DNA from: Paenibacillus mendelii
GTDB lineage: Bacteria; Bacillota; Bacilli; Paenibacillales; Paenibacillaceae
Length of the DNA: 64,000 nt
Assembly: GCF_024498075.1 (NCBI RefSeq)
Contig: NZ_JANHOF010000001.1
Location: 806,001-870,000 of the forward strand
Direction: 5' to 3'
The stretch's first letter is position 1, and each line of letters begins with the position of its first letter. The notes under the pieces were generated by a model. It had not been told where the DNA came from. It saw only the letters and a list, made by a program, of their open reading frames with translations, and made no database searches. This document shows positions 1 to 64,000 of the stretch, piece by piece. The translations under genes were made by a program, and so were the position numbers.

Positions 1-1
1 G

Positions 2-1186
2 CCGCTCATGACTGGGATAAACGCGATATTGCTGGCTGTCACGCCGATTATCGGCCACCTCATCGGCCAAGGCAATAAAGACAAGATTGCGAATCCAGCC
101 ACGCAAGCCATTTATCTATCCACCTTGTTGGCTGTCCTTATTATTGGTATAGGGGTATTCGCCCTTGATCCGATACTTGCTGCGATGAACCTGGATCCAA
201 GCGTCAGCTACATCGCTAAGCATTACCTTATCGGTATATCGTTTGGACTCGTTCCGTTGTTTGCCAGCTACGTAATCCGGTATTTCTTCGAGGCGCAAGG
301 TTATCCGCGCATTACGATGATCATTATGCTCATCTCGGTCCCGATCAACGGGCTCCTGAATTACGGGCTCATTTTCGGCCATTTCGGGTTCCCCCGCTTA
401 GGCGGTATCGGCTCCGGTTATGCAACGGCCATCACGTATTGGTTCATATTAATCGCTAGTATCTGGATGACGTTCAAGAAGAAGGAAATCCGGCATCATC
501 AGTTATTCGTCCGCTGGTACAAGCCCTCTCTCAAGCTATGGAAAGAGCAGCTTGCCATCGGCATCCCAATGGGACTCTCCACTTTCTTTGAAGCGAGCAT
601 ATTTGCAGTTGTAACGTTATTCATGGGCATGATGTTCAACACGGCGACAATCGCGGCTCATCAAGCGACCTTGAACTTTACATCCTTGCTCTTCATGATC
701 CCGCTCAGCATCTCAATGGCTTTGACGATTCTCGTCTCCTATGAAGCCGGCGCTGGTCGCCGGGCACATGCCAAGCAATATGGCGTTCTTGGCGTCAGCA
801 TGGCCGTAGGTCTGATGGGTTTAGGCGCCATCCTGCTGTATTTCATGAGAGGTCCCGTAGCTTGGCTGTATACCGAGCAAACGGATGTCATGGAGATGAT
901 CAAGCACTTTTTATTGTTCGCGATATTTTTCCAGCTGTCGGATTCGGCCCAGGCCTCCCTGCAGGGCGTGCTTAGAGGCTATAAGGACGTGACGATTCCC
1001 TTTATCGTTGCCTTTGTATCCTATTGGATTATCGGAATTCCAGCCGGTTACGCGCTATCTGCCTACACGGACTTGGGTCCTTACGGTTTTTGGGTCGGCA
1101 TTACGGCAGGGCTCACCTTTGCGACGATCGGATTTTTCATACGTCTGAGGAAGATACAGAAACGGCCATTGCCGGAATCTGTTTAG
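2..1186 (+). CDS. MATE family multidrug exporter (5' partial)
   Basis: This is an integral membrane protein of the MATE (multi-antimicrobial extrusion) family, which exports cationic drugs or metabolites using a Na+ or H+ gradient. The sequence is a run of hydrophobic segments with the family pattern of small-residue-rich helices and an EAQG-type motif early in the protein. The frame is open to the left edge; family members are about 450 residues and roughly 50-60 N-terminal residues are missing, so the internal ATG at 8 is not the true start. The gene converges with the sugar isomerase at 1250, and a hairpin separates them. The substrate cannot be told from sequence. Confidence 0.9.
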   Translation, partial: PLMTGINAILLAVTPIIGHLIGQGNKDKIANPATQAIYLSTLLAVLIIGIGVFALDPILAAMNLDPSVSYIAKHYLIGISFGLVPLFASYVIRYFFEAQGYPRITMIIMLISVPINGLLNYGLIFGHFGFPRLGGIGSGYATAITYWFILIASIWMTFKKKEIRHHQLFVRWYKPSLKLWKEQLAIGIPMGLSTFFEASIFAVVTLFMGMMFNTATIAAHQATLNFTSLLFMIPLSISMALTILVSYEAGAGRRAHAKQYGVLGVSMAVGLMGLGAILLYFMRGPVAWLYTEQTDVMEMIKHFLLFAIFFQLSDSAQASLQGVLRGYKDVTIPFIVAFVSYWIIGIPAGYALSAYTDLGPYGFWVGITAGLTFATIGFFIRLRKIQKRPLPESV

Positions 1187-1197
1187 CAAGACTCAAC

Positions 1198-1231
1198 AAA
1201 GCCGATGCCCCCTCGAGAGTGCATCGGCTTT
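1198..1231. terminator. Bidirectional intrinsic terminator
   Basis: An 11-bp perfect stem, AAAGCCGATGC paired with GCATCGGCTTT, lies between two convergent genes and ends in a short T run on each strand. It probably serves both the exporter and the isomerase. Confidence 0.8.
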
Positions 1232-1249
1232 CTTCATTCATGTTATCGA

Positions 1250-2008
1250 TTATAGCAGCTGCTTTAAATTGCGCAGGCTGATTGCCAGACTTTCGAATGG
1301 ATCGCGCTGGCAGGTATCCTGCTCGACTACGTACCATTCAACGCCCGTTTCCCGGCATGCTTGTATGATGTTGCGGAAGTTCATGCTGCCTTCCCCAATC
1401 TCCGCAAACACCTGTGTATCATTCACGATAGCCATATCCTTCAGATGAATGACGCTCATGCGCCCCTTCACATGGTGGATCCATTCCACGGGGTCGGCTC
1501 CTCCGGCTTGAACCCAGTAGGTATCCAATTCAAATCCGAATGCCTCCGGATCGCTCTCATCCCGCAAAATTTCCATGCCGCTTTTGCCGTTATACTTCTC
1601 ATACTCGAATTTATGGTTATGATAAATGAACTGCAAATCATACTCCTTCAGCCGCTTGGCGACTTCCGATGCTTCCTTGGCAAACGCCGCATAGCCTTCG
1701 CCGCTGCGGAATTCGCCCGGGATCCCGCCAAGGCCGACATACCGGCAATTCCACAGCCTGTGCTGCTCTACGACGCTTTCGATATTGTTCTTCATTTCAT
1801 CATAGCCTACATGCGTTGCGCAGATCGTCAGCCCGGCTTCATCGGCAAGCGCCTTCACAGCCGCCGGCTCGATCGGTCCGATTCCGGAAAGCTGCACAGA
1901 TTCATAGCCGATCTCTCTCACTTTGTGTAACGTCTTCTTCAGGTCCTCTGCCGTTGTACAATAATCTCTCAACGTATAAAGCTGGGCAGCAATGTTGGAT
2001 AATTTCAT
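1250..2008 (-). CDS. Sugar phosphate isomerase/epimerase (TIM barrel)
   Basis: A 252-residue protein of the xylose isomerase-like TIM barrel family (AP endonuclease 2 superfamily), which includes xylulose, inosose and related sugar isomerases, epimerases and dehydratases. Likely metal ligands sit where the family has them: the YHNHKFE segment (about 130-136), Asp162 in FELDTYW, the HLKD segment (188-191) and Glu229 in VVEQD. A ribosome binding site GGAGGTG lies 4 bases before the ATG. The gene is monocistronic. A weak cre-like palindrome lies upstream at 2081-2094, which would fit control by carbon source. The exact substrate is unknown. Confidence 0.85.
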   Translation of the reverse strand: MKLSNIAAQLYTLRDYCTTAEDLKKTLHKVREIGYESVQLSGIGPIEPAAVKALADEAGLTICATHVGYDEMKNNIESVVEQHRLWNCRYVGLGGIPGEFRSGEGYAAFAKEASEVAKRLKEYDLQFIYHNHKFEYEKYNGKSGMEILRDESDPEAFGFELDTYWVQAGGADPVEWIHHVKGRMSVIHLKDMAIVNDTQVFAEIGEGSMNFRNIIQACRETGVEWYVVEQDTCQRDPFESLAISLRNLKQLL

Positions 2009-2080
2009 GGGACACCTCCATAGGAATCTGTTAATGATCGATTGCTCTGCCCTACCATTATTAACCTTATCCGCCTATTA

Positions 2081-2094
2081 GTAAAGCGCTTTCG
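2081..2094. promoter_or_regulatory. Weak cre-like palindrome
   Basis: GTAAAGCGCTTTCG has the AAAGCGCTTT core of catabolite-responsive elements bound by CcpA but differs from TGWNANCGNTNWCA at three outer positions. It lies upstream of the isomerase gene. The call rests on the motif alone. Confidence 0.3.
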
Positions 2095-2106
2095 ATATAA
2101 ATCCTA

Positions 2107-2130
2107 ACAAAAAGAGCACCGCCCGGTGCC
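2107..2130 (-). terminator. Intrinsic terminator of the cstR-like operon
   Basis: On the minus strand GGCACC-GGGC-GGTGC is followed by TCTTTTTG, just past the stop of the DUF302 gene. The hairpin is short but has a good U-tract. Confidence 0.65.
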
Positions 2131-2142
2131 CCCTTTGCGAGA

Positions 2143-2532
2143 TTATTTGGATTGATCCAGCACACGAATCAGTACTGCTTCGATCTCTTGCGCGACTGTC
2201 GTTAATTCCGCATCGTCCAGCATGCTCATGAATGCAGTCGGTTTGATTAAACCGAGCTTCGTGATCCCGGCAGATTTATAGACGGTAATTTTGCAGGGGA
2301 GAAAATAACCTGCCAGCTCATTGTGATTCAAGACGCGGGCAGCTTCCCTTGGGTTGCACACTTCAAGAATCCGGTACGGATTGGTGTAGGTGTCCACACC
2401 CTTTTCCTGAAGCTTTGAGGGGATATCCATTTGCCACAGAATGCCGAAACCTTCTTCCTTTAAATTCCCCTCCAGCGCCAAGATCGCTTCATCGACGGAC
2501 TGAACGGTTTCTACCGTATAATGCTCGAGCAT
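2143..2532 (-). CDS. DUF302 domain protein
   Basis: A 129-residue protein matching the DUF302 family, small alpha/beta proteins of unknown biochemical role often found near sulfur and metal stress genes. The ILEVCNP and YFLPCK segments, each with a cysteine, are typical of the family. The start is set by AAGGAGG eight bases upstream. It is the third gene of the cstR-like - rhodanese - DUF302 operon, 45 bases after the rhodanese, which suggests a part in handling reactive sulfur. No signal peptide is seen, so it is likely cytoplasmic. Confidence 0.8.
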   Translation of the reverse strand: MLEHYTVETVQSVDEAILALEGNLKEEGFGILWQMDIPSKLQEKGVDTYTNPYRILEVCNPREAARVLNHNELAGYFLPCKITVYKSAGITKLGLIKPTAFMSMLDDAELTTVAQEIEAVLIRVLDQSK

Positions 2533-2577
2533 GCGCTTCGCCTCCTTGATTCATGTGAGCTTTCTAGCATGAGACGC

Positions 2578-2964
2578 TTATTTCGAAAGCGGCCCTTCCC
2601 ATGACAGGATTCCACTTTGAAGGTTCGTTATATTCGCAAATCCGTTTTTCTTCAAAACCGCAGCAGCCTGCCTGCTCCTCATTCCGCTTCGGCAATATAA
2701 GAAAATCTGGCGATCCTTCGGAACTTCAGCCGACCAGCTTCTAATTTGCGATAAAGGGATGTTGACGGCTCCCGGAATGTAGCCGGACTTATATTCATTC
2801 TTCTCTCGAACATCCAGGAGCAGCTTATCGGTGCTGCTCGATAATTGTTTCTGGAACGCCGCGGCATTCACATTGTTGAGTCCTTTAACAGGAGCCATTC
2901 TCTTGTATACAAACCATGCCAGCGCCACGATGAAGATCGCGGTAATCCATTGATTGGTGTCCAT
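2578..2964 (-). CDS. Membrane-anchored single-domain rhodanese
   Basis: A 128-residue sulfurtransferase. An N-terminal hydrophobic helix (about 5-22) followed by a basic KR pair suggests a membrane anchor with the catalytic domain in the cytoplasm. The rhodanese domain (about 30-128) has the active-site loop CRSGMRS with Cys91, which carries the persulfide, and the EW-like ending (SWEGPL). It follows the cstR-like gene by 21 bases in one operon and has a strong AGGAGG site. Expected role: moving sulfane sulfur between low-molecular-weight persulfides and protein acceptors. Confidence 0.9.
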   Translation of the reverse strand: MDTNQWITAIFIVALAWFVYKRMAPVKGLNNVNAAAFQKQLSSSTDKLLLDVREKNEYKSGYIPGAVNIPLSQIRSWSAEVPKDRQIFLYCRSGMRSRQAAAVLKKNGFANITNLQSGILSWEGPLSK

Positions 2965-2985
2965 GCATGTCCTCCTGTGCGATAA

Positions 2986-3252
2986 TTACCGGCTCTTCAC
3001 CAGCAGCTCGATGGCTTCTTGCACCATCTTGCTCGAATCCCTGCCGGCCGCTTGCTCTTCCAGAATGCACTGCTGCAAATTCTCGGCTACGATCTGCGCG
3101 ATCGCCTTATCTGCTGCATTACGAACAGCAGACAATTGACTGACCACGTCCTTGCATGATTTCTCCTCCTCCATCAAGCGAAGAACACCGCGAACCTGCC
3201 CTTCAATTCGGCGAAGTCGTTTTTTAACATCGTCTGTGTAGTTATAGCTCAT
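2986..3252 (-). CDS. cstR: CstR-like persulfide-sensing repressor (CsoR family)
   Basis: An 88-residue all-helical repressor of the CsoR/RcnR family. The start is the ATG at 3252, ten bases downstream of AGGAGG; a longer frame to 3312 is open but has no ribosome binding site. Two cysteines, Cys33 and Cys62, are 29 residues apart as in CstR. The copper-ligand histidine of CsoR, four residues before the second cysteine, is Asn58 here. This argues for CstR, which forms di- to tetrasulfide links between subunits when persulfides accumulate, rather than a copper sensor. Flanking TusA, rhodanese, DsrE, TauE and persulfide dioxygenase genes agree. Its own promoter region holds a matching operator at 3408-3425. 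Confidence 0.85.
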   Translation of the reverse strand: MSYNYTDDVKKRLRRIEGQVRGVLRLMEEEKSCKDVVSQLSAVRNAADKAIAQIVAENLQQCILEEQAAGRDSSKMVQEAIELLVKSR

Positions 3253-3271
3253 CCGAATCAAACCTCCTATA

Positions 3272-3331
3272 AGTTTTGTGGAGCGATGCTTCCATGAGTT
3301 TCTTCGCAACAAAACTCAATTCGGAAGCATA
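3272..3331 (-). repeat. Fourth copy of the 60-66 nt leader element
   Basis: Read on the minus strand this 60-nt stretch runs TATGCTTCCG ... GAGTTTTG ... ATCGCTCCACAAAACT and ends three bases before the AGGAGG of the cstR-like gene. Aligned without gaps it matches the third repeat before gluQ (54244-54305) at 43 of 60 positions by my count, with the ends best conserved. It can form ATGCTTCC/GGAAGCAT around GAGTTT/AAACTC, or alternatively AGTTTTG/CAAAACT. Confidence 0.7.
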
Positions 3332-3407
3332 ACTTCGTCTTGTGCTGCCAGGCCACGCAGATGTTCATCGCTATAATCGACATCGGAAGCGCGACTCTTA
3401 TAATTCC

Positions 3408-3425
3408 TATACCTGTATAGGTATA
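3408..3425. promoter_or_regulatory. CstR-type operator of the cstR-like operon
   Basis: TATACCT-GTAT-AGGTATA is an inverted repeat with a four-base GTAT centre, the same architecture and spacer as the site at 7203-7218. It lies in the likely promoter region of the cstR-like operon, 156 bases before its start codon. Autoregulation is inferred from family behaviour. Confidence 0.7.
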
Positions 3426-3456
3426 CTTTACACCAAAAAATAAGAGCCGAACAAGT

Positions 3457-3939
3457 TTATATGAATAAGTTCACTTTTGCGTCAACCGCATCGCCCAAAT
3501 AACCGGCAACTCCGGCGTATTCCATTCCCGGTATCAACTCCTCCTGCTGGAGGCCAAGCAGATCCATCGTCATTGTACAAGCGACGAGCTTGACGCCCTG
3601 CTCCTGAGCAAGCTCAATCAATTGGGGCAATGTGAGCGCATTATGCTTTTTCATGACATGCTTGATCAATTTGGGCCCCATTCCCATGTAGTGCATATTG
3701 GAGAGCCCTAATTTCTTCGCTCCGCGCGGCATCATCCAGCCGAATGCCTTCTCGAGGAATCCCTTCTTCACCTTCACGACTTCATCTCTGCGCATCGTAT
3801 TCAATCCCCAGAAGGTGAAGAAGATCGTCACCTCATGGTCGTAAGCGGCGGCACCATTGGCAATGATAAATGCTGCGATCGCTTTGTCCATATCGCCGCT
3901 GAAGAGAACAATGGTCGTTTTTTCTTTCTGCTCTGTCAT
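3457..3939 (-). CDS. DsrE/DsrF/DrsH-like sulfur carrier protein
   Basis: A 160-residue protein of the DsrE-like family, cytoplasmic proteins that pass sulfane sulfur in partnership with TusA and rhodaneses. The segment LVACTMTMDLLG carries the conserved Cys121 expected to hold the persulfide. The N-terminal TTIVLFSGDMDKAIAAF strand-loop-helix is typical. It follows the TauE/SafE gene by 12 bases, so the two are probably co-transcribed. AAGGAGC precedes the ATG by seven bases. Confidence 0.88.
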   Translation of the reverse strand: MTEQKEKTTIVLFSGDMDKAIAAFIIANGAAAYDHEVTIFFTFWGLNTMRRDEVVKVKKGFLEKAFGWMMPRGAKKLGLSNMHYMGMGPKLIKHVMKKHNALTLPQLIELAQEQGVKLVACTMTMDLLGLQQEELIPGMEYAGVAGYLGDAVDAKVNLFI

Positions 3940-3951
3940 GTTCGTCGCTCC

Positions 3952-4755
3952 TTATCCTAATATAGAGAACCAAATTTTAATTGATGTTGCAGCAATGAGC
4001 ACAATTAAAGCGTAACGCAATAGCTGTACGTTCAACCTGGCACTCATTCGTGACCCTAATGGCGCTCCCAGCAAACTGCCGATCACCGTAAACATCGTGG
4101 GCATAATCGGAATGTGACCTGCTGCGATTTTTCCGAATATGCCACCGACTGCCGAAATAAAAACAATCGCCAGTGAAGAAGCTATAGTCGTCCGGGTTGG
4201 AATTTTCAATACGGTCAGCATGATCGGAATGAGAATGAATGCGCCGCCGGCGCCGACAATTCCGGAGACGATCCCAACCGTGAAGGCCGAAACAATCGCG
4301 ATTATTTTGTTGAACGGCATATCCCCTTGGGGTTGAAGATCCTGGCCCTTATTCGGGATAAGCATTAGAATGACGGCTATGATCGCTAAGACGCCATACA
4401 CGACATTAATGGCTGCGCTGGATAGAAACTTGGACACAACACCGCCGAACAAACTGCCGACCAGGATGCTGCTGCCCATATAGATGACGAGCCCTCGATG
4501 AATCAAGGCGCCGGATCCGGGATCCGCTTTCTTCCTTCGCTGGAAAGCCAGCATGCCGGCTAATGATGCGAAGAACACTTGAAACATACTGATCGAAGAC
4601 ACCTGCTGCCCCGTAAATTCCGCCAGATTGAGTGCCGATGGGACAAACAGAAGCATCGGATAATTGATGATGGCACCGCCTATGCCGAGCAACCCGGAGA
4701 AGAAGGAGCCTACGAACCCGAGCAGCACCATGACAAGATCGAGCATCCAGTCCAT
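3952..4755 (-). CDS. TauE/SafE family sulfite/organosulfonate exporter
   Basis: A 267-residue polytopic membrane protein of the TauE/SafE family with about eight hydrophobic segments in two related halves; the glycine-rich GIGGAIINYP and GAGGAFILIP motifs mark each half. In cst-type loci this protein is thought to export sulfite or another sulfur oxyanion made by persulfide oxidation; that role is inferred from context. AAGGAGG lies five bases before the ATG. It heads the two-gene unit with the DsrE-like gene. Confidence 0.88.
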   Translation of the reverse strand: MDWMLDLVMVLLGFVGSFFSGLLGIGGAIINYPMLLFVPSALNLAEFTGQQVSSISMFQVFFASLAGMLAFQRRKKADPGSGALIHRGLVIYMGSSILVGSLFGGVVSKFLSSAAINVVYGVLAIIAVILMLIPNKGQDLQPQGDMPFNKIIAIVSAFTVGIVSGIVGAGGAFILIPIMLTVLKIPTRTTIASSLAIVFISAVGGIFGKIAAGHIPIMPTMFTVIGSLLGAPLGSRMSARLNVQLLRYALIVLIAATSIKIWFSILG

Positions 4756-4816
4756 AACACCCTCCTTACCCTGCTTAGATATGGAGCACGACCCATCTCG
4801 ATGGGAAAATTAACAT

Positions 4817-4844
4817 TTGCATTTAATGAAAAAAGGCCTATAAT
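4817..4844 (+). promoter_or_regulatory. Sigma-A promoter of the small zinc-ribbon-like gene
   Basis: TTGCAT and TATAAT are separated by 16 bases, with the -10 matching consensus fully. The start codon at 4884 follows about 30 bases after the expected transcription start. Confidence 0.6.
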
Positions 4845-4883
4845 CAATACCAAGTAAACTAATTGGATATAGAGGTGTTGGCG

Positions 4884-5054
4884 ATGCTGTCTTACGTGAA
4901 ACGTCTCCTTACGAATACTTGCCCGTGCTGCAACGATCCTCTTGCGCATGAACATCATCCGCTCGGTTACGTAAAGTCATGTGCCCGCGGCCATTATAAA
5001 GAAGAAACCTTCAGCTATCTGGGCGTTCGGATCGTATACAAGGATTTGGAATAA
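4884..5054 (+). CDS. Small Cys/His protein, zinc-ribbon-like, unknown
   Basis: A 56-residue protein I do not recognise. It has the CPCC pair near residue 14 and a later SCARGH segment, giving cysteines and histidines that could bind one zinc. The ATG at 4884 is preceded by AGAGGTG at six bases; a TTG at 4863 in the same frame lacks a site. It is the only plus-strand gene inside the sulfur locus, with its own promoter. A thiol-rich small protein here could be a persulfide target or a zinc protein, but nothing proves a function. Confidence 0.6.
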   Translation: MLSYVKRLLTNTCPCCNDPLAHEHHPLGYVKSCARGHYKEETFSYLGVRIVYKDLE

Positions 5055-5055
5055 A

Positions 5056-5074
5056 CGGACACGGGAGGTGTCCG
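5056..5074 (-). terminator. Hairpin between convergent small gene and tusA
   Basis: A 7-bp stem CGGACAC/GTGTCCG. On the minus strand it is followed by TTTATT, so it may end the tusA operon; the plus strand has no T run. Confidence 0.45.
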
Positions 5075-5085
5075 AATTCCCTCCA

Positions 5086-5313
5086 CTACTTCTTTCTTAC
5101 GAAAAATTTATAAACGCCCTGTTCTTCCTCATGCTTCACTAATTCATGGTTCGTTTGCTTCACCCATGCTTGAAAATCATTCAATGATCCTTTATCCGTC
5201 GATTGAACCTCCATGACCTGTCCCGATTCCAGCGTATCCAAAGCCTTCTTCACCTTGACGATCGGCATTGGGCAAGCCATACCTTTGGTATCCACTACTT
5301 TTGTAATCTCCAT
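5086..5313 (-). CDS. TusA-like sulfur carrier
   Basis: A 75-residue single-domain TusA-family protein with the hallmark CPMP motif (Cys14), the cysteine that carries persulfide sulfur. It is the last gene of the unit starting at 7158 and follows the dioxygenase gene by 14 bases. AAGGAGG precedes the ATG. It resembles the TusA domain of the fusion at 6589, so the operon holds both a free and a rhodanese-fused TusA. Sulfur relay between them is inferred. Confidence 0.92.
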   Translation of the reverse strand: MEITKVVDTKGMACPMPIVKVKKALDTLESGQVMEVQSTDKGSLNDFQAWVKQTNHELVKHEEEQGVYKFFVRKK

Positions 5314-5327
5314 GTGTAAACTCCTCC

Positions 5328-6473
5328 TTATTTATCATGAACCGCACAGCGGTTAGGTCCGATTTCCATCTCGCGCTGCTCTTCGTCATCCGGTGTAATC
5401 TTGCCCATATTCGTTTGGCGAATTTCCTGATAGGCATTCGGCTGCGGCGGCAGCTTCTCCGTTACGGCACTTCTGAACTCGGTTTCACTTGTCATGTTCA
5501 GTCCAGGGTTGTTGCGGAACAAGTCTGCCAGTTTTGCCGATACGCTCCCATCTTGCCCTAACTCAGCTATGCTGCCAAAATGGGCAGGAAGCACCGTCAA
5601 ATCATCCGGCAGCTGCTTGTAACGCTCATAAAGCGTTTCGCGAAGATCGCCGACCCAATCCTCTGCTTTGCCGGCCAAATCCGGACGGCCGATCGAGGCC
5701 ACAAACAGGATGTCGCCCGAAAGCAAATACTTTCCGTCTACGATCAAGGAAGTGCTTCCGATCGTATGCCCCGGGGAGTATAGCGGCTGAATGGTGATCC
5801 GGGTACGGCCGACGGTGATGTCTGCGCCATCCACAAGAGGATTAAAGTCGAATACCACTTCATCTGCATCCTTGGGCGGCAGCCAATACATAGCTCCAGC
5901 ATCTTCCGCAAGCTTGCGTCCGCCAGAGATATGATCCGCATGGAGATGCGTATCCAGCGTGTGCTTGATCACAGCTTGATGCTCGGCGGCGAATCGTTCG
6001 AATTCACCGGTCATCCGCAAGGTATCGACAACAACCGCTTCACCTTCGGAGATAATCATATAAGAAAGGCATCCTTTACCGATGCGCACGAATTGATAGA
6101 TCGAGCCTCCATCCGACAGATCGCCGATCTTGACCGGCTCCAGATGCTCACTCCACGCCTTCATACCGCCCAGCAGATAGGAAACCTTGCTTTTTCCTTG
6201 TTCAACCAGCTGCTCGGCAACAAATTGGGACGAGCCCTCTTTCGCACAGACGACCAACACTTCGGTTTCGTCCGGAATTTGATCGATGATCTCATCCACG
6301 CTTTCCAGCAATTCAAAATACGGCTTATTCAGGATTTGAATCTGCTTGCCTTCAATCTTCCAATTCATGAAATCGGACTCGTTCCTAACATCCAGTATAA
6401 ATAACGGCTCATGATGAAATACCTTCACGGCCAATTCCCCTGCAGTCATTCCTTTAAGCTCGGTCTGATTCAT
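5328..6473 (-). CDS. Rhodanese-persulfide dioxygenase fusion (CstB-like)
   Basis: A 381-residue two-domain enzyme. An N-terminal rhodanese-like domain (about 1-115) carries Cys76 in CAKEGSS. A metallo-beta-lactamase-fold domain (about 120-340) has HLHADH (His176, His178, Asp180, His181), His236, Asp254 and His298, the iron site of ETHE1-type persulfide dioxygenases. Such enzymes oxidise low-molecular-weight persulfides with O2; with a rhodanese they can release thiosulfate. The order is rhodanese first, whereas the Staphylococcus CstB I know has it after the dioxygenase. The ATG at 6473 is favoured over the GTG at 6482 by ribosome site spacing. The C terminus ends NRCAVHDK. Confidence 0.88.
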
Positions 6474-6588
6474 CGATTTCACTCTCCATGAGGTTAGTTA
6501 GAAACGTAACGATGCGTCGGCATCGTAGGCAAAAACCAAGAAAGTCGCTTCTCCTGGCAGACCCCGTTAGCGGCAATAATTTGTACGA

Positions 6589-7158
6589 TTAGTTTTTCTC
6601 TGTTGGACCGTTCCATTCCGACATGCCCGGGATCACATTCATGACCTTGTTGAAGCCTCTTGAGGACAACAGCTGCGCTGCCATGTCGCTGCGGTTTCCC
6701 GTACGGCAAACCATATAGATTTCTTGCTCCGGATTTAGTTGGCCAATATGCTGCTCCAGCTCTCCGAATGGAATCGATATCGCACCCGGAATACGGTTGA
6801 AAGCATATTCGGCAGGCTCGCGTACGTCGACTATGACCGGAGCGGTATCATTCGCTAGCTTCTGCAAGAGTTCGTCATTCGATATGGTATGGGGATAAGC
6901 TTTAGCTTCCTTCACTTCATTCGGATTGGACTTTCGTATGAAGTGATGAAGCACATCCTCTTCATGAGTGGATCCCAAATACTGATGACCGGTTGTCTTC
7001 GCCCAGCTTTGGATATCAGCGAGCGATCCTTTGTCTGTGGCCTGCAGCTCCAGAACTTGTCCAGCCTCCAATTCATCCAGTGCTTTCTTCGTTCGAACAA
7101 TCGGCATCGGACATGCAAGACCTTTGGCATCCACCGTCTTGTCTACTCGGATCGACAT
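6589..7158 (-). CDS. TusA-rhodanese fusion sulfurtransferase (CstA-like)
   Basis: A 189-residue protein with an N-terminal TusA domain (1-78; CPMP with Cys16) joined to a C-terminal rhodanese domain (about 90-185; active-site CRTGNRS with Cys151). CstA of Staphylococcus has TusA, rhodanese and DsrE modules; here the DsrE-like protein is separate at 3457. It is the first gene of the minus-strand unit with the dioxygenase and tusA. Its promoter overlaps a CstR-type operator, so persulfide-induced derepression is expected. AGGAGG lies eight bases before the ATG. Confidence 0.9.
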   Translation of the reverse strand: MSIRVDKTVDAKGLACPMPIVRTKKALDELEAGQVLELQATDKGSLADIQSWAKTTGHQYLGSTHEEDVLHHFIRKSNPNEVKEAKAYPHTISNDELLQKLANDTAPVIVDVREPAEYAFNRIPGAISIPFGELEQHIGQLNPEQEIYMVCRTGNRSDMAAQLLSSRGFNKVMNVIPGMSEWNGPTEKN

Positions 7159-7202
7159 CTGCGCAACCTCCTGTAATGTTCTTAGTCAATTTCGTTATAC
7201 TA

Positions 7203-7218
7203 ATACCCGTATGGGTAT
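7203..7218. promoter_or_regulatory. CstR-type operator of the cstA-like operon
   Basis: ATACCC-GTAT-GGGTAT is a perfect 6-4-6 inverted repeat at the expected transcription start of the cstA-like promoter. It shares the GTAT centre with the site at 3408-3425. Between this site and the next gene (7254-7413) I see no other feature. Confidence 0.75.
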
Positions 7219-7224
7219 ATGGAT

Positions 7225-7253
7225 ACTATAAATTGATTTCATGCTCGCGTCAA
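7225..7253 (-). promoter_or_regulatory. Sigma-A promoter of the cstA-like operon
   Basis: On the minus strand TTGACG and TATAGT are 17 bases apart. The predicted start point falls inside the operator at 7203-7218, a layout suited to repression. Confidence 0.7.
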
Positions 7254-7413
7254 GTGCCGTATCAGATCCGGTTACGTTTACCAATTGAATTTTCACTTTT
7301 TCTCCAACTCATCTCCGCAACCAAAAGTTCTACTCCCATTCATCTCATGTGTCATCTCAAATTAACAACTGCGGGCTTATACCTTTCATGACGTCTTACC
7401 TCTTCGAAACGCA

Positions 7414-7453
7414 AACAAACCGCCTCCCCAATCGATAGGAAGGTCGGTTTGTT
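7414..7453 (-). terminator. Terminator of the lpl-type operon
   Basis: A 9-bp stem AACAAACCG/CGGTTTGTT with further inner pairing lies just after the binding-protein gene; T-rich bases follow on the minus strand. Confidence 0.65.
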
Positions 7454-7482
7454 GAAGCTGATATCACTAGGTCTTCACTTTA

Positions 7483-9138
7483 TTATTTCTTGTTATCGTA
7501 AGCGGCTTGGTAAATTTCCAGATAACGATTCAGGTTTAACCCGTCGAAGCCCTTCACGTATTTATCCCATTCGCCGTCATTCAATTTCCTGGATCCAGTC
7601 ACGAATTGAGCCATGTTGGAACGGACGTATTCATTGATTTGAGTACGAAGCAGGTTGGCTTCCTTAGCGTCTTTGTCATCCATGAATATCGTTAGCGGGA
7701 ATGTAACTTCCGGCTGCTTGTTCTCATAATTGTTCGCCGTCTCCATATACAGACGGTACTCATAGCCCACCTGCGAGAACGGATCTTCCGGCACAGCCCA
7801 TGACTCACGGATATCTCGCGTTCTGCGGGTGATGCCCATCTGATCCCAGGTGTCGTTGAACGTCGTGCCAATATCCCAGTAAGCGGGCTTCAGACTGTAC
7901 TTGGCCTGATTACCATGCACGTCCTTCTCGCCTTCCTTGGCTTTCTCCCAATACTTTCCTTCAAGTCCGTACTCGTTCGTGATCGCATGCTCCTCGGAAT
8001 ACAAGTAATCCGCGAGCTTGATCGCCGCAATCGCTTCTTTCTCTGAAGCTTTATTCGTAATCGCGAATTGACCGCTGCCATAAGCTTTATAGTACCCTGC
8101 GTAGGCGACTCCATTAGGCCCTTTGAGCGGCGGTACGGTGATATATTCTTTATGCCGGTTCTGGCCCTCCACCATGCTGAAATACATGCCGATATGTCCA
8201 GCAGTAACGCTTCCGGAAATATTGTCGCCCTCTTTGTTTCCGACTTGCATCATCTGATCGTTATTTTGCGTGAAGGCTTCTTTGTCAATCAGACCCTCAG
8301 CGTACAGCTTGTTTACGTACTCCAAGCCTTGACGCCACTCCGGCTGATTGGCAGCCAATTGGACCTTACCATCCTTCATATAGAAGAAATCCTCGTCATT
8401 GTTGTAGATAAAGGAGTTCATTAAGAAATTGGACGGTATACCGTGCCAGGTATTGAATGCGCCGGAAAGTGGAACCTCGTCCGCTTGCCCGTTGCCATTG
8501 GGATCCAACGTTTTGAACTTCTTTAATACTTCGTAGTATTCTTCCGTAGTAGTCGGCATTTCAAGGTTTAATTTTTTGAGCCATTCTTTGTTAATCCACA
8601 GCTTCTGCGAATACCAGCAGTGGAAGCAGTCGTTGATGTGCGGAAGCGCGTAAATGTTGCCGTCCGGCGCTGTTATCGCTGCTCTTAGATCAGGATCCTC
8701 ATCGAATGCTTTCTTGATTTCATTGCCGTACTTATCAATCAGGTCGTTCAGCGGGACGAGAATGCCCTGCTTACCGTAATCGATTTGTTCCGCTTGGGTG
8801 AATCCTCCCGAGAGAAAAACGTTCGGATAATCGCCGCTGGCCATGATCAACTTCTTCTTATCATCCGCATTGGCTTGAGGTGTAGCATCGAACTTAAACT
8901 TAATATTCAACCGCTCTTCAATAAACTTCGTCACGGTATTCGTACTAATATCTTCAATACGTGGAGGAACGACAATATAGGCGTTAATCGTGACGGCGTC
9001 TTTGCTGTCTCCACCCGCATTTTCTGAGTTTCCTTCATTGCCGCCATTACCTGAATCGCTGCCGCTGCTGCAGGCGGACAATAGCATGGATAATGTAAGA
9101 ACCATTGCAAATACGATTTTTCTAGTCTTTTTTCTCAA
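7483..9138 (-). CDS. Sugar ABC transporter lipoprotein (LplA-like), copy 1
   Basis: A 551-residue extracellular solute-binding protein of the large family-1 (LplA/YtcQ) type. The start is the TTG at 9138, eight bases after AAGGAGG; the upstream ATG at 9171 has no site. The signal peptide ends in the lipobox LSAC with Cys23, so the mature protein is lipid-anchored outside the membrane. DPNGNGQADE resembles the calcium loop found in this family. It is the third gene after two permeases, as in lplB-lplC-lplA operons. It is paralogous to the protein at 11463; both share CFHCWYSQKLW and most of the following 100 residues. Ligand: probably an oligosaccharide; the nearby fucosidase hints at fucosylated glycans. 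Confidence 0.9.
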   Translation of the reverse strand: MRKKTRKIVFAMVLTLSMLLSACSSGSDSGNGGNEGNSENAGGDSKDAVTINAYIVVPPRIEDISTNTVTKFIEERLNIKFKFDATPQANADDKKKLIMASGDYPNVFLSGGFTQAEQIDYGKQGILVPLNDLIDKYGNEIKKAFDEDPDLRAAITAPDGNIYALPHINDCFHCWYSQKLWINKEWLKKLNLEMPTTTEEYYEVLKKFKTLDPNGNGQADEVPLSGAFNTWHGIPSNFLMNSFIYNNDEDFFYMKDGKVQLAANQPEWRQGLEYVNKLYAEGLIDKEAFTQNNDQMMQVGNKEGDNISGSVTAGHIGMYFSMVEGQNRHKEYITVPPLKGPNGVAYAGYYKAYGSGQFAITNKASEKEAIAAIKLADYLYSEEHAITNEYGLEGKYWEKAKEGEKDVHGNQAKYSLKPAYWDIGTTFNDTWDQMGITRRTRDIRESWAVPEDPFSQVGYEYRLYMETANNYENKQPEVTFPLTIFMDDKDAKEANLLRTQINEYVRSNMAQFVTGSRKLNDGEWDKYVKGFDGLNLNRYLEIYQAAYDNKK

Positions 9139-9186
9139 CGCTGACTCCTCCTTCAAATGGTGTGCAGACATACGTAATCTTCATCG

Positions 9187-9220
9187 TTGTGATGGAAGCG
9201 AAAACGATTCCTCATCACAA
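9187..9220 (-). other. Intra-operon hairpin before the binding-protein gene
   Basis: TTGTGATG pairs with CATCACAA and an inner GGAA with TTCC, between the second permease and the binding-protein gene. There is no T run. Such stems often protect upstream or downstream mRNA so that binding protein outnumbers permease; that use is inferred. Confidence 0.45.
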
Positions 9221-9283
9221 TCCATATGGTTCAACCACCCCCTTGACATAATGAAGCTTGGATCGATTCGGGAGCAGGACACA

Positions 9284-10183
9284 TCATCCCTTGAGCGATC
9301 CGATCATGATGCCCTGGACAAAATACTTTTGCACAAAAGGGTACAGCGCCAATACCGGCAGCGTAGCAACAACGATTAGCGAGAATTTCAACAGGTCACG
9401 CAGTCCTTGCATAGCCGCCATCTGGTTGGCGTCGACCATCATGCTCGCATCGATCGAATTCAAGATGAGTATGTTGCGCAAAATAATTTGCAGAGGATAC
9501 AGCTCCTGCGACTTCAGAAAGATCAGTGCATCAAAATAGGCGTTCCAATGCCCAACCGCATACATGAGAACCAGTACGGCCAAAATGGGCTTGGACAAAG
9601 GAAGCACGATCCGCCAGAGAAAGCCAAGGTCTGTGCAGCCATCCAATTCAGCGGCTTCTCCAAGCTCCTTGGGAATGGTGGATTGAAAGAATGTACGGGC
9701 GATAATGACCTGCCATACCGCCAGAGCGCCAGGGAGCAGCATCGCCCATCTTGTATCCAATATGCCAAGCGATTTGACTGTGAGATAGTATGGAATCAAG
9801 CCTCCGCTGAACATCATCGTAATGACGAGGAGCAGCATGATGAATCCACGTCCGTAGAAGGTGCTCTTGGATAGCGGATACGCCAGCATCACGGTCATGG
9901 TCACATTGATCAGTACACCGAAGAACGTATAGAATAATGAATTGGCATACCCCGTCAATATTTGCGGATTGTTGAAGATCGCCCTATATCCTGCCAAGCT
10001 GGGCTCCACCGGGAACAGCCAGACCTTCCCGCTAATGACGGCACGCGGAGAACTGAAGGATGAGCTTACAATATAGATGAGCGGATAGAGCACAATGATA
10101 AGAACGACGATCAGGAAGGCATATACCAGAAAGAGAAAAAATTTATCGCCGAACGATTCTCGGATTGCTATCGATTTATTCAT
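9284..10183 (-). CDS. Carbohydrate ABC transporter permease (LplC type)
   Basis: A 299-residue inner membrane permease with six predicted helices. The EAA loop reads EAAELDGCTDLGFLWRIVLPLSKP-like (shown in part) and couples to a shared ATPase such as MsmX, because no ATPase gene is in the operon. The C terminus VQKYFVQGIMIGSLKG is typical of LplC. It follows LplB by 19 bases and forms the heterodimeric channel with it. Confidence 0.93.
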   Translation of the reverse strand: MNKSIAIRESFGDKFFLFLVYAFLIVVLIIVLYPLIYIVSSSFSSPRAVISGKVWLFPVEPSLAGYRAIFNNPQILTGYANSLFYTFFGVLINVTMTVMLAYPLSKSTFYGRGFIMLLLVITMMFSGGLIPYYLTVKSLGILDTRWAMLLPGALAVWQVIIARTFFQSTIPKELGEAAELDGCTDLGFLWRIVLPLSKPILAVLVLMYAVGHWNAYFDALIFLKSQELYPLQIILRNILILNSIDASMMVDANQMAAMQGLRDLLKFSLIVVATLPVLALYPFVQKYFVQGIMIGSLKG

Positions 10184-10202
10184 ATCGTTTCCCTTCCCTC
10201 CG

Positions 10203-11174
10203 TTACCATAGACTGTTGTCTGAAACGCGTCTGGCGAAATAATTGACGGTTAGCAGCAAAATGAGATTGATGACGGAGTTAAATAAATCGACTGCCGCAG
10301 AGAAACTGAAATTGGCTCCAAGCAGCCCTATTTTGTATACATAAGTCGAGATTACTTCTGAAGTGCTCGTATTCAATGGATTCTGCATCAAAAAGATTTT
10401 CTCGAAACCGACATTCATGATCTGCCCGACATTAAGAATAAGAAGAATAATGGCTGCCGGCATGATCCCCGGTATATCGATGTTAATGACCTTCTGAAAT
10501 CGTGAAGCTCCGTCAACCTTGGCAGCTTCATATAACTCTGAATTGACTCCGGCAAGTGCAGCAAGGTATATAACAGCACCATACCCGATGCCCTGCCACA
10601 CATTGGACAGCACGAAAATACTGCTGAAATAGCTCGGGATTCCCATAAAGTTTATCGATTCCATACCGAGCAGCTTCACGATCAGATCCACGAAGCCTAG
10701 ACGAGGCGATAAGAATAGGATGATCATCGAAACCATGACAACCGTAGAAATGAAATACGGCGCGAACGTCACCATTTGAACTGCTTTTTTAAATCGCATA
10801 CTTCGAATTTCATTCAACGCGAGCGCAAGTATAATCGGTGCCGGAAATCCAATAGCAAGCGAATATAAGCTAATAATCAAAGTGTTCTTAATGAGAACCC
10901 AAAAATTCGGAGAGTTAAAAAAGTCAGAGAAATTTTTGAGCCCGACCCATTCGCTTCCGGTGAATCCCTTGACCGGACTAAAGTCGCGAAAGGCGATCTG
11001 CGCTCCGTACATCGGTATGTACTTGAAAATAATGAGGTACGCGAGAGGCAGTAAAATAAGTAAATACAGCTGCCAATGCCGCTTCATTTTTTTGGATGTA
11101 CCTTTCATTAGAAGCGGCTTGTTACTCCTCGCTAGCTTCGGCTTCTTTGCTTCCAGCGCCCCTGTTGACTGCAT
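10203..11174 (-). CDS. Sugar ABC transporter permease (LplB type)
   Basis: A 323-residue permease of the LplB/UgpA-like family with six membrane segments beginning near residue 33 (WQLYLLILLPLAYLIIFKYIPMYG). The EAA motif is EAAKVDGASRFQKVINIDIPG. I place the start at the ATG 11174, preceded by GGGAGTGAG; an upstream frame to 11258 lacks family similarity and a ribosome site. First gene of the three-gene transport operon, with a cre-like site at 11289-11302 upstream. It would pair with the LplC-type permease. Confidence 0.9.
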   Translation of the reverse strand: MQSTGALEAKKPKLARSNKPLLMKGTSKKMKRHWQLYLLILLPLAYLIIFKYIPMYGAQIAFRDFSPVKGFTGSEWVGLKNFSDFFNSPNFWVLIKNTLIISLYSLAIGFPAPIILALALNEIRSMRFKKAVQMVTFAPYFISTVVMVSMIILFLSPRLGFVDLIVKLLGMESINFMGIPSYFSSIFVLSNVWQGIGYGAVIYLAALAGVNSELYEAAKVDGASRFQKVINIDIPGIMPAAIILLILNVGQIMNVGFEKIFLMQNPLNTSTSEVISTYVYKIGLLGANFSFSAAVDLFNSVINLILLLTVNYFARRVSDNSLW

Positions 11175-11288
11175 CCCTGAAAACTCACTCCCTTTCCAAT
11201 ATTTCGCCTTAAGATGTGGATTGGTGATAACGATAAGGGAACGCCGGAAGAGGGTCAACGATCAGTATTCAACCAGGAGACGATATTC

Positions 11289-11302
11289 TGTAATCGCTTA
11301 CT
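11289..11302. promoter_or_regulatory. Candidate cre site upstream of the lpl-type operon
   Basis: TGTAATCGCTTACT matches 13 of 14 positions of TGWNANCGNTNWCA and sits about 115 bases before the first permease gene. Control by CcpA is inferred from motif and gene content. Confidence 0.45.
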
Positions 11303-11402
11303 TTTCAGGCGAGCGGACGGAACGCGCATTATTCTGTCAGCGCTCAAAATTCCGCCATCGCCCAGGAATGGGTTAAGCGCTGTTCCCCTAATATGAAAAC
11401 GG

Positions 11403-11438
11403 CAAAAAAACCGATTTCCGGAATTATCGGAATCGGTT
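11403..11438 (-). terminator. Terminator after binding protein copy 2
   Basis: On the minus strand AACCGATTCCG pairs with CGGAAATCGGTT and is followed by seven T residues in a row: a classic intrinsic terminator. Confidence 0.85.
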
Positions 11439-11462
11439 GTTGGAGCTGCCGCTAATTCATCT

Positions 11463-13145
11463 TCATGGCAGGACTTTGATGGTTCTCGTATAGTTGTCAT
11501 ACGCCTTCTGATAGATGTGTAAGTAACGATCCAGTTTCAATCCTTTGAAGCCCTCCAAATAAGCTTCCCATTCCTGATCAATCTGCTTGGCGCCCGTAAT
11601 AAACTGAATCATGTGGGCTTCGATATATTCATTCATCTGTACCCGGAGGCGCGCTGCTTCGAACGCTTCCTTCGGATCGACATATACATTCTCGGGAAAA
11701 ACCTCCGGAGGCTCCTTTCCCTGATAATTCTCCACCGTTTCTAAATACAGGCGATGCTCGTACCCTTCCTTTGTATTCGGATCCTTCGGCACGGCCCATG
11801 ATTCACGCAGATCCCGGTTGCGATACAGAATTCCCATCTGGCTCCAGCCTTCATTCTGGGTCAGATGATCCCAATATTCCGGGTTCAGCTTGAATTTGGC
11901 CTGTCTGCCGTGTTCGTCAACCTCTCCCTGCGTTCCTTTCCGCCACCACATATTCTCAGGTCCGAATTCATTGCGGATCACCGCTTCCTCGGAATAGAGA
12001 AAATCAGCCAGTCGGATGGCCGCAGCCGCTTCGGTTTCCGTTGCTTTATCCGTTATCGCAAACTGCCCATTCCCTACCCGGTTGAAATAACCCGCAGCCT
12101 GGTATCCATCCGGACCGATTAACGGCGGGATTGTGCTGTATTCTTTATTCCGCTCATTATCCAATCCGCTGAATGCCATACGGATATGTCCCACCGTCGC
12201 GCTGCCTAGTATATTAGCTTCCGGATGGCTTGCCAATTGGATCATGCCATCCAGCGTCTGGGTAAACGAGGAGGGATCGATCAGCCCTTCGCGGTAAAGA
12301 CGATGGATATAAGTGATCCCTTCCTTCCATTCCGGCTGTGCGGCAGCCATCCCTACCTTGCCGTCATCCATGTAAAAGTAGTTCTCGTCCGTGTTATAGA
12401 TAAATGCGCTCATCAAAAATCCAGTAATTTTGGTATGCCAGGAATCGGTGGCACCAGACAGCGGAATTTCGTCCTGTATGCCGTTCCCGTTCGGATCCAT
12501 CGTCTTGAAGGCCTTCAGCATCTGATAGAACTCCTCAGCTGTACGGGGCTCCGGCAGCTGCAGCCGTTCCAGCCATTCCGTGTTGACCCACAGCTTCTGG
12601 GAATACCAGCAGTGAAAGCATTCATTAATATCCGGCAAGGAATAAATATGATTGTCCGGGGTCGTAATCGCTTGCCGCAGCTTGGGATTCGCTGCGAAAA
12701 TTCGTTTCATATTCACCCCATACCGGTCGATTAATTCATCCAGAGGCTGAAGAACCCCAGACATGCCATACTTGATTTGTTCATCCGGCGTGAAATCGCC
12801 GCTTAGAATAATAGCGGGATATTCACCGCTGGCAAATAGCATTTGCTTGCGTTCTTTTTTGGCTGCCGGGCTCGCGGTAACGAACTCTAGTTTGATATTC
12901 AGCCGTTCTTCTACATATGTGGTGAATAAATTCGTATTAATATCCTCCACTTCCACCGGAGGAACGGCATAGATCCTGAGGGTGACTGGCTTATCCGCAA
13001 TCGGAAATTCTCCAGCAGGCCGTATATCAACCGCCTCGCTTGTTCCTTGATCCTTCAGAATGGGATTTACGAACAGCTGGGTGCAAGCCGCAGCGACGAG
13101 CGCCATAACGATAAGAGGTATCCCAATCATCCATGAAGCCTTCAA
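11463..13145 (-). CDS. Sugar ABC transporter binding protein, copy 2
   Basis: A 560-residue paralogue of the binding protein at 7483, sharing CFHCWYSQKLW, the DPNGNGIQDE loop and the ESWAVP segment. The start is probably the TTG at 13145, ten bases after AAGGGGG; the frame to 13295 overlaps the AraC gene and lacks a site. The N terminus is a hydrophobic stretch with Cys21 preceded by three alanines, a weak lipobox (LVAAAC). It follows the large AraC sensor by 52 bases and is separated from the permease operon by a terminator. It may be an alternative receptor for the same permeases or a sensor partner of the regulator; this is inference. Confidence 0.85.
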   Translation of the reverse strand: MKASWMIGIPLIVMALVAAACTQLFVNPILKDQGTSEAVDIRPAGEFPIADKPVTLRIYAVPPVEVEDINTNLFTTYVEERLNIKLEFVTASPAAKKERKQMLFASGEYPAIILSGDFTPDEQIKYGMSGVLQPLDELIDRYGVNMKRIFAANPKLRQAITTPDNHIYSLPDINECFHCWYSQKLWVNTEWLERLQLPEPRTAEEFYQMLKAFKTMDPNGNGIQDEIPLSGATDSWHTKITGFLMSAFIYNTDENYFYMDDGKVGMAAAQPEWKEGITYIHRLYREGLIDPSSFTQTLDGMIQLASHPEANILGSATVGHIRMAFSGLDNERNKEYSTIPPLIGPDGYQAAGYFNRVGNGQFAITDKATETEAAAAIRLADFLYSEEAVIRNEFGPENMWWRKGTQGEVDEHGRQAKFKLNPEYWDHLTQNEGWSQMGILYRNRDLRESWAVPKDPNTKEGYEHRLYLETVENYQGKEPPEVFPENVYVDPKEAFEAARLRVQMNEYIEAHMIQFITGAKQIDQEWEAYLEGFKGLKLDRYLHIYQKAYDNYTRTIKVLP

Positions 13146-13197
13146 TGGCTCATTTCCCCCTTCATTGACGAACAGGCTGACGATAAACACGAAAGGA

Positions 13198-15390
13198 TCA
13201 ACCTGTTTGTTCACTGGTATGATGCTTGCGATAATCCATAGGCGAGATGCCCTCCACCCTGCGGAATACTCTTCGGAAGGTAGCGGCATTGACATAACCT
13301 ACACGCTCACCGATATTCTGAATGGAGTCTGACTGCTCCAGCAGCCACCGCTTCGCATGCTGAATTCTGACCTCAGCGAGAAAATCCAGAAAGTTCTCCC
13401 CGAATTCATCCTTAAACAGCTGGCTCAAATATTTGGCATTAATCGAGAATTGGTCGCTTAAATAATCGAGTGAAAGCTCGGGATTCGCGTAATGATGCTC
13501 AATATATTCCCGCACCTTCTTCATCGATTGATGATATTGCCGCCCTTCGCGAAGCACGGCCAGACGTGTGGAATAATCCTCTAATATCCCGCGGAGCACC
13601 TGCTGCAGCTCATCCAGCGTATCGAACTCTCCGATGATTTGCCGCACATACGGCAGTGCGGATGCCGTCCAGTTCTCATAGTAGTCCTTGGAGATCTGTG
13701 ACATGTTCAGGTCCATATGCGCAATAAAATAGCGGCCTTGCTCAATAATTTCATTCTTGGATAAGCAGCACTTCCGAATCCCTTCGAACCAATGATCATA
13801 ATTCGCAAGCCATTCCTGGTCATTGCAGCGGAAGGATTGCACGAATTGGTGGATGGCCTTCAGATGCTTACTCGGTTCTTTGTTGGAGAAATTGCGCGCC
13901 TCCTGGAGCCGGATGATCCGGTTGTTGCCCAGAACAGCTTTGAACTTCAAGGATTCCAGCGCTTCGATATAGGATTCCGGCACCCCGAGTCGCGAATCCG
14001 TTGATTCCCCGATTCCGATCGTGACCGTAAAGGCCAGGTTTTTATTTAGCCATGCCACGAGACCTTCGCAAACCTCGTCAACATCGGCCTCTGGATTCTC
14101 CAAAAAGACAATGCCGGTCAGCTGCAAGGAGGAGGTCCACTCCAGCCATAGGTGAGTGGTCGGCTGGGTCATCATTTCATGGGTGACGCTGCTGAGCACA
14201 AATTTAAATAAGGCTTGATCTCTGGTTTGATACCGGTAAAAGGATTGTTCTGCATGATCAATTTCGATAACGAGAACTTTAATGAGGCTGTGGGGAGGCA
14301 ATGTCCATTCGGATGAACTCTCTTCACCGGAAAGCAGCTGTGTAAAGAAGGTTTTTCTTCGTTCGAGCGCAGCTTTCTCGGATTCTTTCTTGAATACTTT
14401 CGATTGCTCGGCAAAATTGTTGATGGCAGATTCAATAAATGCGAATTCGTCAATAGCCACCCTTCCTAGCGTGTGCTTCTCCTGAAAGAGGTTGTCATTA
14501 ATCCGAACAACAAGCTCCTCCAGAGGTTTGTAATTTTTTCTGGTCACATAAATAATGGAGATGACGCCGGCAATAAACACTAGCAGTCCAAATAACAGCC
14601 ATACGCTGGAAAAGTTCGAAACCACGCTAACAAGCTTGCCATTATATACGCCGCTCTCCGCGGTCCAGTTCGTATACTCCGATGCAACGCTAGCGAGAAT
14701 TTCCTTTTTCCCGGGTAGATCATCCTGCTTGAAGAATGGATTCCCGTTTCGGTCATATAGGTTCACGAAAGCCGTCTGAGGATCGTACATATCCATGATA
14801 TTGTCCTGCAGCGACGACACGTTGATATTGACAACGAAAAGACCTTCCGATCCAAGACTTACCGGAACCTTATGTACGAGGCTAACTACTTCTTTCTTCT
14901 TCTGAAAGGAAAACTCGCGGTACATCCTGACGTCCGTCCAAGGCGATTTGGAGTCGCTGCTCTGCATCTCGCGTATAAACGCAGCATCCTCGAATTCATC
15001 CAGGTTTCTAATCAGATTGCCGCTGTAAACCAATTGATCGCTGTATCGGACCAAATAGAACGAGGCTATGAACGGAACCTCCTGCTTCAGCTTCTCCAGC
15101 TTTTTGACCACCTGATAGTTCAAATAAACATTGCTGTCGTCCTTCTCGTCGAAGAAATCGCTAATCAGCTTATTGTTCATAATCTCCCGGATAATCATAT
15201 AATCCACGGACTTCAAGGACACGTCGATGGATTGAAGCAGCTGACGCGTGAAGACTTTGCTTGATTCCTTCGTATTCTTGTTGTTCTGCTCTACCAGAGA
15301 TTGAAAAAACATAAAAAAAACAAATGAGAAAATGATGAAGAAAATCGGGATATACGACCAGATCATTTTGCGCAGCCACGTTCTATTCAT
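13198..15390 (-). CDS. Membrane-bound AraC-type sensor-regulator
   Basis: About 730 residues. An N-terminal membrane helix (about 9-31), an extracellular sensing region, a second helix near 260-283 and a cytoplasmic part with coiled-coil character lead to a C-terminal AraC DNA-binding domain with two helix-turn-helix motifs (about 630-725; AKYLSQLFKDEFGENFLDFL and GISPMDYRK). This architecture is common beside lpl/yes-type transport genes, where the outside domain senses sugar or the loaded binding protein. The ATG at 15390 fits AAGGG better than the one at 15399. Candidate targets: the two neighbouring transport operons. A cre-like site lies upstream. Confidence 0.88.
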   Translation of the reverse strand: MNRTWLRKMIWSYIPIFFIIFSFVFFMFFQSLVEQNNKNTKESSKVFTRQLLQSIDVSLKSVDYMIIREIMNNKLISDFFDEKDDSNVYLNYQVVKKLEKLKQEVPFIASFYLVRYSDQLVYSGNLIRNLDEFEDAAFIREMQSSDSKSPWTDVRMYREFSFQKKKEVVSLVHKVPVSLGSEGLFVVNINVSSLQDNIMDMYDPQTAFVNLYDRNGNPFFKQDDLPGKKEILASVASEYTNWTAESGVYNGKLVSVVSNFSSVWLLFGLLVFIAGVISIIYVTRKNYKPLEELVVRINDNLFQEKHTLGRVAIDEFAFIESAINNFAEQSKVFKKESEKAALERRKTFFTQLLSGEESSSEWTLPPHSLIKVLVIEIDHAEQSFYRYQTRDQALFKFVLSSVTHEMMTQPTTHLWLEWTSSLQLTGIVFLENPEADVDEVCEGLVAWLNKNLAFTVTIGIGESTDSRLGVPESYIEALESLKFKAVLGNNRIIRLQEARNFSNKEPSKHLKAIHQFVQSFRCNDQEWLANYDHWFEGIRKCCLSKNEIIEQGRYFIAHMDLNMSQISKDYYENWTASALPYVRQIIGEFDTLDELQQVLRGILEDYSTRLAVLREGRQYHQSMKKVREYIEHHYANPELSLDYLSDQFSINAKYLSQLFKDEFGENFLDFLAEVRIQHAKRWLLEQSDSIQNIGERVGYVNAATFRRVFRRVEGISPMDYRKHHTSEQTG

Positions 15391-15427
15391 CGGAATCATC
15401 CCTTAACAGGCTATTTCGAACAAATAA

Positions 15428-15441
15428 TGTAAGCGCATTCA
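15428..15441. promoter_or_regulatory. Candidate cre site upstream of the AraC sensor gene
   Basis: TGTAAGCGCATTCA matches 13 of 14 cre consensus positions and lies about 40 bases upstream of the sensor gene. Together with 11289-11302 it suggests catabolite repression of the locus. Confidence 0.45.
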
Positions 15442-15549
15442 TAAATTTCTCTTCTTCATAGCTACACCTGATATTAAAACAAATGCACCTTTAAAAGACA
15501 TGCAGGATATTATTATGTTTTTGTACAAAATTAAGATGATATAGGCAGG

Positions 15550-16386
15550 TTATAGATTGGTCCGATATTCGGTGGGGCTGTAGCCGATCTCACGGCGGAA
15601 CGTTTTCGAGAAATGATTCGCGTCATCGAAGCCTGTCCGGGCACCGATTTCTTTGATGCTGAGCGAAGTCGTTTTCAAGAGAACCTTGGCCTTCTCCATC
15701 TTTTTGCGGATCACATACTTGAGGGGTGAAATACCGAAATGCTTTTTGAAATATTTAATAAAATAATTCGGATGCAGGTGCAAATGTGCCGCCATCCCCT
15801 CCAGGGTTACCTCGTCATGGAGATGGGAATCGATATACTGCTGAATGACAGTCAGCCGCTCGATCTCCGGCGTCCGGTTCTGATGGATCAGCAGTGGCGC
15901 TGCTGTAAGCAGCTGTGACAAAATATCCAGCAGGATGGCTTTCTCCTTCAACCTTGCAGGTATGGAGGCCTCTTGGTGGAGCAGGAACAGCTCATGGAAC
16001 AACGCGGTCATCTGTGTTTGATCCAGCGAATCAAAGCAATAAGGGACGTCCAGCCATTGGAAAAAGTCCAGATCTCCCGCAGTCGCGGTGAAGTGGCACC
16101 AATACTTCAGAAAAGGCCGGTCGCTAATGGCGGAGTAAGACTGCTCGACATGGGCAGGCATGAGAAAAAGCTGTCCCGGCGTTGGCCAGAACGGTTGTCC
16201 GTTAATTTTTAACCAGCCCTCCCCCTCTACGATGTAATAGAGCTTGCTGTAGCTTGGCGTATAATCAAGCTCTCTCCACTCCGGCCAGCATTGGGTATAC
16301 TGAGCATTGAGCACGTGAACCTGCATATTGCGAATGATATCGTGAATGGCGGTCTGGTTAGTAGGATCGGTCTGTTTGGGATTCAT
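15550..16386 (-). CDS. AraC family regulator with cupin sensor domain
   Basis: A 278-residue soluble regulator. The N-terminal half (about 40-110) is cupin-like (YSKLYYIVEGEGWLKING and PGQLFLMPAH). The C-terminal half (about 175-275) holds two helix-turn-helix motifs ending FRREIGYSPTEYR. It is divergent from the alpha-L-fucosidase with 125 bases between, so the fucosidase is its likely target, with the sugar bound by the cupin. AGGTG precedes the ATG. Confidence 0.9.
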   Translation of the reverse strand: MNPKQTDPTNQTAIHDIIRNMQVHVLNAQYTQCWPEWRELDYTPSYSKLYYIVEGEGWLKINGQPFWPTPGQLFLMPAHVEQSYSAISDRPFLKYWCHFTATAGDLDFFQWLDVPYCFDSLDQTQMTALFHELFLLHQEASIPARLKEKAILLDILSQLLTAAPLLIHQNRTPEIERLTVIQQYIDSHLHDEVTLEGMAAHLHLHPNYFIKYFKKHFGISPLKYVIRKKMEKAKVLLKTTSLSIKEIGARTGFDDANHFSKTFRREIGYSPTEYRTNL

Positions 16387-16511
16387 GGATTATCACCTGC
16401 AGAAGTTAATTTTATACCCGTCTAGGTTAAGAGTGGATCTGTTTATTATAGCATATCATTGATAAACTTTATTGCAGTTAGTCAAGCATTCCACGCATTG
16501 GAGGGTATTTA

Positions 16512-17837
16512 ATGGAGAACATTCAACAAGATCTCATACAAGAACGAACCGAGCGCACGCGCTGGTTTCAAAACGACCGATTCGGCATGTTTATCCACTG
16601 GGGACTGTATGCCATACCAGCCAGAGGCGAATGGGTACGCAGTGTCGAGCGAATAAGCGTCGAGGACTATCAGCCATACTTTGATCAATTTGATCCCGAT
16701 CGTTACAATCCCAAGGAATGGGCTAAAGCGGCCAAGGAAGCCGGCATGCAGTATGCGGTATTGACCGCGAAGCATCATGATGGTTTCTGTCTGTTCGACA
16801 GCAAGCTGACTGACTATAAAGCAACCAATACCAAAGCAGGCCGCGATCTCGTTACCGAGTTTCTGGAAGCGTTCCGCGCGGAAGGCATTAAAGTCGGTCT
16901 TTATTATTCCATCATTGACTGGCATCATGAAGATTACCCCGCTTACGGGGATAGGCATCATCCAATGAGAGAGAACGAAGCATTCAAGCGTGATCCCAAT
17001 ACATTCCACCGTTATCTCGATTATATGCACGGACAAGTCCGCGAGCTGTTAACCAATTACGGCAAGCTTGATATCATGTGGTTCGACTTCTCCTACGACA
17101 ATATGGCCAGCGAGACATGGAAAGCAACCGAGCTTATGACGATGATTCGTTCGCTGCAGCCGCATATTCTGATCGATAATCGTCTAGAAGGTAGTGGTGA
17201 ACAAGGCGGCAGCCTGTATACAAGCAACCCTTCCATCTATGCCGGCGACTTTGCTTCACCGGAGCAGATCATTCCTCCTGAAGGGGTAACCGATGATAAC
17301 GGCAATCCTATTCCATGGGAAGCTTGCATCACATTGAATAATAACTGGGGCTATGCAGCTGCCGACCATTCCTACAAGACGGCAACAACCGTCATTCGGA
17401 AATTAGTGGAATGTGTCAGCAAGAACGGCAACATGCTGCTGAATGTCGGCCCGACAGCCAGAGGCGAGATTCCTCAGGAATCGCTCGATATATTGGCCGA
17501 GGTTGGTCAATGGATGAAGCATAATGGGGCAAGCATATACGGCTGCAGCAATGCGGATCTCCCTAAACCGGAATGGGGCCGCTACACGCAGAAAGGCAAC
17601 CTCCTCTACGCGCATGTTTTCGAGGAAAGCATCGGTCCCGTCAATCTCAACGGACTTGCTGGAAAGGTCAAGAACGCTCGTCTATTGGCTGACGGATCTG
17701 AACTGTTCTTGATCAGACCTTGGAGTGCAGCGCTCTTCGAGAAGGATGCCTTTGTCAGCTTTGCCCGTCCCGAGCATCTAACCTACCCGCTGCCGGACAA
17801 GAGGAATACGGTCATTGAGCTTGAATTGAATTCATAA
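16512..17837 (+). CDS. Alpha-L-fucosidase, family GH29
   Basis: A 441-residue retaining glycosidase that releases L-fucose from glycans. The GH29 pattern is clear: GMFIHWGLYAIPARGEWV at 25-42, LTAKHHDGFCLFDS at 84-97 and LDIMWFDFSYD, where Asp192 of WFD is the expected nucleophile. No signal peptide is present, so it works inside the cell on imported oligosaccharides, which fits the ABC transport genes alongside. GGAGGG lies six bases before the ATG. It is followed by a strong terminator. Exact linkage preference is unknown. Confidence 0.93.
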   Translation: MENIQQDLIQERTERTRWFQNDRFGMFIHWGLYAIPARGEWVRSVERISVEDYQPYFDQFDPDRYNPKEWAKAAKEAGMQYAVLTAKHHDGFCLFDSKLTDYKATNTKAGRDLVTEFLEAFRAEGIKVGLYYSIIDWHHEDYPAYGDRHHPMRENEAFKRDPNTFHRYLDYMHGQVRELLTNYGKLDIMWFDFSYDNMASETWKATELMTMIRSLQPHILIDNRLEGSGEQGGSLYTSNPSIYAGDFASPEQIIPPEGVTDDNGNPIPWEACITLNNNWGYAAADHSYKTATTVIRKLVECVSKNGNMLLNVGPTARGEIPQESLDILAEVGQWMKHNGASIYGCSNADLPKPEWGRYTQKGNLLYAHVFEESIGPVNLNGLAGKVKNARLLADGSELFLIRPWSAALFEKDAFVSFARPEHLTYPLPDKRNTVIELELNS

Positions 17838-17849
17838 TATAGCGGTCAA

Positions 17850-17900
17850 AGAGAATCCCGCCCTTCCCCGATGGTTATCGCTGAAAGGGCGGGATTCTCT
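17850..17900. terminator. Strong bidirectional terminator
   Basis: A 16-bp perfect stem (AGAGAATCCCGCCCTT with its complement) lies between the convergent fucosidase and DUF4173 genes. Confidence 0.8.
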
Positions 17901-17957
17901 TGTCTGATGCAAGCAGCCGATTGACACGGCCGTTTTCTGGTTGCAAGAGATAGCTTG

Positions 17958-19478
17958 CTAGCGCAGCCTTTGCTCGGATAAATTCCATGATGGCCATTGA
18001 TCTCTCGACCGGGACCGCTCTTTCAATTGGTCGACTACCTGATTCAAGGACTCGATGTCCGGCTGCTTCTCCTGCAGCTTGAGCAGAGCTGGAGCCGCAT
18101 CGGCCGATAACGTTCCCAGGTATGCTATATCGATGATGCCCGTCCGTTCATATCGGGCAATATTATTAGATGCGATTCGTGCATCAAGATTCACGTAATT
18201 CATCACCACGTAGGCGATAACCGCACAGCAGATATATGCTTTTGACAAAGACAGGCGCTCCTGCCAAATCCGGATGAAGGCTGTCACGAGCAGAACGCCA
18301 AGAAACAGCATAAAGCCATGTGCCAGCAGCCTCGTTTGCGTATAGCCATATGCGTCTTCGTATAAGGAAAGGCGGCTGTAGGCCGATACCAGCATGATGA
18401 CTGTGCAGATAACCAGCATACTGAGCGAGACCTTGCGGACTCTTTCCATCCATACCCCTTCACGGCGAACGAAATGCAGTCCGCACAGCAGCAGTACCAG
18501 ATTGATAAGCGCGACGAGAACCAGCTCTGTAAACCCCCTTCGCGCATATTCCGCATAGGCGGCTCCCTCAGGCAGCAAGCCGTTCGCCGCGCCGAACAAG
18601 TAAGAGAATTGAATGACTGCAAATAATATGTAGACCAGATTTACGCTTATCAGCAGCGTTCCCGCCGATATGGGATCCAGGGCCATCTGTGCCTTCTGCT
18701 GCGCCTCATTGCCTTCTGCCGAATTCGAGCTGTTAACAGCAGCAGAAGAGCCAATCGTTGAATCCGCCGGCTTATGAACTAATAATCCCCATATGTAGCA
18801 GAATGTATAGAGTGCAATACCTCCTGCAGTCATCACGCGTACAACACCTTCTCCAACGGAAAGCCCTTGGAACCATCCGGGGATTTCAGTCAACCAGGAT
18901 TGAAAGATCCGGTCAGCTGAAGCCAGCAGCGCAATAACGACAATGAGGATCGGCGCAGCAAGCAGCAGACCCAGGGAAACTTTGCGTAAAGTCCCTCTGG
19001 CTGTACGGATGCCTTCACTGGGCAGCACCAAATTGCTGACAATGCCGAACGGGACGGACACATAAGTGAACGGCTTCACGATGCAGCGATGAACGAGATC
19101 CGGGAAAAATCCGGCCTTGTGCCAAGGCTGCGAGCCGCTGCGCGTAAGCAGGATCGTCTGGGCAGCGACTAAGATCATGATGGCCACCCCGTTCAGCAGA
19201 TGGAAGAAACGGTTGGCGAATATGGCGTATGTCATGACAAGCAGCCCGATTGGCACCATAAGCAGCCACCCTGAACGCGATTGTCCCTGCCACTTATCGA
19301 AACCGCCCATCCTCCCATTCGCGGCATAGAAGAACAACCCATAGAAACCGAGTATGAATATAACAACCGAAATCCCAGCCGCATTCCCTACAAATAAATA
19401 TTGACTCACGATGCCCAAAGCAAGAGCCAGAATCCACATTCTTACGTACCTCTTTTGCCATGGCGCTGGATCTCTCAA
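17958..19478 (-). CDS. DUF4173 polytopic membrane protein
   Basis: About 500 residues with some 12 hydrophobic segments and a short charged cytoplasmic-looking tail (REQ/K-rich, last 50 residues). The segment YAEYARRGFTELVLVALINL is the signature of DUF4173 (related to DUF4153). Function is unknown. The TTG at 19478 follows GGGAGTGAG; the ATG at 19439 after GAGGT is an equally good start. It is divergent from the SgrR-like regulator with 130 bases between, so the regulator may control it. Confidence 0.8.
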   Translation of the reverse strand: MRDPAPWQKRYVRMWILALALGIVSQYLFVGNAAGISVVIFILGFYGLFFYAANGRMGGFDKWQGQSRSGWLLMVPIGLLVMTYAIFANRFFHLLNGVAIMILVAAQTILLTRSGSQPWHKAGFFPDLVHRCIVKPFTYVSVPFGIVSNLVLPSEGIRTARGTLRKVSLGLLLAAPILIVVIALLASADRIFQSWLTEIPGWFQGLSVGEGVVRVMTAGGIALYTFCYIWGLLVHKPADSTIGSSAAVNSSNSAEGNEAQQKAQMALDPISAGTLLISVNLVYILFAVIQFSYLFGAANGLLPEGAAYAEYARRGFTELVLVALINLVLLLCGLHFVRREGVWMERVRKVSLSMLVICTVIMLVSAYSRLSLYEDAYGYTQTRLLAHGFMLFLGVLLVTAFIRIWQERLSLSKAYICCAVIAYVVMNYVNLDARIASNNIARYERTGIIDIAYLGTLSADAAPALLKLQEKQPDIESLNQVVDQLKERSRSRDQWPSWNLSEQRLR

Positions 19479-19611
19479 GAAAGCTCACTCCCGTGTTTAA
19501 TATCATCGTCACATTTGTTTACTGCGCCTATTTATTGTAACCTAGAAAACAGGAAGAAAAAGTGCAAGTTCTTATGATGAAATTACATGTTTTATTTAGG
19601 AGGTCGCGTCC

Positions 19612-21396
19612 ATGAAGATTCGCCGCCACTATTTGACTCTTCGGAATTCCTACCCGCTCATCTTGGAAGACGCCCCGTTCGAGGTTACCGTCGAGGAGCT
19701 CTCAGGCATGGTGGATTGCACCCATCGCAATATGGTGCTGCTGTTGAAACGAATGCAGCTTGAAGGCTGGATAAGCTGGACGCCAAGGAAAGGCCGCGGC
19801 AATCGGTCAAGCCTCGTCTTTCTCGCCCGCCGCGAACAGATTGCCCTGCAGGAAGCGCAGGAGCTGGTCGCCAAGCAGGATTTGCGCGCAGCCCTGGAGC
19901 TCGTTCAATCGATGGAACCGTCTGCTCTACTGAAGGAGCAATTTCAGGAATGGCTGGCCGGACGGTTTGGTTTCCATACGGAGCTCCAAGGCGCGCGGCG
20001 AACGGATACTCTGCGCTTCCCATTGCAGCAAACGATTCACACGTTAGATCCGGCAGCCATTCATTACACAGGGGAATCACATCTCGTTAACCAGCTGTTC
20101 GACGGATTAGTTCGCATGGACCCCAAAGGAGCCGCCATACTGCCGCATCTCGCCCATGCTTGGGAGGTGGACGCTTCCCGGACGTTATGGACATTTTATT
20201 TGTGCAAGGGCGTTCTATTTCATCATGGCAGGGAAATGCGTGCCGCGGATGTGAAATATTCGTTGGAACGTCTAAAGGGGCTTGCTCCGCGAGGATTATA
20301 CAGCTGGGTTTATGCGGGTATTGCATCGATTGAAACACCGGATGACACGACGATCCATATTCGGTTGACCGAGCGCAACGAAGCCTTTCTAGCTTTCTTA
20401 ACGACTAATCGGGCATCCATCGTCCCCCAAGACGTGTGCGAGGGTTCCGGTTTACAATTTGGACAGACTCCTGTCGGTACAGGACCCTTTCGTCTAACTA
20501 GCAAGGAGCAAGGCGTGTGGATCCTGGAAGCTTTCGATCGATATTTTCACGGCAGAGGATTTCTCGACCTTGTTGAGGTCTGGACGCTGCCCGAAGGGAA
20601 TTCGAACGGACCTTCCGCCGAGCTCCCTTCATTCCAAGTCATGCACAATGTGCGAATGACCGATAACGCATCCGATCAATGGCAGCAGGTCCGGCAATCC
20701 GGCATGACATGCAAATTTGTAACCGTCAACGAATCGAAGAACGGCCCTCTTGCGGATGTCTCTCTGCGCGAAGCGATCGATTATGCGATTGACCGGCAAT
20801 ACCTCATGGAGCTGCTGTCCGGTGATGTCATCGAGGAAGCGAACAGCTTCTGGCCGGAAGTAGAAGGCGTACATGAGCACCGGACTCCAAGAGACTTGAA
20901 TGATATCGCAAGGAGATTGCAGGCAGCCGGTTATCGGGGGGAGACGCTTATCTTGGCGACCATCCCTCAGTATGAGGCCGACGCTAAGCTGATCCAGGAG
21001 GTATGTGCGAGATCAGGTATAGCGCTTGAGCTTCAGCTCATTCCTGCGGAAGAATTCAAGGGTCATGCGCGCATGTCAGCAGATTTGCTGCTATTTGCGA
21101 TCATGCTGGATGAGCACCGGGAGCTGCGGCTGGTGGATCTCTTCAAGAGCATGCAGCAGCATGCGCTGCCGGGCATGCAAACATTCTTAGACCACCATAT
21201 TCGTCTGCTTCTTGCGGAGCCCGATGTCCACAGCAGAACGGCGATTTTCAACCAGCTTGAGCAGGAATTAACGCGCAGACACAGCTTATTATTTCTTTAT
21301 CGGAAGCATCTAAAAACGGCATTTCATCCTTCGATTCGGGGAATTTCACTTGAATCCTTGGGGTGGGTGCGGTTCAAGGATCTTTGGTTTACTTAA
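19612..21396 (+). CDS. SgrR-like regulator with solute-binding domain
   Basis: A 594-residue protein combining an N-terminal winged helix (about 1-75; ELSGMVDCTHRNMVLLLKRMQLEGWISW) with a long region like family-5 oligopeptide-binding proteins (about 140-590), including the typical TLDPAAIHYTGE and GTGPFRL segments. SgrR of enteric bacteria uses this plan to sense sugar phosphates. There is no signal peptide, so ligand is sensed in the cytoplasm. AGGAGG lies eight bases before the ATG. Targets in this organism are unknown; the divergent DUF4173 gene is the obvious candidate. Confidence 0.85.
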   Translation: MKIRRHYLTLRNSYPLILEDAPFEVTVEELSGMVDCTHRNMVLLLKRMQLEGWISWTPRKGRGNRSSLVFLARREQIALQEAQELVAKQDLRAALELVQSMEPSALLKEQFQEWLAGRFGFHTELQGARRTDTLRFPLQQTIHTLDPAAIHYTGESHLVNQLFDGLVRMDPKGAAILPHLAHAWEVDASRTLWTFYLCKGVLFHHGREMRAADVKYSLERLKGLAPRGLYSWVYAGIASIETPDDTTIHIRLTERNEAFLAFLTTNRASIVPQDVCEGSGLQFGQTPVGTGPFRLTSKEQGVWILEAFDRYFHGRGFLDLVEVWTLPEGNSNGPSAELPSFQVMHNVRMTDNASDQWQQVRQSGMTCKFVTVNESKNGPLADVSLREAIDYAIDRQYLMELLSGDVIEEANSFWPEVEGVHEHRTPRDLNDIARRLQAAGYRGETLILATIPQYEADAKLIQEVCARSGIALELQLIPAEEFKGHARMSADLLLFAIMLDEHRELRLVDLFKSMQQHALPGMQTFLDHHIRLLLAEPDVHSRTAIFNQLEQELTRRHSLLFLYRKHLKTAFHPSIRGISLESLGWVRFKDLWFT

Positions 21397-21412
21397 AAGC
21401 AGGCAAAATAAA

Positions 21413-21439
21413 AAGGACATCCATATGCAGGACATCCTT
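21413..21439 (-). terminator. Probable terminator of ydjO
   Basis: AAGGA pairs with TCCTT and an inner TCC with GGA across a two-base mismatch; the minus strand continues TTTTTATTTTG. The stem is imperfect but the U-tract is good. Confidence 0.55.
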
Positions 21440-21459
21440 GTGAATCGTATGTGACAGTG

Positions 21460-21672
21460 TTACTTGCGAGACTTGATCGCTTTGTTGGAATTCGCAAGCG
21501 AGGGAAGCATCTTAAAACTGCTCACCATCTGTGAATGGCATAACGGACAAGTCGGCATAAATTCGAATGCAAAATCATCCCGTATCCAGCCATTGCATTC
21601 ATCCTGCGTACAAGTCCAAATCGCTGTGTTTTCTTGAGGGAGATCCTCTACTGATTTTCTTCGAAAATACAT
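21460..21672 (-). CDS. ydjO: Cold-inducible YdjO-like zinc-ribbon protein
   Basis: A 70-residue protein matching the YdjO family of Bacillales. Two cysteine pairs, Cys21/Cys26 in CTQDEC and Cys42/Cys45 in CPLC, form a probable zinc ribbon. The ATG at 21672 has AGGAGGGG six bases upstream; the longer frame to 21714 runs through the csp terminator and is not the gene. It follows csp in the same direction, so read-through past that terminator probably feeds it in the cold. Confidence 0.88.
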   Translation of the reverse strand: MYFRRKSVEDLPQENTAIWTCTQDECNGWIRDDFAFEFMPTCPLCHSQMVSSFKMLPSLANSNKAIKSRK

Positions 21673-21700
21673 AGTTAACCCCTCCTGCTTGAAATAAAAA

Positions 21701-21727
21701 ACTGCCCTTAACACTAGTTAAGGGCAG
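21701..21727 (-). terminator. Terminator of the csp gene
   Basis: An 11-bp perfect stem ACTGCCCTTAA/TTAAGGGCAGT with TTTTTTAT after it on the minus strand. It sits between csp and ydjO. Confidence 0.9.
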
Positions 21728-21743
21728 TGCATGTTGCGTAAGC

Positions 21744-21944
21744 TTACAGTTTTACAACGTTCTCAGCTTGTGGTCCGCGGTTGCCTTGTACCACGTTGAA
21801 TTCTACACGTTGACCTTCGTCAAGCGTTTTGAATCCGTCGCCTTGAATTGCGGAGAAGTGTACGAATACGTCGTTTCCGCCTTCAACTTCGATAAAACCA
21901 AAGCCTTTTTCTGCGTTAAACCATTTTACTGTTCCTGTTTCCAT
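21744..21944 (-). CDS. Cold shock protein (CspB/CspD type)
   Basis: A 66-residue single OB-fold RNA chaperone that melts mRNA structure at low temperature. RNP1 reads KGFGFIEV and RNP2 VFVHFSAI; length and sequence are those of Bacillus CspB/CspD. The ATG at 21944 follows GGAGGTC; ten extra in-frame codons upstream are part of the leader. A promoter at 22081-22109 implies a 5' leader of about 130 nt with a strong hairpin, as expected for csp mRNAs. Confidence 0.95.
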
Positions 21945-22000
21945 TTGAAATGACCTCCAAAAATTTATTAACATGTTTTTTTTGATACAAACAAAAAATC

Positions 22001-22051
22001 ACACATTGAGAAAGGTACCATCAGACAAATGATCACCTTTTTCAATATGTG
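22001..22051 (-). promoter_or_regulatory. Hairpin in the csp 5' leader
   Basis: CACATTGAGAAAGGT and ACCTTTTTCAATATGTG are nearly complementary over about 15 bp with one bulge and enclose an 18-base loop in the predicted leader. A temperature-responsive role is inferred from the known behaviour of csp leaders. Confidence 0.5.
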
Positions 22052-22080
22052 AATTTAAGGTTAAGATTTGCTATAAACGT

Positions 22081-22109
22081 ATCATAACACATCGATAATC
22101 ATAAAGCAA
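22081..22109 (-). promoter_or_regulatory. Sigma-A promoter of csp
   Basis: On the minus strand TTGCTT and TATGAT are spaced by 17 bases, about 140 bases before the csp start codon. Confidence 0.65.
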
Positions 22110-22237
22110 CTCGAATGCTCCATTATAATTAAAATATCATTCGATCGTGGACTAACATAAATAAGAAGAGACGCTGATAATAATGGAGCGCCCCTTCCTA
22201 TTGCTGCGTGTCGGGTCGAGCAAGGACTTCACCTGTA

Positions 22238-22900
22238 TCAAGCATCAATAAGCTGATGGATGAGCTCCTCAAGCTGCACATCCTCCATCGAGCTTAGCCG
22301 CCGTCTTACCTCCGGGAACGTTAACGCGCTCGTGGTCAAATTCGGCACAATGACGCAATGCAGCCCTGCTCTTACGGCCGCCAAGGCGCCCGTCGGCGAG
22401 TCCTCGAAAGCGATGGCTTCATTCGGCCGGATATTGAACTCGGCGATTACTTGTTCATATAGCTCTGGATCCGGTTTGGCTCTGCGAACATAGTCAAATG
22501 TGCGAATGCACTCGAAGAAGGGCGTGAGCTCCAGCCGATCCAGTATCGGCATCACCCAGTCCAGTGAAGAGCTCGATGCAAGACCGATTCGGAGGTCCAG
22601 CCGCTTGGCTGTATCTAAATAGTGCAGGACACCGGGTCTTACTTGCTCGCAGCTGAAGCGTTCGTTAAACAAGCTGCGCCTGAATTCCGACAGCACCCCG
22701 CGATCCATGCGGGGCTCTCCTTTGCGAATAATGAGGTCCTCGTAAGGATCGAAGTTGTCTCTTCCGCCTATTCGACCCAAGTAGACTTCAGCGGGGAAAG
22801 GTACGCTGTGCTCGGTGTACAATTGACGGTAGGACTCCATTTCGCATGTTTCCGTATCGATAATTAGACCATCAAAGTCGAAAATTACCGCCTTTATCAT
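22238..22900 (-). CDS. HAD family phosphatase/phosphomutase
   Basis: A 220-residue haloacid dehalogenase-superfamily enzyme of subfamily I (beta-phosphoglucomutase-like). Motif I is FDFDGLIIDTE (nucleophile Asp8, acid Asp10), motif II is LASSSS, Lys sits in RRAKPDPELY and motif III is FEDSPTGALAA. A helical cap lies at about 15-90. Substrate is likely a sugar phosphate. It follows the small phosphatase by 41 bases and may share its transcript. Confidence 0.9.
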   Translation of the reverse strand: MIKAVIFDFDGLIIDTETCEMESYRQLYTEHSVPFPAEVYLGRIGGRDNFDPYEDLIIRKGEPRMDRGVLSEFRRSLFNERFSCEQVRPGVLHYLDTAKRLDLRIGLASSSSLDWVMPILDRLELTPFFECIRTFDYVRRAKPDPELYEQVIAEFNIRPNEAIAFEDSPTGALAAVRAGLHCVIVPNLTTSALTFPEVRRRLSSMEDVQLEELIHQLIDA

Positions 22901-22941
22901 ACCAGATCATCTCCCCTGCTGAACGGTTGTCAGCCTTCGGT

Positions 22942-23262
22942 TCAGTCCAATATTCCGATCGTCTCTTCCACCCTTGCTTTCAATAATTCAACAAGCTCTT
23001 CATCCATGTATCGATAATCGTCCGGAATGTCCAAGCAGACCATCTGCTTCTCGCTCAGTATGAAATCGAATTTACTACGAAGGCGGCGCAGATGCTTTCG
23101 TTCCATGACTAGAATCATATCCGCCCAGCCGATATGTCCGGCTGTCACTTTGATTCTCGCCTGCTCTTCCGTTCCGGCGGATCGCACGTCAAGGCCGTTC
23201 AAGCCGTGAAAGATATGCTCGGCTGTTAAGCTCCTCCATTTGTTCCGGCTGCATACAAACAA
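22942..23262 (-). CDS. Small low-molecular-weight tyrosine phosphatase-like protein
   Basis: A protein of about 106-109 residues from the short branch of the low-molecular-weight phosphatase family. The P-loop reads FVCSRNKWRS, which differs from the classic CX5R in having Arg at two positions, and IPDDYRYMD supplies the acid loop. The family usually begins with M-x-x-LFVCS. Here the codon at that place is ATA (23269-23271), seven bases after GAGGTG, while the TTG at 23262 is too far from it and an upstream ATG meets a TGA three codons later. A non-standard start or damaged start codon is possible. Confidence 0.75.
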   Translation of the reverse strand: MFVCSRNKWRSLTAEHIFHGLNGLDVRSAGTEEQARIKVTAGHIGWADMILVMERKHLRRLRSKFDFILSEKQMVCLDIPDDYRYMDEELVELLKARVEETIGILD

Positions 23263-23299
23263 TAGCTTTATGGGTCAGCACCTCATTATTTTATTTATT

Positions 23300-24103
23300 T
23301 CAAAGCTTGTTTAACGGGAGTTTGCCGCTATCCGGTACGTAGAACCGAAACGGTTCCCCCTCATGGAGTCCCAGCAGCTGCCGTCTTACGGGATCGGTGA
23401 TTTGGCGCATTGTATCAGACACAGCATGATAATCGATCGGACGCAGCCACAAATAGCCATAACCCATAAACAGCTGACGACGCGTGAATTCAGAATAATT
23501 ATGCGTAGGCGCATGCCATAGATTTTGTGCAAAGAGGCAGACGTCACCCGGCTTGCCGCAAACGTCGACACCCTCGGTCTGCGGGTCACTTCCGCTAAAG
23601 CCCGGATGGTAATGCGGAATTTTGTGGCTCTTCGGCATGACACGGGTGTTGCCCCGGCCAGGCTGTGACATATCGCTTAAGAAATATAAGGCTTTCATAT
23701 AGAAAAGTGGTGTCAGTCCATTTACCGCCGGGAAAGAAGGCACCGGTCCGTCGGCATGCCAGCCGATGGGCGGCTGCGGCTGCCCGTTAAGACGAGGAAG
23801 CGGCTTCCGCACGGTCAGGTGGGACGTATGAAGCTGGATATTGCGGCCGAGGATATCCATGACGATCGGTAGAACCGTCGGTTCATCGATCAGCTCCAGA
23901 AAAGCTGCATGTCGTTCAATGGCATTGCGGATATCCAAATTCGGCTCACTGTCTGGATGTCCCTCCCCAACTTCATCGATCGCTGCGTTTAAGCGGTTTA
24001 CTGTTTGGGAAGAAAGTACATTTTTCACGATCACATAACCGTACTCACGAAACTGCTCGACCAGCCGGTCACGGTCGAGTGTCTCTGTATCGAATGATTG
24101 CAT
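23300..24103 (-). CDS. Phytanoyl-CoA dioxygenase (PhyH) family oxygenase
   Basis: A 267-residue non-heme iron, 2-oxoglutarate-dependent oxygenase. Iron ligands are His116 and Asp118 in GWHADGP and His197 in NLWHAPT; Arg208 in TRRQLF would bind 2-oxoglutarate. Substrates in this family range from fatty acyl-CoA to small natural products. GGAGGTG lies eight bases before the ATG. The divergent AraC gene 118 bases away (start at 24222) is its likely regulator, so the substrate may be the inducer. Confidence 0.9.
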   Translation of the reverse strand: MQSFDTETLDRDRLVEQFREYGYVIVKNVLSSQTVNRLNAAIDEVGEGHPDSEPNLDIRNAIERHAAFLELIDEPTVLPIVMDILGRNIQLHTSHLTVRKPLPRLNGQPQPPIGWHADGPVPSFPAVNGLTPLFYMKALYFLSDMSQPGRGNTRVMPKSHKIPHYHPGFSGSDPQTEGVDVCGKPGDVCLFAQNLWHAPTHNYSEFTRRQLFMGYGYLWLRPIDYHAVSDTMRQITDPVRRQLLGLHEGEPFRFYVPDSGKLPLNKL

Positions 24104-24221
24104 CCGCCAGGCACCTCCAAATTTCTATGTATATATATGTTACATTTTACCTATACAATGAGTGAATAGAAATGAAGAATACAATCATTCTTGTATCTTC
24201 TATTTCATTTTGGGAGGCGTT

Positions 24222-25025
24222 ATGGCGATGGAAGCTCTTCGATGGAATGCAACACACAGAATTGAAGTGCTCCATCATTTTGTATGGCATTTAGGAGATC
24301 GATTCGTGCATGAAGCCGATACGTATGAGCATATGATGATTTTCGCCGTCGAAGCCGGCATGTTTGCCTATCGGATGCAGGATCTGGAGGGCGTAGCATC
24401 CGCCGGAGACCTTGTCTGCTGTCCGCCAGGTATTACGCTGCATCGCAGAGCGTTGAACGATCTTACCTTCCATTATATACTATGCGATGTCGTGGATGAG
24501 CAGGGAGTGACTATACGCGATGCCGCATGCTTGCCGCTCGGGCGGATAAGCGTCAAGCATAATCAACGTTTGCACAATACATACGAGCTGCTGCGTGAAG
24601 CAAGCCGCATCCCTGCACCACAGCAGCCGTGGGTCGATCACCTTGTTAATGATATATGGCAATTAATCTGCTTCGAGACCTCTTCAGCGGTCACTCAGGG
24701 TGGGACCATATGGAGCGATCGGTGGAAGCGCCGGCTTCATGAAGCGGCATTCAACGGAGAGAGTCTGTCTGCCCTCGCGGATGAGGCTGGTCTAAGTCCT
24801 GTTCAATTTTCGCGGAAATTCTCGGCTGCAGCAGGGGTTTTGCCTTCCGAATACATATCCGGCCTGCGAATACAGCGTGCATGCGACCGCCTGCAGAATA
24901 GTGATGCCAGTATAGAGGATATTGCGGCAGATTGCGGACTATCCAACCGATATTACTTCACAAGGCTGTTCACCCGGCAGATGGGCATTCCGCCTGCGAA
25001 ATACCGCAAGCTGCACCGGATATGA
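24222..25025 (+). CDS. AraC family regulator
   Basis: About 267 residues. The N-terminal part is a short cupin-like sensor (AGDLVCCPPGITLHRRAL), the C-terminal 100 residues hold two helix-turn-helix motifs (SLSALADEAGLSPVQFSRKF and GLSNRYYFTRLFTRQMGIPPAKYRK). I start it at ATG 24222, near GGGAGG; ATG 24228 is equally likely, and the GTG at 24162 has no site. It is divergent from the PhyH oxygenase. Confidence 0.88.
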   Translation: MAMEALRWNATHRIEVLHHFVWHLGDRFVHEADTYEHMMIFAVEAGMFAYRMQDLEGVASAGDLVCCPPGITLHRRALNDLTFHYILCDVVDEQGVTIRDAACLPLGRISVKHNQRLHNTYELLREASRIPAPQQPWVDHLVNDIWQLICFETSSAVTQGGTIWSDRWKRRLHEAAFNGESLSALADEAGLSPVQFSRKFSAAAGVLPSEYISGLRIQRACDRLQNSDASIEDIAADCGLSNRYYFTRLFTRQMGIPPAKYRKLHRI

Positions 25026-25052
25026 AACAGACATACCGTTCCCAAACTTAAT

Positions 25053-25128
25053 AACCATGCACCCTGGCGATGGACGTTGGAATAGGAAGTTTCCCCATTC
25101 CATCCTTCATCGTCTGAGGTGCATGGTT
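25053..25128. terminator. Long-loop terminator between AraC and helD genes
   Basis: AACCATGCACC pairs with GGTGCATGGTT (11 bp) across a loop of about 54 bases, with TTATTT after it on the plus strand. It sits between convergent genes. Confidence 0.5.
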
Positions 25129-25141
25129 TATTTGCGTTCGA

Positions 25142-27502
25142 TTATTCAGGCTCCACTGTGCAGCGTTTTCTGGCCTCCTCCGAAATGAACGGACTCCAGT
25201 CCCCGATCGTATATAGATGCAGCTCATGCATTGCACGAGTACAAACCGTGTAGAACAGCTTTCTCTCTCGTTCCCTCCCGTAACCGCTAACCGAACCATC
25301 GTACACGATGACCGCATCGAACTCGACCCCTTTAGCTAAGTAGGAAGGAATCACGACAACGCCCTGTTCGAAATCAGACGTTTCTCTCTCCATCAGACGG
25401 ATATCGATGAACTGCTGCAGCGCATCGTGAGCCGTTCGGCTCTCAGCAGCCGTCTTGCAGATGACCGCGATCGTCTGATAGCCCTCTTCCTTCAGCGCCG
25501 TAATCCGTTCAACTATGTGTGCATGAAGCGCTTGGCTATCTTTCACGGTTGTGAGCGTCGGTTTCTCGCCGCTCCGGTTAAACGGCTCGATACTCTCTCC
25601 TCCAGGAATGAGCATACTGGTAAATTCAACGATCGGCCGGGTCGATCGATAACTGCGAGTCAGCATGACTCTTTCCGTTTCTTCCGGATCATACAGCGCT
25701 TCGACTGCAGAGAACCCGCTGCCGCCGCTAGATGTATGCGCATTGATCGATTGATTCATATCACCTAGCGCAGTAACTTTGGCCCTCGGAAACAGCCGCT
25801 TCAGATAAGCGAATTGAAAAGCTGTGTAATCCTGCGCTTCATCGATAAGAATATGACGCACGGACACATTCGTCTGGAATCCGCGGATCCGTTCTACCGC
25901 ATACAGAAACGGTGTTGCATCCTCGTAGGCCATCTCGCCTTCATCCAAACGTTCCAACGTCCGTGTGCAGATTTGGCTCCAGCGGGCCGGCAGCGAATCG
26001 CCTTCCTCCAGGTAAGCTTGAGCGAACGTCGGATCAGCAAACAATTGACGGTATACCGCCTTTAAATTGATAAAATTTAATCGTTTTACGCGATTACGCA
26101 ACGGCTTAAACCGTTCGCGGACGACATACTCGGCCAGCATAGCCCTCTCCGCCTCGAAATCGTCGAAGGAATCCTTATTGAAGCGTTTCTTCCTTCTTAG
26201 CTGCTGATAAATCCTCAGATACGTATCCTTATCCAGCAGTTCGATATCATCTTCTACCCAACGTTCTTCAAGTGCGGCCGTTTGACGTTCCTTCAATCTC
26301 TCCATTAACCGCTCGGCAACGAGACGAAGCCGGTTCGGAATCGGAATCGAATGATCGAGTGAGTAGAAGTAGTCATGAATATCATCCGCTTGAATGAAAG
26401 GCTCCCCGCGAAACGACAGGCTTCGGAAGATGAGCCCCCCGTCTTTTAGAGAGGTTAGATAACGCTCCATCAACTCCACGAACGTGCCGGATGCTTTGTA
26501 GCGAATGCTCTCCATCCGGGCTTCATAGCCCGGATCTTCCATCGCGGACAAAGCGTACTCGAGCTGCTCGTAAGGGTTCTCCAATCGAAATGACTTGCTT
26601 AAGCGAAAATGCAAATAATCCTGGAACGTGGTTTGTTCCATATTATCTTCGCCAAGCTCTGGAAGCACGGTCGACACATAGCTATTGAACATCGGGTTTG
26701 GCGAGAAGAGGACGATCTGATCTGCGCTCAACGTCCCTCTATGCCGGTATAACAAATAAGCTACCCGCTGCAGTGCTGCAGATGTCTTGCCGCTCCCTGC
26801 GGCGCCTTGAACGACAAGCAAGCGGCTGCGGTCATTCCGGATAATTAAATTCTGTTCACGTTGAATCGTCGCGACGATGCTCTTCATCTGAGCATCCGAA
26901 TGCTTGCCGAGAACTTCCTGCAGCATCTCGTCACCGATCGTAACACCCGTATCGAATAGGCTCGCAATGACACCATCCCGTATGACAAACTGCCGTTTCA
27001 GCTTCAGCTCGCCGCCGATCATGCCCATGGGTGTATCATACCGGGCCGGTCCCGGCGGATAATCATAATACAGACTCGAGACCGGCGCACGCCAGTCATA
27101 GATGAGATAATCCGTATCAGTGGCGTCACGCAGCGAGGCAATGCCAAGATAGATGGGCTCGGAGGCAGACTCCCCATTCTCCACAAAATCGATCCGTCCA
27201 AAGTACGGCGATTGTCTCAGCTTCTTCAGGGTCCGCAATTGCTTATCGCTTTGCCTGTGCGCATGCTCGCGGTCGAAGAGCATCTCGGCCTGCTGCCTTA
27301 AGCTTGCTGCAGTCTCGGCCAGCTCAGCTGCATCCTCGAAGTTGACGGTGACATCATCCCAGAAATTTTTGCGGATTTCGACCATTTCACTTCTGGCCTC
27401 AGATGTCTGGCGCTCTAATGTCGCCATTTGGCCGTCAATTTCTTGAACAACCTGATCGACCCGCAGCTGTTCACATTTCCAATCTTGAGCCGGTTCAGAC
27501 AT
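25142..27502 (-). CDS. helD: HelD-like RNA polymerase recycling ATPase, copy 1
   Basis: A 786-residue superfamily-1 (UvrD/Rep-like) ATPase of the HelD type, which binds RNA polymerase and frees stalled complexes. An N-terminal coiled coil (about 10-100), matching the arm that enters the secondary channel, precedes the SPYFGRIDF and DWRAPVSSLYYD segments that mark HelD proteins. Walker A is GAAGSGKT (233-240); the DEAQDY and SYRST motifs follow. The divergent free-standing RNA unit starts about 80 bases upstream. A second HelD is at 48627. Confidence 0.92.
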   Translation of the reverse strand: MSEPAQDWKCEQLRVDQVVQEIDGQMATLERQTSEARSEMVEIRKNFWDDVTVNFEDAAELAETAASLRQQAEMLFDREHAHRQSDKQLRTLKKLRQSPYFGRIDFVENGESASEPIYLGIASLRDATDTDYLIYDWRAPVSSLYYDYPPGPARYDTPMGMIGGELKLKRQFVIRDGVIASLFDTGVTIGDEMLQEVLGKHSDAQMKSIVATIQREQNLIIRNDRSRLLVVQGAAGSGKTSAALQRVAYLLYRHRGTLSADQIVLFSPNPMFNSYVSTVLPELGEDNMEQTTFQDYLHFRLSKSFRLENPYEQLEYALSAMEDPGYEARMESIRYKASGTFVELMERYLTSLKDGGLIFRSLSFRGEPFIQADDIHDYFYSLDHSIPIPNRLRLVAERLMERLKERQTAALEERWVEDDIELLDKDTYLRIYQQLRRKKRFNKDSFDDFEAERAMLAEYVVRERFKPLRNRVKRLNFINLKAVYRQLFADPTFAQAYLEEGDSLPARWSQICTRTLERLDEGEMAYEDATPFLYAVERIRGFQTNVSVRHILIDEAQDYTAFQFAYLKRLFPRAKVTALGDMNQSINAHTSSGGSGFSAVEALYDPEETERVMLTRSYRSTRPIVEFTSMLIPGGESIEPFNRSGEKPTLTTVKDSQALHAHIVERITALKEEGYQTIAVICKTAAESRTAHDALQQFIDIRLMERETSDFEQGVVVIPSYLAKGVEFDAVIVYDGSVSGYGRERERKLFYTVCTRAMHELHLYTIGDWSPFISEEARKRCTVEPE

Positions 27503-27583
27503 TCGACAACGTTCCTCTCACTATAATGTACATTCCTGAATTAACGGTTAGCGGGCATAACGGAAACCGTATGGAAATCAATG

Positions 27584-27613
27584 TTGACATCCCCGGATTC
27601 ATTGTGCTATAAT
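27584..27613 (+). promoter_or_regulatory. Perfect-consensus sigma-A promoter of an orphan transcript
   Basis: TTGACA and TATAAT, both exact consensus, are 18 bases apart. No protein gene follows on this strand before the terminator at 27732-27779. Confidence 0.8.
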
Positions 27614-27619
27614 TATTTT

Positions 27620-27779
27620 GGGAAATTACGTTTTTTTCACACATCTTTGCCGACCATTTTCTATTGTACCAAACCTTTTACTAAAGTTCAATCTCCATAT
27701 TGGATTCCGTTTGATCCATTATTCAACCTACGCGCCCCCTCAAGTTCATCACAGGAACTTGGGAGGGCGCTTCCTTTTT
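27620..27779 (+). ncRNA. Candidate free-standing small RNA, about 160 nt
   Basis: The unit is bounded by an exact-consensus promoter and a strong terminator, and lies between two minus-strand genes (helD and the half MFS). Frames through it (for example from the TTG at 27618) have no ribosome binding site and run past the terminator. The 5' part is U- and A-rich and probably unpaired; the 3' end is the C-rich terminator stem. I do not recognise it as 6S, SRP, RNase P, tmRNA or a riboswitch. Function unknown. Confidence 0.6.
27732..27779 (+). terminator. Terminator of the orphan RNA
   Basis: A 16-bp stem, GCGCCCCCTCAAGTTC with its partner 27755-27770 (14 Watson-Crick pairs and two that would be wobble pairs or mismatches), encloses ATCACAG and is followed by TTCCTTTTT on the plus strand. 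Confidence 0.85.
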
Positions 27780-27847
27780 AACAGTAACACCACGAAAAGC
27801 AATGCAATAGCTGCTTCAACCGCGTTTGACCATGTATCGGTTCTCAT

Positions 27848-28426
27848 CTAAGTCGGAGTCTTTTCCCCTACGCCGCTTAACATGAGTCCGCTGAGAAACA
27901 GCACGATTGAACCCAAGTAGAACATGACATCAAGCGTAAATAGATCGATAAGAACGCCTCCGGCCATAACGGCCAGCCCTGAACAGATCGACACGCCAAT
28001 ATGATAACGGCCGATCTGTTCGCCCCTGCGGCCTTCCTCAGTCATATCGGCCAAGAGCGCTTTCTCGCATGTTTTCTGCATGGCGCCGAAGACACCCATT
28101 AAGATTTGCAGTGCATAGATCTGCCAAATATCCGTCACGATCGGAAACACCAAGAACAGCAGCGCCGTTCCCCAAGCGCTAAGCAGCAGAAACCGCTTGC
28201 GCCCGTAACGATCCGACGATTTGCCAAACACGCCGTTCAAGTAAGCCGAGCATAGCGTGAACAAGCCGTATGCAATGCCGTACTCCGTGAAGTCCCCGCC
28301 AATTTCCTTCACGAATATCAGATAGAACGGAAATACGATGCCTCCGCCGAATGTCATCATGCTCTGTGAAAGCATCATCCATCTCAGCGCCGAGCGCTCC
28401 CGGCCTTCGTGTATCTGTTTTCTCAT
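27848..28426 (-). CDS. Half-length MFS transporter (six helices)
   Basis: A 192-residue protein resembling only the N-terminal half of a major facilitator: six hydrophobic segments and the loop 2-3 signature GKSSDRYGRKRFLL. Full members have 12 helices and about 400 residues. No trace of the second half is seen downstream. It could be a natural half-transporter working as a dimer, or a truncated remnant. Its ATG overlaps the stop of the FAD oxidase gene (ATGA), so it is translated in the same operon. Confidence 0.75.
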   Translation of the reverse strand: MRKQIHEGRERSALRWMMLSQSMMTFGGGIVFPFYLIFVKEIGGDFTEYGIAYGLFTLCSAYLNGVFGKSSDRYGRKRFLLLSAWGTALLFLVFPIVTDIWQIYALQILMGVFGAMQKTCEKALLADMTEEGRRGEQIGRYHIGVSICSGLAVMAGGVLIDLFTLDVMFYLGSIVLFLSGLMLSGVGEKTPT

Positions 28427-29856
28427 CGCCCATACCTCGCATAAAGTTCATTCATAAACAGCAGCCCCGGATCCCATACACGCTTCGCAACGTAGAATGC
28501 ATCTATATTCGGATAGGCTTCCTTGATCTGCCGGGTCGTTCCATACAGCTGATAGGGCAAGTAATACGTTCCCCCTTGTTCTAATGCCAAGTCGATCAGC
28601 CGCCTGGTGGACAGCTCCATACGTTGAAGGGCTGGCGCCGTCCGCTTCGTGTTGAACAGCAAGACGAATGCATAGCTGTCATGGCCAGCATATGAGAGCA
28701 TCGCTTCTTTGTTCTTAGGTACATAACGGATGGTTACGTTGAGCAAGTTCAATTCATCTTCACGAACAATACGACGCAATCCGTCCACGAAGGGCAGGAA
28801 GCGGTCCACCGGGATGAAATATTCCTGCAGAAGGTCGGTTTTCTGCGTGTCGGCATACTCCATGAAGGATGCAGCCGGACGCATCGCATTGTTCCGGGAG
28901 ATTCGCTCTTCCTCCTCCACCAGATAGCCCTTCTTCTGCAATCTCCATACGGCCCCCTTCCCCCAATCGAATTTGCGGGACAAGCCGAATGCAAATTTAG
29001 TGATACCGACGAACCGCTCATCGTTAAGCTCCGCCAAGTCTTCCGTTAAAGCCTCGTCTGTCTTCAAATAGGCTGTTACGAACATGTCCTTCAAGAAAGA
29101 ATCCGGGGCAACCGACATCCGTGCGATCGCCATCACCGAATCCGGGCTTCGAAGCACCTGCTCTCGAAAATACTCCGGAAAAGCTTGATAATCGAGGGGT
29201 ACAACATGCTTCTTGTATACCGCATCGTCCGTTAGGCGCAAATCAGCATCGAGAATTATACCAAACAATCCGTAACCGCCTATCACAAGCGGGAACAGCT
29301 CCGCGTTCTCTGTCCGGCTTATCTGCAGCTTCTCTCCGCTTGCCAGCAGAAGACGGAACGATTCCACCGAATCGATCAGCGGCCCTTCTCCGAGGTCGCG
29401 GCCATGCGCGTTCACACTCATCGAACCGCCAACCGTAAACAAATTTTGCGATTGCATGATGCGCATCGCCAAGCCCAGCGGCTGGATCGCCTTCTGGATC
29501 TTCTCCCAGGTTGCGCCGCTCTGCACGCGGATCAGCTTCCGGTCTTCATCAATATGGAGAATGCGGTCATAACCCTTCATATCCAGGACGATTGCATTCT
29601 CGTATAAGGTTTGTCCGCCTTGACTATGACGCGCGCCTGATACCGATATCGGAAGCTTCTTGCGTTTCGCCTCCGCAAGCGCATCGACAATGTCATCCGT
29701 CTGTTCGATATGCACGACCTTATGAACGCGAATCTCCATTAAACGGCCCACATCGGATGCATACTCTCCTGCCGGCATCTTCATGCGCGTGAATATCGAC
29801 AAGGCCAGCAGCAGCGCATAACTAACAATGGCGAGCCCCCATACACGGCGTCGCAT
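28423..29856 (-). CDS. FAD-linked oxidase (aldonolactone oxidase-like)
   Basis: About 477 residues. An N-terminal membrane helix (about 6-24) suggests anchoring at the outer face. The PCMH-type FAD domain (about 45-220) has VSGARHSQGGQT, where the histidine is the usual covalent FAD site, and GGSMSVNAHGRD. The C-terminal substrate domain resembles gulono/arabinonolactone-type oxidases. The ATG at 29856 overlaps the LysR stop in TGATG. It lies between LysR and the half MFS gene; substrate unknown. Confidence 0.88.
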   Translation of the reverse strand: MRRRVWGLAIVSYALLLALSIFTRMKMPAGEYASDVGRLMEIRVHKVVHIEQTDDIVDALAEAKRKKLPISVSGARHSQGGQTLYENAIVLDMKGYDRILHIDEDRKLIRVQSGATWEKIQKAIQPLGLAMRIMQSQNLFTVGGSMSVNAHGRDLGEGPLIDSVESFRLLLASGEKLQISRTENAELFPLVIGGYGLFGIILDADLRLTDDAVYKKHVVPLDYQAFPEYFREQVLRSPDSVMAIARMSVAPDSFLKDMFVTAYLKTDEALTEDLAELNDERFVGITKFAFGLSRKFDWGKGAVWRLQKKGYLVEEEERISRNNAMRPAASFMEYADTQKTDLLQEYFIPVDRFLPFVDGLRRIVREDELNLLNVTIRYVPKNKEAMLSYAGHDSYAFVLLFNTKRTAPALQRMELSTRRLIDLALEQGGTYYLPYQLYGTTRQIKEAYPNIDAFYVAKRVWDPGLLFMNELYARYGR

Positions 29857-30749
29857 CAAAATGCAGTCCCATCTCCGGTAATTTGCCTGGCAAAATGGGC
29901 GGCAATCGGAGGAAGCGGATCGTCAGCTCGCCATACGAGCACGATTGGATTAACCAATTTCGCATCGGTGACATCAACGCGGGCGATCTCCCCCCGGGCT
30001 GCAGCATCTTTCGCCTCCAAGGAGGAAACATACGCTGCGCCGAACCCAGCTGCCACATGGCGTACGGTTTCTTGCACACCGTCTACCTTTAATACTGCGG
30101 TTGGCTGTCTTACACCGCGAACCCTGCATAGGGAGAGCAGTCTGTCCATTGCGGCGCTCCCTGTTTCGCGCATCACAAACGGCTGCTCGATCATCGAAGA
30201 CAACGCGAGGGATAGACCGGCAAGCGGATGCGCAGCCGGCACGACGAACCATAGTTCATCCTCAAGCAGAAGGCGATGTGACAACCCTTGAAATTCCTCC
30301 GAGCTGCCGCCGATCACCGCCAAATCTGCTTCATAGTGCAGCAAAGCGCGCCTGGCATCACGCGCATTGCCTGTGACCAGCTTCGCAACTACAGATGGAT
30401 AAGCCTCCCGGAAAGTCATCAGCCAGCCGGGCAGCAGAAAGTTCGCAGGAAGCGATGTAGCCGCTATACGTATAACACCACTCTCGCCGGAACGGAAGGC
30501 ATCGACATCCCGCTTGATATCCCGCTCCAATGCGGCGACTCTAGCCGCGTGGGCTGCAACCCGTTCTCCTGCGGCAGTAAGCAAGATCCCTCTGCCCCTC
30601 GGAGCGAGCAAGGTCAATCCAAGCTCATGCGATAAATTACGCACATGAGCGGTTACGGCAGGCTGGCTGATACGCAGCTCTTCGGCTGCCTTCGTCACGC
30701 TGCCCATAACAGCTACATGATGAAACACAATAAGCCCGTATAAATTCAC
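29856..30749 (-). CDS. LysR family regulator
   Basis: A 297-residue LysR-type regulator. The N-terminal winged helix (1-65; GSVTKAAEELRISQPAVTAHVRNLSHELG) is followed by a two-lobe effector domain (about 90-295). It is the first gene of the operon with the FAD oxidase and the half MFS, both joined by stop-start overlaps, and is divergent from threonine synthase with 160 A+T-rich bases between. It may control either unit. Confidence 0.92.
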   Translation of the reverse strand: MNLYGLIVFHHVAVMGSVTKAAEELRISQPAVTAHVRNLSHELGLTLLAPRGRGILLTAAGERVAAHAARVAALERDIKRDVDAFRSGESGVIRIAATSLPANFLLPGWLMTFREAYPSVVAKLVTGNARDARRALLHYEADLAVIGGSSEEFQGLSHRLLLEDELWFVVPAAHPLAGLSLALSSMIEQPFVMRETGSAAMDRLLSLCRVRGVRQPTAVLKVDGVQETVRHVAAGFGAAYVSSLEAKDAAARGEIARVDVTDAKLVNPIVLVWRADDPLPPIAAHFARQITGDGTAF

Positions 30750-30909
30750 CCAGCACCTCCGGCCAACAGATTCATAATTTAAAGTTATGATTAACGTAAT
30801 TATTGGTATTAGAATTATGATTCAACTACCGTTATTGTAAAGCTAACCCACATGTGGAACAAGCGAACACATAACAAAATTAGGTTAAAGCAAGGAGTGG
30901 AATTAGGCC

Positions 30910-32211
30910 ATGAAAGCAGTATGTTCAGAGTGTCGTAAAGAAACAGAATTGAAGTCTCCCATGCGTTACGAATGCGAATGCGGGGGGCTGCTCGAGATCG
31001 TCCATGATTTCAGCGGATTAGACCCGGATAAGCTTAAACGGCTTTTTCATGAGCGCCGTTCGGAGCGGAGCACGATCTACGCCAGCGGTGTCTGGCGGTA
31101 TAAGGAGCTCATCGCGCCAGAGCTTGGGGAGCAATCGATTATAACGAAGCAGGAAGGCAATACGGGACTGTATGAGTCGAGACGGGCTGCGGAGTATGCA
31201 TCGGTACGCAGGGTTTGGTTGAAAGCGCAAAGTGAGAACCCCAGCGGATCGTTCAAGGACAACGGGATGACGGCTGCCGTCTCGCACGGTTATGAGCTGG
31301 GCTATCGCCGATTCGCTTGTTCCTCTACGGGCAATACGTCCTCCTCGCTTGCCATGTATGCCGCAATCGGCAGTCAAGCTTCCGTCGTGCTTGTCCCTCG
31401 CAACGGCGTGTCGGATAATAAAGTGCTCCAATCCATCGCCTATGGAGCGGAGCTCCGCACATTTGAGGGTACGTATGATGACGGAATCGCTTTCTTGAAA
31501 GCCCATGCCGAGGAGCTCGGTCTATATGTGTGCAACTCGATTAATCCTCTGCGCATCGAAGGCCAGAAGAGCATCATCTTTGAAATCGCGCAGGATATGG
31601 ACTGGAAGCTTCCCGAATGGTTCATCCTGCCCGGCGGAGCGCTCAGCAATGCGGCTGCGCTTGGCAGAGGGTTGTATGATTTGTTCTCACTGGGCTTCAT
31701 TGATAAGCTGCCCCGCGTGGCCGTTGTTCAGGCCGAAGGCGCAAGTCCTTTCCACCGTCTAGTCGCCAGCTTGGCGGGACATGATACGCCGCACAGCCAA
31801 CATGCCGCTTCTCCTCGTATTCAGCCGGAGCCTCAACCGCACACCCGGGCTTCCGCACTTAATATCGGCAACCCTCCCAGCTGGCGCAAGGCCCTGCATA
31901 CACTGAATTTAACTCATGGCGTAACCGTATCCGTATCGGATTTCGATATTATGGAAGCCAAAGCGGTTATCGATCGCAGCGGTATCGGCTGTGAACCCGC
32001 ATCCGCCGCTTCGCTTGCCGGTCTCCGCAAGCTGGTTCTGGATGGAATTATTCATCCGGAGCAGACCGCCGTATGCTTGCTTACGGGCCACCTGTTAAAG
32101 GACACGGAGGCGATTAAGGAATACCACATCGGGCAAAGATGGGGCAAATTCATGGCGAATGCACCCAGACATGTCGATTTGAACCGGATAAGTGGTTTGG
32201 AGATTCTTTAA
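30910..32211 (+). CDS. thrC: Threonine synthase
   Basis: A 433-residue PLP enzyme converting O-phosphohomoserine to threonine. It has the bacterial zinc-ribbon start (Cys5, Cys8, Cys22, Cys24), the PLP lysine Lys116 in SGSFKDNG, the STGNTSSSLAMYAA phosphate-binding region and the PGGALSNAAALG loop. An insertion of about 28 residues rich in His, Pro, Gln and Ala (about 291-318) lies between VASLAG and IGNPPSW and looks like a flexible loop. GAGTGG-type site precedes the ATG. It stands alone rather than in a hom-thrCB operon. Confidence 0.92.
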   Translation: MKAVCSECRKETELKSPMRYECECGGLLEIVHDFSGLDPDKLKRLFHERRSERSTIYASGVWRYKELIAPELGEQSIITKQEGNTGLYESRRAAEYASVRRVWLKAQSENPSGSFKDNGMTAAVSHGYELGYRRFACSSTGNTSSSLAMYAAIGSQASVVLVPRNGVSDNKVLQSIAYGAELRTFEGTYDDGIAFLKAHAEELGLYVCNSINPLRIEGQKSIIFEIAQDMDWKLPEWFILPGGALSNAAALGRGLYDLFSLGFIDKLPRVAVVQAEGASPFHRLVASLAGHDTPHSQHAASPRIQPEPQPHTRASALNIGNPPSWRKALHTLNLTHGVTVSVSDFDIMEAKAVIDRSGIGCEPASAASLAGLRKLVLDGIIHPEQTAVCLLTGHLLKDTEAIKEYHIGQRWGKFMANAPRHVDLNRISGLEIL

Positions 32212-32239
32212 AGCCTATTACAGATATTAGCCCACATCC

Positions 32240-32268
32240 GATTAATGTTTCCACAATCATGCATAATA
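32240..32268 (+). promoter_or_regulatory. Candidate sigma-G promoter of the ger operon
   Basis: GATTA and CATAATA are 17 bases apart and resemble the GHATR / CATNHTA pattern of forespore sigma-G promoters. A short palindrome TATGACAACGTCATA lies downstream at 32289-32303. Evidence is motif-level only. Confidence 0.35.
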
Positions 32269-32326
32269 CCCAGGACACTTTGGAACAATATGACAACGTC
32301 ATAATAATAATCCGGGTGATTGTGCA

Positions 32327-33421
32327 ATGATAAACGCCGTAACTAAAATCAGTTTTTTTCAAGCCTGCTTGATTCTGATGCTCGCGATCGGATTGACGAA
32401 TCATGTCATCATCAATCCCATGCTCTTGGATGCGTCCGGAAGAGATGCTTGGATTGCGGTGCTCTTGGCAGGAGCATGCTATCTTCCTTGGTGTGCGCTT
32501 CTTGTGCTGTTCATGCGCAACTCAGGCGGGCAGAAGCTTCAGCCTTGGCTGGCAAGCCGGACAGCCTCCTGGATTTCGTGGATTCTTGTTTTTCCGCTAT
32601 GCGTCCAGGTCTACCTGATCGGATGTACAACCATTATCAATACGGAGACCTGGACCTTGACTTATTATTTGCCGGATACGCCTAAGTTTGTGCTGGTGAT
32701 CACGTTAAGCCTGGTTTGCTTTTATTATGCCCGCTCAGGCATTCGCATGATTGCATACAGTTCCGGAATCCTGCTTCCGATCGTCATCGTTCTCGGTTAT
32801 TTCGTTTCTTTCTCCAACAGCCCCAACAAGGATTACACCCTGATGAAGCCCATACTGGAACACGGATGGCAGCCCGCCTTGAACGGGATGCTATACGCTG
32901 GAGGGGGGTTCATCGAATTAGTGCTGCTGCTCACGATCCAGCACCGGTTAAAATCAAGGCCTAAGGTATGGCAGCTCGTATTATTAGCGGCCATTCTTGT
33001 CTATATCACAGTCGGCCCGGTTATCGGTGCAATTACGGAATTTGGCCATAAAGAAGCCGCCAAGCAGTTCGAATCTCCTTATGAGCAATGGCGCCTTGTC
33101 AAGCTGGGTAACGATCTCGAACACGTCGACTTCTTGTCTGTTTTTCAATGGATGTCCGGCGCTGTGATCCGGGTCAGCTTTGCCCAGTATATTCTGGCCG
33201 AACTCCTTCCCTTTCGCTCGGCCAAAGCACGTGACTGGTTCATCCTCTTCATTACGGTAAGTTACATCACCATCGCCATGTACCCGATCGAACAGCACGA
33301 CTTCTACCGATGGATGACACTGTATTACTTCCCGGTATCTCTGCTTGTGGCTTTCTTTGTGTCTGCGGTGTATATTGCCATCTCACTAATAAGGAAGAAG
33401 AAGGGGAAGGAGCAGGTATGA
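32327..33421 (+). CDS. GerAB/ArcD/ProY family spore germination permease
   Basis: A 364-residue membrane protein of the B subunit type of Ger(A) nutrient receptors, related to amino acid transporters, with about ten hydrophobic segments. In the spore inner membrane it binds the germinant. The gene opens the B-A-C operon; its stop overlaps the A-subunit start (ATGA at 33418-33421). The ribosome site is weak (GGGTG). Confidence 0.92.
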   Translation: MINAVTKISFFQACLILMLAIGLTNHVIINPMLLDASGRDAWIAVLLAGACYLPWCALLVLFMRNSGGQKLQPWLASRTASWISWILVFPLCVQVYLIGCTTIINTETWTLTYYLPDTPKFVLVITLSLVCFYYARSGIRMIAYSSGILLPIVIVLGYFVSFSNSPNKDYTLMKPILEHGWQPALNGMLYAGGGFIELVLLLTIQHRLKSRPKVWQLVLLAAILVYITVGPVIGAITEFGHKEAAKQFESPYEQWRLVKLGNDLEHVDFLSVFQWMSGAVIRVSFAQYILAELLPFRSAKARDWFILFITVSYITIAMYPIEQHDFYRWMTLYYFPVSLLVAFFVSAVYIAISLIRKKKGKEQV

Positions 33422-34905
33422 ACGATTCTATGCTTTGGCAAGGCCAACCTGAGAAATGGACATTTGAGAAGCTCGAAGAACTGTTCATTGACGCAGTAGA
33501 TGTCAATATCAAACGAATACAGCTGAGCGCGGAGGCATCCTCAGAGGTTGTCCTGCTATATGGCGAAGGACTGACTGACACGTCCATGATCAGCAGAGTC
33601 GTTCTTCCGGAGCTGGAGCAGCTGTTTCGTAAGCAGGGCTTCTTGGAGCTGCTTGACAATCCGGTGCACGGCACCCTTCCGCTTATTTCAACCCCGGCGA
33701 AGGTCACAGTCAATGATCTGTCGGAATGGATCTTTCAGGGGGATCTTCTTCTCTTCTTTCCTGCAGCCGACAGCGCACTGTTCCGATTGAGCATCTGCCA
33801 TCGTCCCGAACGCACGCCCGAGGAATCCAGCACGGAAATTACGATCAAAGGTCCAAAGGACGGATTTACAGAGGATATCCTGACCAATGTGGGCTTAATC
33901 CGCAAGCGGATTCGCAGCCAATCCCTGTGCAACGAAAATTTTGTGGTGGGACGGCGCACGAGGACGAAGCTGAGCTTAATCTATTTTCAGGATATCCTTA
34001 ACCCCGGTATTCTTAATGAGGTTCGCAGTCGGTTAAATAAGATTGATATTGACGGATTGTACAGCATCAACCAGCTTGAATCGTTCATAAACGATACCAA
34101 ATACTCGTTATTTCCTTTGCTTGACTTCACCGGACGTCCCGACAAGGTTGTCGCCAGCCTGCTTGCCGGCCGATTCGTCATCATCGTCGACGGCAACCCG
34201 ATGGTCATGATCGGGCCGGGAAGCTTCTCTCTCTTAATGAAGTCGCCTGAAGATCTGCATTTCAATTTCGAATATGTGTCGTTCGCGCGCCTCATCCGAT
34301 TGCTCAGCTTTGCTATATCGGTCCTGCTGCCGGGCGCATGGGTTGCGCTCTCTTCCTTCCACCCGGATCAGCTGCCCTTTCGATTGATGGCGACGATCGC
34401 CTCCTCACGCTTAGGACTTCCTTTCTCCGGGCAGCTGGAATTGTTTATCCTGCTCGTCCTGCTGGAAATCTTCCGGGAAGCCGGCCTTCGCTTGCCGAGC
34501 TCGATCGGCCAGACCTTGACTGTAGTCGGCGGATTGATTATCGGCGATGCCGCAATCCGGGCCGGTCTTGTTTCTCCGAGCGTCGTTGTCGTAGGCGCAT
34601 TGACCGCTGTGGCCGGTGTCACGCTCGTCAATCAATCACTCAGCGGTACGGTGAGCGTTATTCGATTTGTCCTTTTCTTCATTGCTTCTTTTCTCGGGAT
34701 GTACGGCCTGCTGCTTGGCATAGTCGTCCTTGTCGGTTATATGTGCAGCCTTCGCTCATTCGGTATTCCTTATATGGCTCCCGTATCGCCTATGTACAGC
34801 TGGAGCAGTATGTTTAAATCTGTTCTGCGATTCCCATGGCGAAAGATGAACAATCGGCCTGAAGGACTGCAGCCAATCGACAAGGACCGGTATAAGGAGG
34901 AGTAG
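33418..34905 (+). CDS. GerAA/GerKA family spore germination protein
   Basis: A 495-residue A subunit: a large N-terminal soluble region (1-280) and about five or six membrane helices (about 285-440; PFSGQLELFILLVLLEIFREAGLRLPSSIGQ region is highly typical). A subunits form the pentameric ion channel of the receptor. The ATG at 33418 overlaps the B-subunit stop and follows GAAGGAG; a frame from 33310 is not used. The tail after residue 470 is basic. Confidence 0.93.
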   Translation: MNDSMLWQGQPEKWTFEKLEELFIDAVDVNIKRIQLSAEASSEVVLLYGEGLTDTSMISRVVLPELEQLFRKQGFLELLDNPVHGTLPLISTPAKVTVNDLSEWIFQGDLLLFFPAADSALFRLSICHRPERTPEESSTEITIKGPKDGFTEDILTNVGLIRKRIRSQSLCNENFVVGRRTRTKLSLIYFQDILNPGILNEVRSRLNKIDIDGLYSINQLESFINDTKYSLFPLLDFTGRPDKVVASLLAGRFVIIVDGNPMVMIGPGSFSLLMKSPEDLHFNFEYVSFARLIRLLSFAISVLLPGAWVALSSFHPDQLPFRLMATIASSRLGLPFSGQLELFILLVLLEIFREAGLRLPSSIGQTLTVVGGLIIGDAAIRAGLVSPSVVVVGALTAVAGVTLVNQSLSGTVSVIRFVLFFIASFLGMYGLLLGIVVLVGYMCSLRSFGIPYMAPVSPMYSWSSMFKSVLRFPWRKMNNRPEGLQPIDKDRYKEE

Positions 34906-34906
34906 C

Positions 34907-36055
34907 ATGCATCGGATAATCAAGTTATATCTCGGATTGCTTCTTCTCTTCGTCCTATCCGGCTGCTGGAGCTCGAAGACGATTCAGCATATGGATTACG
35001 CAACGGCGATCGGCCTGGATTACAAGGATGGATTCTATATAACGTATATACAAGTATTAAGCTTCTCCCAGGTGGCCAAGACCGAAACCATGGAAATCGG
35101 GAAAAGCATTCCGGTCTGGGTCGGTAAAGGGCAAGGAAAAACCGTATCCGAAGCGTTATCCTCCCTTTATCGAACCTCACAGCTCCGCGTATATTGGGGG
35201 CACGTTAGAGCTATTGTGTTCAGCGATGCATTTGCCAGAAATAAGCAAGCCTTACAGCAAGCTTACGATTCAATCAACCGATATCGGGAGATCCGCTATA
35301 ACATACTAGTCTATGGCACGAAAGAACCGCTGCCCAAAATATTAACGCAGCAGTCCATTCTGAATCTCTCCCCTCTGGATACGATCTTGGATTCGCCTCA
35401 AGACAGCTATGAGCAGCAATCCGAAATTGCACCCCAATATGCATTTAGAGTGATTTCGGAAATAAATGAACCTATGCGCGCTACCTATCTTCCTACGCTC
35501 GCTACAACCGACGAGAGCTGGACAGAGAATGAGAAGAAAAAATCCATGTTCCTTAACGACGGCGCCTACATTATGCAAAATAAGGAGTTCAAGGGCTGGT
35601 TCTCGCTCGATGATCTCATTGGCAGCAAATGGATGGAAAAGAGGACGAAACGGTTTCTGATCAATGTTCCTGCCGGCGACAATCCTCATATTGCGATTTC
35701 GCTAAACAATCCCCGTTATCGGATTAAACCATATATCGATAAGAACGAAGTTAAGTTCAATATCGATGTGCGGATAAAGGGCAATGTCGAGGAAATGACA
35801 GAAAACTATTCGATAAGCAAGCTGGAAGCCGAAGCGGCAGCAGTCGTTCGTAGCCAGATCCTTCACACCTACCGGAAAGGGCTTCCGAATCAAACGGATA
35901 TCTTGAATCTATTAGGTGTGTTCTATCGTAATCAACCGCGTGAGTGGCAGCGGTTGAATAAAATGAACAAGATCGTGCTTAAAGAGGATACCTTGAATAA
36001 GATTTCAGTCAAGATTACGCTGATTCACACCGGTAAGTACAAGGCCAGAATATAA
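34907..36055 (+). CDS. Ger(x)C family spore germination lipoprotein
   Basis: A 382-residue C subunit. The signal peptide ends in the lipobox LSGC (Cys20, then WSSKTIQ), so it is lipid-anchored to the spore inner membrane. The three-domain GerC fold is expected. It follows the A subunit by one base, with AAGGAGGAG overlapping the end of that gene. Order B-A-C differs from the A-B-C order of gerA in B. subtilis. Confidence 0.93.
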   Translation: MHRIIKLYLGLLLLFVLSGCWSSKTIQHMDYATAIGLDYKDGFYITYIQVLSFSQVAKTETMEIGKSIPVWVGKGQGKTVSEALSSLYRTSQLRVYWGHVRAIVFSDAFARNKQALQQAYDSINRYREIRYNILVYGTKEPLPKILTQQSILNLSPLDTILDSPQDSYEQQSEIAPQYAFRVISEINEPMRATYLPTLATTDESWTENEKKKSMFLNDGAYIMQNKEFKGWFSLDDLIGSKWMEKRTKRFLINVPAGDNPHIAISLNNPRYRIKPYIDKNEVKFNIDVRIKGNVEEMTENYSISKLEAEAAAVVRSQILHTYRKGLPNQTDILNLLGVFYRNQPREWQRLNKMNKIVLKEDTLNKISVKITLIHTGKYKARI

Positions 36056-36059
36056 GACA

Positions 36060-36102
36060 AAAGCAGCTGACCGGCGTCCTAGTGACGTCAGTCAGCTGCT
36101 TT
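36060..36102. terminator. Bidirectional terminator after the ger operon
   Basis: A 12-bp perfect stem AAAGCAGCTGAC/GTCAGCTGCTTT between convergent genes. Confidence 0.75.
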
Positions 36103-36114
36103 GCTATGCCTCAC

Positions 36115-36555
36115 TTACAGAAGCGGATATAGAATCTCGGTCTGCAGCTTATACGGATCCTCATCCCAATGGCCGTAGATTTCCATGGACGGATAGGTCC
36201 GCTGCCTGCCTGAGGCTTGAATCGCTTGGCGAATACTGTCATGCGTGGCGCCTAACTGGCTGTATGGGCCGATATGTTTCCAGTACGCATAATGATGAAA
36301 GCTTACTTCCCTCTTCATCAGCACAGAGTCCGATTCTACCGGCGAAAGAAGCTCAACGCCCGCAAACAATAAATTATCGCAATCATAGAGGACATGATTG
36401 ATACCGTTATGAGACAGCTTCTTCCCCCGAACTTCCGTCCAAACCTCATCCAGCAGCTTCTTGATCGCATCGCCGTAGCTTTTGCTAGGTTCAACCTGCT
36501 TCGTAACCCCATACAGCTGAAAGGTTCTTGTTTCATTCATAATCATCAAATTCAT
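36115..36555 (-). CDS. GyrI-like / AraC effector-binding domain protein
   Basis: A 146-residue protein made only of the GyrI-like small-molecule-binding domain found at the C terminus of some AraC regulators (pattern FHHYAYWKHIGPYSQLGATHDSI). Stand-alone members bind drugs or other hydrophobic molecules. The ATG at 36555 follows GGAGAG at nine bases. It has no clear operon partner. Confidence 0.7.
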   Translation of the reverse strand: MNLMIMNETRTFQLYGVTKQVEPSKSYGDAIKKLLDEVWTEVRGKKLSHNGINHVLYDCDNLLFAGVELLSPVESDSVLMKREVSFHHYAYWKHIGPYSQLGATHDSIRQAIQASGRQRTYPSMEIYGHWDEDPYKLQTEILYPLL

Positions 36556-36582
36556 ATCGATACGCTCTCCCCGCACTCTCAT

Positions 36583-36870
36583 TGCAATTCGCCTTGAAGG
36601 CTGCCATTCTATGTAAACCGTACACTATCAATATACCGAACATATGATCTTGTGTAAACCATTAAGAAATCTTACGGTCACCAAATCGTATATGTCAGCT
36701 TTCCACATCATTTCATAAACCTTCGCTGCCCTCGCTTTTTCTCGAGCATTAGTTACGAGTCAGCTTGATTGTAAATTTCGGGAGGCCTATTGCTTGATTT
36801 CTCGTTACTGCGCCGACGGGTCAATGCCATCCTCTCAAATATTTGCGGCAGCTGGGAGCGATCACTGGGC
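36583..36870. other. Intergenic stretch without recognised features
   Basis: The space between the GyrI-like gene and the ABC exporter terminator carries the former's promoter region. I see no supported gene or repeat in the rest; short frames there are extensions of shadow frames of the ABC gene. Confidence 0.5.
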
Positions 36871-36872
36871 AA

Positions 36873-36909
36873 AGAGACCCATGAACGGTTGTAACGTTCA
36901 TGGGTCTCT
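36873..36909 (-). terminator. Terminator of the ABC exporter operon
   Basis: A 15-bp perfect stem AGAGACCCATGAACG with its complement and a 7-base loop lies just past the stop codon; the minus strand continues TTTGCC. Confidence 0.8.
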
Positions 36910-36918
36910 ATAAACCTT

Positions 36919-38634
36919 TTACCGATTGTACTGAGCGTGATGCAGCCGGCTGTAGATACCGCCCGAAACAACCAATTCCTGATGCTTGCCCTGCTCGGCA
37001 ATGCCATCTTCATTGACGACAATAATACGGTCCGCATTCTTGATCGTAGTCAGCCGATGTGCGATCACTAGTGTCGTTCTTCCTACAGACAGATCGGACA
37101 AGGACTGTTGAATGGCCGCTTCCGTCTCCGTGTCCAGTGCAGAAGTTGCCTCATCCAGAATGAGGATAGGAGGATTCTTAAGAAACATTCTGGCAATCGA
37201 CAGCCGCTGCTTCTGTCCCCCTGACAGCTTCACGCCGCGTTCCCCGATAATCGTGTCGATTCCTTCTGGCAGCTTATGGATCAGCTCTTCCAGCGAAGCA
37301 CGCCTTGCCGCTTCCCAAATCTCTTCTTCCGTGGCTTTCAAATCGCCGTAAGCAATATTCTCGCGAATTGTCCCGGAGAAGAGGAACACATCCTGTTGAA
37401 CGATACCGATATGCTTACGCAGCGACTCAAGCTCAATCTTCCGTATATCGACCCCATCAACAGTAATTCTGCCTGTATCCACATCATAGAATCGCGGCAG
37501 CAGGCTGCAAATCGTCGTTTTGCCGGCCCCGGATGGTCCTACGAACGCAATCGTTTCCCCCGCATGAATGGTCAGATCGATATCCTGCAAAATTTTCCGG
37601 TTCGGCTCATACCCGAACGTGACGCCTTCGAATTGAATGTCCCCTTTGACCGCATTCATCCGAATGGCATCTGGCGAATCCGCAATATCCGGCTCCGTAT
37701 CGATGATCTCAATATACCTTTTGAAGCCCGCTATACCTTTAGGATAGCTCTCGATCACAGCATTTATCTTTTCGATCGGGCGGAAGAAGATATTGGACAG
37801 CAGCAGGAAGGCCATAAATTCGCCCATATCCAGCTTGCCTTTAATAAAGAACCAGGCGCCGCATATCATCACGAAGACCGTAATGAGACGCATCATCATA
37901 TAGCTGACCGATATGCTCTTCGCCATCGTTTTGTACGCTAGCAGCTTCGTCTCGCGAAACTTCTGATTGTCGACCGCGAACAGCTTCTTCTCATGAGCTT
38001 CGTTAGCGAACGATTGAACCACGCGAATGCCGCCGACGTTATCCTCGATACGGGCATTGAAATTGCCCACGTCTCCGAATAAACGTCTGTACGTTGATGT
38101 CATCTTGCCGCCGAATACGATAATCAGCCAGGCCATCAACGGGATAATGATAAAGGTCAGCAGCGCCAGCTCCAAATTAATATAAGCCATGAGAGAGAAT
38201 GCACCGACGAGCGTCATCACTGCAATGAAAACATCCTCGGGACCGTGGTGGGCTACTTCTCCGATATCGTTCAGGTCATTCGTAATTCTACCAATCAGAT
38301 GACCGGTTTTATGATTGTCGAAAAACCGGAACGACAGCTTCTGAATATGCCCGAACATCTTTCTGCGCATATCCGTCTCGATGTTGATCCCCAGCATATG
38401 TCCCCAATACGTCACGACATAATTAAGTGCCGTGTTCAACGCATAAATACCGAACAATGCCAGACAAGCCAGCACGATGAGCGGCCAGTCCTCTCCAGGC
38501 AATAAGTCATTGATAAAGGTGCTTACCGCCAGCGGAAAGGCAAGCTCGAGCAATCCGGCAAGAATCGCACAAGTGAAATCTAAAAAGAATAGCCCTTTAT
38601 AAGGACGATAGTATGAAAAAAAACGGCGCAGCAC
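36919..38634 (-). CDS. ABC exporter, fused membrane and ATPase domains
   Basis: A 571-residue half-transporter of the multidrug/lipid exporter type. Six membrane helices (about 15-300) precede the ATPase domain with Walker A GPSGAGKTT, signature LSGGQKQR, Walker B ILILDEATSALD and the H-loop IAHRLTT. It would act as a homodimer. A GTG start at 38634 follows GGAGAG at nine bases. It is the second gene of an operon with the unknown small protein at 38666, so that protein may regulate it. Confidence 0.93.
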   Translation of the reverse strand: MLRRFFSYYRPYKGLFFLDFTCAILAGLLELAFPLAVSTFINDLLPGEDWPLIVLACLALFGIYALNTALNYVVTYWGHMLGINIETDMRRKMFGHIQKLSFRFFDNHKTGHLIGRITNDLNDIGEVAHHGPEDVFIAVMTLVGAFSLMAYINLELALLTFIIIPLMAWLIIVFGGKMTSTYRRLFGDVGNFNARIEDNVGGIRVVQSFANEAHEKKLFAVDNQKFRETKLLAYKTMAKSISVSYMMMRLITVFVMICGAWFFIKGKLDMGEFMAFLLLSNIFFRPIEKINAVIESYPKGIAGFKRYIEIIDTEPDIADSPDAIRMNAVKGDIQFEGVTFGYEPNRKILQDIDLTIHAGETIAFVGPSGAGKTTICSLLPRFYDVDTGRITVDGVDIRKIELESLRKHIGIVQQDVFLFSGTIRENIAYGDLKATEEEIWEAARRASLEELIHKLPEGIDTIIGERGVKLSGGQKQRLSIARMFLKNPPILILDEATSALDTETEAAIQQSLSDLSVGRTTLVIAHRLTTIKNADRIIVVNEDGIAEQGKHQELVVSGGIYSRLHHAQYNR

Positions 38635-38665
38635 GCAAAATCACTCTCCAAAATCAATCCATAAT

Positions 38666-39058
38666 TTAGTTTTCTTCGTTCGTCTCAACGAATGCATCTT
38701 GCTGCTCCGGCTTCATCCTGTCATCTTCCTGCAGCTCGAATAAATACATATAGTCGCTGATCACCTGCTCAATGGCTTTGAGTTCACCGCTGATTACCGG
38801 ATGGATCGATTGAAACTCTGTTTCCCCAAGCTGTCTCGACAAGGTCGCGCGCTTAATATGCAGCTGCTCCAGAAAGGTCAGAATTCTCCCTCTTCTGTAC
38901 GTTTGGGCACCGCCGCTTCCCGGTTCACCGCCACGCCTTCTATGATGCTCACCACGATGCTCTCCACGATGACCGCGACCTCTTCCTTTCCCACGGTCGT
39001 CTAGCGGCGAGACAATTGCAGGACGAGCTTCCGGTCTGTCAAATTGGCCTTGTTTCAT
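38666..39058 (-). CDS. Unknown Arg/Gly/His-rich small protein, possible regulator
   Basis: A 130-residue protein I do not recognise. Residues 22-50 are a run of Arg, Gly and His (GKGRGRGHRGEH...), likely disordered and basic. Residues 54-108 look helical (RGRILTFLEQLHIKRATL, ELKAIEQVISDYMYLFEL) and could be a winged-helix-like or dimerising region; the tail is acidic. The ATG at 39058 follows AAGGAGG at five bases. It precedes the ABC exporter by 31 bases, and its promoter is covered by a perfect inverted repeat. A repressor of its own operon is a guess from this layout. Confidence 0.6.
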   Translation of the reverse strand: MKQGQFDRPEARPAIVSPLDDRGKGRGRGHRGEHRGEHHRRRGGEPGSGGAQTYRRGRILTFLEQLHIKRATLSRQLGETEFQSIHPVISGELKAIEQVISDYMYLFELQEDDRMKPEQQDAFVETNEEN

Positions 39059-39072
39059 TACAGCCTCCTTTC

Positions 39073-39116
39073 TGTATACATTCGTATACATCTGTTGATG
39101 TATACGAATGTATACA
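39073..39116. repeat. Perfect inverted repeat with 20-bp arms over the promoter
   Basis: Two perfectly complementary 20-base arms (39073-39092 and 39097-39116) flank TGTT. Each arm itself holds GTATAC twice (TGTATACATTCGTATACA). It covers the -10 and the whole leader of the operon at 39058, ending 15 bases before the start codon. It looks like two operators in mirror arrangement, or an RNA hairpin. Confidence 0.85.
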
Positions 39117-39135
39117 ATCCCAAGGCGGTTGTCAA
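39107..39135 (-). promoter_or_regulatory. Promoter under the inverted repeat
   Basis: On the minus strand TTGACA (exact) and TACATT are 17 bases apart; the -10 lies inside the inverted repeat. Confidence 0.6.
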
Positions 39136-39178
39136 TAGGCTCGCGCAAGATTTTCCGGATTATTTTGTAAACTTGCTC

Positions 39179-40471
39179 TTAAATCCCCTTTACAATTCGC
39201 TCTGCCCGTTGACGAACTTGCCTGTACAGCTCGTCTTCATTAATGGTCAACAGCTTTCTTCCCTGCATAAGGAGCCTGCCATTCACCATTACCGTGTCGA
39301 CATCCGATCCGCTGGCTGCGTAAGCCAGCAGCGATTCGATATTATGAACCGGCTGCAGATGCGGTTTTCTCATATCGACGAGAATCAAATCCGCCTTCTT
39401 GCCCGCCTCCAATGTGCCAACCTCGTGGTCAAGACACAGCAGCTTCGCACTCTCCAGTGTCCCCATGCCGAGCGCATGGCTTGCAGGTAGTATCGTTGGA
39501 TCACCGTAATCGAGCTTCTGCAGCCACGCTGCTGCCCTCACGGTTTCGAACATATCCAGCGTCGTTGCGCTGCCCGCTCCATCCGTACCAAGCCCCACCG
39601 TAATACCTTGGCGCAGGCATTCTGCTACGGGTGCAATACCGCAGCCCAGCTTCAAATTGCTAATCGGATTATGTGCGATACCGCCTCGCATACCGTGCAG
39701 CAGCCGAATATCCTTTCGCGTCAGATGAACGGCGTGTGCAAGCAGCACATGGGCGCGATCGAACATTCCTATGTGGGCCAAATATTCCGTTGGCGTCACA
39801 CCGTACTTATCACGGATCTTGACGACCTCTTCCTTCGTCTCCGCCAAATGGATATGGATGGGAAGCTTCCGGGATTCCGCATAAGCAATCGTTTCCTTCA
39901 ATGGCTCAGGGGGACATGTGTATGGCGAATGCGGCCCGATCATCGTCGTAATTCGGCCATCCGCCGCTCCCGACCATCGTTCGACCAAATCAATCGCTTC
40001 GCTCATTCGTCGCCCGCCGTCATCCTGCAGAAACACTAACCCGCGGGTTAACGATGCACGCATGCCCACACTCTTCACAGCTTCAGCGATTTGGCCCATT
40101 TGGATATACATGTCCGCGAAGCATGTCGTACCGCTCCGTATCATCTCCGCCATGGCCAGTTGTGAGCCCCAGTAAATATCCTCCGGCGTCATGTTCGCTT
40201 CCGCTGGTAGCATCTTTCGGTCGAGCCAATCCATCAGCTTCATGTCATCGGAGAAAGCCCGCAGCAGGCTCATCGGCGAATGCTGATGCGCATTAATAAA
40301 GCCCGGCATAGCGGTAAAACCTTCACCTTCGATCACCTGATCAACCTCTGATATATCAACAGATACACCCAGCTCCACGATGCGGTCATCCTCAATCAGA
40401 ATATTCCCTTTATAGGGCGCTTCTCCTTCTATCATCGTAATGATCAGACCATTTCGTATCCCAGTTCTCAT
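39179..40471 (-). CDS. Amidohydrolase (SAH/MTA deaminase-like)
   Basis: A 430-residue metal-dependent hydrolase of the chlorohydrolase/MtaD group, which deaminates S-adenosylhomocysteine, methylthioadenosine, guanine analogues and similar compounds. Metal site: GFINAHQHSP, HIHLAETKEE, HAVHLTRKDI and GLGTDGAGS. The ATG at 40471 has GGAGG about eleven bases upstream; the frame to 40531 is not supported. Its promoter at 40564-40594 has the 19-base spacing and central palindrome of MerR-controlled promoters. Confidence 0.85.
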   Translation of the reverse strand: MRTGIRNGLIITMIEGEAPYKGNILIEDDRIVELGVSVDISEVDQVIEGEGFTAMPGFINAHQHSPMSLLRAFSDDMKLMDWLDRKMLPAEANMTPEDIYWGSQLAMAEMIRSGTTCFADMYIQMGQIAEAVKSVGMRASLTRGLVFLQDDGGRRMSEAIDLVERWSGAADGRITTMIGPHSPYTCPPEPLKETIAYAESRKLPIHIHLAETKEEVVKIRDKYGVTPTEYLAHIGMFDRAHVLLAHAVHLTRKDIRLLHGMRGGIAHNPISNLKLGCGIAPVAECLRQGITVGLGTDGAGSATTLDMFETVRAAAWLQKLDYGDPTILPASHALGMGTLESAKLLCLDHEVGTLEAGKKADLILVDMRKPHLQPVHNIESLLAYAASGSDVDTVMVNGRLLMQGRKLLTINEDELYRQVRQRAERIVKGI

Positions 40472-40563
40472 TCTCTCATCGTCCTCCCTGCAATCAGATG
40501 CTCCTGTTTTCTTGGACACATCTTCCAGCAATCATATTGGCAGCTAAGCGGCTACATATGGAA

Positions 40564-40594
40564 ACGATAAGCGTTGACGCAGCGTCAACGTCAA
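40564..40594 (-). promoter_or_regulatory. MerR-type promoter with 19-bp spacer and palindrome
   Basis: On the minus strand TTGACG and TATCGT are 19 bases apart, too wide for normal use, and the spacer is filled by the perfect 9-1-9 palindrome CGTTGACGCAGCGTCAACG (40572-40590). This is the layout of promoters twisted into activity by MerR-family activators. No MerR gene is in the window. Confidence 0.7.
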
Positions 40595-40765
40595 GTCTTA
40601 TTAGCTCACAGCATACACCTAGCTAATTTTAACTCCCAAGCGCTTCCTCTCTGTGAATATTTTCTTGATAATTTTCAGGACTGTATGTCACAAAATCAAC
40701 CGTCCATCCGTCTTGTGTAGGAACGCTTATGAAACAACAGACCATTCAACAGGAGTGATGATGAA

Positions 40766-41206
40766 ATGAGATTCAATTACCGTGACGCCAACCCGCAAGC
40801 CTTCCAAGCTTTGATCCGAATGGAACAGTACGCAAGCAGTACCGATATCGATCCCGCATTGAAGGAATTGATAAAAATCCGCGTCTCTCAGCTCAACGGC
40901 TGCGCCTTCTGCATCAACATGCACACCAAGGATGCGCGAAAACATGGTGAAACCGAACAGCGTCTATACTTGCTGAATGCATGGAGAGAAACCTCTCTCT
41001 ATACAGCAGAAGAAAGAGCGGCATTGGCTCTAGCGGAAGCCGTCACCCGTATCGGTGACGCAGGCGTCACCGATGATCTATACGAGTCGGTAAGAGCGCA
41101 CTTTAACGAGAAGCAGTTCGTCGACCTCATCTTTGTTATCAACACGATAAACAGCTGGAACCGGATGGGGATCAGCAGCGGCATGGAGCCTGGCGATTAC
41201 GAATAA
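40766..41206 (+). CDS. Carboxymuconolactone decarboxylase/AhpD-like protein
   Basis: A 146-residue AhpD-like protein with the redox motif CAFCINMHTKDAR; the two cysteines and the histidine form a peroxidase/thiol-relay site in AhpD relatives. Such small proteins are thought to reduce peroxides or act as thiol adaptors. CAGGAGTG precedes the ATG. It is divergent from the amidohydrolase with the MerR-type palindrome between them. Confidence 0.9.
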   Translation: MRFNYRDANPQAFQALIRMEQYASSTDIDPALKELIKIRVSQLNGCAFCINMHTKDARKHGETEQRLYLLNAWRETSLYTAEERAALALAEAVTRIGDAGVTDDLYESVRAHFNEKQFVDLIFVINTINSWNRMGISSGMEPGDYE

Positions 41207-41222
41207 AGACTTAAGCTGCAAT

Positions 41223-41272
41223 TGCCCAAAGAGGAAACCTCCGCTTCATGCGGGAGATTTCCTCTTTGGGCA
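41223..41272. terminator. Bidirectional terminator
   Basis: A long, nearly perfect stem of about 21 bp (TGCCCAAAGAGGAAA ... TTTCCTCTTTGGGCA) lies between convergent genes. Confidence 0.85.
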
Positions 41273-41309
41273 TTAACTTTAATGTAACGTTATCTACGGC
41301 TATATGAAA

Positions 41310-42236
41310 TTATCCAACTTCCACAGCTGGTACAGACGGTACCTCGGGCAAGTGCGACACGACCACCGTATAAATCGTTACCTTGTTGCCGATAATCGGA
41401 CCATGGGCAGCGGCATCACTGCCATGGGCCGAACCGGATGAGTGACTGCCATGGCCTGCGGTTGTGTCAGGATGGGGACTTCCATGAGCCATGTTCTCAC
41501 GCTTCCCTTCACCGGCTGACGCCGAATGTGCCGACTCGTTGCCCGCTGCCCGTTCAGCTGCAGCCGCCTCGGCACGTCGTGCATGAGCATGCCGGAAAGA
41601 GTCGCTATTCGACCAGCCATGGAAGGCCTCCTCATTCTCCCATGTTGTGCACACACGGATTTCTTCGTTCCCTTGAGCATTCTTGGCATGGAGTACATCC
41701 ATCCTGATGAATCCCGGGAAGGTATGTACGCTTTTGGGCGTCCGAAACCGCTCCATCACCCCTTCTGCATAGCCTGCACGCACTTCAATCACATTCTCAA
41801 CTACGATCATGCCTTTATCGCCTCTCTCCTCCATCTTGTTAAGCGACTTCAGATAGTCAGCTACTTCCATGGCCTGCTCGCCGCCCATTAGAGCATGCTG
41901 CAGCAAAGGAATTCCATGAGGCCCTGCGGCAGCCGCCATACGCGGAAATCTGCCGATCATCGCCTTAACCAGCTCCAATTCACCCAACATTGCAGCGGCA
42001 AATACGTCCATCCGCGCTCCCTTGGAGAGCAGCCATTCCGCAATATCCCTCCTGCCGACATGCGATGCTGCGCCTAAAGCTGTCTCCCAATCATCACCGC
42101 CCCAATTCATAGAGGCATGCAGCAGTCCGGGTTCCTGCTCGAGAAGCGCTTGAACCTTATTCAAATCCGCGTGTGCCGCCCCTACAAACTCCCTTACTAA
42201 AGCCATATCCAGGCTCGCTCCTGCCATTATTTTCAT
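41310..42236 (-). CDS. Ankyrin-IsdG fusion, probable heme-degrading monooxygenase
   Basis: A 308-residue two-part protein. Residues about 14-135 look like ankyrin repeats (ETALGAASHVGRRDIAEWLLSKGA). Residues 142-219 plus 279-295 match IsdG/IsdI heme monooxygenases: Asn148, Trp208 and His218 have the same spacing (60, then 10) as the catalytic Asn7, Trp67, His77, and PIIGNKVTIYTVVV matches the last IsdG strand. Between them lies an insert of about 60 residues rich in His, Gly, Ser and Ala, in a place where IsdG has a short loop. It is last in the Fur-controlled uptake operon, so opening imported heme to release iron is the likely job. Confidence 0.82.
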   Translation of the reverse strand: MKIMAGASLDMALVREFVGAAHADLNKVQALLEQEPGLLHASMNWGGDDWETALGAASHVGRRDIAEWLLSKGARMDVFAAAMLGELELVKAMIGRFPRMAAAAGPHGIPLLQHALMGGEQAMEVADYLKSLNKMEERGDKGMIVVENVIEVRAGYAEGVMERFRTPKSVHTFPGFIRMDVLHAKNAQGNEEIRVCTTWENEEAFHGWSNSDSFRHAHARRAEAAAAERAAGNESAHSASAGEGKRENMAHGSPHPDTTAGHGSHSSGSAHGSDAAAHGPIIGNKVTIYTVVVSHLPEVPSVPAVEVG

Positions 42237-42322
42237 TCCTCCCGATAATCCTTATTTGGTTTAAAATCATGCGGCAGCGCGCAACCGCTGAATAGCTGCG
42301 GGTATAAACGTCTATGTCCTCT

Positions 42323-43144
42323 TTACAGTGCCGCTGATGAGGCTTTCTCAGGATATGGTTGCTGTCTTACGACGCCGCAAGGGAGGTATACAGGCACACC
42401 CTCATCGTCGTAAACCTTCGCCTCGATGCCAAATACGTCACGAAAAAAATCCGTCTTGAACAACTCGGAGGGCCTTCCTTCCCGTACGACCGCGCCTTTC
42501 TTGACAGCGACGATTCGGTCGCAATAGCGGGCCGCCTGATTCAGATCATGCAGCACCATGATGACCGTAATTCCTTGCTCCCGGTTCAAACGCCGAATCA
42601 GCTCCATCAGCTCCAGCTGATGGGCAATATCGAGATAGGTTGTCGGTTCATCGAGCAGCAGCGTTTCCGGACTTTGAGCCATGCACATTGCAAGCCATGC
42701 ACGCTGCCGCTCTCCGCCGGACAGCTCCAAGAGCGACCGGTGCTGCAGCGATTCCAGACTCGTCACCTGAAGCGCCCAATCCACCACGTCCTCATGCTTG
42801 CCCCTGCATTCCTCATACCATTTCAGATGAGGGTTCCGCCCCCTGCGAACGAGCTCGCGAACCGTAATATCGAGGGAGGACTCTTGGGTCTGAGCCAGCA
42901 TTGTCAAGCGCCTTGCGATCTCCTTGGTGTTCATCCCAGCCATATTCTGTCCGCCCATCATGATGACGCCCCGCTCCGGAGGAACCAGTCTTGCCAGCAT
43001 ACGCAGCACAGTTGACTTGCCGGATCCGTTAGGCCCGACGATGCCGAGCCATTCGCCTGGGGCAACAGAGAGATCGAATCCGTCAACAACAGGCTCTGAC
43101 CGGTAGCCGTATTTCAAATCGGATGCACACAGTGCATCGCTCAT
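42323..43144 (-). CDS. Iron/heme ABC transporter ATPase (FecE/HmuV type)
   Basis: A 273-residue ATPase: Walker A GPNGSGKST, signature ELSGGERQR, Walker B LLLDEPTTYLD and switch histidine VLHDL. The family energises uptake of heme, siderophores or cobalamin. Its start overlaps the permease stop by 4 bases. Together with the permease and binding protein it forms the importer that would feed the IsdG-like enzyme. Confidence 0.92.
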   Translation of the reverse strand: MSDALCASDLKYGYRSEPVVDGFDLSVAPGEWLGIVGPNGSGKSTVLRMLARLVPPERGVIMMGGQNMAGMNTKEIARRLTMLAQTQESSLDITVRELVRRGRNPHLKWYEECRGKHEDVVDWALQVTSLESLQHRSLLELSGGERQRAWLAMCMAQSPETLLLDEPTTYLDIAHQLELMELIRRLNREQGITVIMVLHDLNQAARYCDRIVAVKKGAVVREGRPSELFKTDFFRDVFGIEAKVYDDEGVPVYLPCGVVRQQPYPEKASSAAL

Positions 43145-44172
43145 CTGTTAAGCCCCCTTCGAAGTAAGTAGAGAAAGAACGGCGCGCCGAGCAGCGCAAG
43201 CAGAATGCCAACCGGAAACTCAATCGGGTCAAACCAGCTGCGTGCAGCCGTGTCTGCCGCAATGACAAGCATACCGCCGCCTATAGCGGATATAGGCAAT
43301 AAGAGCCGGTAATCGCTGCCTACCAACAGCCGCACGATATGCGGGACGACAAGCCCGACGAATCCGACCATGCCGACAATGCTGATTGCAGCTCCCGCCA
43401 TGAAGGTCGAGAGCAGGATAATCCATAATCGTCCAGCTTCTACCTTGCTGCCCAGCACCTTCGCCGCATCGTCTCCAAGCACGAGCAGATTGGCCTGTTT
43501 AATTAAGAATATCGAAGCCATCATGCCTATTACCGTGTAGGGAAGCAGTGTCTCAAAGTGCGGCCAGCTTCGTCCATTCAGACTTCCCGACATCCACGGC
43601 AATACCGCCTGAACCTTCTCGCTGTTCAAAATCATTAATGCGGTCATTGCGGCTCCGAGCAGCGAATTCACAGCAACACCCGCCAGTATTAGCCGTAAGG
43701 GAGAGGCTCCCCCTTTCCATGAGAGCGCATAGACAACGATAGCTGCAGTCAGCGCCCCCGTGAATGCGGCGATTGGCAGAAAGGCGATTTGTTCGGGGAA
43801 CAAAATCATGATGACGACAGCCGCCAAACCTCCGCCGGAGGATACGCCGATAATCCCGGGATCAGCCAGCGGATTGCGGAACACCCCTTGCAGGAAAGCA
43901 CCCGCTGTCGCAAGGCAGATTCCTGCTAGCATGCCGGTTAAGATCCGGGGCAGCCGCAAGTTCCATACGATTTGCCTTGCTTCCGTATCCGTTGCGTGGA
44001 GAAGGGCGGTCCATACCTCTCCCGCAGGGATTGGTATGGAACCTGACATGAGACCAACAAGTACGGCGATAAGGAGCAGAGCTATACTACTGACACATAC
44101 CGTAACATTGCGAATGAATCTAGGATTCCGTGCTCGCTCGGCTGCTGCTGGTTTCCATGCTACGATTGCCAT
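43141..44172 (-). CDS. FecCD-type iron/heme permease
   Basis: A 343-residue permease of the BtuC/FecCD family with about nine to ten helices; GAFLQGVFRNPLADPGIIGVSSGG is the family hallmark. It works as a homodimer. It starts four bases after the binding-protein gene and overlaps the ATPase gene. Confidence 0.93.
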   Translation of the reverse strand: MAIVAWKPAAAERARNPRFIRNVTVCVSSIALLLIAVLVGLMSGSIPIPAGEVWTALLHATDTEARQIVWNLRLPRILTGMLAGICLATAGAFLQGVFRNPLADPGIIGVSSGGGLAAVVIMILFPEQIAFLPIAAFTGALTAAIVVYALSWKGGASPLRLILAGVAVNSLLGAAMTALMILNSEKVQAVLPWMSGSLNGRSWPHFETLLPYTVIGMMASIFLIKQANLLVLGDDAAKVLGSKVEAGRLWIILLSTFMAGAAISIVGMVGFVGLVVPHIVRLLVGSDYRLLLPISAIGGGMLVIAADTAARSWFDPIEFPVGILLALLGAPFFLYLLRRGLNR

Positions 44173-44176
44173 CCTG

Positions 44177-45454
44177 TTACTTCACCTGAAGCAGCAGTTT
44201 ATTCATCGTTTCGATTGCTTGCGGCGCCCTCAGGCCTGGATTCGCGGCGAACAAATCGGCAGGCAAGACCTCGAACTGCTCATTCTTCACGGCACCCAGA
44301 CTCTTCCAAGCGGCATTTCCTTCGAACTGCTTCTTGAAGCTTTCCTTCACCTCGGCAGCATCACCGTGGGTAATCAACATAATGATATCGGGATTCGACG
44401 CAACGATGCGTTCCATGCTGAGCTCCGCATATTGGGGCATCGTATCCATCTTAGGGAATGAAGAAGCAACATTCTTACCTCCCGCTAATTCCAGGAAGCT
44501 GCCCGGATAACTAGTTGGCAGCGCCACGACGAAGCTGCCGGGCGAACCATAGACGATCAGCGTTTTCGGCTTCTCTTTCGGCTTGCTAAGCGAGTTCACC
44601 TTACTGTCCATTCCCTTGATCAGCTGCTCCGCTTTATTCTCCTGGCCTAGAATACGTCCATATAACCGAATGGAATTTTGGATTTCATCATACGAATTAT
44701 GTGAATTGAACATCACTTGAGCGCCAAGCCGCTCGATCGTCGCCTGCTGAGATTTCAGGGATGGGCTGGCAATAACGAGATCGGGTTTAAGTGTCGCCAG
44801 CTTTTCGAACAGAATGCCATGTGTACTGCCAACCTCCGGGACAGATGCAGCCGCCTGAGGATACACAGCTCCGATGGCGGTTGGTCGCCCAACAACGGTG
44901 CTGCCGAGCGCGTAGATGATTTCCGTGTCTGATGAAGATAACGTCACAATACGGCTTGGTTTCTTCTTTAATGTAAAGGAACCCGAGCTCGTCTTAACGG
45001 TGAGGGTGCTGCTTAACTGCACCGTATTTATGCTTTTGTTATAGCTCACCCATTTGCCGAATGCCTCGGAAATAAGTCGGAGCGGCACGAAGGTTTTGCC
45101 GTTGATGAATACGGGTGCCGCATCCATCTGCGTTCGAACCCCGTTTATGTATGCGGAGGAAGATCCAACCGTAAGCTTCACATTCACGCTATCCCGGTCT
45201 GCCGAAATCGTCTTTGTTTTCGCATCCCATGAAGCCCTGCCTCCAAGCGCGCTAACGATTCCGCTATAGGGCACCAACGTCCGGTTGTTCACGATTCGCG
45301 GCTGTGTATCCAACGAAACCTCCCTTCCATCCAAAGTAACCTTAATCGGGCTGCTTGCCGCTGACGCCTTCGCGATCCCCCACTGTCCCGATGCAACTGG
45401 CGCAAGCAGCACCGCTGCAGCCAACAAACTATGAATCAAACCTTTACGCAACAT
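44177..45454 (-). CDS. Stalk-domain fused heme/siderophore binding protein
   Basis: A 425-residue secreted protein. A signal peptide (about 1-33, ending AKASA) is followed by a copper amine oxidase N-terminal-like stalk domain (about 37-150; RIVNNRTLVPYSGIVSALGG and NGKTFVPLRLISEAFG) and a class III periplasmic binding domain (about 163-425; PSRIVTLSSSDTEIIYALG). No lipobox cysteine is present, so anchoring would depend on the stalk domain or on another contact. AGGAGG lies seven bases before the ATG. First gene of the Fur-controlled operon. Confidence 0.88.
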   Translation of the reverse strand: MLRKGLIHSLLAAAVLLAPVASGQWGIAKASAASSPIKVTLDGREVSLDTQPRIVNNRTLVPYSGIVSALGGRASWDAKTKTISADRDSVNVKLTVGSSSAYINGVRTQMDAAPVFINGKTFVPLRLISEAFGKWVSYNKSINTVQLSSTLTVKTSSGSFTLKKKPSRIVTLSSSDTEIIYALGSTVVGRPTAIGAVYPQAAASVPEVGSTHGILFEKLATLKPDLVIASPSLKSQQATIERLGAQVMFNSHNSYDEIQNSIRLYGRILGQENKAEQLIKGMDSKVNSLSKPKEKPKTLIVYGSPGSFVVALPTSYPGSFLELAGGKNVASSFPKMDTMPQYAELSMERIVASNPDIIMLITHGDAAEVKESFKKQFEGNAAWKSLGAVKNEQFEVLPADLFAANPGLRAPQAIETMNKLLLQVK

Positions 45455-45470
45455 TTCCCTGCCTCCTATT

Positions 45471-45489
45471 AATAATGATAATCAATATC
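45471..45489. promoter_or_regulatory. Fur box, leader-proximal
   Basis: AATAATGATAATCAATATC matches 17 of 19 positions of GATAATGATAATCATTATC and lies in the leader just ahead of the ribosome site. Confidence 0.75.
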
Positions 45490-45504
45490 ATTTATGACTC
45501 CTTC

Positions 45505-45533
45505 ATTTTATTGATAACGATTATCATTGTCAA
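45505..45533 (-). promoter_or_regulatory. Promoter of the iron/heme uptake operon
   Basis: TTGACA (exact) and TAAAAT are 17 bases apart on the minus strand; the spacer and -35 are covered by the Fur box at 45513-45531. Confidence 0.8.
45513..45531. promoter_or_regulatory. Fur box within the promoter
   Basis: GATAACGATTATCATTGTC matches 16 of 19 Fur consensus positions and occupies the promoter spacer, so Fur-Fe2+ would block RNA polymerase. Confidence 0.8.
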
Positions 45534-45672
45534 TGGATATTTTTAAATTTTTCCATATTCCTTTTTCCCTATTATTCTTGGTTTAGCTGCACCTCTTCTT
45601 ACGATCATCTGTGATCCGCGATTCTCAGATTGAGCCATGCGCCATGCCTAAGCTATGCGGCTATTCGAACGC

Positions 45673-45693
45673 AAAAAAGCAGCTTTCGGCTGC
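45673..45693 (-). terminator. Terminator of the Lin0512/DUF3900 unit
   Basis: On the minus strand GCAGC-CGAAA-GCTGC is followed by six T residues. Confidence 0.8.
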
Positions 45694-45705
45694 TCATGCA
45701 GACAA

Positions 45706-45753
45706 TTCCGCAATAAAGGGGGCCATTTTCTTCAAAATGGCTCTCCTGCGGAA
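45706..45753. repeat. Extended hairpin downstream of the Lin0512 gene
   Basis: TTCCGCA/TGCGGAA encloses GGCCATTTT-CTTC-AAAATGGC, giving a long interrupted stem about 75 bases past the stop codon and just before the terminator. It may be a dispersed structured repeat or an mRNA 3' stabiliser; I found no second copy in the window. Confidence 0.5.
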
Positions 45754-45827
45754 CGCCTTCATTCGATGCCAGAAGCTGCTTCATTCTATTCCTAAGACAA
45801 TCCTGCAAGCCGCCGGGTTTCTTACGG

Positions 45828-46187
45828 CTAGTATCCCACTTCGACGGAAGCAATGACCACGTAGATCAAATCGTTCCGGTCCTGCTTGTCCTCCAGTACG
45901 ATGCCGCTAGTGGTCAGCATCCCTCCATCCACTACCTCGATCGTCACTGAGCCATAAGGCAGCACCGCTCTGATGGCATCGAGATCAAGCCGTTCACGGT
46001 CGCAAGGGACCGCGAGCTTCACATTCACTTTCATCCGATCCAAGCTGCCCTCCGGAAGCACCGAAGGCAGGCCCGGCATTGAATTGTGGTGAATGGCATT
46101 CTGAACGGCGCGTACCGCTGCCTTGGTCACGTTCTGTCCATGCAGGTCGGTACCCATGCCGAGCTGTACAAAAAATAATTGTTCCAT
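45828..46187 (-). CDS. Lin0512 family protein
   Basis: A 119-residue protein matching the Lin0512 family (pattern LGMGTDLHGQNVTKAAVRAVQNAIHHNSMPGL). These proteins may bind small ligands; no reaction is established. It follows the DUF3900 gene by 63 bases. No signal or membrane segment. Confidence 0.8.
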   Translation of the reverse strand: MEQLFFVQLGMGTDLHGQNVTKAAVRAVQNAIHHNSMPGLPSVLPEGSLDRMKVNVKLAVPCDRERLDLDAIRAVLPYGSVTIEVVDGGMLTTSGIVLEDKQDRNDLIYVVIASVEVGY

Positions 46188-46250
46188 TCGTTACATGCCT
46201 CCCATGGCGATATTAATAAGACCGCTGCTCATGGCCGATCCATTCCTCAT

Positions 46251-47336
46251 CTAGAACGGCGGCTCGTCATCTTCCTGCTTCTTCTTGCCGACCTGCTCCA
46301 AGACCTCCAGCAAATCGGGCGGCTGCAGCAGCTCGACTGGCAGCATGCTGCGGTCGAATTGAAAGCCGTCGCCTTCGATAAGAGCCACATAACGGCCGTT
46401 GTAGACGGCAAAATGAACCGAGTTTCCGAACTCGGCTAACGGCGCTTTCACCGATACGCCATCGAGCTTGAACGTCAGGCTCAAGTTCGGCTGCTGCTCC
46501 ACAAGCCGCTCAGTCGCCACGGAGACCTGCTCTTGCGTCCACTGCTCCTGCAGCTCACGCTTCTCGCTATGCGCCCAGAGCTCATAGACATTCGCTTCCT
46601 GCTCCCGTTCTTCCCCCTCCTGCCCCTGCCACTTCTCCTCCATGTATTCCGATACGATGGTCAGCATATGCTCCGTCATAAGCTCAGGCATCGCCTTTTC
46701 GTAGCTGACGTAACGGAGAAAATCCTCGAAGTAGCGGGCATGGGAAGACTGATGGATTTTAAGCTCCCACGGCTCGAGAATGCCTTCCTCCGGCATGAAT
46801 GGGTACTGGATTGATTTCATATTCCGGGCGCTGATGGCCATCTCGACATGCGATATCAGCTTTCTCTCGTCAGCAATGCGGGCAATCTTCGGCTCGAAAT
46901 CGCATTTGAGAACAAACAGCAGCGGCTCGCTTGAAAACTTGACTGGTGTTGCCTGCACGACAATCAAGGCCCCGCCCCGAACAGCCGCCGCATCCATATA
47001 CATCCGTACGAGCTCGTCCGCAAAGCCGTGGTACTCTTCCTTGCTGCCCGCTGATCTCAGCCGCTGCATAAGATTATAATTCGGGTTGCTATCCAGATCG
47101 TAGCCCGGCTCGGCGACGAACCGGCCAATCTTGGTCGGGGCCGCCTCCGTGTTCGGGTGACGCTCCGCCTTTCGCTTGCATATCCGTTGAAATTCCCCGT
47201 CAAGGAATGATTTCAATTCACTCTCGGCATACTCATCCTGGTCTAAGGTTTGAAAATGTTTGAACGTCTTCGCGGCTCCGTCAGGCCCTTCCGTCTGGAT
47301 CACGAAGAACGATAAATAATGCACGGTAAAATCCAT
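46251..47336 (-). CDS. DUF3900 domain protein
   Basis: A 361-residue soluble protein that I match to DUF3900 of Bacillales (start MDFTVHYLSFFVIQTEG). It is rich in acidic residues and has a Lys/Glu-rich tail (VGKKKQEDDEPPF). The ATG at 47336 follows AAGGGGAAG; a frame to 47456 has no site. Function unknown. Same strand as Lin0512 and EcsC neighbours. Confidence 0.7.
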   Translation of the reverse strand: MDFTVHYLSFFVIQTEGPDGAAKTFKHFQTLDQDEYAESELKSFLDGEFQRICKRKAERHPNTEAAPTKIGRFVAEPGYDLDSNPNYNLMQRLRSAGSKEEYHGFADELVRMYMDAAAVRGGALIVVQATPVKFSSEPLLFVLKCDFEPKIARIADERKLISHVEMAISARNMKSIQYPFMPEEGILEPWELKIHQSSHARYFEDFLRYVSYEKAMPELMTEHMLTIVSEYMEEKWQGQEGEEREQEANVYELWAHSEKRELQEQWTQEQVSVATERLVEQQPNLSLTFKLDGVSVKAPLAEFGNSVHFAVYNGRYVALIEGDGFQFDRSMLPVELLQPPDLLEVLEQVGKKKQEDDEPPF

Positions 47337-47495
47337 ATCGCGGCTTCCCCTTTGCTCATGATCGATGACCATTAGCATAGCACATTTGCCGCCTGTGCGA
47401 CACGCTTTGACAGGAAATGCATGCTCATCAGCGCATGGCTTGAAGACTACCCCCACTCATGAGCGCCCACCTTCCATGGGACTGTCTAACGCGAA

Positions 47496-47543
47496 GAAAG
47501 CCGCAATCCTCCCCGCGTCATGCGTCAGAAGATCGCGGCTTTC
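47496..47543 (-). terminator. Terminator after the EcsC-family gene
   Basis: GAAAGCCGC-ATC pairs with GAT-GCGGCTTTC (one wobble) about 20 bases past the stop codon, with TCTTCG following on the minus strand. Confidence 0.65.
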
Positions 47544-47561
47544 CGTTTGCTCGCTTGCCGT

Positions 47562-48491
47562 TTACTTGACCCCGGCTGCTTCGCCTAGCTTCAGTTGCTC
47601 CAGACGCTCAAGCAAGCGGCGCTTACTGTAGAGCATCCTTGCCGCCTCGGAGACATCCTGAAGCGTGCCCCGGTTGATAAAGGCACCGAACAGCATACCT
47701 GCGATCGGGATGAGCTGGAACAGCTTCTTCCAGCCGAAGTTGTCCCGGTAGGTCGTCATCACTTCGCGCCAGCCTTGAATTTGCGAGGCCATTTGGCCAT
47801 GGGACTCCGGTTTCCCAAACAGTGCAAGCTGTTCCAGAATGGCTCGTTTGCCGACAATATCCGACGAGGCGAACTGCAGACATTTGACGGCGAAGACGCG
47901 CTCCTCTTTCTGCTTCGGATCATAACCGTAGCTAATCGCAATTTCCTGAATGACCTTCAGCGAAATACCGAGCAGCGCCGGGATATCGATAGCAAGCGTG
48001 AACAGTCCGCCAAAGCCCGTTGTCGCTCCTTGTACGGTCGCGAATTTTTTGCGGCTTTCGGAGAAATCTTCCGCAGTCTTGTTCATGCTCGCCAACGGCA
48101 GTCCTGCTGCCTCGTCAAGCGTCTGAACACCCAGCTTGCGCAGCACCTCCCGCTCGGAAATGATATATTGACCGCCGGTCTGCATAAAGCTGCCTACCTC
48201 GTCAAGCGCTTGTCCGACCTTCTGCTGGAGAAACCGCGGCGTCAGCTTGTCGAGCAGCATAAAGGGGATCCTCCCGAGCTTCTCCCAAAAAAAGATGTCC
48301 TTCTGCTCTCGTTCCCATTGCATAATCTTCTGCAGCGCTGCGTACAGCTCTTCCTTCGTCTCAGGCACCGGAATAGGAGCTCTATTCTGCTCTTCGTTCC
48401 GATCCTGGCCCGTCAAGATCTCAGCGGGTGCCAGCTGCTGGCTTGTCACGCGTATATCGTTGTTATTTATCGGCCTATTGTCAGTCAACAT
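47562..48491 (-). CDS. EcsC family protein
   Basis: A 309-residue protein of the EcsC family. Hydrophobic stretches around 165-190 (TTGFGGLFTLAIDIPALLGISLKVIQEIA) and 265-280 are typical and suggest membrane association. In Bacillus EcsC is encoded with the EcsAB transporter, but here it stands alone. The ATG at 48491 follows GAAGGAG at seven bases. Role unknown. Confidence 0.85.
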   Translation of the reverse strand: MLTDNRPINNNDIRVTSQQLAPAEILTGQDRNEEQNRAPIPVPETKEELYAALQKIMQWEREQKDIFFWEKLGRIPFMLLDKLTPRFLQQKVGQALDEVGSFMQTGGQYIISEREVLRKLGVQTLDEAAGLPLASMNKTAEDFSESRKKFATVQGATTGFGGLFTLAIDIPALLGISLKVIQEIAISYGYDPKQKEERVFAVKCLQFASSDIVGKRAILEQLALFGKPESHGQMASQIQGWREVMTTYRDNFGWKKLFQLIPIAGMLFGAFINRGTLQDVSEAARMLYSKRRLLERLEQLKLGEAAGVK

Positions 48492-48565
48492 CACTCAACT
48501 CCTTCATCCTGTCTTCCTGATCGTACGAATGACTGTACCGTTAGGATGCACAAAAAGTGAAAAAC

Positions 48566-48583
48566 CCGCCCTAAGTCGGGCGG
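48566..48583 (-). terminator. Terminator of helD copy 2
   Basis: CCGCCC-TAAGTC-GGGCGG, followed on the minus strand by GTTTTTCAC, about 45 bases past the stop codon. Confidence 0.7.
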
Positions 48584-48626
48584 ATCGTTATAAAAAGCGC
48601 TGCTATGAGCAGTCACGGTTGTCATG

Positions 48627-50702
48627 CTACGATTGGATGAGAGTAGTCAGCGGGCCTGCATGCAGCAGCTTGAGCTTATGCAAAGCGCGGGTGCAGCCGA
48701 CGTACAGGAGCTTAGCGTCATCGGGTCCATATTGATCCGCATCGGCATCGGCAATGAAGACGGCGTCGAACTCGAGCCCTTTGGCTAAGTAGACCGGAAC
48801 AACCGTCAGCCCGCCGCCATACGCTTCCTGCTTGCTGCGCACCAGCGAAGCATGCAATCCCTCCGCTTGTAGATGCTCCCATATCGCTTCGCAAGATTTG
48901 GCCGTACGGCCCAAGATGGCTATCGTCCGGTATGATCCCTCTTCGATCCATTCTCTTACTGCCGCGCTTATATGGCTCAAGCGTTCTGTCTCGCTGCACG
49001 CTACGACGTCGACCGGCTCGCCGCTGCGGAATACCGGTGCCGCGGGCTTGACGTTGTCTCCCATGCCCCGAAGCACCTGGTTGGCAAAGTCGATAATTTC
49101 CATGGTCGACCGGTAACTGCGGTCCAGCTCGAAATACCCGCTGTCATCCAAATCAAACAGTGCCGTCAGTTCGATCCAGCTGTGAATACCAGCATAGCCG
49201 TGTATCCCTTGCTGGAGATCGCCAAGCACCGTCATGGACGGCTGGCGCTGGCATAGCCTTAGCGATTCAAGCTGGAATGGCGAATAGTCCTGGGCTTCGT
49301 CAATAACGACATGATCATACGTCGGTTGATCCGAGCCATACAATCGCAGCTGAATGTAAACAAGCGGCGCCAAATCCTCCGGAGCAGCCGTTCCCTGCTT
49401 CATCCGCTTCTTCGTCAAGGTCCGCACATCGGCCGGCAGCATTGCCGCGACTGACTCGTCGTCCATGAGCGAAGCATACAGCTGGGCAGCCGTGAAGGAC
49501 GGAATTTTCTTGCTGTAGGCATTAAGCTTGGCGCCCGCTTTGGTCTTGACCTTGGAATCGGTCATCCGCCGGTTCTTCCACTCGGATTCGAACCAACGCT
49601 TCAAGCGGCTGACTAGACGTGTGCGGCGTTTCATTAACGGTTCATTGCTCTCATCCGTCAGCACCCAGCTCTTGATGACATCCGGCGTTAATACCATACC
49701 TTCAATCGGCTCGAACGGCTGCTGCGGCAGCAGTGTCGCTTCCATGCTCGCAAGCTTGGCGTCGACCGCCTGCTTGAAGAGCATGCTTCCCTTCAAACGG
49801 CCCGGAGCGCGTTCCATCTCCTCCCGCGTCCTTGGCTGCTCGAACCAGTAGGCCAGCGAATCCGAGCTTTCATCAATCTGGACTGTTTTTTGCAGCTGCT
49901 CGATGGCCCACTCCGTATACGTGGTCTGCATAATATCGCCTACGCCCAGTTCCGGCAGTACCCCGGAGATATAATCGAGGAACATTCGGTTCGGCGCAAA
50001 AATGACCATCCGTTCCGCCCGGATCCGGTCGGCGTATTGATAGAGCAGGAAAGCAAGGCGATGGAGCGCAACCGTTGTTTTACCGCTTCCGGCAACGCCC
50101 TGGATAAATACCGCTTTATTCTTCTCGGTCCGGATGATGCGGTCCTGTTCTTGTTGAATGGTAGACACGATATCACGCAGCCGGTTATCCTTGCTCTCTC
50201 CGAGCCGATAGAGCAGAAACTCGTCGGTAACCGATTCATCCTCCTGGCCTCTGACATAGCTGTCAACCAGACGGTCGAGCTTTCCCTCGCGGACCATCAG
50301 GTTCCGCTTCAGATGGATGGTGCCGCCAATTTCACCATCAGGAGAATCGTAGGCTACAGGGTCCTCCCCGCCGCTGAAAGCATAGAATAGGCTGGCAACC
50401 GGGGCACGCCAATCGATCACAAGCAATTCATTCGTTTTCTCGTGTGCGACGCCGGCTTTACCGATATAGAGCGGAGTCGGTTCCGTCTTCATGCCTTCTT
50501 GAAAATCAAGCCTCCCGAAGTAAGGCTCGCGATGGGAGACTTCCAATCGCTGCCTGCGCTGCTCCTTCTGCAGGTCGATCATTTGCTCGGTGAAATCGTC
50601 CCCCGTATACCGTGGACCAATAGCCCGAAGCTGAGTGCGAATATGCGACAGGACGTCCTCCAGCCGCTTCTCCTCGTGTTGAAAGGCACTTTGAATCGTC
50701 AT
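48627..50702 (-). CDS. helD: HelD-like RNA polymerase recycling ATPase, copy 2
   Basis: A 691-residue HelD paralogue. It keeps the PYFGRLDF and DWRAPVASLFY signatures, Walker A GVAGSGKT (202-209), DEAQDYSPFQ and RSYRST motifs. The N-terminal coiled coil is about 40 residues shorter than in copy 1 (25142), so the arm reaching into RNA polymerase would be shorter. GGGGGG lies eight bases before the ATG. It is monocistronic with its own terminator. Two HelD forms may act under different conditions. Confidence 0.92.
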   Translation of the reverse strand: MTIQSAFQHEEKRLEDVLSHIRTQLRAIGPRYTGDDFTEQMIDLQKEQRRQRLEVSHREPYFGRLDFQEGMKTEPTPLYIGKAGVAHEKTNELLVIDWRAPVASLFYAFSGGEDPVAYDSPDGEIGGTIHLKRNLMVREGKLDRLVDSYVRGQEDESVTDEFLLYRLGESKDNRLRDIVSTIQQEQDRIIRTEKNKAVFIQGVAGSGKTTVALHRLAFLLYQYADRIRAERMVIFAPNRMFLDYISGVLPELGVGDIMQTTYTEWAIEQLQKTVQIDESSDSLAYWFEQPRTREEMERAPGRLKGSMLFKQAVDAKLASMEATLLPQQPFEPIEGMVLTPDVIKSWVLTDESNEPLMKRRTRLVSRLKRWFESEWKNRRMTDSKVKTKAGAKLNAYSKKIPSFTAAQLYASLMDDESVAAMLPADVRTLTKKRMKQGTAAPEDLAPLVYIQLRLYGSDQPTYDHVVIDEAQDYSPFQLESLRLCQRQPSMTVLGDLQQGIHGYAGIHSWIELTALFDLDDSGYFELDRSYRSTMEIIDFANQVLRGMGDNVKPAAPVFRSGEPVDVVACSETERLSHISAAVREWIEEGSYRTIAILGRTAKSCEAIWEHLQAEGLHASLVRSKQEAYGGGLTVVPVYLAKGLEFDAVFIADADADQYGPDDAKLLYVGCTRALHKLKLLHAGPLTTLIQS

Positions 50703-50781
50703 TTCAGTTACCCCCCATTATGGATATGATTAGAAACCGATAGCCGCATTCGCATGCGGCTTAAGGTGTACATATAGGGTG

Positions 50782-50821
50782 AGCGCGGATCAATTCGCAT
50801 TAAAACAAAGTCATCCGCGCT
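50782..50821. repeat. Hairpin between DUF1294 and helD copy 2
   Basis: AGCGCGGAT pairs with ATCCGCGCT across 22 bases, and a second pair AGCCGCA/TGCGGCT lies at about 50741-50761. Neither has a T run, so these are not clear terminators. Confidence 0.4.
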
Positions 50822-50911
50822 TCACGCGAATGACCAATATATCATACAGCATACGCAGCAGTCAATATCCCCCATATTCAGCCGGTCAATTCCAATCCCG
50901 CTGCCGCATTG

Positions 50912-51184
50912 TTATTCGAGCAGCCAGCGAAACAGCGCGATCACTGCACATATATGGATAATGAGCAGGACGGGCAATCCGACCGAAAACTTGGCATGCT
51001 TCGTTTTGTGACGGTATCTATGCATGGCAAGCCAAGCGCCTAACGAGCCGCCAACAGCTGCATAGGTGAGCAGCTGGCGCTCGGATATCCTTCGTTTGCG
51101 ATGGAGCGCATAGGTTTTATCAATGCGCATCAAGGTGAATGCTGTAACGTTAATGATTACGAGATAGATGGCAATAACAATCAT
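50912..51184 (-). CDS. DUF1294 small membrane protein
   Basis: A 90-residue protein with two or three membrane segments and the family motif MRIDKTYALHRKRRISERQLLTYAAVGGSLGAWLAM. The basic first loop faces the cytoplasm. Function unknown. AGGAGGGG precedes the ATG. It follows hrpB by 31 bases and may be co-transcribed. Confidence 0.88.
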   Translation of the reverse strand: MIVIAIYLVIINVTAFTLMRIDKTYALHRKRRISERQLLTYAAVGGSLGAWLAMHRYRHKTKHAKFSVGLPVLLIIHICAVIALFRWLLE

Positions 51185-51215
51185 AGTTGTACTTCCCCTC
51201 CTGTATGGGTTCCGG

Positions 51216-53699
51216 CTACAAGCGCGGCTTGGCGCGGCTTGTCGGCGCGGCCTCCAGTGGATTGTCCGGCCAATAATGCTTCGGATAACGGCCTTTTAAA
51301 TCTTTTTTCACTTCAAAGTAAGCCTGCTCCCAGAAGCTCGTCAAATCATTGGTAACCTGAACCGGCCGATGTGCGGGGGAAAGCAGATGAATCGTAATCG
51401 GCAGCTTTCCTCCTGCGATCCGCGGCGTTTGCCGCAGGCCGAACAGCTCCTGCAGCCGGACTGCAAGAGCAGGGGCTTCGGGATTGCTGTAATCGACAGG
51501 TATGCGTGACCCGCTGGGCACAGTTAGGTGCGTCGGCACTTCTTTCTCCAGCGTCTCCCGCTCCTGCCATGAGAGGCGGCTTTCCAGTATGGAGGTCAGA
51601 TTCAGCTTGCCCAGATCGGCACGGCTTCGCATACCGCCGATATAAGGGCCTAGCCACTCCCGCAGCGTGTCGATCAGCATGCTGTCCGAAACATCCGGCC
51701 ATTCCGGGTTATGATGATGCATCAGCTCTATCCGGGCCTGAAGCTGTCTCGATGCCTTCGTCCACGGCAGAATGGCGATTCCATGCGTCATGATCCCTTC
51801 CATCAAGGCTTGCATGACAAGCTCCGGGTCCGGGTCTGGGAGAGGTCCTTCCTTCAGTACGATCGCGCCGATCCGCAGCCTGCGGCGAGCGCGAACCGAT
51901 TCGGATGCACGGTCCCACTTGACCTCCTGCTCGATATCCAGCTGCTCGGCGCAATGAAATTCCAGCTCCTCCTGCGTGATGGGAGCTGCCAGGCGGATCC
52001 GGCTGTCGGTCCCCCCGTCCTCAAGCTCCGCGACTGCCAAATAAGCCGCCCCGGATAAGGATTGGAGTTCTGGAACTACCGCGCCCCTGCCGCTGCGAAG
52101 CAGAAACCGGCCATCTCCGCGCCGCTGTGCAATCCGGTCCGGATACGCCATTGCAAGTAAAATCCCACAGCTATTCGAGCTGCCGCCTCCTGCGGCCTTG
52201 CGTACACCGACTGCCCGCATCCACTGACTAGCTTCATTCGCGATGCGGCGTATGGCGGTTTCATCTGCTTCTCCAGCCGAATGACCGCCATGCAGCGCTT
52301 CCTGGCGCAGCCGCACATCTACGCTTCGGCTGCCTGGCAGCAAATCACGATCGCTCAACAGGGCAGCAAGCTCGCAAGCCTCGGCCCCAATCCCGAGCTC
52401 CACAGCCTTCAGCACCATATGCGATAGACGTGGATGCATGCCCAGCTCCGCCATAGCTTTACCATGCGATGTCAGCTTGCCCGGGTGCAGCTGATCAAGT
52501 GCGCCCAGCTGGTTTAACAGCTCCACGGCATGCTTATATGCGCCAATGGGCGGCAGGTTCAACCATTGCAATTCCTCTGGATCGCCAACGCCCCATGCGG
52601 CAAGCTCAAGTGCCAGCGGCGCCAAATCCGTATTCATCAGCTCAGGATCACTCTGCGGCTGCAGTTGACGGTGCTCCTGCTCTGACCATAGCCGGTAACA
52701 GACGCCCGGTGCTTCACGGCCTGCGCGGCCTCGCCGTTGATCGGCGGATGCCGCAGATACCGGCACCGTCTCCAGACGCGCCATCCCCGTCCTCGGAGAG
52801 AATCGGGGTATTCGGCTAAGCCCGCTGTCGACCACGATTCGCACACCCTTGACGGTAACGCTCGACTCCGCAATGGAAGTAGACAATACGATTTTCCGTT
52901 CGCCGGGTGCAGATTCCGCCACCGCATGATCCTGCGCTTCGGGAGAGAGATTGCCGTATAGCGGCGTGATCCGGATTTCCGCACCCAAGGACATCGATGC
53001 CAATAGACTATGTACACGGCGTATCTCACCGGCTCCAGGCAAGAACACCAGCGCATCTCCATCATGCCGCTGAATGGCCGATGCCACCGTCCGCGCTGCC
53101 GCATCCTCGATCCGGCCCATACTCGGACCTGCCAAGTAATGCGTATCGACCGGGTATGCCTTCCCTTCGCTGATCACGATAGGAGCTCCCCCCAGCAATT
53201 CTGAGACGGAAGCGGTATCGATCGTAGCCGACATGACCAGCAGCCGCAGATCGTCCCTCAGCAGCGATTGGGTTTGCAGGCATAGGGCAAGACCCAGATC
53301 GGAGTGCAGATGACGTTCATGAAACTCGTCAAAAATAACAATGCCTATCCCTTCAAGCGCCGGGTCGGATTGGAGCATTCTCGTTAAGACCCCTTCGGTA
53401 ATGACCTCGATTCGCGTCTTCGGTCCAATCCTGGTATCCAACCGAACCCGGTAGCCGACCGTTTCACCTACCTGCTCTCCAAGCTGGGCAGCCATATATC
53501 TCGCAGCCGATCGGGCTGCGATCCGTCTTGGCTCCAGCATAACGATACGCTGCCCGTCCAACCAAGGCGCGTCCAGCAGGGTTAGCGGCACGCGAGTCGT
53601 CTTACCCGCACCGGGAGAAGCTGCAAGCACGGTGCTCTTATGTTCGTTCAATCGCTCCATCAATTCCGGCAGTATTGCATCTATCGGTAAGTGTCCCAT
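51216..53699 (-). CDS. hrpB: ATP-dependent helicase HrpB
   Basis: An 827-residue DEAH-family RNA helicase. Motif I ASPGAGKTT, motif II DEFH (IVIFDEFHERHLHSD), motif III SAT and motif VI QRRGRAGRE lie in the N-terminal two thirds; the C-terminal HrpB-specific domain follows. The cellular substrate is not settled. AAGGGG precedes the ATG at eight bases. Confidence 0.95.
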   Translation of the reverse strand: MGHLPIDAILPELMERLNEHKSTVLAASPGAGKTTRVPLTLLDAPWLDGQRIVMLEPRRIAARSAARYMAAQLGEQVGETVGYRVRLDTRIGPKTRIEVITEGVLTRMLQSDPALEGIGIVIFDEFHERHLHSDLGLALCLQTQSLLRDDLRLLVMSATIDTASVSELLGGAPIVISEGKAYPVDTHYLAGPSMGRIEDAAARTVASAIQRHDGDALVFLPGAGEIRRVHSLLASMSLGAEIRITPLYGNLSPEAQDHAVAESAPGERKIVLSTSIAESSVTVKGVRIVVDSGLSRIPRFSPRTGMARLETVPVSAASADQRRGRAGREAPGVCYRLWSEQEHRQLQPQSDPELMNTDLAPLALELAAWGVGDPEELQWLNLPPIGAYKHAVELLNQLGALDQLHPGKLTSHGKAMAELGMHPRLSHMVLKAVELGIGAEACELAALLSDRDLLPGSRSVDVRLRQEALHGGHSAGEADETAIRRIANEASQWMRAVGVRKAAGGGSSNSCGILLAMAYPDRIAQRRGDGRFLLRSGRGAVVPELQSLSGAAYLAVAELEDGGTDSRIRLAAPITQEELEFHCAEQLDIEQEVKWDRASESVRARRRLRIGAIVLKEGPLPDPDPELVMQALMEGIMTHGIAILPWTKASRQLQARIELMHHHNPEWPDVSDSMLIDTLREWLGPYIGGMRSRADLGKLNLTSILESRLSWQERETLEKEVPTHLTVPSGSRIPVDYSNPEAPALAVRLQELFGLRQTPRIAGGKLPITIHLLSPAHRPVQVTNDLTSFWEQAYFEVKKDLKGRYPKHYWPDNPLEAAPTSRAKPRL

Positions 53700-53940
53700 C
53701 TATTCTTCCCCTTAATCTATCGGCTGACGCCCAAGCCGCAGCTATATAGCCGCGGCAGCTGCATCCCTAATTATAGTAACGTTAGCGGACAAAAGAAAGT
53801 TGAGTTCAAACGGGCATCGTCTGCTGACTTTTTAATGGCAGTAGATAATCTATTTATATTAGACTCCTTTATCTATGATAAGAAAATAATAGTTGCACAC
53901 CGCTCGTTATTCGTGGTAAATTCTTTATGTCTTTATTCGC

Positions 53941-54017
53941 GGAGCTGTGGTGTAGAGGCCTAACATGCCTGCCTGTCACGCAGGAGACCGCGGGTTCGAA
54001 TCCCGTCAGCTCCGCCA
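53941..54017 (+). tRNA. tRNA-Asp (anticodon GTC)
   Basis: A complete 77-base tRNA including an encoded CCA. The acceptor stem pairs GGAGCTG with CAGCTCC; the anticodon arm is CCTGC-CTGTCAC-GCAGG with GTC at 53975-53977; the T arm is GCGGG-TTCGAAT-CCCGT (one wobble). G34 is the target of queuosine insertion, and the glutamyl-Q synthetase that acts on it lies directly downstream. Confidence 0.95.
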
Positions 54018-54045
54018 TTATTTTATTATATGAGCCGAATTTTAG

Positions 54046-54077
54046 GAGCAGGAGCGCAAGCGTCCCTGCTCTTTTTT
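54046..54077 (+). terminator. Terminator of the tRNA-Asp gene
   Basis: GAGCAGG pairs with CCTGCTC and is followed by TTTTTT. Confidence 0.85.
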
Positions 54078-54111
54078 GTCGGTTAAACCATACAAATACG
54101 TGTAAACTATA

Positions 54112-54305
54112 CCTATGCTTCCGCAGCAAGTTTTGCTGCGTTGTCTATTCAGAGGAGTATCGCTTCACAAAACTAAGCCTATGCTTCCGTAGCGAGTTTT
54201 GCTGCGTTGTCTATACAGAGGAGTATCGCTTCACAAAACTAAGCCTATGCTTCCGCAGCGAGTTTTGCTGCGTTGTTTATTCAGGGAGTATCACTTCACA
54301 AAACT
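54112..54305 (+). repeat. Three tandem 66-bp leader repeats before gluQ
   Basis: Three head-to-tail copies start at 54112, 54178 and 54244 (66, 66 and about 62 bp, the last short by one base and cut at ACAAAACT). Each runs CCTATGCTTCCG ... TTTTGCTGCG ... GAGTATC.CTTCACAAAACT. Each can fold into CGCAGCAA-GTT-TTGCTGCG; changes in copies 2 and 3 keep the pairs as wobbles. Only 10-11 differences are seen. The last copy ends three bases before AGGAGC, the ribosome site of gluQ. The frame reading through all three is a by-product of the 66-bp period. Confidence 0.9.
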
Positions 54306-54322
54306 TTTAGGAGCTGGTAGAC

Positions 54323-55294
54323 ATGACGTTGACTCCGGTACGAGGACGATTTGCACCGACGCCTTCGGGGCTCATGCATATCGGCAATATGCGGACCGCC
54401 CTTATCGCCTGGCTGCAGGTCCGCAGCGCGGGCGGGCAATTCGTGCTGCGCATGGAAGATATCGACAAGCCGCGCTGTCGCCCGGAGCTTGCAGAGCAAG
54501 CGCTTGCCGACCTGAAGTGGCTCGGTCTGGATTGGGATGAAGGACCGGATATCGGCGGCCCATTCCCCTCTTATGTCCAGAGTGAGCGTGAATCGTTATA
54601 TAGGGATGCGTTAGATAAGCTTGAGCAAGAAGGCAGACTCTACCCCTGCTTCTGCACCCGGGCTGAGCTGTTGATGGTTGCAAGCGCCCCTCACGGCTTG
54701 AACAGCGAAGGGCCGGTTTACCCCGGAACATGCAGGCTTCTCTCCAATGAACAGCGCGAAGAGCGAAGTCGTGATAAAACCCCTTCGCTCCGAATGGCTT
54801 CACCCGGCCATGATATTTGCTTCCAAGATCTTGCGGCAGGGCCGCAGCGCTTTCCTGCCGATGCGGTCAGCGACTTCGTCGTGAAGCGCGCAGACGGTAT
54901 TATTAGTTATCAGCTGGCCGTCACGATTGACGATGCCGCCATGCGCATAACCGATGTGCTTCGAGGATACGATCTCCTTGACTCTACTCCGCGGCAGCTG
55001 CTGCTCTACGAGGCCTTAGGCCTCCCTGCGCCAAGATTCACCCATATTCCGCTTTTGATGGGGCAGGACGGCAAGCGGCTTGCCAAGCGGCATGGCGGCA
55101 TGGCAATAGCCGCCATGCGGGCAAACGGCGTCCATGCCGAGCACCTTGTCGGATGGATAGCCGCGCACAGCGGTTTAATCGATAAGCCTGAGCCCGTCCG
55201 TCCCCATGATCTTATTCAGGAGTTCAATCTGGACCGTATTCCGAAGGATCCCGTGACCGTAACCGACCTTATGCTTCAATCGCTGCTCGGCTAG
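54323..55294 (+). CDS. gluQ: Glutamyl-Q tRNA(Asp) synthetase
   Basis: A 323-residue enzyme like the catalytic half of glutamyl-tRNA synthetase without the anticodon-binding domain. It attaches glutamate to queuosine at position 34 of tRNA-Asp. The HIGH-type motif is PSGLMHIGN, the KMSKS-type loop is GKRLAKR, and the zinc site Cys109, Cys111, Tyr133, Cys137 (CFC ... YPGTC) is that of GluQ-RS. AGGAGC precedes the ATG by eight bases. The tRNA-Asp gene is 305 bases upstream on the same strand, with three 66-bp repeats between. Confidence 0.93.
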   Translation: MTLTPVRGRFAPTPSGLMHIGNMRTALIAWLQVRSAGGQFVLRMEDIDKPRCRPELAEQALADLKWLGLDWDEGPDIGGPFPSYVQSERESLYRDALDKLEQEGRLYPCFCTRAELLMVASAPHGLNSEGPVYPGTCRLLSNEQREERSRDKTPSLRMASPGHDICFQDLAAGPQRFPADAVSDFVVKRADGIISYQLAVTIDDAAMRITDVLRGYDLLDSTPRQLLLYEALGLPAPRFTHIPLLMGQDGKRLAKRHGGMAIAAMRANGVHAEHLVGWIAAHSGLIDKPEPVRPHDLIQEFNLDRIPKDPVTVTDLMLQSLLG

Positions 55295-55308
55295 AACGAA
55301 CCCTTTCT

Positions 55309-56022
55309 CTAAGGCTCGCTGCGAGTCGCGACGGACTCATATACCGTTTCGTACACGAGTCTCCCGATTGCATTGCCGATCGTTGTTGCCGCACCTGCAT
55401 ATAAGTGCTGGCTTTCGTACCGGTCGGATTGACTAACCGCAACGAGGATCGCATCAGTCGTTGTGCCTGTAGCATGGCCTCCAATCAGTGGATCGGCAAT
55501 ATCCAGCTCCTGCAGAGCAGCAGCTTTCGCTTCGGTAGCCATAATGACGGCATTCACCATAGCGGAGGATGACATTCTTCCGTCAATCATCAAGAAGATA
55601 TTGATCGTTCCTGCCGTATACGCCGAGAAGGACGGCCGGCGAACGCCCGCTCTTGCGGCATTGCCTATTCCGGAAGTCGTCAGACAGACGATCGCGAACT
55701 GATCCCCTGCTTCTTCCAGGACAGATGCATGTGTTAGTTTAGCGGCTGTCATATAACCGACGGTTGTTCCTTCCGGATACCCCCATTCTGCAAACATGCT
55801 CCGAAAATCATGTACGGGATCGCCGCAATCATAATCTAACGGCACCTTCCAGTTAACGAACCGCTCTGCGAGACCAAGCCCGCCCCCATACACGGCACTG
55901 CTCAGCGATTGGAGCGGATTCTTGCTGCTGATTACGATCCGTTCTTCATGCCACTCGATCGTTAAGTCCGGCCATGCCTGCGATGTGTAGAAAGACGTTT
56001 TATTCCGAAAAGGCTGACTCAC
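55309..56022 (-). CDS. cbiZ: Adenosylcobinamide amidohydrolase CbiZ
   Basis: A 237-residue salvage enzyme that cleaves the aminopropanol arm of adenosylcobinamide to give adenosylcobyric acid, letting the cell remodel foreign cobamides. Typical segments are SSAVYGGGLG and LTTSGIGNAARAG, with GHATGTTTDAI near the C terminus. It overlaps the cobyric acid synthase stop-start by 4 bases and is last in the operon. Confidence 0.9.
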   Translation of the reverse strand: MSQPFRNKTSFYTSQAWPDLTIEWHEERIVISSKNPLQSLSSAVYGGGLGLAERFVNWKVPLDYDCGDPVHDFRSMFAEWGYPEGTTVGYMTAAKLTHASVLEEAGDQFAIVCLTTSGIGNAARAGVRRPSFSAYTAGTINIFLMIDGRMSSSAMVNAVIMATEAKAAALQELDIADPLIGGHATGTTTDAILVAVSQSDRYESQHLYAGAATTIGNAIGRLVYETVYESVATRSEP

Positions 56023-57632
56023 GACGGACTCCCTTCACTAATACCCATTGCTACTTTCAAGCGCTTGATGTCTACATGGCTGCGTACATGCTCAGATAGC
56101 CGCCGGAACGACTGCTCTCGCTGATCGCGGATGTGAACCGTTATGGGCAGCGGCTTCCAGCCACGAGCTTCCCGCAATCGATTTACCCACGCCCGCCGAA
56201 GCTCATCATTGTGCATGACTCCGTGAAGGAACGTCCCCCAGACATGACCGTCCGAAGATGATATCCCCTCTGCAGCAGCGTTCTCCTCCTCGAATGCCCG
56301 CAAGCGGAATGGCCTCGTCCAAGAATGTGAATGATCCAGCTCCCCATCAATCTTCTCTAGATGGTCTGAAGCCGTAAGATCGACGGATCCCATATGGATT
56401 TCATACCCTTCCACCTGGTACTCGCCGCCCAGCCCGGGGATATTTGCCCTCCCTTCCACTCGTACCGTTCTTTTCTCCGCTGCGAACACGACATTGAACG
56501 GAAACCAGCCGAGCCCATCCGACATGTCCAGATCCGATTCGGTATGGAATGGATCGAGAAGACGCTGGCCAAGCATCTCATAGCCACCGCAAATCCCGAC
56601 GACATGGCCGCCGCTGAGGCGATAACGTTCCAATAAATCGGCCAGCCCGCTTTCACGCAGATAAAGGAGGTCGTCCACGACGTTTTTACTGCCGGGGATA
56701 ATGACGGCATCCGGGGCTCCCCATTGCTGCGGGGTGGACACATAACGAATGCCAACATCCGCTTCCTTATAGAAAGGATCAATATCCGAGAAATTGGAGA
56801 TATGGGGGAGTCGAATGACCGCAAGATCGATCCTGTTCTCATTCTTACCATTATTCATAGTCGGCTCCGCTCTAAGCTTGCTATCCAGAGACAGTGAATC
56901 CTCGTCCTCCAGGCCAAGCTCCGGCAGATAAGGAACAACGCCCAGCACCGGCTTTCCGGTTTTAGCCTCCAGCCAGTCCAGTCCTGGGGTAAGCAGCGAT
57001 ACATCGCCTCGAAACTTGTTGACGATAAACCCGCATATCCGATCCCTCTCGTGAGGCTCGAGCAGCTCCAGCGTGCCGACGATGGAGGCAAACATTCCGC
57101 CACGGTCAATGTCAGCGACCAATATGACCGGTGCATCCGCCCAGGCAGCGGCCTGCATGTTCACGATATCCCGGTCCTTCAAGTTGATTTCCGCCGGACT
57201 TCCCGCTCCTTCCAGGACGACAATGTCATAAGCCGCTCTCAAGTTCGCGAGCGATGCCGTTACAATCTCCTTTGCTTCAGCCAACACCTGCTCGCGGTAT
57301 ACCTTTGCTTCATAGTCGCCGAGCGGCTTCCCATGAATAATGACCTGTGAAACCATATCCTTCTTGGGCTTAAGCAGAATCGGATTCATATCCGTCGTCG
57401 CCAATATCCCGCATGCGTCGGCCTGCATGCCTTGTGCACGCCCAATTTCCTTGCCATCCCATGTAACATAGGAGTTCAATGACATATTCTGCGATTTAAA
57501 AGGCGCCACCCGGAACCCGTCCTCCGACAATATACGGCACAATGCCGTGGTGATAATGCTTTTGCCGACATCCGAAGCCGTACCCTGAACCATGATCGTA
57601 CGAGCAAGAGCAATCCGCTGCTCATTCATCAT
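56019..57632 (-). CDS. cobQ: Cobyric acid synthase (CbiP/CobQ)
   Basis: A 537-residue glutamine amidotransferase that amidates four carboxylates of adenosylcobyrinate a,c-diamide. An N-terminal dethiobiotin synthetase-like ATP domain (VQGTASDVGKS) joins a class I-like glutaminase with the nucleophile in GICGGYEMLG and the histidine in WGTFLHGVMH. AGAGGAG lies seven bases before the ATG. It links this salvage operon to corrin-ring synthesis, whose genes are not in the window. Confidence 0.95.
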   Translation of the reverse strand: MMNEQRIALARTIMVQGTASDVGKSIITTALCRILSEDGFRVAPFKSQNMSLNSYVTWDGKEIGRAQGMQADACGILATTDMNPILLKPKKDMVSQVIIHGKPLGDYEAKVYREQVLAEAKEIVTASLANLRAAYDIVVLEGAGSPAEINLKDRDIVNMQAAAWADAPVILVADIDRGGMFASIVGTLELLEPHERDRICGFIVNKFRGDVSLLTPGLDWLEAKTGKPVLGVVPYLPELGLEDEDSLSLDSKLRAEPTMNNGKNENRIDLAVIRLPHISNFSDIDPFYKEADVGIRYVSTPQQWGAPDAVIIPGSKNVVDDLLYLRESGLADLLERYRLSGGHVVGICGGYEMLGQRLLDPFHTESDLDMSDGLGWFPFNVVFAAEKRTVRVEGRANIPGLGGEYQVEGYEIHMGSVDLTASDHLEKIDGELDHSHSWTRPFRLRAFEEENAAAEGISSSDGHVWGTFLHGVMHNDELRRAWVNRLREARGWKPLPITVHIRDQREQSFRRLSEHVRSHVDIKRLKVAMGISEGSPS

Positions 57633-57659
57633 TTACACACTCCTCTCGTTACCGGGTGT

Positions 57660-58763
57660 TCAACCGTTCAAAACCAGCTTCAATTCATCAAGCAGCCGGA
57701 GGTGGTCTTCACGAAAGCGAACGGCAATTCTGCAGTAGGTCTCGTCAAGTCCATCGAACCTTGATGCATCCCGGATCAGGACACCTCTAATCCCCATTTC
57801 ATGCTGCAGCTGCTTCGAGGTCATATGGAATTTCGCCGGCATGGAGAAGAGAATATAATTCACTTCGCCTGGACAGACCTTCAACCCAAGCTCCGACAGC
57901 TGCGAGACAAGCCAAGGCCTTTCCACCTTCAGCCACTCCATCGTCCTCTCCCCATACTGTTTCTCATCCAGCACAGCTGCTCCAATTTGCTGTGCAAGCG
58001 AATTGACACTCCAAGGCACTTGGAGTTCACGAAGCGCGGCAATCGTTCGCGGAGCTCCTGCAATATAACCAAGACGTATACCCGGAACGGCATAGAACTT
58101 CGTCATCGACCGGACCACAAGCAGCCGCTCATTCACGGCAGCCTCCCTCAGAAGACTGTAGCGCGCCGCATCCGGCACAAAATCCATGAAAGCCTCGTCG
58201 ACGATGACTCTTTCACCTTCGAACAGCAGCTCCCGCACAATCTCAGGATCCACAAGCTGACCGGTAGGATTATTCGGGGACCCCAGAAACCACAGTGCCC
58301 GGCCAGGATGCATTCCCTCTTCCCTCAGCTCATGCAGCGCTTGCCTCGTGGTCTCGACCGTCAGCCGAAACTGCGTCTCCGGGCTTAGAAGCAGGGTATG
58401 AATGGAACTGCCGCATTTGCGTGCTGCATCCGCGTATTCAACAAAACAAGGCGCCGTCACAACCGTGACCTCAGGTCGATACAGTCGTACCGCCAAATCG
58501 ATCAACTCGGCAGCTCCATTGCCCACCAGAATACATGCTGGATCAAGATCGTGATGATTGCCTAGTTTATGACGAAGCTCACGTACAGATGGATCCGGAT
58601 ATTGAGTAATGGTATCCGCGTAATGGTTAAGCACATCCGCCACGCAAGCAGGCGATCCGAATGGATTCATATTCGCGCTGAAGTCGATGAACTGTTCGGT
58701 AGGAATTCCAAACAGCTCTTGTGCCGTACGTAAATCACCGCCGTGGCCAAACCGCTCTAACAT
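57660..58763 (-). CDS. cobD: L-threonine-O-3-phosphate decarboxylase CobD
   Basis: A 367-residue PLP enzyme that makes (R)-1-amino-2-propanol phosphate for the nucleotide loop. It has the HGGD start, SPNNPTGQLV and the PLP lysine in RSMTKFYAVPGIRLGY. The ATG at 58763 fits GAGGAG; the GTG at 58772 overlaps that site. It lies between cobS and cobQ. Confidence 0.93.
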   Translation of the reverse strand: MLERFGHGGDLRTAQELFGIPTEQFIDFSANMNPFGSPACVADVLNHYADTITQYPDPSVRELRHKLGNHHDLDPACILVGNGAAELIDLAVRLYRPEVTVVTAPCFVEYADAARKCGSSIHTLLLSPETQFRLTVETTRQALHELREEGMHPGRALWFLGSPNNPTGQLVDPEIVRELLFEGERVIVDEAFMDFVPDAARYSLLREAAVNERLLVVRSMTKFYAVPGIRLGYIAGAPRTIAALRELQVPWSVNSLAQQIGAAVLDEKQYGERTMEWLKVERPWLVSQLSELGLKVCPGEVNYILFSMPAKFHMTSKQLQHEMGIRGVLIRDASRFDGLDETYCRIAVRFREDHLRLLDELKLVLNG

Positions 58764-58878
58764 GATGAACACTCCTCTTTTGCAGCTAACGGTAGTTTCC
58801 GTCCGTCTATCGTAACAAGATTACCTTTATTAGATCATCCATCTCCAGCTCTGCGCTTAGCTGTTATTCCGATTCCCT

Positions 58879-59691
58879 TCAGCTTCCCAGCCACATCATG
58901 GCAGCGAATAGCAGCACGCACTCGAGCACCTCGTTCATCGCGCCATAGGTATCTCCGGTTAACCCGCCAAGCTTTCTGCTCAACCATACGGCCAAGATCA
59001 GACCCGTTACGAGCATGACGGCAGCTCCACCGCCAATCAGAAGGCCGCTCACTGCCCAACTGAATCCAGATAACTTGAATAAAGCAAGCAGCAGCGCCAA
59101 ATGAAGAATTGTCCCGAATAATAAATGCTTCGGCTTCACACTTGCGAACATTGAACCCATACCTTCATTCTTGCGGGCTTGCGGCCAGATGGCAATCGCC
59201 GCAACCATCCACATTCGACTCCATATGCAGGCTGCCGTTAGCAGCGGTGCAGCGCCATTGTGGAAGCCGCCGGTTTGCAGCAACTCGGATAGGATGGCAA
59301 ATTTGAAGAGGAACAGACCCGCCGCGGCGATGACGCCCATGGCGCCGACCCGGCTGTCCTTCATAATTTCCAGCATACGCTCACGCGATCGATGACTCAG
59401 AACGCCATCAGCTGTATCCATCAGTCCATCCACATGAAGCGCTCCGCTTAGCGCGACCCAGAGCAGCAGCAGCATGACCGCAGCGGGCATTGACGGCACG
59501 TACGATTCTAGCAGCCAGCCCGCCGAAGCCGTTATCCCACCTATGACCAGACCGACAATCGGATAATAGATCGTGCTTCTCGCCAAGACCTGGGGGGTAA
59601 AGGGGATGTTGACCGGAATCGGAATCCGGGTAAGCAGCTGAAAAGCAGAGCCTACCGCCTGCAAGAAGCTGGTTAATGCACGCATAGCCAT
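58879..59691 (-). CDS. cobS: Cobalamin (adenosylcobinamide-GDP ribazoletransferase) synthase CobS
   Basis: A 270-residue polytopic membrane enzyme that joins adenosylcobinamide-GDP and alpha-ribazole to give adenosylcobalamin. RIPIPV near the start and HVDGLMDTADGVLSH with its acidic residues are family marks. The ATG at 59691 follows GGGGGTG at eight bases and overlaps the end of cbiB by 19 bases; the frame to 59787 is too long. Confidence 0.92.
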   Translation of the reverse strand: MAMRALTSFLQAVGSAFQLLTRIPIPVNIPFTPQVLARSTIYYPIVGLVIGGITASAGWLLESYVPSMPAAVMLLLLWVALSGALHVDGLMDTADGVLSHRSRERMLEIMKDSRVGAMGVIAAAGLFLFKFAILSELLQTGGFHNGAAPLLTAACIWSRMWMVAAIAIWPQARKNEGMGSMFASVKPKHLLFGTILHLALLLALFKLSGFSWAVSGLLIGGGAAVMLVTGLILAVWLSRKLGGLTGDTYGAMNEVLECVLLFAAMMWLGS

Positions 59692-60653
59692 CCGATAAGC
59701 ACCCCCATGAATACGATTATACTTGTGATATACAGCAATTGGACGGTACTTAGGATGTCCCGCCTCTCTAGCGGACGAAGCGGCCAACCCAGACGCGCCC
59801 GTTCGCTGACAGTGCCAAAATAAACGTTGCGGCCTCCAAGTTCAATTCCGATTGCGCCCGCCGCAGCCGATTCAGGTATGCCGCTGTTTGGACTCGGATG
59901 CCGATGAGCGAACTCACGAATGGACCGAAATGCCCGCTTAGAAGAAAGTCCTGGAATGAATATTGCAGCCAACGTGAGCAGAAGACCGCATAACCGGGCA
60001 GGAACATAATTTAACACATCGTCAAATCGCGCTGATGCCCATCCAAAATGAATATAGTTCTCGTTCTTATATCCGACCATCGAATCCAGTGTGTTCGCCG
60101 ACCGATAGAACATGGCCAGTGGCGCCGCTCCCAGAAGTGCAAACAAGATCGGCGATACGAAGGCATCGACTGTGTTCTCCGCCACCGTTTCGATCGCCGA
60201 CCGGGCCGTATCCCGTTCATCCATAACGGATGTATCACGGCTAACAATGTAACCGGCGTACTTTCTTGCCTCATTCAAGTTTCCTTCCGCCAGCGGTCGA
60301 TACACGAGCATCGCGGCATCCTTGAGTCCTTTAACGGCAATGGTCGTGGATATAAACCAAGCGGACAGCGCGTACCCGATCCAAACATGAATCAGACTCC
60401 CCAGCTCCGTCACTCCCCATAGAATGCCAAAAGAGACGGCAGTCGTGACCGCTGTCAGCACGGCACCGCGTCTTCTTAATTGCCCGGATGAGAAAGATGC
60501 TCCACTTGGCCTCAACCTTACTTCTAATAGTCGGATGAACCGGCCGATATAAATGACCGGATGCGTCGGCCATTTGGGATCACCTACGATCCAATCGATG
60601 AGAATTGCGGCTGCAACGATTAGCAGGATTTCCTGCAGCGAGTAGAAGATCAT
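59673..60653 (-). CDS. cbiB: Adenosylcobinamide-phosphate synthase CbiB
   Basis: A 326-residue membrane protein that couples aminopropanol phosphate (from CobD) to adenosylcobyric acid. DWIVGDPKWPTHPVIYIGR, VSRDTSVMDERD and the SPNSGIPESAAAGA segment are typical. Its start overlaps the cobU stop by 4 bases. Confidence 0.93.
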   Translation of the reverse strand: MIFYSLQEILLIVAAAILIDWIVGDPKWPTHPVIYIGRFIRLLEVRLRPSGASFSSGQLRRRGAVLTAVTTAVSFGILWGVTELGSLIHVWIGYALSAWFISTTIAVKGLKDAAMLVYRPLAEGNLNEARKYAGYIVSRDTSVMDERDTARSAIETVAENTVDAFVSPILFALLGAAPLAMFYRSANTLDSMVGYKNENYIHFGWASARFDDVLNYVPARLCGLLLTLAAIFIPGLSSKRAFRSIREFAHRHPSPNSGIPESAAAGAIGIELGGRNVYFGTVSERARLGWPLRPLERRDILSTVQLLYITSIIVFMGVLIGWLCVH

Positions 60654-61252
60654 TCGTTATTCAGCCGGAAGGAATGCGCCTTCAAATCAAGGGGGAAGCC
60701 CGCCACAACCAAATAAGCTTCTCCGCAAACGGCAGCCAGCTTACGGTTCATTCTGCCGGCAGCATCCCGGAAACGGCGGCCAAGCGCGTAGGCGGGCACA
60801 ATGCCGCTGCCTACTTCATTGGTTACCAGCAGCAGCGGACCACGGTATGAGATTACTGCCGTGATGAATTCATCGATGACATCCTCAACAGACCGATCGT
60901 CCTGCGGCACCTGCAGGACGCCGTCTTCTTCCCACGGCTCAACACGCAGCATCCAATTGGTTAACCACAGCGTCAGACAATCCACGACTACGGCGGGCCG
61001 CTTCAATTCTTCATAGCCTGCCGCATCAAGCTCTCCCAAGCTTCGGGCAAGGTCATAAGGTTCTTCAATCGTCCGCCACGGGAAACCAGCGGCTTGCCTC
61101 GTTTGACGATGCTGCTCCACGCGCTGGGCCATCTCCTCGTCCCTGATCTGGGAAGTAGCGATATAGATGCCGCATTCGGACAGCTGCATCGCATATCGTT
61201 CGGCAAAGTCACTCTTGCCGCTTCGAGCCCCGCCCGTAATAAATACCGCCAT
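60650..61252 (-). CDS. cobU: Adenosylcobinamide kinase/guanylyltransferase CobU
   Basis: A 200-residue bifunctional enzyme that phosphorylates adenosylcobinamide and then activates it with GTP. The P-loop is GGARSGKS; LTLWLTNW and VTNEVGSGIVP follow. It lies 82 bases after cobT, a larger gap than elsewhere in the operon. Confidence 0.94.
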   Translation of the reverse strand: MAVFITGGARSGKSDFAERYAMQLSECGIYIATSQIRDEEMAQRVEQHRQTRQAAGFPWRTIEEPYDLARSLGELDAAGYEELKRPAVVVDCLTLWLTNWMLRVEPWEEDGVLQVPQDDRSVEDVIDEFITAVISYRGPLLLVTNEVGSGIVPAYALGRRFRDAAGRMNRKLAAVCGEAYLVVAGFPLDLKAHSFRLNNE

Positions 61253-61334
61253 TAGGCAATCCTCCTATTCAATGGTAGCTAGAGCCTTCGCAACGGCTTC
61301 CTTTGGCCCATATTCACTCGTCCTGCAGCCAATC

Positions 61335-62390
61335 CTATCCTTGCGAGACACCAGCACTTTCAAAGGTCGCCATCTCGCGCATGATCAGCAGCGCGGCGTC
61401 TACAAAGTGAAAGCATAATACCGCGCCTGTGCCTTCGCCAAGACGCATATCCATATGTATAATGGGCGATAATCCCACTGCTTGGAGCAGCTGACCATGA
61501 CCCTGCTCATGTGATAGATGTGAGCCAAGCATGTAAGGCACTGATCGCGGCGTAATCTTCGAGGCAACCAAAGCAGCAGCGCTTGAAATAAATCCGTCTA
61601 CGATAACCGGACAACGAAGCGCGGCCGCACCCAGAATTACGCCGACGAGCCCGGCAATTTCGAGCCCGCCCACTTTGGCAAGCGTATCGATCGCATCGGC
61701 TGAATCCGGACGGTTCCGATCGATTGCCCGATTCACGACATTGATTTTATGCTGGCGGCGTGCTTCATCGATACCGGTTCCCAGCCCAACCGCCTCTTCG
61801 ATCGGCATGTTTGCCAGTACGGCGCACAGCGCGGCGCTAGCCGTCGTGTTTCCGATTCCCATCTCTCCGGTTGCGAACATCCGGTAACCCTGGTTGTAGA
61901 GCTCCTCTACCGTGTCGATACCCGCAATAATGGCCGCGACCGCTTCCTCTTTCTTCATTGCTGATTCCCGCGTCATATTCGCCGTTCCATACCGCACCTT
62001 GCGCCCGAGCAGCTTCGAATGCGAGAGATCGGCATTCACTCCGACGTCGACGCAAAACACATCGGCATTCGCCTGACGGGCGAGCACATTGACCGCAGCT
62101 CCGCCTGACAGAAAATTGTAAACCATCTGCGGGGTAACCTCGGAAGGAAATGCGCTTACTCCTTCCTCACATACGCCATGATCACCGGCCATAACGATTA
62201 CCGCACGGGTAGATAGATCAGGTGTCAGTTCTCCGGTAATCCCGGCTGCCTGGCGCGCAATGTCTTCTAACTTCCCAAGACTTCCGGGAGGCTTGGTCAG
62301 ATTATTCAAATGGCGCTCCGCTGCCTCGATAGCCTCGCGATCAGGCAGAAGAATACGGTCTATCGTTGCCGTCAGCTTCTGATCGTTCAT
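61335..62390 (-). CDS. cobT: Nicotinate-nucleotide-dimethylbenzimidazole phosphoribosyltransferase CobT
   Basis: A 351-residue enzyme that activates the lower ligand base to alpha-ribazole phosphate. It has TKPPGSLGKLED at the start, GEMGIGNTT in the middle and the catalytic glutamate in DMRLGEGTGAVL. It follows the ABC ATPase by seven bases. Confidence 0.95.
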   Translation of the reverse strand: MNDQKLTATIDRILLPDREAIEAAERHLNNLTKPPGSLGKLEDIARQAAGITGELTPDLSTRAVIVMAGDHGVCEEGVSAFPSEVTPQMVYNFLSGGAAVNVLARQANADVFCVDVGVNADLSHSKLLGRKVRYGTANMTRESAMKKEEAVAAIIAGIDTVEELYNQGYRMFATGEMGIGNTTASAALCAVLANMPIEEAVGLGTGIDEARRQHKINVVNRAIDRNRPDSADAIDTLAKVGGLEIAGLVGVILGAAALRCPVIVDGFISSAAALVASKITPRSVPYMLGSHLSHEQGHGQLLQAVGLSPIIHMDMRLGEGTGAVLCFHFVDAALLIMREMATFESAGVSQG

Positions 62391-62397
62391 CCTTGTT

Positions 62398-63201
62398 TCA
62401 TCCTCTCGTTTCTACTGCTCCGCTCTCTGCAGACGGCTGCAGCAGCAGCTGCGGCACACCTGTGACCGGATGCGGCACGACAACCGCCCTCGTTCCATAT
62501 ACGCGATCGATTAACTCAGTTTCGATAATCTCCGCTGGGGCTCCGAACGCAACAAGCCGCCCTTCATGCAGGACCAGAAGCTTGTCGCAATAGTGCGCGG
62601 CCAAATTCAAATCGTGCAGCACCGCGACAACCGTGAGCCTCTCCTCCTGCTGCCAGCGTTTGACCGTATCCAGCAATCCCACCTGATACCCGATATCCAA
62701 GAAGGTTGTCGGCTCGTCGAGCAGGAGTAATCTGGGCTCTTGGACCATGACCTTAGCTAGCGCGACGCGCTGCCTCTCGCCGCCGCTGAGCCGGTCGATC
62801 TTCCGCTCCGCAAGATGAAGAAGCCCCATCTGCTCAAGTGCCCGGTCGATCAAGGGTCCCGTATCCCGCTTCTCTTCGCCCAGCCAGTTTTGGAACGGGT
62901 ACCGACCCAGCGACAGCACCTCTTGCACCGTGAAGTTCGCCGGGTCGAGACCACCCTGCTGCAGTACCGCAACCCATCTGGCCAGCTCCTTCCGGCCATA
63001 TGCCGATGCCGCTTTTCCTTCCAGGGTTAACTCGCCGGAAGTCGGCGCATCCACACCCGACATGAGACGAAGCAGCGTCGATTTACCAGCCCCATTCGGT
63101 CCGATAATTCCATACATCCCGCCATGCTCCATCGTAAAGGTTAACGCATCGAGAATAAGATTGCCGTCGATCGTTCTAGTCAACTCACGCGCTTCAATCA
63201 T
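62398..63201 (-). CDS. Cobamide-type ABC transporter ATPase (BtuD/FecE)
   Basis: A 268-residue ATPase: Walker A GPNGAGKST, signature LSGGERQR, Walker B LLLDEPTTFLD, VLHDLNLA switch. The ATG at 63201 overlaps the permease stop (ATGA) and follows AAGGAGG; the frame to 63333 is not used. Its place before cobT suggests corrinoid import rather than iron. Confidence 0.92.
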   Translation of the reverse strand: MIEARELTRTIDGNLILDALTFTMEHGGMYGIIGPNGAGKSTLLRLMSGVDAPTSGELTLEGKAASAYGRKELARWVAVLQQGGLDPANFTVQEVLSLGRYPFQNWLGEEKRDTGPLIDRALEQMGLLHLAERKIDRLSGGERQRVALAKVMVQEPRLLLLDEPTTFLDIGYQVGLLDTVKRWQQEERLTVVAVLHDLNLAAHYCDKLLVLHEGRLVAFGAPAEIIETELIDRVYGTRAVVVPHPVTGVPQLLLQPSAESGAVETRG

Positions 63202-64000
63202 ATCGCGCCTCCTTGCTTTGTCTTCCGCCGATATAATAAATACGCGAAGAACGGCGCCCCGATTAAGGCGGTTACGACGCCCAGCGGAATTTCCTTTGGA
63301 CTTAACGCCGTTCTCGCCAGCGTATCCGCCCATACCAAGTAGATGCTCCCGCCGATTGCCGAGAGGGGAACGATCAGACGGTAATCTGACCCGACAAGCA
63401 GTCGCACTAGATGCGGGACGACGAGTCCGACGAATCCGACCACACCGGTCATCGATACGGCCACTGCCGTTAACAGCGTCGAGGTCAGGAGTACGATCAG
63501 CTTGGTACGCTCCACCTGGACGCCCAGATGCGCCGCATGCCTCTCGCCGAATACGAACAGGTTAAGCGGCTGTGCGAAGCGGATCAGGACAGGAAACCCC
63601 ACAATCAGAAAAGGCAGCACAACCTTCACATGCTCCCACCCGCGGCCGCTTATGCTGCCCATCAGCCAAAACATAATTTCATTCACCACGCTGGAGGACA
63701 TGGAAACCATAAAGGAAACAAAGGCCCCCAGAAAAGCTTGCACGATGACGCCCGACAGAATGAGCGTCTCCACATTCATCGCTCCCCGGGCACGGGCGAG
63801 CGCAAATACGACTATGAGGGTAATCATGCCGGTACCGAAAGCGACGACCGGTATCGTCCATATGCCAACGATGGTTTGATAACCGAACAGAATGAGAAAA
63901 GCGGCACCGACTGAACAGCCCGATGCCACGCCGAGCGTGAACGGATCGGCGAGCGGATTCCGCAGCACCCCTTGGAAGCCTGCTCCTGCGAGCGATAAGC
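63198..64000 (-). CDS. BtuC/FecCD-type permease (5' partial)
   Basis: A permease cut by the right edge; the frame stays open to the end and the first visible codons read LSLAGAGFQGVLRNPLADPFTLGVASG, the family hallmark, so about 70-80 N-terminal residues lie outside. It would import corrinoids with the adjacent ATPase. A binding protein and a cobalamin riboswitch would be expected just beyond the edge. Confidence 0.9.
   Translation of the reverse strand, partial: LSLAGAGFQGVLRNPLADPFTLGVASGCSVGAAFLILFGYQTIVGIWTIPVVAFGTGMITLIVVFALARARGAMNVETLILSGVIVQAFLGAFVSFMVSMSSSVVNEIMFWLMGSISGRGWEHVKVVLPFLIVGFPVLIRFAQPLNLFVFGERHAAHLGVQVERTKLIVLLTSTLLTAVAVSMTGVVGFVGLVVPHLVRLLVGSDYRLIVPLSAIGGSIYLVWADTLARTALSPKEIPLGVVTALIGAPFFAYLLYRRKTKQGGAI

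Follow-up and report, generated by a model that had tools for sequence, protein, structure and literature searches.

Hairpin repeats placed directly before ribosome sites form a dispersed, probably undescribed family in Paenibacillaceae

Upstream of a gluQ-type gene in Paenibacillus mendelii, a unit is repeated three times in tandem, and a related copy precedes a cstR-like gene elsewhere in the same stretch of 64,000 nucleotides (hereafter the window). The locus raises the question of what such a unit does so close to two ribosome sites, and how it came to be there. An earlier note on this DNA had offered two readings, a structured leader RNA that affects ribosome access, or a small mobile repeat that had landed twice.

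Copies in the window, the genome and the order

The three copies before gluQ form a direct repeat with 66-nt spacing at 54104-54301 and are each recognised by a covariance model on the plus strand, copy 1 at 54115-54174 (57.2 bits), copy 2 at 54181-54240 (53.9 bits) and copy 3, the terminal one, at 54247-54305 (57.8 bits). The right arm of the terminal copy, CAAAACT, stops 3 nt before AGGAG, and TTT-AGGAG (54306-54313, plus strand) comprises the 3' border of the element and the ribosome site of a 323-aa gene (54323-55294, plus strand) that scores above cut-off for tRNA glutamyl-Q(34) synthetase (NCBIfam NF004315 and TIGR03838). Upstream lie a tRNA (53941-54014, plus strand, Rfam) and, between it and the array, a hairpin with a T run that by eye resembles an intrinsic terminator (54046-54077, plus strand). 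On the minus strand, a single copy (3272-3330, 58.7 bits) ends 3 nt before the AGGAGG ribosome site (3263-3268) of an 88-aa gene (2986-3252) for what we take, partly from general knowledge of the family, to be a CsoR/CstR/RicR-type repressor; its match to the NCBIfam RicR model (E 1e-16, 61 bits) is under that model's cut-off of 175. The window holds four copies in all. At gluQ CACAAAACT is followed by TTT-AGGAG, at the cstR-like gene by TAT-AGGAGG. With up to three mismatches, CACAAAACTTNTAGGAG matches three times in the window against 0.19 expected, two of the matches being exact and at the gluQ and cstR sites, and GAGTTTTG-N10-35-CACAAAACT matches three times against 0.00 expected. The cstR copy is not among the matches listed for a BLAST search with copy 1, and the pattern and the covariance model both find it. 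The earlier note's description of the repeat, of its orientation relative to each gene and of its end three bases before the ribosome site was correct at both places. An inverted repeat, TATACCTGTATAGGTATA, lies 5' of the cstR-like gene at about 3407-3425 and is kept in a relative, G105; presumably it resembles the operator of a CsoR-type repressor.

The source genome (G000; 8.13 Mb in 79 contigs) contains 29 matches to AGTTTTG-N15-45-CAAAACT-N1-6-AGGAG and none to the reversed control. A covariance model built from 70 of 122 non-redundant units, trimmed so that the ribosome site lay outside the search, gave at least 128 copies in 58 arrays at E ≤ 0.01, a lower bound that leans to the best copies because 150 of 2631 first-look candidates were scored. 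Sixteen arrays consist of one copy, 29 of two, five of three, three of four, three of five and two of six; half (29) are the exact-pattern arrays, and the 29 that the exact pattern missed were inspected separately. After the last copy, 57 of the 58 arrays have a ribosome site (AGGAG, GGGGG or TGGAG) and, 4-13 nt on, an ATG, GTG or TTG that opens a frame of at least 45 codons, against a background of 0.38% of positions (245 kb of genome, both strands). One extra degenerate unit precedes the ribosome site in two of the 29 non-pattern arrays. The exception, L412, has a ribosome site, no in-range ATG, GTG or TTG with a frame of at least 45 codons, and a possible CTG start. The loci collected hold 184 strict terminal sites, a few of them counted twice because AGGAGGAG can match in two ways; a start lies 4-13 nt after AGGAG at 180 of these, and the remaining four have no in-range frame of 50 codons. 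The element is thus a dispersed family whose bias of strand and distance to ribosome sites is almost absolute. Unbiased scatter, lack of covariation and lack of further matches, which the earlier note had named as evidence against its reading, did not occur, and its 'landed twice' understated a repeat that is indeed dispersed and occupies 58 arrays in this genome.

The strict pattern is found in 78 of 197 genomes of the family, in 9 of 19 genera and with up to 45 matches each (reversed control, one match), and 119 of the 197 have none. In the order as a whole, with short loops allowed, 109 of 296 genomes have the strict pattern; they come from 16 of 48 genera and two of the eleven families sampled, and the reversed control has no match in the 296. 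Among the matches listed, those in the second family are mostly of a short form (AGTTTTG, loop of 5-9 nt), with five long ones; the short form AGTTTTGCTAAAGCAAAACTTTTAGGAG is the commonest among the matches listed for genus g42 of family f6 (G282, G304, G316, G319). A named scan returned at least 118 stretches with the element, and the 80 titles listed are all Paenibacillus or Fontibacillus except for one 'Bacillus sp.' and one Bacilli MAG. P. typhae and P. jilunlii are among the species with a match.

The genes served include gluQ, serA, leuS, nagB, trpS and hxlA, as well as genes for a glutamine amidotransferase, arabinose-isomerase-like, asparaginase-like and QueG-like proteins, Ku, glutathione peroxidase, phosphoglucose isomerase and a ribosomal L15-type protein. 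The 30 of 58 array genes scanned by profile show no obvious pathway in common. A general module should serve such a mixture, but neutral landing should give one too.

Helices and folding of the unit

Terminal copies read TATGCTTNCGAAGY-N-AGTTTTG-loop-CAAAACT-TTTAGGAGG (85 of 138 non-redundant sites aligned), and each unit has a 5' motif, GCUUNCGAAGY, followed by the hairpin AGUUUUG...CAAAACU. Units come in a long form of about 66 nt and a short form of about 40 nt, with periods of 62-70 and 38-43 nt and loops mostly of 27-34 or 5-9 nt. Automatic chaining of array starts added spurious units at the 5' end and served for variant finding only. Inner copies end with the border variants CAAAACTTTTAGC, CAAAACTTAAGC and CAAAACGAAGC, followed by the next TATGCTT, and the hairpin foot of the last unit stands a few nucleotides (usually 3) before a strong ribosome site, UUUUAGGAGG, which arrives as part of the element. 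The TTT before AGGAG likewise belongs to the element, because among 73 starts without an element flag just 2 have it. At five loci (L022, L036, L041, L048, L051) the long loop is of a sub-type that itself contains a strong hairpin (CGCTTC...GAAGCG or similar), so long loops are not always unstructured.

The AGUUUUG/CAAAACU helix covaries. The choice of units, which predates the covariance model, relied on the 5' motif plus either a further motif or a ribosome site after it. Of the 537 units so chosen, 424 have arms that each differ from the consensus by at most two letters; both arms are exact in 343, the left is changed in 37, the right in 19 and both in 25, where the margins predict 6.4, counts in which copies within an array are non-independent and many loci were first found through exact arms in a neighbouring copy. 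Pairing is intact across all six positions in ten of the 25 double-changed units (8 loci), as in GTTTTC/GAAAAC and GTTTTA/TAAAAC; some of the others have co-deletions or shifts, to which the six-letter test is blind (AGTTTG/CAAACT, ACTTTGG/CCAAAGT). At the orthologous site L286, G105 has AGTTTTG/CAAAACT and G000 has AGTTTTA/TAAAACT. By eye, the terminal stems of the 29 non-pattern arrays are consensus in 6, changed but pairing in 15 and interrupted by a break or bulge in 8; the covariance model that found these arrays includes the stem and favours paired variants, a lean from which the 424-unit count, made earlier, is free. Since the arms were the basis for choosing the rows of alignments A1 and A2, the lack of any two-sided change there by RNAalifold or pair counts is not evidence either way. 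The earlier note had labelled this pair a competing one, and it is the one that covaries.

Its two other helices fared less well. The 5' motif pairing with the loop, ATGCTTC/GGAGTAT, is weakly supported as a candidate helix: over 285 long units, with their relatedness left in, own loops score 13.02 against 12.58 for swapped loops (sd 0.12; maximum of 200 swaps 12.99). A candidate pseudoknot that combines this pairing with the stem likewise has own loops just slightly above swapped ones. The family does not share the CGCAGCAA/TTGCTGCG helix: own arms score 4.95 and swapped arms 4.92 (sd 0.07), and at least seven of its eight pairs form in 17 of 85 aligned terminal copies. We dropped a pairing of the 5' motif with the ribosome site (CUUCC/GGAGG), since the N of GCUUNC varies. 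Of the structured leader RNA once proposed, the leader placement and one covarying hairpin hold, while one of the other helices is weak and the other not conserved.

As RNA, the consensus stem is weak (RNAalifold, -2.64 kcal/mol), and it appears in 2 of 8 single-sequence minimum-energy folds (z -3.65 to +0.12). Compared with dinucleotide shuffles, the fold is more stable in 41 of 58 cases at 66 nt and in 53 of 58 at 132 nt; the mean energy of the leader over 132 nt upstream is -47.4 kcal/mol against -40.5 shuffled. The ribosome site is predicted to be more open than in shuffles in 35 of 58 (66 nt, p 0.013) and 41 of 58 (132 nt, p 8.5e-5), with an accessibility at 132 nt of 0.393 against 0.309, a small gain (0.39 against 0.31-0.33). 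These modelled folds fit a self-contained module that would frame the ribosome site better than one that would hide it.

Base use also bears on which strand acts. Across 85 rows, the 5' motif has G-C as its first pair in 56, G-U in 21 and A-C in none, and this use of wobble pairs fits the transcribed strand. Wobbles point the same way just outside the stem, where U faces A or G in 61 of the 85 rows (7 rows gapped) and G in 29 copies. Against this, a different pair of the 5' motif hairpin is a T-T mismatch in 14 of the 85. Single-sided changes in the stem do not separate an RNA from a DNA reading. An Rfam T-box lies 5' of the leuS array (20 of 58 array loci scanned), and T-box-like letters can be seen by eye at thrS and at trpS of G105; the thrS and G000 trpS loci have no T-box match at the Rfam gathering score. 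By a crude measure that includes chance frames, 31 of 57 arrays begin within 80 nt of the end of a same-strand open frame. Promoter-like hexamers 5' of the arrays have no uniform distance to them. On the strength of this sequence context, the arrays probably serve as transcribed leaders and not as operators.

Site histories and the explanations they bear on

Among 13 gluQ-type loci of the genus that were viewed, arrays occur only in G000 and G105, and a tRNA precedes gluQ in 8 of the 11 viewed relatives without the element there. In G033 (L241) the region 5' of the gluQ start has about four tandem copies of another repeat, of about 48 nt (GGATTGGTTTGAGCGGCCGGTAGGACGATCAGC...), and the element is absent there. 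Nineteen of the 29 strict G000 sites are common to G105; the G105 orthologues of the other ten comprise two with a degenerate element, one with a remnant, two with none recognisable (one of them with possible remnant letters) and five that were not located. G105 also has 18 distinct sites that lack a strict counterpart in G000. Seven of these could be located in G000, where two have the element, one a 3' remnant and one a decayed copy, two are empty or scarred (efp, folD) and one is without; at pgi and one more G105 site, the covariance model later found a G000 array (L401, L410). The serA element is borne by six genomes, with pairwise identities of 77-87% among the pairs listed.

At the 19 shared sites, where the search pattern forced the arms but not the 5' motif, the 12-nt motif is 0.86 identical and the loops 0.73, against 0.59 for unrelated loops, and third codon positions are 0.65 identical (15 of the 19 measurable). 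Copies within an array are 0.91 identical in G000 (15 arrays) and 0.93 in G105 (9 arrays). Hence loops drift, about as fast as synonymous sites, the motif is better kept and array copies stay alike. The best reading of the whole is a module that selection maintains, that duplicates in tandem and that is now and then gained or lost. Specifically, we give an even chance to a cis-acting mRNA leader hairpin module that frames the ribosome site. Its units would fold on themselves while the leader is transcribed and would keep upstream RNA off the ribosome site, so that every gene served, even one that follows a T-box or lies within an operon, would have a framed and well-exposed initiation site to itself. 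The tandem copies would come from duplication and contraction and may tune the effect. It would then be the RNA form that acts, translation that is aided and copy number that matters. Counted against this module are the weak stem, the small gain in accessibility, the T-T pair in 14 of 85 copies, the 8 broken stems of 29, and the fact that most relatives do without the element (119 of 197 family genomes; folD filled in one of 22).

The main rival, which we hold possible though doubtful, is a repeat that homes to ribosome sites, entering at TTTAG^GAGG (bottom strand 5'-CCTCCTAAA) by template switching on shared ribosome-site letters or through some enzyme and bringing its own ribosome site along, so that placement would reflect the target and not usefulness. 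In its favour are two borders, written here with slashes: at folD, where one of 22 genomes of the genus (G105) has the element, G105 reads CATAATTAG/CCGATGCTT...CAAAACTTTTAG/GAGG and G000 CATATTTAGGAGG, and at efp, G105 reads CTACTTCAG/CTTATGCTT...CTTTTAG/GAGG and G000 CTACTTTTAGGAGG. At both, the unit sits between TTAG-like letters and GAGG; some linkers between copies, such as TTTTAGC, repeat the same border, and the genes are unrelated. However, most sites are old (19 of 29 common to G105 at 65% third-position identity), loops differ between loci, unlike recent copies of one source, and Y1 transposases, the enzyme class tested, are absent from 9 of 10 element-rich genomes. The 'empty' efp and folD sites may themselves be scars of loss, because TTT before AGGAG is otherwise rare (2 of 73). 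A reading that merges the two, in which a leader repeat homing to ribosome sites would spread without a transposase by way of ribosome-site letters, replace the host's initiation signal and act as a tandem copy-number dial on translation, seems to us rather doubtful.

A regulated switch, in which a protein or small RNA would bind the repeated motif and co-control many metabolic genes (for example a CsrA-like protein at a loop GGA, or a partner of GCUUNCGAAG), is unlikely: each unit does repeat conserved motifs at a fixed position relative to the ribosome site, and many long loops have a GGAAG-like stretch, but GGA is not constant in long loops, many short forms with loops of 5-9 nt are without it, and the genes are diverse, among them those for a ribosomal L15-type protein, LeuS, Ku and sugar permeases. 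We regard as very improbable a DNA-level site, with the tandem palindromes as targets of a DNA-binding protein or as chromosome marks whose nearness to starts would serve transcription: a covarying palindrome would exist in DNA too, and the main text of PMC8161180 proposes nucleoid-protein binding for the abundant fixed-size tandem repeats of Paenibacillus, but nothing at the DNA level accounts for the fixed few nucleotides to the ribosome site, 31 of 57 arrays start (by the same crude measure) within 80 nt of the end of a same-strand open frame, and the leuS promoter should lie farther up, because a T-box is upstream of the array.

If the leader module proves true, it would be a natural translation module, used by many genes and species, that duplicates and may move, and it would extend the unexplained tandem repeats known in these bacteria by a class that sits at start sites. 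Ready-made leaders would become possible for expression work in a plant-beneficial, industrial genus, and how repeats come to serve genes is a question that the element makes directly testable.

Known repeats and leaders

Rfam matches in the whole window are limited to tRNA and a cspA thermoregulator RNA (21698-22067, minus strand, 84.2 bits). A permissive Rfam search of 54000-54400 has no match over the element copies, and 20 of the 58 array loci gave only a T-box and a tRNA, none at the element; a known RNA family was rejected on these searches. A phage or plasmid origin was rejected (no phage match; a partial match in one Paenibacillus plasmid record), as was a tandem upstream open reading frame (the period is 66 at gluQ but 67 elsewhere, and copy 2 has an early stop). 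Our literature search, with subscription journals mostly outside its scope, found the element unnamed and six of its strings unprinted. The SBR5 RNA-seq paper describes an Rfam comparison, and the word 'repeat' is absent from its available text (PMC5670726); 'Paenibacill' is absent from the available text of PMC6429828. The element is a real and large family, probably undescribed, whose leader repeats are locked to ribosome sites.

The REP system is one close comparison, and we know of no tie between REPs and ribosome sites. REP/REPIN sequences with their RAYTs, as part of PMC3733652 describes them, resemble the element in being small, dispersed hairpin repeats, partly tandem and, like the element with its at least 128 copies, numerous. 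Element-rich genomes differ in mostly having no Y1 transposase (9 of 10): PF01797 occurs in 1 of 10 of these and in 4 of 10 poor or empty ones. We therefore rejected REP/RAYT mobilisation, and landing by a REP/IS200-type transposase is unsupported.

Subirana and Messeguer (PMC8161180) report tandem repeats of 52 nt and of 20-21 nt in Bacillus and Paenibacillus that, in that paper's main text, share with the element a constant unit size, short conserved motifs within a variable rest and strain-variable array lengths. Their 52-nt class has units of 51-53 nt, whereas the element has periods of 62-70 or 38-43 nt, and the words 'ribosome', 'upstream' and 'start codon' are absent from the main text. 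Six arrays with the unit size of that class (51-52 nt) occur in our own set of loci (L122:5530-5965, L135:5006-5162, L142:1336-1514, L178:5444-5952, L186:5336-6328, L199:7739-7994), and by the same test none adjoins a start codon.

At the element borders we noticed no terminal inverted repeats by eye, and the TTAG-like letters that flank the unit at folD and efp could be a target duplication or a shared linker. BOX is another gene-adjacent transcribed repeat. NEMIS, ERIC and bcr1 are MITE-like repeats beside genes, some of them transcribed, according to part of PMC3733652. The element is gene-adjacent like these, but it abuts the ribosome site, in one orientation, in nearly every array.

T-box and riboswitch leaders are structured RNAs before genes, as is proposed for the element, which differs in serving unrelated genes (30 scanned), in its variable loops and in following a T-box at leuS. 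The ompA and aprE leaders have 5' hairpins that stabilise the mRNA or shield the ribosome site; they are a working analogy only, with no homology claimed, being single leaders where the element is a dispersed tandem family.
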